In this document: positions 1 to 35,485 of the stretch, in pieces | How positions within the stretch are numbered: the stretch's first letter is position 1 | How the letters are laid out: the number at the start of each line of letters is the position of its first letter | Source of the DNA: Bacillota bacterium | GTDB taxonomy: Bacteria; Bacillota; Limnochordia; DTU080; JAAYLA01 | Direction of reading: 5' to 3' | DNA length: 35,485 nucleotides | Assembly (NCBI GenBank): GCA_012522135.1 | Contig: JAAYLA010000192.1 | Span: 1 to 35,485 of the forward strand | The notes under the pieces: generated by a model | Database searches by the model: none | What the model was told of the DNA's origin: nothing | The model's input: only the letters and a program-made list of their open reading frames with translations | Program-made: the position numbers and the translations under genes

Positions 1-25
1 AATTCAAGGAAGGTGATCCAAGAAC

Positions 26-1336
26 ATGAGTGGCCGTGGAAGATCGCTCGCTTCGCCCGGCGGAAAAGGCCGCGGCAAGATGCTCCTGGCCGCGGTGCTG
101 ACGCTCGCGCTGCTAGTGACCGGAGCGTCGAGTGCGCTGGCCGACGCTCCGCAACCGAAGAACATTATCTACATGATCGGCGACGGCATGGGCCACGTGC
201 AGCTGGAGGTCGCACGGCTCGTGAAAGGCGGCCCCCTGGCCATGGACCTCTTTCCCGTCCAGCACAAGGCAGCGAACGCGTCCTTGGACAATGCGGTCAC
301 CGACTCGGCCGCTGCCGGCACTGCTCACGCGACGGGTTACCGGACGAACAACGGCATGGTGGCGATGCTGCCTGACGGCCGGGAGCTCACGAGCGCTCTG
401 CGCATCGCCCAGGCGGCGGGCAAAGCCACGGGGGTCGTCGTTACGGACATCGTTTACGGTGCCACACCCGGCTCGTACCTTGCTACCGTCAATAACCGCA
501 GCGAGCAAAATGCCATTTTGGAACAGGCGCTCTTCCGCACGCAACCGGACGTGCTGCTCGGCGGGGGGCTGTCCGTCTTCAACGCGATCGGCGGTGCCGA
601 CCGGCTGGCTGAAACCCCGTACGATTTCGTGACCACCCGCGACGCGCTCTTGGCATGGGAACCGATTTCAGGCAGGAAGCTGCTCGGCCTGTTCGCCTCG
701 AGCACGATGTCGTACGAACTGGACCGTCCGGCAAATGAGCCGCACATCGTCGAGATGGTGCATGCCGCCCTCGAGTTTCTCTCCCAAAGCGACGCGGGCT
801 TTTTCCTGATGGTCGAAGGCTCGCGCATCGACCACGCCGGCCATGCGAACGACCTTCTCCGCGGCATACACGAAACGCTCGCATTCGACCAGGCGGTCGA
901 GCTTGTTCTGAACTTCGCCGAAGAGCGCGGCGACACCCTGGTCGTGGTGACGGCCGACCACGAGACGGGCGGACTTACTGCGCCGACCAAGAAGCCTTCG
1001 CCCGTCGTAATGGACCGGGGCGTTTCGACCGTGGCGAGTGAGATCCGCGCGGCGCTGAATCAGAATCCCGACGCAAACATCGTCGAGCTTTTCGCCCGCT
1101 ACGCCGGCATCGATGATCTGACGTCCCGGGTGCAGGCGGGAAACCTCGACGAACTCATCCGTTCGGTCCTTTCCGACCGGGCCTTTACGTACACCACGAC
1201 GAACCACACGGCGGCGCCGGTGCCGGTTCTCGCCTTCGGCCCTGGAGCGGAACTCTTTGCGGAGGTCGAGCACATCGCCGACATGGGCCGCCTGACGATT
1301 GAGCTATTGGGCGGCTCGGCAGGAGGTGACCGGTAA
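26..1336 (+). CDS. Secreted alkaline phosphatase (PhoA family)
   Basis: This is predicted to hydrolyse phosphate monoesters outside the cytoplasm. The 436-residue product opens with a basic segment and a hydrophobic signal peptide, with likely cleavage after SSALA near residue 39. Family motifs are clear: GDGMG at 52-56 (metal Asp53), TDSAA with nucleophile Ser94, EGSRIDHAGH at 264-273 (metal Glu264, Asp269, His273), TADHETGG at 309-316 (Asp311, His312) and the late metal ligand His394. The segment equal to the DATP or HATP motif of relatives reads YGATP (145-149), so the Asp or His at the third metal site is Gly146. ATG at 26 is preceded by a strong AAGGAAGGTGATC ribosome site. The stop overlaps the next start (TAATG), so the two genes are probably co-translated. 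Family assignment is firm; substrate range is unknown. Confidence 0.95.
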   Translation: MSGRGRSLASPGGKGRGKMLLAAVLTLALLVTGASSALADAPQPKNIIYMIGDGMGHVQLEVARLVKGGPLAMDLFPVQHKAANASLDNAVTDSAAAGTAHATGYRTNNGMVAMLPDGRELTSALRIAQAAGKATGVVVTDIVYGATPGSYLATVNNRSEQNAILEQALFRTQPDVLLGGGLSVFNAIGGADRLAETPYDFVTTRDALLAWEPISGRKLLGLFASSTMSYELDRPANEPHIVEMVHAALEFLSQSDAGFFLMVEGSRIDHAGHANDLLRGIHETLAFDQAVELVLNFAEERGDTLVVVTADHETGGLTAPTKKPSPVVMDRGVSTVASEIRAALNQNPDANIVELFARYAGIDDLTSRVQAGNLDELIRSVLSDRAFTYTTTNHTAAPVPVLAFGPGAELFAEVEHIADMGRLTIELLGGSAGGDR

Positions 1337-2610
1337 TGCGCAGGCGCCATGCGATGTACATCACGGTAGTTGCCGCTCTAGGGCTGATCCTGGGCGCTGC
1401 CGGTGCCGCGGCCCAAGGGCCCCAGCTCGAACCTTTGGCGGGCGGCGAGGGCAAGTTCCACTTCCTAACGCCCAGTCCCGCCGATGAGCCTGTAACGCTG
1501 CAGGTCCGCTTCACTTTGGAGGACACATCCGGTCTCGAGGCGCTCTGGATCGGCTTCGGAGACAGCGCGGAGGCCGCGCCGGCCCTCTTGTCGCTTGTCT
1601 GGACGGAAGACCGTTCCGGCTGGTTCCCCGTCTGGGCCGTACACCTGCAGACAGACGCCGATCTTTTCGGACCCGGCGTGGCAGCCAAGAGCGGCGCGGG
1701 CGTCCTGGCCGGTTCGAAGGTCGTGTCGCTGCATAACGCACAGCCTCGGACGGGCCACTTTTACCAGGTCGAGCTCAGCTACGATCCAGCCAACGGCGTG
1801 ATCGCGGCGGGACTGACCGATCTCACCGAAGGAGAGCGCCTTTTCGCACGCGAGGTTCCCGTCGGCCGTCCCGAAGGGCCTTTGTATCCCGCGATCGGCG
1901 CGCTAGGCGGAGAGATCACGATCCAATCGGCTGCGGCCTACGGATACAGCGTTCCCCTGGGAGCCGCCTGGGACTTGATGGTGCGGGACGGCGACCGCTA
2001 CACCCGCCTGGCACTGTATCGCCTGACGCCCGAGATCGAAATGGCTCTGCGCTTGGTAGGCCCCGGCGAGTACGCAGGTAAATTCGTCGTACGGGTTCAA
2101 GGCCCGGCAGGCACGGTGACTTTGATGGAGCTGTCCGGCGCGGCCCGAGGGGAAGAGCTGCTCGTTCCGTTCAAAGCGACGGATCTGCCCTTGGGCCCGC
2201 TCACACTAGAAGTCGCGTACATCGACGAGGCGGGCACGGTGTGGGTCTTGGGCGGACGCTCGCTTCTGAACGTGGCCGCCACGTTGGAAGTCCGCTTCGA
2301 CGAGATGAAGGTGGAGGGCGGCGACGTGACGGGCGTGCTCGTCGTGGCCAGCAGTGACCACCGGGTCGAGAACCTGCCTGTACAGCTCTCGGCCCACGTG
2401 GCGGAAGTTGGAAAGGACGCTGCCGCGGTTCCCGTACTCTCTACGACGCTGGCATCCGTCGACAAGGCACCCGTGCGGCTTCCGTTCACGGTTCCGCTGC
2501 CCGCCGCGGGCAATCTGTTCAGCCTGAGCCTCGACGTGGAGTTCGGCGTGCCCGTCGGCGTCGTGTCGTCCCAAAGCCAGTTCCACGTCTTGCGCATCGT
2601 GGGCGACTGA
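1336..2610 (+). CDS. Secreted protein of unknown function, coupled to alkaline phosphatase
   Basis: I do not recognise a family. The 424-residue protein has an N-terminal signal peptide (hydrophobic core about residues 8-24, likely cleavage after GAAAA near 26). After that it looks beta-rich and free of transmembrane segments, with many alternating hydrophobic strands, as in secreted immunoglobulin-like or lectin-like modules. No cysteine-rich or catalytic motif stands out. The start overlaps the phosphatase stop codon by one base, and AGGAGGTGACC (1321-1331) inside the end of the phosphatase gene is its ribosome site. A second in-frame ATG at 1354 would also leave a good signal peptide. Translational coupling suggests a shared extracytoplasmic role, perhaps a phosphatase partner or surface anchor; that is inference only. 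Confidence 0.8.
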   Translation: MRRRHAMYITVVAALGLILGAAGAAAQGPQLEPLAGGEGKFHFLTPSPADEPVTLQVRFTLEDTSGLEALWIGFGDSAEAAPALLSLVWTEDRSGWFPVWAVHLQTDADLFGPGVAAKSGAGVLAGSKVVSLHNAQPRTGHFYQVELSYDPANGVIAAGLTDLTEGERLFAREVPVGRPEGPLYPAIGALGGEITIQSAAAYGYSVPLGAAWDLMVRDGDRYTRLALYRLTPEIEMALRLVGPGEYAGKFVVRVQGPAGTVTLMELSGAARGEELLVPFKATDLPLGPLTLEVAYIDEAGTVWVLGGRSLLNVAATLEVRFDEMKVEGGDVTGVLVVASSDHRVENLPVQLSAHVAEVGKDAAAVPVLSTTLASVDKAPVRLPFTVPLPAAGNLFSLSLDVEFGVPVGVVSSQSQFHVLRIVGD

Positions 2611-2636
2611 TCGCTTCATCGAACGGCACGCGACCT

Positions 2637-2674
2637 GCAGGCTGCAGTCCCCGGCAGGGCGCACTGCAGCCTGC
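2637..2674 (+). terminator. Hairpin after the phosphatase operon
   Basis: A perfect 12-bp inverted repeat, GCAGGCTGCAGT at 2637-2648 and ACTGCAGCCTGC at 2663-2674, encloses a 14-nt loop. It lies 26 nt after the stop codon. Only a weak T-rich stretch (CATTTCTT) follows, so it may be an inefficient intrinsic terminator or a 3'-end stabilising structure. Confidence 0.55.
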
Positions 2675-2728
2675 GCATTTCTTCGAAACCCCAGCTACAA
2701 TCCTGTGCCAAAAAAGAGGGACTTCTTC

Positions 2729-2757
2729 TTGTGAGTCGAATAGGAACCTGCTAAGCT
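2729..2757 (+). promoter_or_regulatory. Weak sigma-A-like promoter candidate before the ABC operon
   Basis: TTGTGA (2729-2734) and TAAGCT (2752-2757) are separated by 17 nt. The hexamers match consensus only partly (4/6 and 3/6). The 260-nt gap between the upstream gene and the ABC operon needs a promoter, and this is the best-spaced pair I found in it. Confidence 0.25.
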
Positions 2758-2871
2758 AAGTTAGAACGTGCTGCAACGCGAACGTACGAACCGCCGCAAA
2801 CGAGGTAGCATAGCGAGCGACTGTGACAGGGGCCGTAATCGTAGGCCCCGCATCCACTTGGGGGAGAATCC

Positions 2872-5136
2872 ATGCATACGACGGAGCCTATCCCGGCGCA
2901 GGTCGAATCGCTCCTCAACGCACACGGCGTCCAGCTTCCCTCTTTACACCTCCTACTGGCAACCGACATGACTTTGACCGGCCACTACTCGGAATCGTGG
3001 CTCGGCGTGGACGACAAGTACGTCTATATGATCTCGCCGAGTCCGAGCTACGAGCAGAACGGCCGTTCGGCAGGTCCGGGAGCGTCTTTGCGCTTCGAGA
3101 CCTACCCGTTGGCGGATATCGAAGAGGTGCGGTCCGTCAACATGATGGGCAACGGCATGCTGGTCCTGCGCACGAAGCAGACCGAGTTCGTCCTGTGCCG
3201 CTACTCGAACACCCGGGCAAAGCAGTTGGGCCAGTTCGCCAAGATCGTGAACAAGCTGGCCAAGGGCGAAGCGCTCGAGGCGGAGGACTTTGAAGATCCG
3301 CGCGCGGAAGTGGCGTGCCCCAAGTGCGGCCAGCTTTATCCCGACCAAAACCGCAAGGTGTGTCCGAAGTGCGTCGACCGGCGCAGCGTCTTCCTGCGGG
3401 TACTCTCCTTCGTGCCGCGGTACAAGACGCAAATCGCGCTGATCCTCTTTTTCATGCTGGCCGGCGTCGCCCTCAACGCGCTGAACCCGTATATCCAGGG
3501 CGTCATCCTATTTGACGAGGTGCTGGCAGAGGACGGAAAATACCACGGACGCCTGGTGGAGATGGTCTTCGTCATCGCCGGGCTGCAGCTCGTCTCGCTC
3601 CTCACCAGCATTATGCACGCCCGCATCAACGCCCAGATGACGGCGGAAGTGGTGCGCGACTTGAAGGTGGAAGTCTACGCGGCCATGCAGCGCCTGTCCT
3701 TGGGCTTTTTCACGAAACGACAGACGGGCAGCCTGATGACGCGGGTCAACGACGATGCGATGAACCTGCAGTATTTCTTCCATGACGGCCTGCCCTTCTT
3801 CATCGTCAACTGCCTGCAGATCATCGCCATCGTCACGGTCATGCTGAGGCTGAACTGGCAGCTTGCCCTCGTCTTGCTTGTGCCGGCGCCCGCCATCGTA
3901 TGGTTCGTGGCCAAGGTCTATCCCAAGTTGTGGAAGATCTTCACGAGGCGCCACATGAAGAACCGGGCCTTGAACGCGGTGCTCAACGACACGCTGACGG
4001 GCTTTCGGGTCGTGAAGGCGTTCGGGCGCGAGGACGCGGAGATCGACCGGTTCGAAGTGCGGAACCTGGACGTCTACGATGTGTCGCTGGCGGAAGGCCG
4101 TATGAAGGCGATACTTTTCCCCACCATGTCGATGCTCATGAGCTTGGGCGGGTTCGTCGTCTGGGCGTTGGGCGGGGCGCAGGTGTTGACGGGTGCGCTT
4201 ACCTTCGGCACCTTGATGACGTTTATCAATTACCTGGGGATGCTCTACGGTCCCCTGGAATTCATGACCCATATCGTCGACTGGTGGACCCACTGTATGA
4301 ATGCGGCCCAGCGCATCTTTGAGCTGTTGGACGCGCAGTCCGACGTGCCCGAAGCGGCCAATCCCGTGCGGCTGCCTGCAATCCGCGGCGAGGTGGAGAT
4401 CGACAACGTCACCTTCGAGTACGAGCCGAACAAACCCGTCCTGCGCGACATCAACCTCCACATCAAGCCGGGCGAGATGATCGGCTTGGTTGGCCATTCG
4501 GGAGCGGGCAAGTCGACCATCACAAACCTGATCAGCCGGCTGTACGACGTCACGGAAGGCGCGATCCGCATCGACGGCGTCGACGTGCGCGACGCGTCCG
4601 TCGCCGACCTGCGGCGCCAGATCGGCATGGTGCTCCAAGAGCCCTATCTTTTCCAGGGCAGCATCGCCGAGAACATCGCCTACGCCAAGCCCGACGCGAC
4701 GCCGGAGGAGATCATCCTGGCCGCGATGATGGCCAACGCCCACTACTTCATCGTGAATCTGCCCGACGGCTACGATACGGTGATCGGCCGGCGCGGGCAC
4801 AACTTGTCGGGCGGCGAGCGGCAGCGCATCTCGATTGCCCGGGCCCTTTTGCACAACCCGCGCATTTTGATCCTGGACGAAGCGACGGCCTCGGTCGACA
4901 CCGAGACGGAACGCAACATCCAGGAAGCTTTGGAGCGGCTGTTCGAGGGCAGGACCACCATCGCCATCGCGCACAGGCTCTCGACGTTGCGTGACGCCGA
5001 CCGCCTGGTGGTGATCGAAAAAGGGCAGATCGTCGAAGTGGGAACCCACGCCGAGCTCGTGAAGAAACGGGGCGTCTACTACAACCTACTGCAAAAGCAG
5101 CGTGAAGCGTTGAAGATCGGGGTGAAAATCGCGTGA
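2872..5136 (+). CDS. ABC half-exporter 1 with PH-like domain and zinc ribbon
   Basis: This fused permease-ATPase half-transporter (754 residues) probably pairs with the one at 5673 to form a heterodimeric exporter. Order of parts: a soluble beta-rich N-terminal segment (about 20-140) that ends in an amphipathic helix and resembles a bacterial PH-like domain; a zinc ribbon with CxxC pairs at Cys149/152 and Cys164/167; an ABC-type six-helix membrane domain (about 185-460); and a C-terminal ATPase. The ATPase has Walker A GHSGAGKS (541-548), signature LSGGERQ (645-651), Walker B ILILDE with Asp669 and Glu670, and H-loop His701, so it looks catalytically complete. ATG at 2872 follows GGGGGAG. The stop overlaps the DUF1854 gene. 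NCBI calls relatives in such loci cyanophycin metabolism-associated ABC transporters, but no cyanophycin gene lies in this window, so the substrate is open. Confidence 0.92.
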   Translation: MHTTEPIPAQVESLLNAHGVQLPSLHLLLATDMTLTGHYSESWLGVDDKYVYMISPSPSYEQNGRSAGPGASLRFETYPLADIEEVRSVNMMGNGMLVLRTKQTEFVLCRYSNTRAKQLGQFAKIVNKLAKGEALEAEDFEDPRAEVACPKCGQLYPDQNRKVCPKCVDRRSVFLRVLSFVPRYKTQIALILFFMLAGVALNALNPYIQGVILFDEVLAEDGKYHGRLVEMVFVIAGLQLVSLLTSIMHARINAQMTAEVVRDLKVEVYAAMQRLSLGFFTKRQTGSLMTRVNDDAMNLQYFFHDGLPFFIVNCLQIIAIVTVMLRLNWQLALVLLVPAPAIVWFVAKVYPKLWKIFTRRHMKNRALNAVLNDTLTGFRVVKAFGREDAEIDRFEVRNLDVYDVSLAEGRMKAILFPTMSMLMSLGGFVVWALGGAQVLTGALTFGTLMTFINYLGMLYGPLEFMTHIVDWWTHCMNAAQRIFELLDAQSDVPEAANPVRLPAIRGEVEIDNVTFEYEPNKPVLRDINLHIKPGEMIGLVGHSGAGKSTITNLISRLYDVTEGAIRIDGVDVRDASVADLRRQIGMVLQEPYLFQGSIAENIAYAKPDATPEEIILAAMMANAHYFIVNLPDGYDTVIGRRGHNLSGGERQRISIARALLHNPRILILDEATASVDTETERNIQEALERLFEGRTTIAIAHRLSTLRDADRLVVIEKGQIVEVGTHAELVKKRGVYYNLLQKQREALKIGVKIA

Positions 5137-5651
5137 GCGAACAAAAAGGTCTCGAGGCATACGCAGAAATACGCTTCCTCGCGCCCGAAGAATGCCGCTT
5201 TGAGGAAAGTCCCGGCGGCCTTCTCGTCCTGCACGTCGACGGCGAGCGGTACGAGAGCGTCGCCGTTCACCGCGCTTTTCCCTTCACCTACGGCGACGAT
5301 TACCTGTCGGTGCGCGACAAAGAGGGCAACGAGATCGGCATGATCAAGACCCTCAAAGTGTTTGACGAGCAGACGCAAACGCTCATCCGCAAGGAGCTCG
5401 AACGGCGGTATTTCGTCCCGACCATCACGCGCATCGACCGCATAAAGGAAGAGTTCGGTTACGGCTACTGGGAAGTGCAAACCGACAGGGGACCGCGGCG
5501 CCTGACTATCCGCGGCGTTCATGAAAGCGTCATCCCTATCGGCGAGGAGCGGGTTCTCATCATAGACGTCGACGGCAACCGCTACGAGATTCCTCGCCTG
5601 TCGGACTTGGACCCCAAGAGCTACAAACTGATCGACCAATATTTGGTGTAA
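5133..5651 (+). CDS. DUF1854 protein between two ABC half-exporters
   Basis: This small soluble protein (172 residues) matches the DUF1854 family, which is known from genes beside ABC exporters of this type. It has no signal peptide or membrane segment. The charged, strand-rich N-terminal half is followed by a conserved-looking block: a region ending RRYFVPTITRIDRIKEEFGY (about 90-110), then the pattern YWEVQTDRGPRRLTIRG. GTG at 5133 overlaps the stop of the first ABC gene (GTGA), and the second ABC gene starts 21 nt downstream, so all three are one operon. An accessory or regulatory role on the cytoplasmic side of the exporter is inferred from context; no biochemical activity is assigned. 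Confidence 0.88.
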   Translation: MSEQKGLEAYAEIRFLAPEECRFEESPGGLLVLHVDGERYESVAVHRAFPFTYGDDYLSVRDKEGNEIGMIKTLKVFDEQTQTLIRKELERRYFVPTITRIDRIKEEFGYGYWEVQTDRGPRRLTIRGVHESVIPIGEERVLIIDVDGNRYEIPRLSDLDPKSYKLIDQYLV

Positions 5652-5672
5652 CGCGGGAAAAGGAGAGAGCTC

Positions 5673-7847
5673 ATGGCTACCGAGATACGGCTTCAGGACG
5701 CGCCCGGTGAGAAGGCGCCGCTTTTCGTCCTGCCGGCCGACATCGATCACGAAGGTCGTTTTATAGAAAGCGAGCTCCACGTATTCCCGGAGGAACTGCG
5801 CGTGGTCACGTCAGGCGTGATCGAGCGCTCCATTCCGCTCGCGCGGGTCACGGAACTGCGGGCCGAAGGGCTGGTGGGCAACGGCAGCCTGGTCGCAGTC
5901 GTAGACGGCGAGGAGCAACTGGTCGTCCGCTACACCAACGACCACCTGGCCCGGTACAGCGAGATGGCGCGTCAGGTCAACCGGATGCTCAAAGGCGAAC
6001 CGTACTCGACCATCCTAACGGCGGACGAGCGGATTTGCCCCAAGTGCGGCCGGTACCTGCCCGGGGGCTCGACTGTGTGCCCGCGCTGCGTGGACAAAAC
6101 CGCGGTATTAAAGAGGATGTGGCAGGTGACCAAGCCGCACGTGCAATGGCTCATTCTCGGTACCGGGATTTTCTGGGTAATCGCCCTATTGCGCCTGGCG
6201 GGTCCCCAGATCAACCGCATGCTCGTCAACACGGTGCTGCAAAGCGGCACGGGCACCATGGGCCAGCTGCTGTTTTACGTGGGACTCATGGTCGCGGTGG
6301 CCGTTGCAACGAACTTGATGCACGTGGCGCAAGCACGGGTAATGACGAATTTGAGCAGCCGCCTGTCCCGAGATCTGCGCAGCCTCGTTTACGCTAAGAT
6401 CCAAGAGCTGACCTTGACCTACATCTCGCGCAGAAAAACCGGCGACCTGATGAACCGGGTGCGCCGCGACACGAACACGATTCAGCGCTTCATCCAAGGC
6501 CAGGCCGCGGCCGGCATCAACGAAGGGCTCTTGCTGATCGGGATCTGCGTCATCATCTTTGCCTACGACTGGAAGCTGGCTGCGCTCGTGATCTTGCCGG
6601 CACCTTTCGTGGTGGCGATTGCTGGAGCCATCCGCAAGCGCATCCGCATTATGTATCACCAGCAGTGGCGTGCTGGAGACCAGGCCGACTCGCTCCTGCA
6701 GGACGTGCTGAGCGGCGTGCGGGTCGTGAAGGCGTTCGGACAGGAGGAGCGTGAGGTCCGGCGATTCGTGCGCTACAGTCACAAGCTGGCCGAGATCACC
6801 GCGCGCAACGAGAAAACGTGGAACACCCTGTTTCCCTCGCTGCGCTACATCATGGGGGTCGGCAGCTTCATCGTACTGCTCTACGGCGGACAGAGGGTCT
6901 TGGGCAAGCAGATGGACATCGGCGAGCTGGTGCAGTTTAGCCAGTACGCGGGCATGCTCTATGGGCCGTTGCAGTTCGTCAGCTTCTTCCCGCGCTGGTT
7001 TACCGAAGCGATGACCGCAGCGGAACGCATATTTGAAGTGATCGACGCCGAGCCCGACGTACAGGAAAGTCCCCGGGCGCTAGAGCACACGATCGAAGGC
7101 CGCATTGAGTTTCAAAATGTCACGTTCGGCTACGAGAAGCACGAGCCGGTGTTGGAAGACATCAATCTCGTGATCGAACCGGGCGAGATGGTGGGACTCG
7201 TGGGCCACTCGGGCGCGGGCAAGTCGACGATGATCAACCTGGTGTGCCGCTTCTACGACGTCGACGAAGGGCGCATCTTGATCGACGGCATCGACATTCG
7301 GGACATTGCCCAACACTCCCTGCGGTCCCAGATCGGCGTCGTGCTGCAAGAGACGTTCCTGTTCTCGGGGACGATCTATGAAAACATCGCCTACGCGAAG
7401 GACGACGCCACGCCCGAAGAGGTGATCCGGGCCGCGAAGATCGCCAACGCGCACGACTTCATCATGCGTTTTCCGGACGGTTACGACACCCGGGTAGGCG
7501 AACGGGGCCAAAGACTTTCCGGCGGGGAGCGACAGCGCATCGCCATCGCCCGGGCCATATTGCACGATCCGAAGATCTTAATCCTGGACGAAGCGACCGC
7601 GTCCGTCGACACCGAAACGGAGTACCAGATTCAAGAGGCACTGGCACGGCTTGTGAAAAACCGGACCACCATCGCTATCGCCCACCGGCTCTCGACCCTG
7701 CGCAACGCCGACCGCCTGGTCGTGCTGGATAAGGGTCGCATCGCCGAGGTGGGCACCCACGACGAGCTGATGCGGGCAAAGGGCATCTACTACCGGCTCG
7801 TCCAGGCGCAGAGACAGATGTGGCGGGTGCGCGCCGTGGAAGGCTGA
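5673..7847 (+). CDS. ABC half-exporter 2 with PH-like domain and zinc ribbon
   Basis: This is the second fused permease-ATPase (724 residues), a paralogue of the one at 2872 with the same unusual layout. A soluble PH-like N-terminal segment (about 15-110) is followed by a zinc ribbon (Cys122/125 and Cys136/139), the ABC exporter membrane domain (about 155-425) and the ATPase. ATPase motifs are complete: Walker A GHSGAGKS (511-518), signature LSGGERQ (615-621), Walker B Asp639-Glu640 and H-loop His671. Because both partners keep a Walker B glutamate, both sites may hydrolyse ATP, unlike many heterodimeric exporters with one degenerate site. The start follows AAGGAGAG at good spacing. It ends 49 nt before the convergent Sir2 gene, with no clear terminator between. 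Confidence 0.92.
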   Translation: MATEIRLQDAPGEKAPLFVLPADIDHEGRFIESELHVFPEELRVVTSGVIERSIPLARVTELRAEGLVGNGSLVAVVDGEEQLVVRYTNDHLARYSEMARQVNRMLKGEPYSTILTADERICPKCGRYLPGGSTVCPRCVDKTAVLKRMWQVTKPHVQWLILGTGIFWVIALLRLAGPQINRMLVNTVLQSGTGTMGQLLFYVGLMVAVAVATNLMHVAQARVMTNLSSRLSRDLRSLVYAKIQELTLTYISRRKTGDLMNRVRRDTNTIQRFIQGQAAAGINEGLLLIGICVIIFAYDWKLAALVILPAPFVVAIAGAIRKRIRIMYHQQWRAGDQADSLLQDVLSGVRVVKAFGQEEREVRRFVRYSHKLAEITARNEKTWNTLFPSLRYIMGVGSFIVLLYGGQRVLGKQMDIGELVQFSQYAGMLYGPLQFVSFFPRWFTEAMTAAERIFEVIDAEPDVQESPRALEHTIEGRIEFQNVTFGYEKHEPVLEDINLVIEPGEMVGLVGHSGAGKSTMINLVCRFYDVDEGRILIDGIDIRDIAQHSLRSQIGVVLQETFLFSGTIYENIAYAKDDATPEEVIRAAKIANAHDFIMRFPDGYDTRVGERGQRLSGGERQRIAIARAILHDPKILILDEATASVDTETEYQIQEALARLVKNRTTIAIAHRLSTLRNADRLVVLDKGRIAEVGTHDELMRAKGIYYRLVQAQRQMWRVRAVEG

Positions 7848-7896
7848 CCGGAGACGGCGCGGCCTTGCCTCCGGGCGGCCGGACCCGTGCCAGGGC

Positions 7897-8712
7897 TCAG
7901 GCGCCGGTCGTTCCCGTACTCCGCTCGGAGTCGAGCGGAATGCCCATTTCCTCGAGCACAGCCGTGAGCACCCGACCGGCCGGCTCGCGCACGAGCAAGG
8001 CAGCGAGCGGATCGAGGTGGGTCGGGCTCATGTTCAAGATGACGAGCTTGGCGCCGAAGGCATGGGCGTGGGCCGGCACTCCGTTCACCGGCCCGACCTC
8101 CAGGGACGAGCCGACGACCATGAAGAGATCCGCCCGTTCCGCCTCTGCGAAGGCGCGACGGATCGCTTCAGCCGGCAAGGCCTCTTCGAACAAGACGATG
8201 CTGGGCTTCAGCAAGCCCCGACAGCGCGGGCAGCGCGGGACGTCATCCAGGCTGTTCACTTCGACGTCTAAGACGCCGGCATCGTAGCGGGCTCCGCAGT
8301 CGATGCAATCGGCGTGCTCCAGGTTGCCGTGCACCTCGACGACGTCGGTACTGCCGGCTGCCTGGTGCAGTCCGTCTATATTCTGCGTGATGATGGTCCG
8401 CAGTTTGCCGGCCCGCTCCAAGGCGGCCAGCGCCCTCTGGGTCGGGCCGGGCTTTGCCTCGCGCAGTTTGGACAGCCGGTAGCGGTAGAACTGGTAAAAG
8501 TCGATTGGATGTTCCCGCATCGCGCTCAGCGAGGCGAGGCGCGTGGGGTTCCACTGCTTCCACATGCCCTGCGGGCCTCGCCAGTCGGGCAGACCCGCTT
8601 CGGTACTTGCACCGGCTCCCGTCAGCACGACCAAGTACTTGCTGTCGGCGATGAGCCGGGCGAGCTGCTTGATCGGATCGACAGTCAATGACTTGCGCCT
8701 CCATCCTTTCAT
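7897..8712 (-). CDS. NAD-dependent protein deacylase (sirtuin)
   Basis: This cytosolic Sir2-family enzyme removes acyl groups from protein lysines using NAD. Visible motifs are GAGAS (32-36) and GLPDWRG (40-46) for NAD binding, TQNIDGLH (109-116), catalytic His128 in EVHGN, four zinc cysteines (Cys136, Cys139, Cys161, Cys164), and GSSLEVGPV in the second nucleotide-binding segment. The length (271) is usual. ATG at 8712 follows AAGGAAGG. A TTG nine codons in, behind GGAGG, would give a start nearer to typical sirtuins and cannot be excluded. The gene is convergent with the ABC operon and divergent from the methyltransferase-like gene at 8861. DWRG replaces the more common DFRG. The acyl preference cannot be read from sequence. 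Confidence 0.95.
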   Translation of the reverse strand: MKGWRRKSLTVDPIKQLARLIADSKYLVVLTGAGASTEAGLPDWRGPQGMWKQWNPTRLASLSAMREHPIDFYQFYRYRLSKLREAKPGPTQRALAALERAGKLRTIITQNIDGLHQAAGSTDVVEVHGNLEHADCIDCGARYDAGVLDVEVNSLDDVPRCPRCRGLLKPSIVLFEEALPAEAIRRAFAEAERADLFMVVGSSLEVGPVNGVPAHAHAFGAKLVILNMSPTHLDPLAALLVREPAGRVLTAVLEEMGIPLDSERSTGTTGA

Positions 8713-8860
8713 AGTGTTCCTTCCTTATCCTTCCATTCTCTTCCCGGCTCCCGGCGTCCTTCCCCGCTCGCGGCGCCTGTCCCCGGCGCTACAGCGCCTA
8801 GCCAGGATCCGGAGCCAGGCGAACCGAAAAAGTGTGTAACGTAGTCGCGGAGGGAGTCTA

Positions 8861-9697
8861 TTGTCCGGTTCACGTTATAAGCTCCTTTGGTCGGGAACGT
8901 CCCGCTTCGGCGACCACATCGAAGTCGTCGAAAAGGGCGCCGTAGTCCAGCTGCGAGTAAACGAAGTCTGGCAAGGTGAGTGGAACCGCCGCTCGCCGCT
9001 CCTTTTGCCCACGCCCTACATGCAGCAGATGCTCCTCGCGCTCTGCTACGCTCGGGCGCTGCGGCGCTTTCTGGTCATAGGGCTCGGCACGGGGTGCTTG
9101 CCTAAGGCACTGCGGGCGATCCTGCCCCGCTCCCGGGTCGACGTGGTGGAGATCGATTCCGTCATCGTAGAAGTCGCGAAACGCTTCTTCGGCGTCGTGC
9201 CCGACGACGGCTCGGACCGGCGGCGACCCGGGCTTTACGTCCATGTCGGGGACGGAGTCGAATACGTGCGGCAAACCGAGGAGACGTACGATGCGATCTT
9301 CGTAGACGCCTTCAGCGGCAGCGAGCTGCCCGAAGCCTTCAGAAGCCGGCGCACCGTATACCACCTGCGCAAGCGGCTCGCTCCCGGCGGCGTGTTGGCG
9401 TTCAATTTGTCTCGCCTGGACGCCTTTGCGATAGGTGACGTGGTGGCTCACATCAGCGCCCTCGTGGCTCCGCCCGCGGCCTTCGATCCGAAAAACGACG
9501 AGCGTCACGACGATTTGAATTTGGTCCTCATCGCACCGACGCCGCACAGCAGCCGCCGCATGCGCCAAAGGCGTCTTTTTCTTGAAAGTCACAAGACACG
9601 ACTCGGGATGGACATCGGACAACTTCTAAGGAATGAGCTGCACCCGTCCGCCCTGCGGCACATCACGGAAACTTTTGTTACCCACTTTTTGGTTTGA
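8861..9697 (+). CDS. Spermidine synthase-like methyltransferase-fold protein
   Basis: The protein (278 residues) belongs to the spermidine/spermine synthase superfamily. It shows the Rossmann motif LVIGLGTGCLP, the acidic strand VDVVEIDSVIVEVA, and the active-site stretch YDAIFVDAFSGSELP, where spermidine synthases have the catalytic Asp. The C-terminal half departs from true SpeE, and no SpeD or other polyamine gene is nearby. It may therefore be an aminopropyltransferase, or one of the many uncharacterised relatives often annotated as fused-MFS/spermidine synthase proteins but lacking the membrane part. TTG at 8861 is supported by GGAGGGAG eight bases upstream. No signal peptide or membrane segment is seen. 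Confidence 0.8.
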   Translation: MSGSRYKLLWSGTSRFGDHIEVVEKGAVVQLRVNEVWQGEWNRRSPLLLPTPYMQQMLLALCYARALRRFLVIGLGTGCLPKALRAILPRSRVDVVEIDSVIVEVAKRFFGVVPDDGSDRRRPGLYVHVGDGVEYVRQTEETYDAIFVDAFSGSELPEAFRSRRTVYHLRKRLAPGGVLAFNLSRLDAFAIGDVVAHISALVAPPAAFDPKNDERHDDLNLVLIAPTPHSSRRMRQRRLFLESHKTRLGMDIGQLLRNELHPSALRHITETFVTHFLV

Positions 9698-9707
9698 CTA
9701 GGAGGAT

Positions 9708-9737
9708 TTGGCAGGTCCGATGAGTAAAGATTATACA
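9708..9737 (+). promoter_or_regulatory. Sigma-A-type promoter candidate for the CBM9-like gene
   Basis: TTGGCA (9708-9713, 5/6 to consensus) and TATACA (9732-9737, 4/6) are 18 nt apart. Transcription would begin near 9744 and give a leader of about 125 nt containing the palindrome at 9825. A 20-codon reading frame (9720-9782) overlaps this site, so the two readings compete. Confidence 0.45.
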
Positions 9738-9824
9738 CACAGGTGCCAGTCCGGGGGTCATTTCTTCGCACCGGTCTTTTGAGCGCGTGGGCCGGTACCC
9801 GCGAATGCCCCGTCGGTTCTGGCA

Positions 9825-9836
9825 ATTGTCGACAAT
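9825..9836. promoter_or_regulatory. Perfect 12-bp palindrome, operator candidate
   Basis: ATTGTCGACAAT is perfectly self-complementary. With one mismatch it extends on both sides to an 18-bp near-palindrome (GC-a-core-a-GC). It lies 34 bp before the start of the secreted CBM9-like gene, downstream of the predicted promoter, which suits a repressor operator. Confidence 0.4.
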
Positions 9837-9869
9837 AGCACCAACAACAGATAGCGGGGGGTTTCACAC

Positions 9870-10556
9870 ATGAAGAGGACTCTTTCCATTGCGTTGGTTG
9901 CGCTGTTCGCCCTCGTGTTGGCCGTGCCCGCCTTCGCTCAGGATGCGAAGACGGTTTACAGAGTAAAAGCCACGAAGTTCGCCGAGGCGCCCATTATCGA
10001 CGGCGAGCTCGATGACGCGGCGTGGCTCCAGGCCGCTAAGAACAACTCGGTCGTTGCCGGGTTCGTCAACCATCCCGGCACGATCCTCATGAAGAACCAG
10101 ACCGTCGTCCTCGTAGGCTGGGACGATGAGAACCTCTACCTGGCCTACCTCAACTACCGCGACATGTCTAAGGTGACGCGCTTCGAAGACGGCACGGTCA
10201 GCTTCGGTGCAGAGGAAGAGAACGAGTTCTGGTTCGACTACAACAATTCCGGCATTAACAGCGGCCAGTTTGCATGGGATTCCTACGGTGCGTACACCTC
10301 GCCCTCCGGCCACAGCACCGCCGGCGTGGAGGTTGCCGTGAAGGACACGCCCGTCGGCTGGGTTGCCGAGGTCAAGATCCCCCTCGCCAACCTGCTCGTG
10401 ACGGAGCCGGCCGAAGGCTACGAGCTGGGCTTCATCTTCACCGGCTACAGCACCGAAGAGAACATGTACTTCGGTTGGACGCCGACCTACGGCTCCTTCA
10501 ACAATCCGCCGCGCTGGGGCGTCCTCGAACTGGGTCCGGCCTACACGCCCTGGTAA
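9870..10556 (+). CDS. Secreted carbohydrate-binding (CBM9-like) domain protein
   Basis: This 228-residue exported protein has a signal peptide (core 5-20, likely cleavage after PAFA near 23) followed by one CBM9-like/DOMON-type beta-sandwich (Pfam CBM9_1 type). The domain opens with the hallmark APIIDGELDDAAW (about 39-51) and later shows WVAEVKIPLANLL and the aromatic-rich end YFGWTPTYGSFNNPP, as expected for sugar-binding faces. No catalytic domain is attached, so it is probably a free periplasmic or surface glycan-binding protein. ATG at 9870 follows a G-run (9855-9861). It stands alone between its own promoter and a very strong terminator, consistent with a highly expressed monocistronic transcript. 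The ligand is unknown. Confidence 0.85.
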   Translation: MKRTLSIALVALFALVLAVPAFAQDAKTVYRVKATKFAEAPIIDGELDDAAWLQAAKNNSVVAGFVNHPGTILMKNQTVVLVGWDDENLYLAYLNYRDMSKVTRFEDGTVSFGAEEENEFWFDYNNSGINSGQFAWDSYGAYTSPSGHSTAGVEVAVKDTPVGWVAEVKIPLANLLVTEPAEGYELGFIFTGYSTEENMYFGWTPTYGSFNNPPRWGVLELGPAYTPW

Positions 10557-10585
10557 GAGGGGTATCTGAAACCCGCCACGCGCTC

Positions 10586-10617
10586 AAACGAGGGGGAGCA
10601 AGCGCTCCCCCTCGTTT
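10586..10617 (+). terminator. Strong intrinsic terminator
   Basis: A perfect 14-bp stem, AAACGAGGGGGAGC (10586-10599) with GCTCCCCCTCGTTT (10604-10617), closes a 4-nt AAGC loop, 29 nt after the CBM9-like stop codon. On the plus strand the T-run is part of the stem; the minus strand ends in a matching TTT, so it may also serve the convergent nagA. Confidence 0.9.
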
Positions 10618-10662
10618 CTGTGCGGCATGCGGTTCACCGCTGCTCCGGCAGTTGCACGCGCG

Positions 10663-11820
10663 TCACGGCAAGCTTCCGTAAACGAGTTCTCCCTGCAAGA
10701 AGGTCGCCACGATCTGCAGATCCCCGCTAGTCTGGTCTACGTTGAAGAGGGTCACGTCGGCCCGGTTTCCCGGAGCCACGGCCACATCGGCCAGTCCCAA
10801 CATAGCAGCCGGCCGGTCGGTGGCCAGGCTCACCGCTTCAGCGAGCGAAAGCCCGGCAAAGCGCATCGCGTTCGCGATGCCGACGGGCATCGTCAGGGCG
10901 CTGCCGGCCAAGATGCCTTGGCCGCCGACTACTTGAATTTTTCCTTCCGGGGTCAGCTCGACGTCGACGCCGTTCAGCTGGTAAAAGCCCGGTTCCAGAC
11001 CCGCCATGGCGACAGCGTCCGTTGTGAGTGCGACCCGCTCCAGACCTTTCGCCCGGATCATCACCTTGACCACGGAAGGCGGCAGGTGAAAACCGTCGAT
11101 TATGAGACCTGCCCAAAGCTCATCGCACGCTAGCTGCTCCCATATGTAATTCGGGTGTCGCGGCAGCGTCAGATGGGCACCGTTTCCCAAGTGGGTAGAC
11201 ATCCGAGCGCCGGCCTTGACCGCATCGCGAATCTGCTCGGGCGCGGCGGCCGTATGGCCGATGGCCGCCATCACGCCGTGTTCCGTCAGCTTTTCGATGA
11301 AGGCGGTCGCCTCGGGCCACTCGGGAGAGAGGGTCACGATGCCGATTCGGCCTTCCGCCGCATCCTGCCAGCGCAGGAATTCTTCCCAATCGGGGGGCCG
11401 CACGAAGGCGGGGTGATGGGCGCCCCGGGGGCCGTCCTCCGGTGAGATGAAGGGTCCCTCCACGTGAACGGCTACGACCGACGCGTCCGTCCGCGGCGAC
11501 TCGCGGCAAGCTTGCGCCACGGCGCGCAGCGAACGGACTATGCGCTCCTCGCTGTTGGTGATGATGGTCGGACAGTACCGGGTCACGCCCGTGGACCAAA
11601 GGGCTTCCGTCAGACCTTGGATGCTGTCCGCCGCCGTGGCTTCACCGTTCACGTCGTATCCCGCAAAACCGTTCACTTGGTGGTCGATGAACCCCGGAGC
11701 CAGCCACGGCAGACCGGGCGCGTCCTGGATTGGCTCGATCTGCACCACGTATCCGTCCCGGATCGTCACCTCGCAGGCCTCTTCCGATCCGACCAACCTA
11801 GCTTGCAGCTTCGTCTCCAC
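10663..11820 (-). CDS. nagA: N-acetylglucosamine-6-phosphate deacetylase
   Basis: NagA removes the acetyl group from GlcNAc-6-phosphate, the step before deamination to fructose-6-phosphate, during use of chitin-like or cell-wall amino sugars. The 385-residue amidohydrolase shows PGFIDHQVNG (42-51), similar to the Q-x-N variant of E. coli NagA, metal ligand Glu121 in VEGPFISP, metal histidines His189 (GHTAA) and His210 (THLGNG), DGFHLPP (242-248), and catalytic Asp268 in LTTDAV. GTG at 11820 is preceded by a GGGGGG ribosome site. No nagB is adjacent. It is convergent with the CBM9-like gene, and 200 bp separate it from the divergent EEP gene. Confidence 0.95.
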   Translation of the reverse strand: METKLQARLVGSEEACEVTIRDGYVVQIEPIQDAPGLPWLAPGFIDHQVNGFAGYDVNGEATAADSIQGLTEALWSTGVTRYCPTIITNSEERIVRSLRAVAQACRESPRTDASVVAVHVEGPFISPEDGPRGAHHPAFVRPPDWEEFLRWQDAAEGRIGIVTLSPEWPEATAFIEKLTEHGVMAAIGHTAAAPEQIRDAVKAGARMSTHLGNGAHLTLPRHPNYIWEQLACDELWAGLIIDGFHLPPSVVKVMIRAKGLERVALTTDAVAMAGLEPGFYQLNGVDVELTPEGKIQVVGGQGILAGSALTMPVGIANAMRFAGLSLAEAVSLATDRPAAMLGLADVAVAPGNRADVTLFNVDQTSGDLQIVATFLQGELVYGSLP

Positions 11821-11976
11821 ATCTTGGCCCCCCGATGCGCCCGAAAATGTCCAACCCGCGCGCTTCCCACGTGCGCCGCGGAACGGGCGTTGCGTCCCAG
11901 CATTCGCTTCGCCGCCGGCTAGGTTTTCCCCTCTGTCCCCGTGCGGCCCCGTGCCCTGTCGGTTGGCAATAAAAGG

Positions 11977-11985
11977 TGATATACT
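11977..11985 (+). promoter_or_regulatory. Extended -10 promoter of the EEP/HAD pair
   Basis: TGATATACT contains TG-N-TATACT, an extended -10 element. A second overlapping option is TTGGCA (11963-11968) with GATATT (11986-11991), spaced 17 nt. Either places the transcript start just upstream of the ribosome site at 12006. Confidence 0.5.
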
Positions 11986-12020
11986 GATATTCGCATGCCC
12001 GTCGCAAGGGAGTGGTCTGT

Positions 12021-12803
12021 TTGTCTTTCGTGGTGATGACCTACAACATCCGCGTCGGCCTCGGGTTCGATTACAAGCTGGACGCGCACGATCCGCTCAA
12101 GGGCCTGCGGCGCGTCGCCGATTTCATCCGCGCCCACCAGCCCGACATCGTGGCCCTGCAGGAAGTCGACCGCTTTATGCCCCGTACGGGGAAGGTAGAT
12201 CAGATCGCTTGGCTCGCCGAGCGGTTAGATATGCAGTTCGCCTACTCCCCGTCGTACTTGGGCGAGATCACCCATGCGGGAGGGCGCGCCCGCTACGGAA
12301 ACGGCCTGCTCACCCGCTTTCCCATCGTGTGGTCGGAATCGCACCGCCTGTTCCACCGGGGCTGGCTCCTTCCGGCCGAGGAGAGCTGGGTCAACGAGCC
12401 CCGCTCCGCCCTCGAAGTCCGCGTCGAAATCGAAGGCCAGGCGCTTACAGCTTACTCGGTGCACCTTTCGACTACGACCGATCAGCAAGCCATTCAAGTG
12501 GAACAACTGGCTAAGGTGCTGCGGCAGGTCGATGGCCACCAGGTCATCATGGGCGACTTCAACTGCGGCTTGGACGCGGCCCATATGGCACCGCTCACCG
12601 TCGAGTGGCGCTCCGTGCTCGACGCCGTCGCCGCGCCTTCCGAACGCCGGCTCACCTTTCCATCCGGCGAGGAAAGCCGCATTGCCATCGACCATATCTT
12701 GGTCAGTCAGGGCGTCCGCGTGATCCGCGCCGAAGTCATCGTGGACAAAGAGGGCATCTCGGACCACAACCCCGTCCTCGCCGAACTGGAGCTGGCCGGC
12801 TAG
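12021..12803 (+). CDS. Endonuclease/exonuclease/phosphatase (EEP) family hydrolase
   Basis: This metal-dependent phosphodiesterase or phosphatase (260 residues) belongs to the EEP superfamily that includes ExoIII, DNase I and sphingomyelinases. Family motifs occur in order: MTYNIR with Asn9, ALQEVD with metal Glu48, GNGLLTRFP, YSVHLST with the catalytic His, MGDFNC with Asp and Asn, and IDHILVS followed by SDHNPV with the final Asp-His. There is no signal peptide, so it acts inside the cell. I chose TTG at 12021 because AAGGGAG lies eight bases upstream; the in-frame GTG at 12012 has no ribosome site. The HAD gene follows after 24 nt, forming an operon. The substrate (nucleic acid, phospholipid or small molecule) cannot be told. 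Confidence 0.88.
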   Translation: MSFVVMTYNIRVGLGFDYKLDAHDPLKGLRRVADFIRAHQPDIVALQEVDRFMPRTGKVDQIAWLAERLDMQFAYSPSYLGEITHAGGRARYGNGLLTRFPIVWSESHRLFHRGWLLPAEESWVNEPRSALEVRVEIEGQALTAYSVHLSTTTDQQAIQVEQLAKVLRQVDGHQVIMGDFNCGLDAAHMAPLTVEWRSVLDAVAAPSERRLTFPSGEESRIAIDHILVSQGVRVIRAEVIVDKEGISDHNPVLAELELAG

Positions 12804-12827
12804 AAACAATCTTGGAGGAGAAGGCTA

Positions 12828-13628
12828 TTGGACATAGAGCTTATCGCCTTGGACCTTGACGGCACCCTGCTCGATCCCGGAACACGCATTCAACCTGAAA
12901 CGATCTCCGTGCTCGACCAATTTGTCGCGTCCGGAGGCCTGGTCGTGATCGATACGGGCCGGCCGCTGCCCGCGATCTACAGGATCCTGACCGACAACGG
13001 CGTGCTTCCCGGAAAACCGTATCCTCACGCACTGATCGCCGAGGAGCGGGAGATTTACCTGCGGGGAAGCGACGGGCAGTTCGAGCCGCTGCAGCCTTGG
13101 AACGACGAGATCATCGCAGCGGAAAAGGCGCTGCTTCCTACGGCCCGTGCAATCGCCGCCAAAGTCGAGGCCGAGTTGAAGGATGAGGGGATCACCGGCA
13201 GGGTGCCCGACGTGGCCATGGAAAACGAGCGCGGCTTTGTCGAACGGCACTTTCACCGCCGCGAGCATGCCGAGCGCGCCCGCGAGCTGGCCGAGGCTTA
13301 CCTGTCGGACGGTATTCCTCTGCGGGTGGTGCGAAACAACCGCTTGATTGCCTTCCGCCACCGCGACATCGGTAAGGGAATATTGCTGGCACGCCTAGCG
13401 GAGCTGCTCGATGTACCGCAAAGCAAGGTTTTCGCCGTAGGAGATTCCCACAACGACCTGTGCATGCTCGACGGGCGCTTCGGATTCCAGTCCGGCACCG
13501 TGGCCAACGCCGACCCGGAGATCCAAGAGGTGATCAGACAAAAAGGAGGTCCCATCGCCTCTCAGCCTACGAGTTTGGGCGTTGCGGAGCTGGTGCGGGG
13601 CCTAATGGAAGGAAACAGCGCGCGCTAG
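12828..13628 (+). CDS. Cof-type HAD-IIB family phosphatase
   Basis: This cytosolic sugar-phosphate or nucleotide phosphatase (266 residues) has the full set of HAD motifs. Motif I is LDLDGTLLD with nucleophile Asp9 and acid-base Asp11, motif II is VIDTGRP with Thr43, and motif IV is GDSHNDLCMLD (Gly205, Asp206, Asp210). A lysine in HRDIGKGI just before motif IV serves motif III. The large insert between motifs II and III is the C2 cap of the Cof subfamily. TTG at 12828 follows GGAGGAG at good spacing. It is the second gene after the EEP hydrolase, so the two hydrolases are probably co-expressed. No specific substrate can be assigned. Confidence 0.92.
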   Translation: MDIELIALDLDGTLLDPGTRIQPETISVLDQFVASGGLVVIDTGRPLPAIYRILTDNGVLPGKPYPHALIAEEREIYLRGSDGQFEPLQPWNDEIIAAEKALLPTARAIAAKVEAELKDEGITGRVPDVAMENERGFVERHFHRREHAERARELAEAYLSDGIPLRVVRNNRLIAFRHRDIGKGILLARLAELLDVPQSKVFAVGDSHNDLCMLDGRFGFQSGTVANADPEIQEVIRQKGGPIASQPTSLGVAELVRGLMEGNSAR

Positions 13629-13671
13629 GCAGACGGACGAAAACGCCGGAGGAAATGCCGCCGCCCGCCGC

Positions 13672-14010
13672 CTAATCTTGCTGGGTGAGTTTGTGGACGA
13701 TGCCCATCACACGCTTAACCGGCAGGACAAAGGCAATGCCGCGGCCGGGTTCCGAGAGGTTCGCCGCCTGCTCGATCGCGTCGGTGACCCGCTGCGACAA
13801 GTTGCTGGGCACCAAGGTGAGTAGAATCTCCTTTTCGGGCTCGATGGGAATGTTGAAAAGTCGCATGCGCTCGTGGATGCCGGTACCCCGCCCGTAAACG
13901 ATAGTACCGCCTTCCGCACCCGCCGCACGCGCGGCATCCATCACCGCGCTGGCTACTCCCTTCGAGACGATGGTTACTATCAGATCGAATTCACCTTGGA
14001 CGTCGGCCAT
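13672..14010 (-). CDS. Short P-II-like nitrogen regulatory protein
   Basis: The 112-residue product resembles the P-II (GlnB) fold. It has the conserved first strand FDLIVTIVSKG (8-18), helix VMDAARAAGAEGGTIVYGRG (23-42) leading into a T-loop region, and EKEILLTLVP for the third strand. The canonical uridylylated tyrosine motif is not obvious, so it is probably a divergent member that senses small molecules and binds a membrane or enzyme partner. It is divergent from a DUF554 membrane protein gene with 180-198 bp between. A perfect TATAAT lies only two bases before the ATG on this strand, which is odd for a transcript that needs the AGGAG site at about 12 nt. Confidence 0.82.
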   Translation of the reverse strand: MADVQGEFDLIVTIVSKGVASAVMDAARAAGAEGGTIVYGRGTGIHERMRLFNIPIEPEKEILLTLVPSNLSQRVTDAIEQAANLSEPGRGIAFVLPVKRVMGIVHKLTQQD

Positions 14011-14208
14011 GAATTATACACACTCCTGCACCTTGCTGTGGTGTCAGATACTGAAGAGAGCCCCCGGACAGCGAGCTCGTCTCCCCTGCCATGGTAGCAG
14101 TAGCCATGGCAAAAGACAAGCGTCTAGAGATTTCCTCGGACGGCCCTGGCCTGCGCGCCGGTCCCTTTATCTGGCCGGGCGGCACTCTCGATGGGAGGTT
14201 CACCGGGT

Positions 14209-14913
14209 TTGCCAGGACTGGGAACTGTTGTCAATGTAACCACCGTCGTCGTTGGATCGCTGCTCGGTCTGGCTATCGGCGGCCGGATGCCGGGACGGCT
14301 CAGCGAGATCACCATGCAAGCCGTCGGCGGAGTGACCGTCCTCATCGGCGTCCAAATGGCGTTGGAGGCGAGCGAAGGCCGTTTCGTCATCGCCCTGCTG
14401 GTATCTCTCGTGCTCGGCGCCATCGTGGGCGAGCTGCTCGATATCGAAGGACGGCTCGAGCGCCTAGGCAGACGCCTCGAACAGCGCTTCGCCCGGGACG
14501 GAGACGCCGGGCGGTTCACCAAGGGCTTCATTACGACTTCCCTTCTCTTTTGCGTGGGGCCCATGACCATTCTCGGTTCCATCCACGACGGGCTTTTCGG
14601 CGACGCGACCCTCCTCATGACCAAATCCGTCCTCGACGGCATCAGCGCGATCGCCTTCTCCGCCTCCCTCGGTCTGGGCGTGCTGCTCTCGGCCGGGACG
14701 GTATTCATCGTGCAAGGCAGCCTGACCCTTTTAGCCCAGCTAGTGCACACGTGGATGACCCCTAACGTCGTGCTGCTCGTGACGGCGGCTGGAGGGGTCA
14801 TGATCTTGGGCATCGGGCTGAACATTTGGCAGGTGACCCGCCTGCGCGTGGGCAACATGTTGCCCGCCCTCGTCATCGGGGCAATTTTGGCCTACGTGGT
14901 CTTTCCTTCGTAA
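14209..14913 (+). CDS. DUF554 family integral membrane protein
   Basis: This member of the DUF554 (YdfK/YqgA) family has about six to seven predicted membrane helices and no known biochemical function. The N-terminus, after the start, reads LGTVVNVTTVVVGSLLGLAIG, which matches the family. The central GFITTSLLFCVGPMTILGSI and the C-terminal AGGVMILGIGLNIWQV blocks are also typical. I prefer TTG at 14209, which has GGGAGG ten bases upstream and gives the usual family N-terminus (234 residues). ATG at 14191 would add six residues and has only a weak ribosome site. It is divergent from the P-II-like gene and convergent with the TPR gene five bases away. Confidence 0.88.
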   Translation: MPGLGTVVNVTTVVVGSLLGLAIGGRMPGRLSEITMQAVGGVTVLIGVQMALEASEGRFVIALLVSLVLGAIVGELLDIEGRLERLGRRLEQRFARDGDAGRFTKGFITTSLLFCVGPMTILGSIHDGLFGDATLLMTKSVLDGISAIAFSASLGLGVLLSAGTVFIVQGSLTLLAQLVHTWMTPNVVLLVTAAGGVMILGIGLNIWQVTRLRVGNMLPALVIGAILAYVVFPS

Positions 14914-14918
14914 CCGGG

Positions 14919-15593
14919 TTATGCGGCGAGCCGCGCTTTAAACCATGCCTTCAGTGCCGTGCGCCGCTGCTGCTTCCGCAGGAAACCCGGGTACCCCTTG
15001 TACGTTTCCAGGGCTTCCTCGTACATGTTCCGGGCCCGGTCCCGGTCTCCGGCCTCTTCGTACAGCCTGCCGATCCGGTACAGCACGTCGACCGAGCCGT
15101 ACTGAGCGAGGGCCTCGTCCAGTCCTTCCAACTCGTCGAGGCTTCCCCCCTTCTTCAGCTGATACTCGGCCAAATACACGTACGGCTCACCGTAACCTAC
15201 CTTCGGATTCATCTGCAGCGCTTTCTGCAGTGCCTCTTTGCCTTCATCGAGCCGCCCCAGGTGGAAGTAGGCCGTGCCGAGCCGGTAGTAGGACTGGGAG
15301 TTGTCGAGCCGCTTCGCGGCCAGCTCCAGGTGCTCCGCCGCCTGAGCCCACCTGCGCTTTTCCGCCAAAATCGTCCCGAGCTCCAGGTGGGCGTTGGCGT
15401 CATACGGATTGAGCTCGAGGGTTTGCTTCAGACGCCGGACGGCCCCGGCCTGCCGGAACGGTTTCGACAGGTCCGGCAGCAGGCCTACAAAGCGCATGTC
15501 GATCAAGGAATACAGGACGAGAAGGACGAAAAGCGCGATAAAGGGGTTACCGAAGAGCCGCTGCAAAATGAGAAATCCGAATAGGCCGCGCAC
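14919..15593 (-). CDS. Membrane-anchored TPR protein
   Basis: This 224-residue protein starts with one hydrophobic membrane helix (about 8-30), followed by tetratricopeptide repeats covering roughly residues 48-200. Repeat hallmarks such as AHLELGTILAEKRRWAQAAEHLE, a YYRLGTAYFHLGRLDEGKEAL unit and a VLYRIGRLYEEAGDRDRARN unit are visible. TPRs act as protein-binding scaffolds, here probably on the cytoplasmic face. No enzymatic domain is present. GTG at 15593 is preceded by AGGTGA. It is divergent from the GH18 gene at 15760 with 166 bp between. Its partner is unknown; it could serve cell-envelope assembly. Confidence 0.85.
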   Translation of the reverse strand: MRGLFGFLILQRLFGNPFIALFVLLVLYSLIDMRFVGLLPDLSKPFRQAGAVRRLKQTLELNPYDANAHLELGTILAEKRRWAQAAEHLELAAKRLDNSQSYYRLGTAYFHLGRLDEGKEALQKALQMNPKVGYGEPYVYLAEYQLKKGGSLDELEGLDEALAQYGSVDVLYRIGRLYEEAGDRDRARNMYEEALETYKGYPGFLRKQQRRTALKAWFKARLAA

Positions 15594-15759
15594 CGAATCA
15601 CCTGCTTCCTTTGGTCAGAGCGTACACTACAAATCTAATGTACACGACACGCCGTGCCGTTGCCAGAACTCCTCGGCCCCGGCGCAGGGAAAGACTGGAA
15701 GGCAGCGAAGCCCCAACTTGAGAGCGTCGTCCGGAGCCCTTGAAGGAGGTCCCTGCTCC

Positions 15760-16713
15760 ATGGTTGTCTTCCCTTGGGTGATCGATCGTGAGGAAAGTTT
15801 GGCCGTACTGGAACGCCACGGCGCGCTGTTCACCCATATCAGCCCGGCCGGCACCAAGGTGCTTCCCGACGGCAGCGTGGACCATACCCCCCTTCCCCGT
15901 GCCGTGAAAGCCGCGCAAGACCATGGCCTTAAAGTGTTCCCTCTGGTTACGAACGGCACCTTTACGCTCGAGACCGCGGAAGCCATCTTGAGCGACGGAA
16001 CGGTGCGTGCCCGGGCAGCCGGAGAACTTGCAGCGCTGGCCTTGGACAACGGCTGGGACGGCGTTTGCCTGGATTTCGAAGGCCCTTGGGCGCTGCGCTC
16101 CGAGTACACCGATTTCGTGCGCCGTCTATGTGAAAAGCTGCAGCCCAGGGGACGGCAGGTCGCCATAGCCGTGGCCGCCCAGACCGAGCACCCCGCGGGG
16201 TCGGGGACGGACGCTACTTGGGCCGATCCGTACGACTACCCCGCGCTGGGCCGGCTCGTCGACCTTTTTATCCCCATGGGCTACGACTTCCACGGCATCA
16301 ACACGCCGCCCGGTCCTGTGGGGCCCGCCTGGTGGCTGCGGCAGGTGCTCCGCCACACGCTCTCGTGCGTGCCCCGCGGCAAGACCGTCCTCGGCCTGCC
16401 CCTCTACGGCTACCGGTGGCGGCAAAGGCCCGACGGCGGCTGGCAAGGCGAGTACGTCACCTATGAAATCGCCGAGAAGCTGCGCCGGGAAGTGCAGGCT
16501 CCGCTCCTTTGGGACTACGACGCCCTGAGCCGCACCTACTCGTTTACGGACGAAGAGGGCCGGCTGAACGTGGTCCACTTCGACGACGTGGAGTCCGTAG
16601 GCCGCCGCCTCGAGCTTATACGGGAGTACAAGCTGGCAGGCGTCGCCTTCTGGTGCTTGGGCCTGGGCGATCCTCAGTTCTGGCCGCAGCTGGCGCATTT
16701 TTTGGGGAAGTAG
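15760..16713 (+). CDS. GH18 family glycoside hydrolase without signal peptide
   Basis: This 317-residue TIM-barrel protein belongs to GH18, close to the YaaH/SleL-type cortex hydrolases and chitinase-like proteins. The catalytic motif is DGVCLDFEG (100-108) with acid Glu107 and supporting Asp105. IPMGYDFHG (171-179) supplies the conserved Met, Tyr and Asp of the barrel, and VLGLPLYGYRW and the FWCLGLGD end are typical. Such enzymes cut beta-1,4 links next to N-acetylglucosamine. ATG at 15760 is fixed by GAAGGAGGT nine bases upstream. Unlike most relatives there is no signal peptide, LysM domain or membrane anchor, so it may act in the cytoplasm, mother cell or spore. Confidence 0.9.
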   Translation: MVVFPWVIDREESLAVLERHGALFTHISPAGTKVLPDGSVDHTPLPRAVKAAQDHGLKVFPLVTNGTFTLETAEAILSDGTVRARAAGELAALALDNGWDGVCLDFEGPWALRSEYTDFVRRLCEKLQPRGRQVAIAVAAQTEHPAGSGTDATWADPYDYPALGRLVDLFIPMGYDFHGINTPPGPVGPAWWLRQVLRHTLSCVPRGKTVLGLPLYGYRWRQRPDGGWQGEYVTYEIAEKLRREVQAPLLWDYDALSRTYSFTDEEGRLNVVHFDDVESVGRRLELIREYKLAGVAFWCLGLGDPQFWPQLAHFLGK

Positions 16714-16725
16714 CCGCTCGTACCG

Positions 16726-18234
16726 CTACAGCCCGTACAGCTCGCCGTACTTCCCCTTAATGTATGCGAGATAAGGCTCGGGGTCATATCCCGTGCCGGT
16801 GACCTTCTCGAGCAGCTCCTTCGGCGTATACAGGCAAGCCTGGTCGTACACGTTCCGCTGCATCCAATGGCGCACCGGCTCGAAGTTACCCGCTGCGATT
16901 TCGCTCGGAATTTCCGGATGCTCCTTGCACGCCGCCTCAAACAGCTGCACGGCCAAAATGGTGCCCAGCGAGTAGGTCGGGAAGTAGCCGATCGAACCCA
17001 TGGACCAGTGCACGTCCTGCAACACGCCCTCGCGTACCGACCGCGGCCGGACCGTCAGATATTCCTCCATTTTCGCGTCCCAGGCCCCGGGCAAGTCGGC
17101 CACGGCGAGGCTCCCGTCGACGAGGGCCTGTTCGAGCTCGTACCGGATCATAATGTGCAGGTTATAGGTGACCTCATCTGCTTCGGTGCGGATGTAGGAA
17201 GGCTCGACCCGGTTGACGGCCCTGTACACGGCATCTACGTCGACGCCGTCGAACTCGCCGGGGAAGGCCTGCCGCAGCTTGGGGAGGAAGAACGCCCAAA
17301 ACTCCCGGGAGCGGCCGATGACGTTTTCCCACATACGTGATTGCGACTCGTGCAGGCCCAAGGACGGTACCGCGCCCACCGGCGTCCGTTCCCACCGTGC
17401 GGGAATCCCTTGTTCGTACATACCGTGGCCCGCCTCGTGGATCGCCGAGTACAGGGCCATGCGCAGGTCGTTCGGGTCGATGCGAGTGGTCAGGCGCACA
17501 TCATTCGGCGAGAAGGATATCGTGAACGGATGGGCGGAAAGGTCCATTCGGCCCCGGTTGTAGTCGAAACCGATTTGGGCGATGACCTCGTTGACGAAGG
17601 CCATCTGGCTCTCCCTCGCAAGCTCGCGGCGAAACGGCCCGTCGTCTACTTCGCCCAGTTTCGGCAGTAGTTCGTGGAGCAGCGGTATGAGGGTACCGCG
17701 GAGCCCGTCGAAAATCCGGTTCACCTCGTCGCGGGTGGCGCCGGGTTCGTACAGGTCTAAGAGCGCGTCGTACCGGTCCGTCGTGTAGCCTAAAGCGTCT
17801 GCTCGCTCGCAGGTCAGCTCGACGATTCGCTCCAGATGGGGCCGGAACAGATCGAAGTCGCCTTCCTCCCGCGCCCTGGCCCACGCGTTCATGGCCACCG
17901 ACGTAACCCGCACGAACTCTGCCGCAAGGTCCGCGGGGATTTTCACCGCCTGATCGTACATCCGGCGCGTTTCCCGCAGGACGGCTTTGCGAAACGGATC
18001 GTCACCCGCCGCGCCTTGCGCTTCCAAGTCGGCCAGGAGCTCCCCGACTTCCGCACCCGTCAGCCGCTCGTGGATGACGCGCTGCAACGTAGCTCGCTGC
18101 TGGGCGCGGGCTTCACCGCCTCCCGGAGGCATGTAGGTCTGCTGATCCCAGCCGAGCACCGCCGCCGCGCGGGACAGATCGGAAAGTTCGCCGGCAAGCT
18201 CCATGAACCTCTGCCATTTGGCTTCCGTCGTCAA
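16726..18234 (-). CDS. Thermostable carboxypeptidase, M32 family
   Basis: This carboxypeptidase Taq-like metallopeptidase (502 residues, the usual length) removes C-terminal residues from peptides in the cytosol. The zinc motif HEAGH lies at 266-270 (His266, His270, catalytic Glu267), and the third ligand is Glu296 in LGLHESQSRMWEN. Other family blocks include LGWDQQTYMPPGG (27-39), the conserved DLSAHPFT, TTRIDPND and the C-terminal GxGYDPEPYL. TTG at 18234 is supported by GGAGGAGTGA. It is a single gene, convergent with the GH18 gene and divergent from the solute-binding protein gene. It probably serves peptide turnover. Confidence 0.95.
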   Translation of the reverse strand: MTTEAKWQRFMELAGELSDLSRAAAVLGWDQQTYMPPGGGEARAQQRATLQRVIHERLTGAEVGELLADLEAQGAAGDDPFRKAVLRETRRMYDQAVKIPADLAAEFVRVTSVAMNAWARAREEGDFDLFRPHLERIVELTCERADALGYTTDRYDALLDLYEPGATRDEVNRIFDGLRGTLIPLLHELLPKLGEVDDGPFRRELARESQMAFVNEVIAQIGFDYNRGRMDLSAHPFTISFSPNDVRLTTRIDPNDLRMALYSAIHEAGHGMYEQGIPARWERTPVGAVPSLGLHESQSRMWENVIGRSREFWAFFLPKLRQAFPGEFDGVDVDAVYRAVNRVEPSYIRTEADEVTYNLHIMIRYELEQALVDGSLAVADLPGAWDAKMEEYLTVRPRSVREGVLQDVHWSMGSIGYFPTYSLGTILAVQLFEAACKEHPEIPSEIAAGNFEPVRHWMQRNVYDQACLYTPKELLEKVTGTGYDPEPYLAYIKGKYGELYGL

Positions 18235-18556
18235 TGATTGTCACTCCTCCGTTGATCTGGCTGCATTCACTTCCATATTGTCCACGGAAACGGCACTTCC
18301 TTGCCCTTCGGCCGCGGCGGCGGGTGCGGGGACGCTCGGGTGGCGTTTCATAGAAATCGGATCAGAAAGAAATCCTTATTCCCCACCTAAGATCGGAGAT
18401 ATTATTCATTCGCAGAGGAGGAATTGTCAGGGTCGGAGCAAAACTATTGCTGCGATGTGAATTTTCCTGCTTCCGGTGCGGCAAGGAGGTGAAAGCCGGC
18501 CTCAACGCCTTTGTCTGTCGACCACCGGACAAAGAATACAAGAAGGAGGAGCTCGA
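18235..18556. promoter_or_regulatory. 322-bp divergent control region with small overlapping frames
   Basis: No standard gene lies between the M32 and solute-binding genes. Toward the latter there is a TATTAT -10 candidate (18400-18405) without a good -35. Two tiny frames follow, 18424-18492 (TTG start) and 18489-18560 (GTG start), linked by GTGA and ATGA overlaps to each other and to the binding-protein start. A hairpin, CTTTGTC (18509-18515) with GACAAAG (18528-18534), lies before the GGAGGAG ribosome site. The first part (18260-18370) shows nothing clear. Confidence 0.4.
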
Positions 18557-19816
18557 ATGACCAGGCGTCTGTTGACAGTGTTATCCGTTTCCTTGCTTGC
18601 GGTCGCCTTGGCCTCGGGTTTTGCGTTCGCCCAGGAGCGCACCAAGGTGACGGTATGGCTCATCGGGCAGGAAGAGACGGGCTCGTACGGCCAGGTGTGG
18701 AAGATCATCAAGGAGCACATCGAAAATGACCTGCCCCACATCGAGGTCGATATGCAGTTCGGCGTGTCACCGGATACCCGCTACACCGTGGCTTACGCGG
18801 CGGGCATCGCGCCGGACGTGGTGACGCTTGCAACCCAAATGGCGCCGGCCTTTATCAACCAGGGCATGGTGTCGCCTTTGGATTTCGAAGTCTTCGGCGT
18901 GAGCAACGTCGACGAGTTCCGTGAGCTGTTTTACGCCGGCGCGCTGCGCAGCATCTACTTCCAGGACGAAATCTACTATTTCCCGGTCGAAGTGACGACT
19001 TGGGGCATGTACTACAACCCCGAGATGATGGACCGCTTCGGCGTCGGCCGGGACCAGGTGCCGCGGACTTGGGATGAACTGATCACGGTCGGCAAGCGGT
19101 TCATGCAGTCGGCGGACGGCGAGACGTGGGACACCGTAGGCCTTGCGCTCAACCGCGGCTGGCGCTGGCCGAGCTACCGCTACGTTGCGCTGCTGCGTCA
19201 GGCCGGCACGGACTGGCTGGTGAACGGCGAGCCGATGTTCGACAGCCCGCAGGCGATTGAAGCAATTTCGCTGTATGCGAGCCTGTTCCACGAAAACCAG
19301 ATCACCCATACGTTCAGCGAGCCGGCGCGGGCGTTTATCAACCAGCAGGCCGCCTTCTACCTCGGTCCCTCGTATGAGATCTTCACGTTGCGCGACCAGA
19401 TCCCGTTCGAGTGGGCTACGGCCGCGTATCCCGCGATCGACGTGAACAACCGGGTATCGACGAGCTACGCGTGGGGTTTGTTCGTCAACAGCCAATCCCA
19501 GGTGAAGAAGGAAGCCTGGGAGGTCGTCAAGTACCTCACCAGCGAGCGCTGGGCCCCCACTTGGCTCGCGACGAGCTCCCTTCTGATCCCGCGGGCCGGC
19601 GACTGGATCATGGACGTCATCGCGACGCAGCCGCAGCTCGCGCCGTTCATCATGGAACTGGAAGTCGCTCAGCTCGAGCTTTTCCATGAGAAGTACGGGC
19701 AGATCGTCAGCGAGATCACGACGGCGGACAACCAGATCATCGCCCGCACGGACAGCGTTTCCAACATCCTAACGCAGCTGAACGAAAGGATACGCGGCAT
19801 CCTAATGGGCGACTAA
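18557..19816 (+). CDS. ABC sugar-type solute-binding protein (family 1), non-lipoprotein
   Basis: This 419-residue extracytoplasmic binding protein belongs to the family 1 (maltose/oligosaccharide type) group. After the leader it begins KVTVWLIGQEETG, followed by the conserved APDVVTLATQMAPAFINQGMV region, YYFPVEVTTWGMYYNPEMMD, PRTWDELITVGKRF, AAFYLGPSYEIF, and the C-terminal AWEVVKYLTSE. These are classic features of sugar binders. The leader is signal-peptidase-I type, ending AFA near residue 26, with no lipobox cysteine, unlike most Bacillota binding proteins. ATG at 18557 follows GGAGGAG. No permease or ATPase genes are adjacent, so it must use a transporter encoded elsewhere. A strong terminator and then the NagZ-like gene follow, suggesting an amino-sugar or oligosaccharide ligand. 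Confidence 0.9.
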   Translation: MTRRLLTVLSVSLLAVALASGFAFAQERTKVTVWLIGQEETGSYGQVWKIIKEHIENDLPHIEVDMQFGVSPDTRYTVAYAAGIAPDVVTLATQMAPAFINQGMVSPLDFEVFGVSNVDEFRELFYAGALRSIYFQDEIYYFPVEVTTWGMYYNPEMMDRFGVGRDQVPRTWDELITVGKRFMQSADGETWDTVGLALNRGWRWPSYRYVALLRQAGTDWLVNGEPMFDSPQAIEAISLYASLFHENQITHTFSEPARAFINQQAAFYLGPSYEIFTLRDQIPFEWATAAYPAIDVNNRVSTSYAWGLFVNSQSQVKKEAWEVVKYLTSERWAPTWLATSSLLIPRAGDWIMDVIATQPQLAPFIMELEVAQLELFHEKYGQIVSEITTADNQIIARTDSVSNILTQLNERIRGILMGD

Positions 19817-19826
19817 GGAAAATGAA

Positions 19827-19863
19827 AAAGATGACGCCCGCTGCTCCGGCGGGCGTCATCTTT
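19827..19863 (+). terminator. Strong intrinsic terminator after the binding protein
   Basis: A perfect 15-bp stem, AAAGATGACGCCCGC (19827-19841) with GCGGGCGTCATCTTT (19849-19863), encloses a 7-nt loop, ten bases after the stop codon. The position excludes translation starts for the next gene upstream of about 19864. Confidence 0.9.
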
Positions 19864-19914
19864 GTGGACGGAGGGACGATCGAGGATGTGCCGCCACAGG
19901 GGGCCTGTAAGAAA

Positions 19915-21441
19915 ATGAACGACATGACGCTGAAGCAAGCCATCGGACAACTGTTTATGATCGGTATCCCCGGCGCTACGGTGGACGGCGCGTCGGAAGC
20001 CCTGCTCAAGCGATGGCAGATCGGTAACATCGTGCTGTTCGCCCGCAATCTGAAAGACGGCGTACAAGCCGCCCGGCTTACCGACGATCTACAGCGGCTG
20101 ATCACCGCCGAAACCGGCATACGGGCCTACATCAGCGCGGACCAGGAAGGCGGCATCGTGCTGCGGCTCGTGGACGGCGCCACGCCTTTCCCGGGAAATA
20201 TGGCCGTCGGCGCAACCGGTAAGCCCGAGTTCGCAGAGCAAATCGCGTACGCGATAGGTAGGGAGCTATTAGCCCTCGGCATCAACATGAATCTGGCGCC
20301 CGTCCTGGACGTGAACAACAACCCGAAAAACCCCGTCATCGGCGTCCGCTCGTTCGGCACCGATCCGGCCCGCGTCGCGAGGTTCGGCCGCGCCGCCGTC
20401 CGCGGTTACAAACGGGCAGGCATCGCCTGCGTGGCCAAACATTTCCCGGGCCACGGCGACACCGAGGCGGATTCCCACACCAGCCTGCCGACGATCCCGC
20501 GCGACTTGGGTGAATTGGAAAAGTGCGAGCTCCTGCCGTTCCGGGCAGCAATCGAGGAAGGCCTCGATGCGGTGATGACGGCCCACATCGCCTTCCCCAA
20601 GCTCGACGGCGTGCCGGCCACGTTGTCCAAGACGATTCTGACCGGCATCTTGCGCCGGCAGCTGGGCTTTAGCGGACTGATCCTTACCGACTCCATGCGC
20701 ATGGCGGGGGTAGCAGACTCCTACTCCCCTGCAGAAGCCGCGGTGATGGCCCTCAAGGCAGGTTGCGACATTCTGCTGTACAGCGGGATGGGCGAGGTGG
20801 AAGAAGCGGCGGTGCGGGCGGTACACGAGGCGGTAGCCCGCGGCGAGCTTTCCGAGGAGCGCATTTACGCCTCGGCCGAACGCATCGTCGCGGCGAAAAA
20901 GCGGCTCGTCCGGGAACGGCCTTCCGTGGACCTTGCCGCGCACGCGGACCTGGCGCGGCAAGTAAGCCGGAAAGCCGTCACTTTACGCCGGGACCGCGCC
21001 GGCCTCATCCCACTGCCCGTAGGGAACGTCACCGTGATCGAGGTGACCCGGCGGGCCATCACCCAAGTCGAAGAGCAGCTGCAGGAAACCGGCCTGCGGG
21101 CGCAGCTGGCCGATTTCCTGCCGGCCGCGCAGCACCTGGCGGCTCCGGCCAATCCGGATGCCCTTACGATCGAACAAGTGCTACGGGCCGCCCGGGGAGA
21201 CGTCGCGGTCGTCGTTACCCAAGACGCCTGGCGGCACGGCGGCCAACAAGATCTCCTGCGCCGGCTCGTCGCCCGCTATCCACAACGGATCATACACGTG
21301 GCCGGCCGCTTGCCCTATGATGTAGACCTCGTACCCGAAGTGCCGACGGCCCTGTGCATATACGACACGGTGACCCCGTCGATACGCGCCCTTCTTGAAG
21401 TACTTACCGGCCGCATCGAGCCTACCGGCAACCTGCCGTAA
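19915..21441 (+). CDS. nagZ: Beta-N-acetylhexosaminidase, GH3 family (NagZ-like)
   Basis: This enzyme cleaves terminal beta-linked N-acetylglucosamine, as in muropeptide or chito-oligosaccharide recycling. The 508-residue protein has an N-terminal TIM barrel with the NagZ signature KHFPGHGDTEADSH (175-188), giving the Asp186/His188 acid-base dyad, and nucleophile Asp259 in LTDSMRMAG. A C-terminal alpha/beta domain (about 350-505) matches the two-domain Gram-positive NagZ type. There is no signal peptide, so it appears cytosolic. The start is uncertain: ATG 19915 is chosen because earlier codons overlap the terminator, but GTG 19888 (behind GGAGGG) or ATG 19924 are possible. No strong promoter was found in the 50-bp gap after the terminator. 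Confidence 0.92.
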   Translation: MNDMTLKQAIGQLFMIGIPGATVDGASEALLKRWQIGNIVLFARNLKDGVQAARLTDDLQRLITAETGIRAYISADQEGGIVLRLVDGATPFPGNMAVGATGKPEFAEQIAYAIGRELLALGINMNLAPVLDVNNNPKNPVIGVRSFGTDPARVARFGRAAVRGYKRAGIACVAKHFPGHGDTEADSHTSLPTIPRDLGELEKCELLPFRAAIEEGLDAVMTAHIAFPKLDGVPATLSKTILTGILRRQLGFSGLILTDSMRMAGVADSYSPAEAAVMALKAGCDILLYSGMGEVEEAAVRAVHEAVARGELSEERIYASAERIVAAKKRLVRERPSVDLAAHADLARQVSRKAVTLRRDRAGLIPLPVGNVTVIEVTRRAITQVEEQLQETGLRAQLADFLPAAQHLAAPANPDALTIEQVLRAARGDVAVVVTQDAWRHGGQQDLLRRLVARYPQRIIHVAGRLPYDVDLVPEVPTALCIYDTVTPSIRALLEVLTGRIEPTGNLP

Positions 21442-21460
21442 GGATCCGGCACACGGGCAC

Positions 21461-21511
21461 AAAAAACCGCGTTCCTGCGGCGGGCGCCATTGGCCCGTTG
21501 CAGGAACGCGG
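21461..21511 (-). terminator. Intrinsic terminator on the minus strand
   Basis: A perfect 12-bp outer stem (21467-21478 with 21500-21511), extended inward by G-T pairs and CGGGC/GCCCG, is followed on the minus strand by six T residues (AAAAAA at 21461-21466). It terminates the small membrane-protein transcript and is badly suited to the plus strand, where no T-run follows. Confidence 0.92.
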
Positions 21512-21526
21512 GATCCGCGGCGTCAC

Positions 21527-21766
21527 TTACCTTCCCGCCCGCTCGTCGCCCGGACGGGGGTAGAAGCGGTTCTGGTTGAAAAGACCCCGGAACATGAGGA
21601 CGAGCAGAATCACCAACGGCACGGCGGAAACCGTCGCACCGATGACGAAAAATTGAGCCCACGGCTGGTCGAGATGGGAAAGGAACGCCCTCAGTCCGTC
21701 TTCGGCGGCCAAAGCGCTCGGCGATGCCAACGTGACGAAAAAGAGCAGCACAAGCAAGCGTTTCAT
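21527..21766 (-). CDS. Small exported membrane protein of unknown function
   Basis: I do not recognise a family. The 79-residue protein has a signal peptide (core 4-18, likely cleavage after SALA), a short extracytoplasmic stretch containing HLDQPWAQFF, one long membrane helix (about 40-58) and a positively charged cytoplasmic tail ending GDERAGR. The topology therefore suggests a single-pass protein with a cleaved leader. I start it at ATG 21766 because the signal peptide begins there; an upstream TTG at 21796 would add ten residues and has no good ribosome site. It lies 115 bp after coaBC on the same strand and ends 16 bp before a strong terminator, so it may be the last gene of that transcript. 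Confidence 0.7.
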   Translation of the reverse strand: MKRLLVLLFFVTLASPSALAAEDGLRAFLSHLDQPWAQFFVIGATVSAVPLVILLVLMFRGLFNQNRFYPRPGDERAGR

Positions 21767-21881
21767 AAGGCAAAAGCCCCCTTCTTGCCCTTCCAACGCA
21801 GGATGATTGTCCCTTCCGGTACTTCCCCCTGCGCGGGCCCTTCTCCTTCATCGTACGCCCTTTATCTCTGCGCCTGACCGC

Positions 21882-23135
21882 CTACATCAGCCCTGCTTCT
21901 TTGCGCAGCCTCACCACTCCGTCGAGAATACGGTCGGCCACGTCGCGCTTCGACATCAAGGGCAGCTGCTCGATGCGGTCCGGGCCGAACACCAAATGGA
22001 CCTTGTTTGTGTCGACGCCGAAGCCGGCGCCCTCTTCGGTCACGTCGTTGGCCACCGCCAGATCGGCCTTCTTTTCCCGCAGTTTGCGCAAAGCCTGCTC
22101 CACGAGGTCGGAAGTTTCGGCCGCAAAAACGACGAGGGTCTGATCGGGCCGTTTCACCTTCCCTACCTCCGCCGCGATGTCGGGGTTGCGCACGAGCTGC
22201 AACGTCAACTCGTCCCCGCTAGCCTCCTTCTTGATCTTTTCGGCGGAAATCTCGCGCACCCGGTAGTCGGCCACGGCTGCGGCCTTAATGACGACATCCA
22301 CGCCGGGCAGCCGCGCCATGACGGCATCGCGCATCTGCACCGCGCTCTCTACGTCCACGCGCTCGACACCCCGGGGCGCAGGCAGGGCAGTGGGCCCGCT
22401 CACGAGCGTCACCCGCGCGCCCCTTTCCGCGGCAGCCTCGGCGATGGCGTAACCCATCTTGCCGGAGGAGCGGTTGACGATGTAACGGACGGGATCGATG
22501 GCCTCGTGGGTCGGCCCGGCTGTGACCAAGATGTGCAAGTGCTTGAGATCCGCCCGGCCCTCGAGAGCAGAGCGCCTCCAGGTGGCACCCGATGCCAACA
22601 GTTCCAAGGCCCGTTCGGCGATTTCCTTTGGATCGGCCAAGCGGCCCGGGCCAACGTTGCGCCGGGCCAACGGTCCCGTAGCGGGTCCGACGAAGTGGAC
22701 GCCGAGCTGCTTGAGCTTTGCGATGTTCGCCTGGGTAATCGGGTTCGTATACATGTCGGAGTCCATGGCCGGCGCGATCAGAATAGGGCAGGTACAGGAT
22801 AGCGCCATCGTCATGAGCAGGTTGTCGGCGATGCCGCACGCCATTTTGTTGATCACGTTGGCGGTCGCTGGCGCGATGACGAACAGATCGGCCCACTCCA
22901 TCCAGCCCAAATGCTGCATCATGGGCCCCTTTGGCTCCTCGAACATTTCGACCGCCACGTGATGGTACGAAAGTTCCCGGAAGGTCAGCGGCGTGACGAA
23001 CTCGGTGGCGGCTTTCGTCATGACGACCCGTACGTTGACGCCTTTCTCGGTCAAGCGGCGCAGCACTTCGACCGCTTTGTAGGCCGAGATGCCGCCCGAC
23101 ACGCCCAGTACCACGTTCTTGCCCTTTACTTGCAT
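21882..23135 (-). CDS. coaBC: Bifunctional CoaBC (coenzyme A biosynthesis)
   Basis: This enzyme joins cysteine to 4'-phosphopantothenate (CoaB) and decarboxylates the product (CoaC) to 4'-phosphopantetheine. The N-terminal flavin-dependent CoaC half has LGVSGGISAYKAVE near residue 10, the ELSYHHV region with the catalytic His, and a PATGPLARRNVGPGRLADP cap. The active-site motif usually written PxMNxxM reads PAMDSDM here. The C-terminal CoaB half has VTAGPTHEAIDPVRYI, NRSSGKMG, the AAVADYR nucleotide motif and KKADLAVANDV. The length (417) is usual. ATG at 23135 with AGAGGA nine bases upstream is preferred over the TTG three codons earlier, which abuts the ribosome site. Confidence 0.96.
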   Translation of the reverse strand: MQVKGKNVVLGVSGGISAYKAVEVLRRLTEKGVNVRVVMTKAATEFVTPLTFRELSYHHVAVEMFEEPKGPMMQHLGWMEWADLFVIAPATANVINKMACGIADNLLMTMALSCTCPILIAPAMDSDMYTNPITQANIAKLKQLGVHFVGPATGPLARRNVGPGRLADPKEIAERALELLASGATWRRSALEGRADLKHLHILVTAGPTHEAIDPVRYIVNRSSGKMGYAIAEAAAERGARVTLVSGPTALPAPRGVERVDVESAVQMRDAVMARLPGVDVVIKAAAVADYRVREISAEKIKKEASGDELTLQLVRNPDIAAEVGKVKRPDQTLVVFAAETSDLVEQALRKLREKKADLAVANDVTEEGAGFGVDTNKVHLVFGPDRIEQLPLMSKRDVADRILDGVVRLRKEAGLM

Positions 23136-23161
23136 ACAGGTCAATCCTCTCTCACTCTAGT

Positions 23162-23185
23162 TGTGTACAGCCCTGCTTATGCACA
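23162..23185. promoter_or_regulatory. Inverted repeat copy and perfect DnaA-box 9-mer
   Basis: TGTGTACAGCC (23162-23172) is the exact reverse complement of unit 1 (23291-23301) of the downstream phased array. TTATGCACA (23177-23185) fits the DnaA-box consensus TTATNCACA. Both lie in the coaBC upstream region. A further CA-rich stretch (CCACATACACACATGTTCACAC) reaches about 23210. Confidence 0.55.
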
Positions 23186-23290
23186 TCTCCACATACACAC
23201 ATGTTCACACACCGGGCGGGCGATCCTGCTCCCGCTTCGCATCGGGTTTTCCCGGGCGGCAGGAGAGCAGGCACTGGAGACGAACTGATA

Positions 23291-23367
23291 GGCTGTACAC
23301 ACTTTGTCGTCAGTTTGTCGTCATGTTGTCCACAAGTTGTACACAACCTGTGGATAACTTGTTCCCG
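23291..23367 (+). repeat. Seven 11-bp helically phased repeats (TGT-centred array)
   Basis: Seven consecutive 11-mers start at 23291, 23302, 23313, 23324, 23335, 23346 and 23357. Every one has TGT at positions 4-6, and six end in A. The best-conserved units are GGCTGTACACA, CTTTGTCGTCA, GTTTGTCGTCA, TGTTGTCCACA and AGTTGTACACA. Units 4 and 6-7 contain TTGTCCACA and, on the opposite strand, TTATCCACA (23349-23357), both DnaA-box-like. The array ends 17 bp before the small HTH gene. Confidence 0.7.
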
Positions 23368-23383
23368 AAGGGTGGCCGCCCCT

Positions 23384-23647
23384 ATGCAAATCGAGATCCG
23401 CGGCGCGGAAAGGCTCAGTTTCCGCGAACGCCAAGTAGTCGCACTGAAGGAAATGGGAAGCAGCAACGAAGCAGTGGCAAAGCGCCTGGGCCTTAGCGTG
23501 GCGACGGTAGCCACGCTGTACAGCCGCGCCAAGAGGAAGGGGTACCAAGTGGTGATGGTCCTCTCGGGCGATCCGCTCGGCATCATGGGAGAGGACGACG
23601 ATCCGTTCACTGCGCCCGAGGGTGAGGAGGACGACGGGTTGGCCTAA
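23384..23647 (+). CDS. Small sigma-region-4-like HTH protein with acidic tail
   Basis: The 87-residue product has one helix-turn-helix of the sigma-70 region 4/LuxR type. LSFRERQVVALKEMGSSNEA leads into VAKRLGLSVATVATLYSRAKRKG (about residues 12-55), matching the pattern used to bind a promoter -35 element or operator. The C-terminal third is very acidic (EDDDPF and EEDDGLA stretches). No effector or receiver domain is present. ATG at 23384 is preceded by GAAGGGTGG. It sits directly after the phased 11-bp array, so autoregulation or recruitment to that array is plausible. It could be a small sigma-like regulator or a DNA-binding accessory protein; the function is not known. Confidence 0.75.
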   Translation: MQIEIRGAERLSFRERQVVALKEMGSSNEAVAKRLGLSVATVATLYSRAKRKGYQVVMVLSGDPLGIMGEDDDPFTAPEGEEDDGLA

Positions 23648-23652
23648 AAGTG

Positions 23653-23692
23653 CGGCAGGTGACGGTGCGCGCCGGCGCTTCCGTACCTGCCG
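23653..23692. terminator. Bidirectional hairpin between convergent genes
   Basis: CGGCAGGT (23653-23660) pairs with ACCTGCCG (23685-23692), extended inward across one bulge by ACGG/CCGT and a GC-rich apex. The plus strand continues TTTGCTT and the minus strand CACTTTTAGG, suiting termination of both the HTH gene and the DUF47 gene. Confidence 0.75.
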
Positions 23693-23697
23693 TTTGC

Positions 23698-24360
23698 TTA
23701 CCTTTGCATCCGAACCGCCAAGGTGCGGATCACGTCGGCCGTATCCTCCGTCTGATCGGCTGTCTCCTCCATCGCTTCGATCAGATCGTGGATCATCAAT
23801 AGCCGGGCGGCACTTAGGTCCATGGCGAAGATGCGGCTCAGCAGCTCCGCCTTCTGCCGGTCGCACTCCTCCTCCACCTCTTCGACCTCTGTACACTTCT
23901 GCAACGTCTCGGCCGCCGTGCCCCGGTAGAGGGTGTCCAAGGCATCCTTCAGCCGCTCCGTCCCCGTGATGAGCAGCTCGGCAAAGCGCTTCAAGTCACC
24001 GGCCAGCTCCTCGGGGAAGGGCGTGTCGAACAAAACGAGGATGCGCGAAGCGCCGTTAGCTTGGTCGGCAATGTAGTCCAGGCGTTCGATGAACCGGACG
24101 AGGTCGTCCCGCTCGGAAGGGAGCAGGAGGCCTTCGGACAAGGAAGCCAGAAGGTCACGCCGGATTTGGTCTGCGACCCGCTCCGCCTCGACGACTTGTC
24201 CATGGAGGGTGCGGTTGGCGTCCATGTCGCCCGCCGCGCACGCAGTCAGCTGGTCCTTTAGGAGCCGGACCACTTCGCGCACCTTCTCCACATGTTTGTC
24301 CACTTCCACCAGGACTCTTCTGCCGTCACGCGCTCCGATCCAAGCAAAGATATTGGGCAT
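23698..24360 (-). CDS. DUF47 (PhoU-like) phosphate transport regulator
   Basis: This 220-residue, all-helical protein belongs to the DUF47 family, related to PhoU and usually encoded beside a PiT-type phosphate permease, which it is thought to regulate. It starts MPNIFAWIG and shows the conserved block of acidic and hydrophobic heptads: VEVDKHVEKVREVVRLLKDQ near 20, HGQVVEAERVADQIRRDLL with acidic metal-type residues near 55-72, IERLDYIADQANGAS near 90, and LIEAMEETADQTEDTADVIR near the C-terminus. These resemble the two three-helix bundles of PhoU. ATG at 24360 follows AAGGAGG. Only 14 nt separate it from the upstream permease gene on the same strand, so the two form an operon. Confidence 0.92.
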   Translation of the reverse strand: MPNIFAWIGARDGRRVLVEVDKHVEKVREVVRLLKDQLTACAAGDMDANRTLHGQVVEAERVADQIRRDLLASLSEGLLLPSERDDLVRFIERLDYIADQANGASRILVLFDTPFPEELAGDLKRFAELLITGTERLKDALDTLYRGTAAETLQKCTEVEEVEEECDRQKAELLSRIFAMDLSAARLLMIHDLIEAMEETADQTEDTADVIRTLAVRMQR

Positions 24361-24374
24361 GTAAGACGCCTCCT

Positions 24375-25346
24375 TCAGCCTCCGACGATCATCTTCAGTA
24401 CGAAAAAGAGCACAAAGGATACTGCGCCGGCTCCGATCGGTGTGAACGCCCACGCCAGGACGATGTCGCGGGCCGTGCGCAAATTCACCGCCGAACGTCC
24501 GTAGACGAGGCCGATGCCGAATATCGCCCCGATGATGGAGTGGGTCGTCGATACCGGGATCCCGGCCAAGGTGTAAAGATGGACGTTGAGGGCCGCGGCC
24601 AGCTCCGCCATGAACGCCATGGGCGGTGTGAGGGCGAGAATCCTCGTCCCGACCGTCTGCATCACGCGGTAACCCCACATTAGGACGCCCAAGGCGATGG
24701 CCAAACCGCCCATCGCCGCGGCCGTGAAAGGTCCAAGCAGCCCCGCCCCGACGATCACGCCGGTCGCATTGGCCACGTCGTTGGCTCCCCACGAAAAAGC
24801 CATATATATCCCGCTGAGGGTGAGGAGCCAAGCCCAGACCCGCTGGGATACTTCCCTGCCGGCCAGCAGCCTGCTCATCAACCGGTACAGAACGTAGGCG
24901 GTAATGGCTGCACCGATAGGAGTTGCAATCCAGGCGACAAAAATCTCGCCGAGCTTGGCCCAAATGATCGGGACGCCGCCGGCCGCGAGCCCCGCGCCCG
25001 CCACCGCGCCGACGGTCGAGTGGGTGGTGGATACGGGCAGGCCGAGGTACGTTGCCAAGGTCAGCCAGGCACCTGCGCCGAACATCGCCGAGATAGCGAT
25101 CAAGGTCGCCGTCTCCGCTGCAACCGTATCCAAGGGCACGATGCCGCGGCCTATCGTCTTGATCACGCCCGAACCCATGGTGACTGCGCCCAGAAAACCA
25201 AAGACGGCGACGATGAGTACCGCCTCGCGCATCTTGCGCACGCCGGCGCCGACGGCGGTTCCCATGGAGTTCGCGCCGTCGTTGGCGCCCAGATTCCATC
25301 CCACGTAAAGGCCGCCAACAATTGTGAGCAGTCCGAGCAGTGTCAC
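24375..25346 (-). CDS. pit: PiT-family inorganic phosphate permease
   Basis: This integral membrane phosphate (metal-phosphate:proton) symporter of the PiT family has about ten helices. The two internal family repeats are visible: GANDGANSMG (20-29) and WGANDVANATG (186-196) each carry the conserved GAND, and each half contains PVSTTHS. Its start is GTG at 25346, with GGGGGAGG six to seven bases upstream; this gives 323 residues and a normal N-terminus (MTLLGLLTIVGG), whereas longer in-frame extensions lack a ribosome site. The length is slightly short, but no motif is missing. It precedes the DUF47 gene in the same operon. A T-run (minus strand, near 25388-25394) behind the upstream gene may be a weak terminator between the two operons. 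Confidence 0.93.
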   Translation of the reverse strand: MTLLGLLTIVGGLYVGWNLGANDGANSMGTAVGAGVRKMREAVLIVAVFGFLGAVTMGSGVIKTIGRGIVPLDTVAAETATLIAISAMFGAGAWLTLATYLGLPVSTTHSTVGAVAGAGLAAGGVPIIWAKLGEIFVAWIATPIGAAITAYVLYRLMSRLLAGREVSQRVWAWLLTLSGIYMAFSWGANDVANATGVIVGAGLLGPFTAAAMGGLAIALGVLMWGYRVMQTVGTRILALTPPMAFMAELAAALNVHLYTLAGIPVSTTHSIIGAIFGIGLVYGRSAVNLRTARDIVLAWAFTPIGAGAVSFVLFFVLKMIVGG

Positions 25347-25438
25347 GAATATCCTCCCCCAACGACGACCGCAGAGGCCGAGCCAAGAAAAAAACGGCGG
25401 CAAAGCGGAGCGCACGGCGACGGCCTTTCCGTCTTAGG

Positions 25439-26821
25439 TTAGGCCTCTTCCTCCGTCCACGCCTCGAGCAAGAAGGACAAGAGCGCATCCAAAGTCCAAA
25501 TGACGACCGTGACGGCCATGATCATGACCCAAACGCCCCAAAGCCGGTTCTTGCGCACGTTATAGGCTTCCGCCGCTACCGCCGCCTTAAAGCCCTCCCG
25601 GTCGGAAGCGAGGTAGAAATGCTTCGCTGCGTCCTGCGGCCGCTCGAGGGATAAATACGCGCCGGCCAGCCAGCGGCGAAGCGACTGCAATCGGGGCTCC
25701 CGTTCCACAAGCTGCTCAAACAACAGGAGCGCGCCAGGGCCGTCACCACGGGAAGCAGCGACGACCGCCTCGCGCATCATGGTCCCGGCCTCGTTCAGAC
25801 GGTACGTCCTGAGGCCGCGCGCATAGACTACCAACAAAGCCCCTCCCGGCAGAGCGGTGACCGATCGCGCGTCCCCGAGGCCGTCTCCGTGCGGAGGCGC
25901 GTGAAGGATTACCCGGGCGCCGGGACTCAGTTGGACCAGGTGGCCCGCCTGATCGACGATCGTGATAAACCCGAGCTCGTCGACGTCCAACGAAACGAAC
26001 GGCCGGTCCCAATACGACAAGGCCCAAATCCACGTCGTATCCACCGGAACGAACGTATCGACACCGGCCCGAGAAAGCTTTGCTACCGGCAGCCCGCTCT
26101 CGTGTCCTCCGCTCACATATACGTAACCGTCCCGGGCGACCATGTCGGTCACGTGGCCGTAGCCGTACCGGGCCACCGCCGCTTCACCCGTCCAGACGAC
26201 GATGCCGGGGGAGGGCCCGCCGTTCAAGATGAGCAGCGCCTCGCCGTCCTGGACCGCTTGCACCGGGAAAAGCTCGACGGCTGCCCCTTCTCGCCGGTAC
26301 ACGACTTCCACGTTCCCGTCGGAATCGACGTACCCTACGATCCCGGAGGGGTCTGCCACCAGTAGACGGCCGTCCGGTGCGAGGGCGACGTCGCGGGGCG
26401 AGGGCATCTCATCGAGAGGCAGGCTGCGGGTCACCGTTCCTTCGGCGATGCCGTAGTGGATGAGCCGGCCGTCGCCGCTGGCGATCCAGACCCCGCTGCC
26501 GTCGGCAGAAAGGGTGGAGCCGTACAGGTCACCCTCGACCGGTGCGGTGCCGGCTACGGAGAAGCCCTCAATCGGCGTGGGCCGCATGTCGCTCGGGGTG
26601 AGCCCTTCCTCCTCGAGCTCCTGCCGGACAGCCCTTTCCATCACCCGGGCCAGCCAGTTGTCCGAGAAGACGAACACGAGAAACGCCGCGACGCTGGCCA
26701 CGATCCCGATGATGCGCAGGATGCGCAGGACGGCGCCGATGCGCTGCAAGGCTGCGAGGTCCCTGAGCCGGCCGGGCCCCCGCCCTTCCCCGTTCTGGAC
26801 TCCGTTCCCGCCGGTCCGCAT
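25439..26821 (-). CDS. Membrane protein with beta-propeller-like repeats and TPR-like helices
   Basis: The 460-residue protein has a basic N-terminal tail, a first membrane helix (about 35-53) and a large extracytoplasmic region of repeated short strands typical of NHL/PQQ-type propellers. Units such as SPRDVALAPDGRLLVADPSG and SLDVDELGFITIVDQAG are the clearest. A helical stretch near 350-405 (SRGDGPGALLLFEQLVEREP, then LRRWLAGAYLSLERPQDAAK) looks TPR-like, and a second membrane helix lies near the C-terminus (about 428-450). It thus spans the membrane twice. The start overlaps the end of the M20 peptidase gene (one-base gap) after GAGGAAGG. No enzyme motif is seen; it could be a sensor, scaffold or envelope assembly factor. 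Confidence 0.75.
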   Translation of the reverse strand: MRTGGNGVQNGEGRGPGRLRDLAALQRIGAVLRILRIIGIVASVAAFLVFVFSDNWLARVMERAVRQELEEEGLTPSDMRPTPIEGFSVAGTAPVEGDLYGSTLSADGSGVWIASGDGRLIHYGIAEGTVTRSLPLDEMPSPRDVALAPDGRLLVADPSGIVGYVDSDGNVEVVYRREGAAVELFPVQAVQDGEALLILNGGPSPGIVVWTGEAAVARYGYGHVTDMVARDGYVYVSGGHESGLPVAKLSRAGVDTFVPVDTTWIWALSYWDRPFVSLDVDELGFITIVDQAGHLVQLSPGARVILHAPPHGDGLGDARSVTALPGGALLVVYARGLRTYRLNEAGTMMREAVVAASRGDGPGALLLFEQLVEREPRLQSLRRWLAGAYLSLERPQDAAKHFYLASDREGFKAAVAAEAYNVRKNRLWGVWVMIMAVTVVIWTLDALLSFLLEAWTEEEA

Positions 26822-26822
26822 G

Positions 26823-28181
26823 TCAACCTTCCTCGCCGAACATCTGGAGCAGCCGCGCCATCAGCCGAACGGTCTCGTCGAAGTCCGCCAGACGGATATT
26901 TTCGTTGGGTGCGTGGGCCCGGCGGTCCCAGTAGCCGACGCCGACGCTCACGACGGGCAGCCTGAGGTATTCCGCCAGCTCGTACATTCTGCCCGAATAC
27001 TGCAGCGTCGGATACAAGACCACTTCGCGGCCTGTCTCCTCTTCCGCCGCCCGCTTGACCGTGTCCACGAACTCGTGGTTAATAGGCGTCTGATGGGGTC
27101 TTTGCGTCGCCAGCACCCGAATTTGCACGTCGGGAAAACCTTTCATGTCGAGGTGGTGGCGAAGCTGGCGCACCAGCACTTCGGGGTCCTGATCGGGCAC
27201 GAGGCGGAATTCCACTTTGGCCTTGGCCTGTTTGGGTAGGATCGTGCGCATGCCTTCTCCGGTGTGGCCGCTTTCGATGCCGCAGAAGGTGCACGTGGGC
27301 TCGAGGAGCAGCGTAGCCAAGGCGCCCGTGCGGATGCGGTCGCGCAGGAAGCGGCGGATACCGTAGCGAGCCCGGAGAATTTCGTCCTCGAAGGGCAAGG
27401 CCTCGAGGGAAGCGCGCACTTCGGACCCGGGCGGACGCACCACATCGTAAAAGCCGGGTATCAACACCTGCCCCCGTCCGTCGCGCAACGTCGCCAGCGC
27501 CCGGACGAGCCGGTTGGACGCCGCCTCGACCAGCGCGCCGTAACCTGAGTGCAGATCGCTCGAGGCAATTTCCACCTCCAGCTCGACGTACAGGAGCCCT
27601 TTCAGCCCGAGCCCCACCTCGAGCCGGCCGGCGGGATCGCGATTGCCGTACTTCCAAATGCATGCGTCTGCCTGGAAAAGATCGCGGTACGTGCGCAAGT
27701 AGTCCGGCAAACTGGGGCTGCCGATCTCTTCTTCGCCTTCGATCAAGAACTTGACCCGGCAAGGCAGACGCCCGCGGGCCTGTCTCCACGCGTCGATTGC
27801 CGCCAAACGGGAGACCAGGTCGCCCTTGTTGTCGGCCGCGCCGCGGGCGTAGAACAAGCCGGCTTCCACCACTCCTTCGAATGGCGGCACGGTCCACTCG
27901 TCGAGCGGCTCGGCGGGCTGGATGTCGTAGTGATTGTAAAAGAGAAGGGTTCGCTCGCCGTCGCCGTCGAACTCAGCAAAGATCACGGGGTTGGCATCCG
28001 CCATCTGCAGGACCTGGACTTTCCCGCCGATCTCCTCGATGAGCTGACGTATCGCCTGGACGCTCGCATCGATGCCGTAACGCCGGGAGGAGACCCCGGG
28101 GATGCGGCAAAGGGTGCGCAGCCAGTCAAGATGCACATCGGTCCGCCGCGCTATGGCCGAACGCACATCGTCGATACCCAA
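26823..28181 (-). CDS. M20 family metallopeptidase (dipeptidase-like)
   Basis: This cytosolic zinc peptidase (452 residues) belongs to the M20/M25/M40 family that includes nonspecific dipeptidases, ArgE and DapE. The metal and catalytic motifs are complete: NHYDIQP with His84 and catalytic Asp86, GAADNKGD with bridging Asp117, GEEEIGS with the catalytic Glu and a metal Glu near 151-152, Asp173 in ADACIW, and a final metal His in RAHAPNENIR. The lid-domain block VEVEIASSDLHSG is also typical of dipeptidases. TTG at 28181 follows AGGAGGTG. It overlaps the propeller-type membrane protein at 26821. Substrate could be dipeptides from protein or cell-wall turnover. Confidence 0.93.
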   Translation of the reverse strand: MGIDDVRSAIARRTDVHLDWLRTLCRIPGVSSRRYGIDASVQAIRQLIEEIGGKVQVLQMADANPVIFAEFDGDGERTLLFYNHYDIQPAEPLDEWTVPPFEGVVEAGLFYARGAADNKGDLVSRLAAIDAWRQARGRLPCRVKFLIEGEEEIGSPSLPDYLRTYRDLFQADACIWKYGNRDPAGRLEVGLGLKGLLYVELEVEIASSDLHSGYGALVEAASNRLVRALATLRDGRGQVLIPGFYDVVRPPGSEVRASLEALPFEDEILRARYGIRRFLRDRIRTGALATLLLEPTCTFCGIESGHTGEGMRTILPKQAKAKVEFRLVPDQDPEVLVRQLRHHLDMKGFPDVQIRVLATQRPHQTPINHEFVDTVKRAAEEETGREVVLYPTLQYSGRMYELAEYLRLPVVSVGVGYWDRRAHAPNENIRLADFDETVRLMARLLQMFGEEG

Positions 28182-28213
28182 TGTTGCACCTCCTGCACGG
28201 GCACTGATCGGTG

Positions 28214-28226
28214 AAACGTGACGTTT
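28214..28226. promoter_or_regulatory. Perfect palindrome upstream of the M20 gene
   Basis: AAACGTGACGTTT (AAACGT-G-ACGTTT) is a perfect inverted repeat 33 bp before the M20 start. A related AACGTAAACG lies near 28273. It may be an operator; no convincing promoter hexamers accompany it. Confidence 0.35.
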
Positions 28227-28309
28227 ATGGCACTGTTCTCCCTGGAGCCGGCCATTCCTCTATGCTGCGATGAACGTAAACGCCGGCGAGGGCGGTGTGA
28301 AATGAGGCG

Positions 28310-29206
28310 TCAGTTGAGGGTCGACTCCGTGCGGGGCGGCGCTGCGGCAGGCGGCTGAGGGTGTTGCGCGGCAAAAACACGTTGCGGACGGATGCAAAGC
28401 GTGCGGAAGAAGGCTTCGGGATTGCACGTGCAGCCGACGAGCCAAGGCGGAAGCAACGCACGGGCTTGGCGCAGAGCACGCCGAAGCACGGGGCGGCCAC
28501 CGATGTACCACTCCTTCGCCCCGGGTGATGCGAACGTCTCGATTACCAGCCGGGCCAAGTCGCGCAGCCGGAAGATGTCGGGTCCGGCTGCGTCGAAGGT
28601 CGTGGCGGGCGCGGCGGGGATGCGCACGGCCTTCGCAATTCCTTCGGCCAGGTTCGCCAGGGCTACGGGCTGCACGAGGCCGTCCGGCGGTCCCGGTAGC
28701 GGCAGCCTCCCCCACAGGCGGACGAAGCGGCGAAGCGCGGCGAGCGGTCCTAGTTCCGGATCCCACACGGGTCCCGAGCGAAGGATGACGTGTTCGAAGC
28801 CGCCGTCGCGCAGCGTCTGTTCCGCCCTCCACGCCGCGCGCAAGTGGGCGTGCACCGAACCCGCCTGGGCGCCGAGAAAGCTTTGCATGACGATACGGGG
28901 CCGCGGCGCCGGGTCGGCAGACGACGAGGCGAGAAGGCCGGCGAACGCGGCGTAGGCTTGGCCGATCGCCCCGTCGCTTCGATGGAGGGGCGGGAGAAAG
29001 ACCACGGCGTCGCAGCGGAGCAACGCGGGGAGACGGCGTGCCGTACGGGGTATAGGCGCCGTGAGCAGTTCGAGCCGCCCGGCTTTGTCTTTACCCGGGG
29101 CGGTCCGTGCCTGCGCAGCCGGCTGTACCGCGTAACCTTGGCGTGCGAAAATGTGCACCACCGCGCGCGCCTGCGGCCCGCCCGAACCCAGAAGCAAAAT
29201 CCGCAT
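28310..29206 (-). CDS. NAD(P)-binding Rossmann-fold protein (atypical epimerase/NmrA-like)
   Basis: This 298-residue protein begins MRILLLGSGGPQARAVVHIF, a GxGGxxA variant of the dinucleotide-binding glycine motif of atypical short-chain dehydrogenases. Further marks are the CDAVVFLPP strand, PRIVMQSFLGAQ followed by HAHLRAAWRAEQTLRDGGFEHVILRSGPVWDP, and the later AAGPDIFRLRDLARLV region as in NmrA- or UbiH-like family members. The usual SDR Tyr-x3-Lys is not obvious, so it may bind a dinucleotide without acting as a classic oxidoreductase. ATG at 29206 gives the natural Rossmann start; an ORF extension upstream lacks a ribosome site. It reads away from the plus-strand gene at 29513. Confidence 0.7.
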   Translation of the reverse strand: MRILLLGSGGPQARAVVHIFARQGYAVQPAAQARTAPGKDKAGRLELLTAPIPRTARRLPALLRCDAVVFLPPLHRSDGAIGQAYAAFAGLLASSSADPAPRPRIVMQSFLGAQAGSVHAHLRAAWRAEQTLRDGGFEHVILRSGPVWDPELGPLAALRRFVRLWGRLPLPGPPDGLVQPVALANLAEGIAKAVRIPAAPATTFDAAGPDIFRLRDLARLVIETFASPGAKEWYIGGRPVLRRALRQARALLPPWLVGCTCNPEAFFRTLCIRPQRVFAAQHPQPPAAAPPRTESTLN

Positions 29207-29512
29207 GGTTATCTTACCCGCACGAGGCAGTGGTCGCGCCGTCCGGTTGTCCGTCGTTTCATCGCATCGGTCTCCCTTCCCTTTTTGCCGCAAACTTAGA
29301 GTGTCCCGTCAAGCAGGGAATGATCCAGGCAACAGAGGGGGTCCTTTACGTAGAATAGAAGTGCGGCGGACCGGAGACGCCAGGCGGGGTAAAGACGCGG
29401 AAGGGAAATCCCTTTGTCACGTGGAAGGTGTCGCTCCAGCGATAATGTGTCCCTTGGCAGAGCATTCTAGGGGGGGCGACCAGTCACCTTAACGAGTGGG
29501 AGTGTTCCATCG
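29207..29512. promoter_or_regulatory. 306-bp divergent spacer with AAGGGA-TCCCTT palindrome
   Basis: No gene is seen between the divergent NAD(P)-binding gene and the unknown gene at 29513. A palindrome AAGGGA-AA-TCCCTT sits at 29401-29414. A GATAAT -10 candidate (29441-29446) has its nearest TTGTCA 21 bp upstream, too far for a normal sigma-A promoter, so the promoter assignment is weak. Confidence 0.35.
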
Positions 29513-29947
29513 GTGTTCAGGCAAGTGAAGCAGGTGGTAAGCTACGCAGACGATGTATACGTGTGGGTGTACCTCGACTACGTCGACCGTGTCTTGCGCT
29601 ACGAGGCCTTCGTCGTGGGATATGACGATTTCGGCCGCAAGTCTACGCTGGAGTTCGTCTTGGAAGAGGGCGTCTTGGACAACATCCATGAAGTGCCTTT
29701 GATCCGCGAGCTCATGCGCGCCGTGGATGCAGACAGTGCCTGGGTTTCGTCTTTTCGCTTCACCTCCGAAGGCCGGCTTATCACGTCACCGCCTTTGCTT
29801 CAGTTTTACGCCTGCCTGAATAACGACCAGCGGGACGCTCTGCACGCTTACTTTGCCGAGCGGGAGCGCGAGATAAAAAAGGAGCGGCGGCCGCGCTGGA
29901 CTCGGATGTTGCGGGCTTTAGGCTACGATGTGATCCCCTCCTTGTAA
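29513..29947 (+). CDS. Cytosolic protein of unknown function
   Basis: I do not recognise a family. The 144-residue product has no signal peptide or membrane segment. The N-terminal two thirds alternate strands rich in Tyr, Val and Phe (YADDVYVWVYLDYVDRVLRY) with an acidic helix (LEFVLEEGVLDNIHEVPLI). The C-terminal part has a strongly charged helix (ALHAYFAEREREIKKERRPR) that may mediate protein or nucleic-acid contacts. GTG at 29513 is preceded by a weak GTGGGAGTG site. It ends about 210 bp before the DUF4340 gene. The composition resembles neighbouring host genes, so recent transfer is not suggested. Confidence 0.65.
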   Translation: MFRQVKQVVSYADDVYVWVYLDYVDRVLRYEAFVVGYDDFGRKSTLEFVLEEGVLDNIHEVPLIRELMRAVDADSAWVSSFRFTSEGRLITSPPLLQFYACLNNDQRDALHAYFAEREREIKKERRPRWTRMLRALGYDVIPSL

Positions 29948-30156
29948 CGCCGGCGTGATCAGACTCGCGCGCCGCGTCCCCGGAGAAAAATTGAACCTCC
30001 GGCCCGTCCTTGTCGTATTACGGGTAGACCCGAGAATCCGGCCAGCAGATTTTAGCAGACCGATTTGCCCGGCCGATACAGGAGATCGGTCCGCCCATTG
30101 CGAATTGAGACCGGTGGGCACCGCTTTCTTGATGTCAGTTTAGGAGGGCGATCCGC

Positions 30157-32004
30157 TTGAGCCAAACCATCACTTCCCCACGCAGGCGGCAATTCAGACT
30201 AAAGCCCGGCACGATTTTGAACCTTGTGGTCTTTGGCGTGGTGGCCATCGCGTTGCTCATTTACTTCAGGCCGCCCAGACCGATCGTGCCGTCGATCGAC
30301 ATGTCCGTCGGGATGACGAACGAGCCGGTCCCGGTCCCGACCGTCCTGGACACCCGGGTGAACGACATGACCCGTGTCCACTTCGCACGTCAAGACGAAG
30401 TCTTCACCTTGGAGCTCGACGGCGAATATTGGACGATTTCAAGCCCCTTTACGGACCGCGCCGATGATACCCTCGTCGCGTCGTTGGTCGAGAACTTGGC
30501 CGGCATCGCGTTCGACGAGGAAATCACCGATCCCGAGCCCGATGAGGCTTACGGTTTCCACGAACCTTTGATTCGCGCCGAGTTTACGCTAACCGACGGT
30601 ACGCAGCAGACGCTGATTATCGGCCAGCCTGAAGGTTCGATCGAGTATTTCGTCAAGACCTCCGCGTCCGATTCGGTCTACCTCGTGCGCAACTTGCCCG
30701 AGCGCCTTTTCACCATCATCGGCGGCGAGATGATCTACGGCCCACTGCTTGACTTCAATCCGGCCGACGTGCAAAAGATCGTCGCAGTAGCTGCCGACGG
30801 CAGCGTTAAGGAAATCGACCGCGAAGGCAACTCCTGGTTTACCGATACGGAGTACGGGCGGGCGCTCGTCTTCGACGTAGACGTCTTCCTGCGCGACCTG
30901 CACGCCATTAGCGGCTCGAGCATCGCGGCCACGGCCGAATCGAACCGCTGGGTCGACCTGGGCATCGAACCGACGCCCGAGACGATGTACATCGAGCTGA
31001 CATTGACCGACGGCAGCACGCACATGCTTGAAGTCGGCCGTTCTGACGCCGCGGGGCGCCGCTACTACGTACGGTCCAGTGACCGGCCCCATGCCTACGT
31101 AGTCGTCGAATTCTCCGCCGTCAACCTCTCGCGGAAGCTGGCGGCAGCCAGCACGGACATCTTGCGCGTGAACACGGCCCGGGTGACGAACGTCGAGGTA
31201 CGCACCGTGACGGCGGACGGAACCCCCGTCGTCCGCAGCTTCGCCCGGGATAACAACAACCATCAGCAGTGGACGTCCGAACGCCGTGTTGCGTTCTACG
31301 TTCCGGCGTTGATTGAAAGCCTGAACGGCGTCGTGACCTTCCAGCGCGCGCCGGAGGCCTCGGACGAAGCGTACGGTTTCGTCGGCAGTCCCCACGCCCT
31401 CAGTGCGACGCTGGAGATGGAAAACAAGGCGAAGTACGTGCTCGAAATCGGGAACGTCACGAGCGACGGCCGGTACGTCTACGTGCGGTCGAGCACCCGG
31501 GAAGGCGTATACTTGGCGTCGATCGACACCGTACAGGAGATCCGCGACAGCCTGAGCATCATCCGCACCGACTTGCTGCCCTTCGACGCAACGAAGGTGG
31601 CCTCGGTTGAAATTACCACGGTCGACGGCGACGGCAACGCTACGGTACGCACCGTGACACGCAGCGACGATGCCTGGTTGCTCGACGGCACTGCGGTGGA
31701 CGGTGCAAAGGTCGACGCGATGGTGAACCAGCTGCGCGGCTTGCAGGCAGAAAAGCTGGCACCCGTTCTCGACGCCGAAGAGGACTATGAGTTCTACCCG
31801 GCACCGAACAGCCTGCGGGTGGCGGTGCGCACGACCGACGGCGACGAGCTGATCCTCGACGTCGGTGGATCGGTGACCGAGGGTACGGGTTGGTTCTCGA
31901 CAGTCAGCCACTACGTGCGCGTGAACGATCTCGAAGACGTCGTCTTCATCGGCGACCGCAACAACACAAGTCTGCGGAACGCGATCAACGGCGTGATCAA
32001 TTAA
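30157..32004 (+). CDS. DUF4340 protein with one membrane helix and four repeats
   Basis: This 615-residue protein matches the DUF4340 family, known mainly beside GldG-type ABC permeases in bacteria. It has a basic cytoplasmic N-terminus, one membrane helix (about 21-40) and a large extracytoplasmic region. At least four repeats are visible, each with a strand block ending in a turn and a Tyr/Val-rich strand: around LTDGTQQTLIIGQPEGSIEY, LTDGSTHMLEVGRSDAAGRR, ENKAKYVLEIGNVTSDGR and TTDGDELILDVGGSVTEG. Shared pieces such as DEAYGF occur twice. TTG at 30157 follows TAGGAGG. No ABC gene is adjacent, so any partner lies elsewhere. A strong terminator follows. Confidence 0.88.
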   Translation: MSQTITSPRRRQFRLKPGTILNLVVFGVVAIALLIYFRPPRPIVPSIDMSVGMTNEPVPVPTVLDTRVNDMTRVHFARQDEVFTLELDGEYWTISSPFTDRADDTLVASLVENLAGIAFDEEITDPEPDEAYGFHEPLIRAEFTLTDGTQQTLIIGQPEGSIEYFVKTSASDSVYLVRNLPERLFTIIGGEMIYGPLLDFNPADVQKIVAVAADGSVKEIDREGNSWFTDTEYGRALVFDVDVFLRDLHAISGSSIAATAESNRWVDLGIEPTPETMYIELTLTDGSTHMLEVGRSDAAGRRYYVRSSDRPHAYVVVEFSAVNLSRKLAAASTDILRVNTARVTNVEVRTVTADGTPVVRSFARDNNNHQQWTSERRVAFYVPALIESLNGVVTFQRAPEASDEAYGFVGSPHALSATLEMENKAKYVLEIGNVTSDGRYVYVRSSTREGVYLASIDTVQEIRDSLSIIRTDLLPFDATKVASVEITTVDGDGNATVRTVTRSDDAWLLDGTAVDGAKVDAMVNQLRGLQAEKLAPVLDAEEDYEFYPAPNSLRVAVRTTDGDELILDVGGSVTEGTGWFSTVSHYVRVNDLEDVVFIGDRNNTSLRNAINGVIN

Positions 32005-32025
32005 GGCGCACGGACAGAGTAAGGC

Positions 32026-32054
32026 AAAGGGGCGGCCAATGGCCGCCCCTTTTT
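32026..32054 (+). terminator. Strong intrinsic terminator after the DUF4340 gene
   Basis: A perfect 12-bp stem, AAAGGGGCGGCC (32026-32037) with GGCCGCCCCTTT (32041-32052), encloses a 3-nt AAT loop and continues into a T-run (32050-32054). It lies 21 nt after the stop and separates this gene from the convergent terpene synthase gene. Confidence 0.93.
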
Positions 32055-32106
32055 GCGCAGGATACCGTCCGGCCCACTCCGTGCTGGCTCCTGGCCGGCA
32101 TACCGC

Positions 32107-33168
32107 CTATGTCCTTCCGTATAGGCGCCGCCACAGGCTGCAGTAGGTGAAGACGGTCCATGCCCTGGGCGAAGCGGCGGAAAGAAGCCGTATAGCAAAC
32201 GTACGGAGCCTTTGCTCACGCACTTTGGCGTCGGTCAAGTACAGCCCCAAGAGGCCTTCCAACACGGCTTGATGAAAGGGGGCGTCGGGTAGCCATCGCA
32301 CTTGCCGGCCCGCTTCACGCACTAGCCGCTGCATGCCCCCGAGGGCCGCTTGCCGCGACGCATAGTAGCTGACAAAATTCAGATCCCCCTCGATCCTGTC
32401 CTCTTCCTGATCGATCAGGTAGTCAAGGAGAATGTGCACCCCGCAAATCCAGGGGAAATATACGCTGGCGATGGCCGCCACGCGCTCCGCGTTCGTTCCT
32501 CTAGCCGCTTCCAGAAAGAGGGCGAAAATGCCCAGCGTCGAGCCGCAGGCGGCAGCGAATTCCCACCATGCGAGTTCGTTGCACCGGTCCGGATGACCCC
32601 GTTCCCAGCCGATGAGGCGCTTTTCCCGCTCGGCTGCCGTGAGGTGCTTATACACTTGCAAATCACAATACCGCTGCGCCTGCCGGAGGACCTCGGCGGC
32701 GACGAGGCCGTAGTCCGGTAGCCCGCGCACGGCGCTGCGGCACTCGGCCACAAGCGCGGCCAAATATCCGCCGTCGTCCTTGTGGGGGTGGTAAGTGTAG
32801 TAGTCGTGGGCGGCCGGTTCCGTATCGAGGGCGTCGAGAAACGCCTGATGGAGTGCGCGGAAGTCGTGCTCGCACACAGAGCCCGTGCGATCAACGAGGT
32901 TGTCCAGATAGTCGCTGATCGTCTGTAGTGCGACGATGAGGGGAACGAGCCCGCCGGCAAGCTGCGGTTCGGCTGCCGCGAAGACGCTGCCGCCTTCGGC
33001 GTGAAACCGCTTCGCCCGCAGGGAGGCCAAGGCTTGCCGGCGCAAGACGGGATCGGGTATGCCGGATGCCCGCTCGTGCCAGCGCTCCATCTCCGCTGCC
33101 ACCATAGGCAAAATTTCCCGTGCGAACCGCACGGTATAGCCGAGGGGCTTCAGCGCGCGCCCTACCAC
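32107..33168 (-). CDS. ytpB: YtpB-type terpene synthase (DUF2600, tetraprenyl-beta-curcumene synthase-like)
   Basis: This cytosolic or membrane-associated terpene cyclase resembles B. subtilis YtpB, which turns a C35 prenyl diphosphate into tetraprenyl-beta-curcumene, precursor of spore-associated C35 terpenoids. Family blocks are strong: KRFHAEGGSVFA (53-64), TISDYLDNLVDR (83-94) with the metal-binding Asp-rich motif, DDGGYLAALV (131-140), DLQVYKHL, WWEFAAACGSTLGIFAL, and HILLDYLIDQEED plus GDLNFVSYY. A GTG at 33168 (or 33171) with AAAGGAGG upstream gives about 353 residues, the family length; an extended -10 promoter (33197) would put the transcript start just before this ribosome site, ruling out the longer frame. 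The exact product is not certain. Confidence 0.92.
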   Translation of the reverse strand: MVGRALKPLGYTVRFAREILPMVAAEMERWHERASGIPDPVLRRQALASLRAKRFHAEGGSVFAAAEPQLAGGLVPLIVALQTISDYLDNLVDRTGSVCEHDFRALHQAFLDALDTEPAAHDYYTYHPHKDDGGYLAALVAECRSAVRGLPDYGLVAAEVLRQAQRYCDLQVYKHLTAAEREKRLIGWERGHPDRCNELAWWEFAAACGSTLGIFALFLEAARGTNAERVAAIASVYFPWICGVHILLDYLIDQEEDRIEGDLNFVSYYASRQAALGGMQRLVREAGRQVRWLPDAPFHQAVLEGLLGLYLTDAKVREQRLRTFAIRLLSAASPRAWTVFTYCSLWRRLYGRT

Positions 33169-33196
33169 CACGTAGGCCTCCTTTGCCAGTAGGCCT

Positions 33197-33205
33197 AGTA
33201 TAACA
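33197..33205 (-). promoter_or_regulatory. Extended -10 promoter of the terpene synthase gene
   Basis: On the minus strand TGTTATACT contains TG-N-TATACT. The start point would fall around 33190, giving a leader of about 20 nt that still includes the AGGAGG site and supports the GTG start at 33168-33171. Confidence 0.6.
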
Positions 33206-33253
33206 CAGGGCACGGCACGTTTTTCCCATCGTGTGCACGCCGCCCTGGACACA

Positions 33254-33284
33254 CCGAGGAGCCCTCGCCGTGAGGGCTCCTCGG
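33254..33284 (-). terminator. 13-bp perfect hairpin downstream of korB
   Basis: CCGAGGAGCCCTC (33254-33266) pairs perfectly with GAGGGCTCCTCGG (33272-33284) around a 5-nt loop. No T-run follows on either strand, so it is a Rho-type or 3'-end structural element at best. Confidence 0.45.
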
Positions 33285-33304
33285 GGCAGGAAGGGAGGAT
33301 GGCG

Positions 33305-33326
33305 GGGCGGCCGCTTGCGGCCGCCC
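33305..33326 (-). terminator. GC-rich hairpin just after korB
   Basis: GGGCGGCCGC (33305-33314) pairs with GCGGCCGCCC (33317-33326) with only two bases in the loop. The minus strand has no T-run after it; TTT follows only on the plus strand. With the neighbouring hairpin it makes a paired structure at the end of the korA-korB message. Confidence 0.45.
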
Positions 33327-33348
33327 TTTGCATACCGGCGAAAACTCC

Positions 33349-34212
33349 TTAGCGGAATTCAGCGAGCAGCTCGTTGAAGGCTTCCTCGGGCACAGACCAG
33401 TCCTGCTCGACGATCGGTGTATCGCGGAAGCCCGGATAAAGCTCCTCGTAGGACGGCGCCTCTTCGCGATAGATAAGCCCCGTGACGAGCTCTTCCCTCT
33501 GTACAACCCTCTCCAAGGCGAGCAACCGGTTCGTCGGGTCGTAACTGTCGTCCTGGTCGAGGTCGTATAGGACTTCCCGGTACCAATCGTACGTGTTGAC
33601 CCGGTTAAAGGTCACGCACGGGCTGAGGGCGTTGATGAAGGCGAAGCCTTTGTGCCGGATCCCTTGCTGGATGAGGCTGGTCAGCTGCTTGACGTTGCTG
33701 GAAAATCCCTGGGCCACGAACGTGGCTCCCGCCGCCAGCGCATAAGTCAACGGTGTGACCGGCCGCTCGATATTTCCCCGGGGCTGCGCTTTCGTGGCGA
33801 ATCCCATCTGCGAAGTCGGTGAAATCTGGCCCTTCGTCAGTCCGTAGATGTGATTGTCCATGACGATATACGTGATGTCGGGGTTGCGGCGAACAGCGTG
33901 CATGAAGTGGCCCATGCCGATGGCGAAGCCGTCTCCGTCACCCCCCGCTGCAAGGACCGTTAAATCGCGATTGGCCAGTTTCAGCCCCATTGCCGTGGGC
34001 AACGTGCGCCCGTGGGTGACGTGGAAGTTGTAGCAGTTTATATAGTTGCCGATCTTACCCGAGCAGCCGATGCCGGCAACGAGCGCCACGTTGTGCGGCT
34101 CGAGGCCTTCGTTGACCAAGGCCCTTTGCAACGCCGCCAAAACCGCGAAGTCGCCACAGCCCGGGCACCACCACGACTTGGCATCGGTCTTGAAATCAGC
34201 AAGCGTAGGCAT
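33349..34212 (-). CDS. korB: 2-oxoacid:ferredoxin oxidoreductase, beta subunit
   Basis: The beta subunit binds thiamine diphosphate and one [4Fe-4S] cluster in the enzyme that oxidatively decarboxylates 2-oxoglutarate (or a related 2-oxoacid) to the acyl-CoA, reducing ferredoxin. Cluster cysteines are Cys16 and Cys19 (CPGCG), Cys50 and Cys199. The thiamine diphosphate motif runs from GDGDGFAIG (91-99) to the MDN at 118-120, followed by IYGLTKGQISPTS. The 287-residue length is usual. ATG at 34212 follows GAGGAGGAATTGAAGC and overlaps the korA end by 17 bases. Substrate choice among 2-oxoacids is a family-based estimate. Confidence 0.93.
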   Translation of the reverse strand: MPTLADFKTDAKSWWCPGCGDFAVLAALQRALVNEGLEPHNVALVAGIGCSGKIGNYINCYNFHVTHGRTLPTAMGLKLANRDLTVLAAGGDGDGFAIGMGHFMHAVRRNPDITYIVMDNHIYGLTKGQISPTSQMGFATKAQPRGNIERPVTPLTYALAAGATFVAQGFSSNVKQLTSLIQQGIRHKGFAFINALSPCVTFNRVNTYDWYREVLYDLDQDDSYDPTNRLLALERVVQREELVTGLIYREEAPSYEELYPGFRDTPIVEQDWSVPEEAFNELLAEFR

Positions 34213-35485
34213 GCTTCAATTCCTCCTCGGCCCTGGCCACAATCTCGCTGGGCAGGAACGGCTTGCCGTTGTACTTTACGAGGCTTGCAACGTGGGTCAT
34301 ACCGCGGCTGGAAGCGCGAGCCGCCAGCACGTCGCCTACGTGCAACTTAATCAATTGCTTCAGCTGTCCGCTGAAGTTGTTCTCCACGACCAGCACGTGC
34401 TTGGCACCCTCAATCAGGTCGGCCAGCTCCTCGGCCGGGAACGGAGCGAGCATCCGTACCTGAGCATGGGTGGCTTGAACACCCGAGGCTAGAAGTTCCT
34501 TCCTGGCTTCATCCAGCGGACCCCGTGTTGCACCGAAGCCCACGAGCAAGATGTCGCTTGTCCGCTCGCCGTAAACCGCTACGCCGGGTTCTCGCAAATT
34601 CTCGAGCTTCCGGAAGCGCTTGCGCATCATCTCGACTCTGTTCCTCGGGTCCTCCGAGACCTTGCCGTATTCGTCGTGCTCGACGCCCGTAGCCAAGTAC
34701 TGTCCTCTCGGCTGGCCGGGCAACGAGCGCGGCGAGATGCCGGATTCCGTGATGCGGTACCGCTTGAAACCTTCGCCCTTCGCCAAGGCCAGAAGGGTTT
34801 CGGTGGCTACGATCTCTCCCCGGTCGATCGTCACCTTCGACAGATCGAAGGGGTCGACCGTCTGCTTGTTCAGAGCGAGCGACAGGTCCAGGGCCAAGTA
34901 AACCGGCATCTGGTACTTGTCGGCCAAGTTGAACGCACGCACGGTATCGTAGAAACACTCCTCGGCGTTCGACGGCGCCAGCACGATGCGCGGCGTATCG
35001 CCGTGCGTTCCGTACAGCATGGCGAACACGTCGCTTTGCTCGTGCTTCGTCGGCATGCCCGTGCTCGGGCCGCCTCGCTGCGTGTCCACGATCACCAAAG
35101 GCAGTTCGGCGGTGTGCGCGAGGCCCAAGTTCTCCTGCTTCAACGAAAGGCCGGGCCCGGCCGTGGCCGTCATGGCCCGTGCGCCGGCAAAGGAAGCGCC
35201 TATGCACATGGCGATCGCCGCGATCTCGTCTTCCGCCTGCACCACGACGCCGCCGAACTTGGGCAAGTGTTTCTGCAGCCACTCCATGATCTCCGAGGCC
35301 GGCGTGATGGGATAGGCGGCCATGAACCGGCAACCTGCGGCCACGGCACCGAGGGCGACGGCCTCGTTTCCCATCATCAAGAGGCGCTCCTTACCGTCGC
35401 CGGGAGCCAACACGAAGTCGCGGGTCAGCACGTGCTCGGCCGCATAGTTGTACCCGCGCAGCAGTGCCGCCTTGTTCTGCTCAAC
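34196..35485 (-). CDS. korA: 2-oxoacid:ferredoxin oxidoreductase, alpha subunit (gamma-alpha fusion, 5' end cut)
   Basis: This reading frame stays open to the right edge of the window, so its N-terminal part is missing. The visible 429 residues begin with what looks like the end of the gamma domain (LLRGYNYAAEH). The alpha domain then shows MMGNEAVALGAVAAGCRFMAAYPITPASEIMEWL, the QAEDEIAAIAMCIGASFAGARA helix, TATAGPGLSLKQENLGLAHTAELPLVIVDTQRGGPSTGMPTKHEQSDVF, and a C-terminal VLLVGFGATRGPLDEA domain. These motifs match KorA-type subunits in which gamma and alpha are fused, with no separate gamma subunit seen here. It overlaps korB by 17 bases and probably co-translates with it. A GTG inside (35431) is not the true start. 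Confidence 0.9.
   Translation of the reverse strand, partial: VEQNKAALLRGYNYAAEHVLTRDFVLAPGDGKERLLMMGNEAVALGAVAAGCRFMAAYPITPASEIMEWLQKHLPKFGGVVVQAEDEIAAIAMCIGASFAGARAMTATAGPGLSLKQENLGLAHTAELPLVIVDTQRGGPSTGMPTKHEQSDVFAMLYGTHGDTPRIVLAPSNAEECFYDTVRAFNLADKYQMPVYLALDLSLALNKQTVDPFDLSKVTIDRGEIVATETLLALAKGEGFKRYRITESGISPRSLPGQPRGQYLATGVEHDEYGKVSEDPRNRVEMMRKRFRKLENLREPGVAVYGERTSDILLVGFGATRGPLDEARKELLASGVQATHAQVRMLAPFPAEELADLIEGAKHVLVVENNFSGQLKQLIKLHVGDVLAARASSRGMTHVASLVKYNGKPFLPSEIVARAEEELKHAYAC

Follow-up and report, generated by a model that had tools for sequence, protein, structure and literature searches.

The solute-binding protein and its leader

Does the leader of a single exported protein tell whether its cell is surrounded by one membrane or by two? 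This question arises from a stretch of 35,485 nucleotides (the window, contig C285 of the host genome G000) encoding the solute-binding protein (SBP) of an ABC sugar importer. The lipoprotein SBPs of monoderm Bacillota are likewise binding proteins of ABC importers, but carry a lipobox cysteine (PMC7530257) and, in those analysed here, a flexible hydrophilic linker after it. The SBP of the window has neither. From its SPI-type leader without a following cysteine, an earlier note, made from the sequence alone, had suggested a diderm envelope.

In the profile search the open reading frame matched PF01547 (E 5.1e-23) and PF13416 (E 7.2e-18), and scored 83 bits with the SBP_bac_1 profile compared to a curated cut-off of 26, placing the protein in this family. 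A strong Shine-Dalgarno sequence (AAGGAGG) upstream of the ATG backs the start at 18557 (Table 1). In the leader MTRRLLTVLSVSLLAVALASGFAFA, followed by QERTK, a basic n-region precedes a hydrophobic core, and an AxA motif stands ahead of the predicted cut. That the leader is of the signal peptidase I (SPI) type, ends in AFA and is followed by no cysteine, as the earlier note had it, was confirmed: the leader comprises 25 residues, and there is no cysteine among all 419 residues counted from the ATG. A lipobox with a cysteine at +1, the mark of a lipoprotein, is absent. Since the sequence contains no cysteine, a lipid anchor on this residue is impossible for the protein made from the ATG. An alternative in-frame GTG start is located upstream at 18476 and would add one cysteine, N-terminal to the hydrophobic core. 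Judged by its sequence, the SBP is an ordinary sugar-binding transport protein lacking the usual lipid tether.

Table 1. Features of the window discussed in the text (hyphens within leaders mark the predicted cut)
Feature	Position	Strand	Basis
Alkaline phosphatase, SPI-type leader ...SSALA-DAP	26..1336	+	profile scan; leader by inspection
CBM9-like protein, SPI-type leader ...VPAFA-QDA	9870..10556	+	profile scan; leader by inspection
Shine-Dalgarno stretch AAGAAGGAGG 5' of the ATG	18540..18552	+	sequence
Solute-binding protein of an ABC sugar importer (SBP_bac_1), 419 aa, without cysteine	18557..19816	+	ORF and profile match
SPI leader of the SBP, 25 aa, predicted cut AFA-QE	18557..18631	+	sequence
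GC-rich strong hairpin just 3' of the SBP stop	19827..19863	.	-31 kcal/mol, z -6.5
GH3 beta-N-acetylhexosaminidase (NagZ-like)	19822..21441	+	NF003740 above cut-off

Leader type and outer membrane across the phylum

We compared 189 N-termini of SBP_bac_1 proteins from 46 genomes, 25 of them Omp85-positive and 21 Omp85-negative. Leaders were classified by a rule of our own instead of SignalP, under which a signal peptidase II (SPII) leader needs a lipobox preceded by a hydrophobic stretch and followed by a hydrophilic start. The Omp85-positive genomes exhibited 133 SPI, 4 ambiguous and 5 SPII-like leaders (n=142); leaving out the host genome, 48 of 51 SBPs were of SPI type. In the 21 Omp85-negative genomes, 46 of the 47 SBPs carried a lipobox and a single one an SPI leader, in agreement with the view of the earlier note that binding proteins of single-membrane Bacillota are, as a rule, lipid-anchored. 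Genomes with a majority of lipobox leaders accounted for 1/25 of the Omp85-positive, but for 20/21 of the Omp85-negative ones. Fisher p values were 4e-37 by protein, with SBPs of one genome not being independent and the sample favouring genomes rich in high-scoring SBPs, and 8e-11 by genome majority, a value that ignores ancestry. In this sample, an SPI leader on one SBP corresponds to a likelihood ratio of about 44 toward an outer membrane. The SPI leader is a good marker of the outer membrane in this sample of the phylum.

The host genome contributed 91 readable SBP leaders, comprising 85 SPI, 4 ambiguous and 2 nominally lipobox-like cases. By inspection, the latter two (L046, L221) fit SPI cleavage, too. 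Signal peptidase II is encoded in the host genome as well as in all 30 relatives searched for it, so the SPI leaders do not result from missing lipoprotein machinery. With 121 SBP_bac_1 matches in 3.2 Mb the number of such genes in the host is very high; two genomes of 7 Mb (G051, G094) contain 90 to 112 candidates.

Exceptions occur. One clear lipoprotein SBP was detected in the Omp85-positive genome G102, and a report on E. coli describes the SBP YcjN as a lipoprotein (PMC11543891). A single leader is not sufficient proof of an outer membrane.

The alkaline phosphatase and the CBM9-like protein of the window had been cited in the earlier note as a further hint of a diderm envelope. Their leaders are indeed of the same SPI type. 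Monoderms also secrete enzymes such as phosphatases and CBM9-like proteins, and for this reason these two leaders are not diagnostic.

Outer-membrane genes of the host and its relatives

The host genome (3.22 Mb, 399 contigs, 97.9% complete, 1.77% contamination) contains a set of genes for an outer membrane. Contig C232 carries a cluster encoding an S55-peptidase-domain protein, an Omp85 protein with POTRA domains, an OmpH/Skp-like protein, LpxD, an ABC-F-type ATPase, LptF/G and an LptD-like protein. The Omp85 protein matched the BamA model with E 4.6e-62, under the equivalog cut-off, whereas LpxD lay above its equivalog cut-off. Genes for LpxC, LpxA, an LpxB-like protein and a second LptF/G were found on contig C74. 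Thereby, LpxD, LpxC and LpxA are clear among the lipid A enzymes and the LpxB-like match is partial (E 4e-12); Lpt export is represented by the two LptF/G permeases and the LptD-like protein (E 1.7e-6). The lptD-like gene (C232:2405-4615, L041) is broken into two open reading frames, one of 504 and one of 205 aa, that do not share a frame; the break is either a genuine frameshift or an error of assembly.

On contig C353 we detected an OmpM-like candidate, a protein of 1152 aa. Like OmpM of diderm Terrabacteria (PMC10628300), it has an SLH domain at its N-terminus and a long coiled coil, and its C-terminal strand ends in Phe; the likeness is one of layout, and the barrel is putative. BamA, Lpt and OmpM homologues were the genes proposed in the earlier note for a search of the genome; the first two were found, and for the third there is the candidate on C353. 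Neither a genome devoid of outer-membrane genes nor a lipid anchor, which that note had named as evidence against two membranes, was encountered. TamB, common in the diderm group and not taken here as indispensable, was not found in the 399 contigs of this fragmented genome; it is present beside bamA in 5/5 relatives of the order. An S55-peptidase-domain protein is encoded upstream of bamA (L041:12138-14180, on C232), in the place of TamB.

Omp85 was present in 30/30 relatives searched at a completeness of at least 90%, and in GB_MAG17_124, RSA5 and RSA8 of the same class or order. It was not found in Sulfobacillus, Symbiobacterium, Thermaerobacter and Alicyclobacillus. In the sample of the phylum, 37 of 150 genomes contained Omp85 and 113 did not, and none of the 22 Omp85-negative genomes tested exhibited an LptF/G match over the cut-off.

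The kin genomes G002, G004 and G012 agree in their Omp85 coordinates with RSA5, RSA8 and GB_MAG17_124, respectively, and are taken to be identical with them; G012 is of the same class as the host. By these coordinates and names, the host is most likely a member of the Limnochordia, and RSA5 and RSA8 belong to its order. The genome of ZCTH02-B6 sp. GB_124, from a lineage assigned to this class (PMC8630151; PMC8434746), appears to be identical with GB_MAG17_124, and through it the host shares its class with the known Limnochordia diderms (PMC8630151). The outer membranes of cultured Limnochordia were seen by TEM (PMC11456536), and the same paper reports outer-membrane markers for every one of the 46 genomes covered by Taib et al. 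2020. BamA, OmpH-like, LpxA-D and LptF/G are common to the host and to Limnochorda pilosa, Geochorda and Carboxydochorda (PMC11456536). The host differs from them in the lack of a detected TamB and belongs to an apparently uncultured lineage, with an envelope predicted from its genes. Support for the diderm envelope suggested in the earlier note thus comes from the gene set and from the association of SPI leaders with Omp85. The inference of two membranes was correct, but the envelope type was already known for the class (PMC11456536).

Location of the protein and alternative explanations

In our view, with a probability of about 0.9, the SBP is a soluble protein in a true periplasm closed by an outer membrane, where it binds a carbohydrate for an ABC permease encoded elsewhere. 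Export would proceed through Sec, and cleavage by signal peptidase I behind AFA-25 would set the protein free in soluble form. The outer membrane bounding this periplasm would be made by BamA, Lpt and the lipid A enzymes, its tether probably being the OmpM-like protein. Sugar would enter via an OmpM-type pore, be captured by the soluble SBP and be passed to the permease.

Alternatively it might be that the leader type is simply inherited within lineages and follows the outer membrane by coincidence, the SBP descending from SPI-type families of its class. On a tree of rpoB fragments the outer-membrane label changes about 6 times, and only 2 independent contrasts lie on well supported branches, as a coincidental inheritance would allow. 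Both go in the expected direction (1.9 same, 0 opposite; too few for a sign test), and the split in leader type is seen across many families of the phylum, making such a coincidence unlikely. With so few independent contrasts on the tree, the effects of shared ancestry and of function are told apart only in part: the link between leader and Omp85 is strong as a description, as correlated evolution it is only suggestive.

A protein with this leader could also be secreted to the medium, or be retained by something other than a lipid, for instance an uncleaved leader, its permease or the cell wall; leader type would then carry no information on an outer membrane. The SBP gene has no permease gene next to it, and an SPI-type SBP occurs in one genome without Omp85, G040. 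This lone case (L373), however, is located on contig C32 of only 4.8 kb with a GC content of 0.474, compared to 0.51-0.55 in three other G040 contigs; due to the small size and lower GC it may be a misbinned contig, or a real exception. Moreover, SLH, sortase or other anchor motifs were not seen in the SBP by sequence and profile scan, and the outer-membrane gene set is present in the host. We therefore regard secretion or retention of this kind as very improbable. Contamination of the bin by the genome of another organism as the source of the outer-membrane genes is hardly credible: the 399 contigs and 1.77% contamination leave room for foreign DNA, but the GC content of C232 (0.63) resembles that of the window (0.60-0.66), the genome contains one Omp85 and one LpxC match, LpxC occurs in 5/5 relatives of the order, and 85 of the 91 SBPs, spread over many contigs, have an SPI leader.

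Returning to the soluble periplasmic SBP, the leader rule allows the envelope type to be read from a single exported protein when the origin of a genome is unknown, and numbers are now attached to this rule within one phylum holding both cell types. Each loss of the outer membrane in the phylum may have entailed the conversion or replacement of dozens of SBPs, from soluble to lipid-anchored, leaving the leader as a near-perfect envelope marker; we put this forward tentatively, at somewhat less than even odds. Should a larger tree bear the rule out, outer-membrane losses could be dated from SBP leaders, which would also show how monoderms originated in the evolution of the Bacillota.

Substrate, paralogue and partner permease

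The nearest solved relatives of the SBP are sugar-binding SBPs, among them Lin1841 (5ysb, E 1e-15) and an arabino-oligosaccharide-binding protein (6rjy), none of them a close match. About 320 residues align within this common sequence family, and the ligand is probably a carbohydrate. The relationship to Lin1841 is too remote for its substrate to be transferred. NgcE and other substrate-specific models stayed far under their cut-offs for the SBP. GlcNAc or chitobiose, guessed from the neighbouring NagZ, NagA and GH18, was dropped as a substrate for this reason.

A paralogue with 53% identity and a matching leader (...AGA-QT) is encoded in the host genome (C54:3583-4839, L319), adjoining a GDPD-family gene with a leader. 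A partner ABC permease was found neither among the window proteins scanned nor in the open reading frames beside the paralogue; an adjoining permease is usual for SBP_bac_1, though unnecessary for membership. A regular expression for permease EAA loops gave near-zero matches even beside other SBPs, the flanks being too short, and was discarded.

A search with the SBP against genome contigs returned no relatives, and close relatives of the pair were absent from the 150-genome phylum sample. The phylum search yielded only the paralogue from the same genome and remote SBPs of about 30% identity or less, so there is no set of orthologues for tracing the evolution of the gene.

Neighbouring genes

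The hairpin resembles a terminator on the - strand and, less strongly, on the + strand. Lying immediately 3' of the SBP stop codon, it points to an SBP gene that is transcribed on its own. A common operon with the GH3 gene was rejected, since the hairpin lies between them. The listed GH3 start at 19822 precedes the hairpin and is probably wrong, the true start being near 19912. No secretion leader was seen on the GH3 protein.

In the region 2872-7847, a DUF1854 gene lies between the genes of two half-transporters of ABC exporters, 754 and 724 aa long. Both half-transporters have an N-terminal extension with CxxC pairs.
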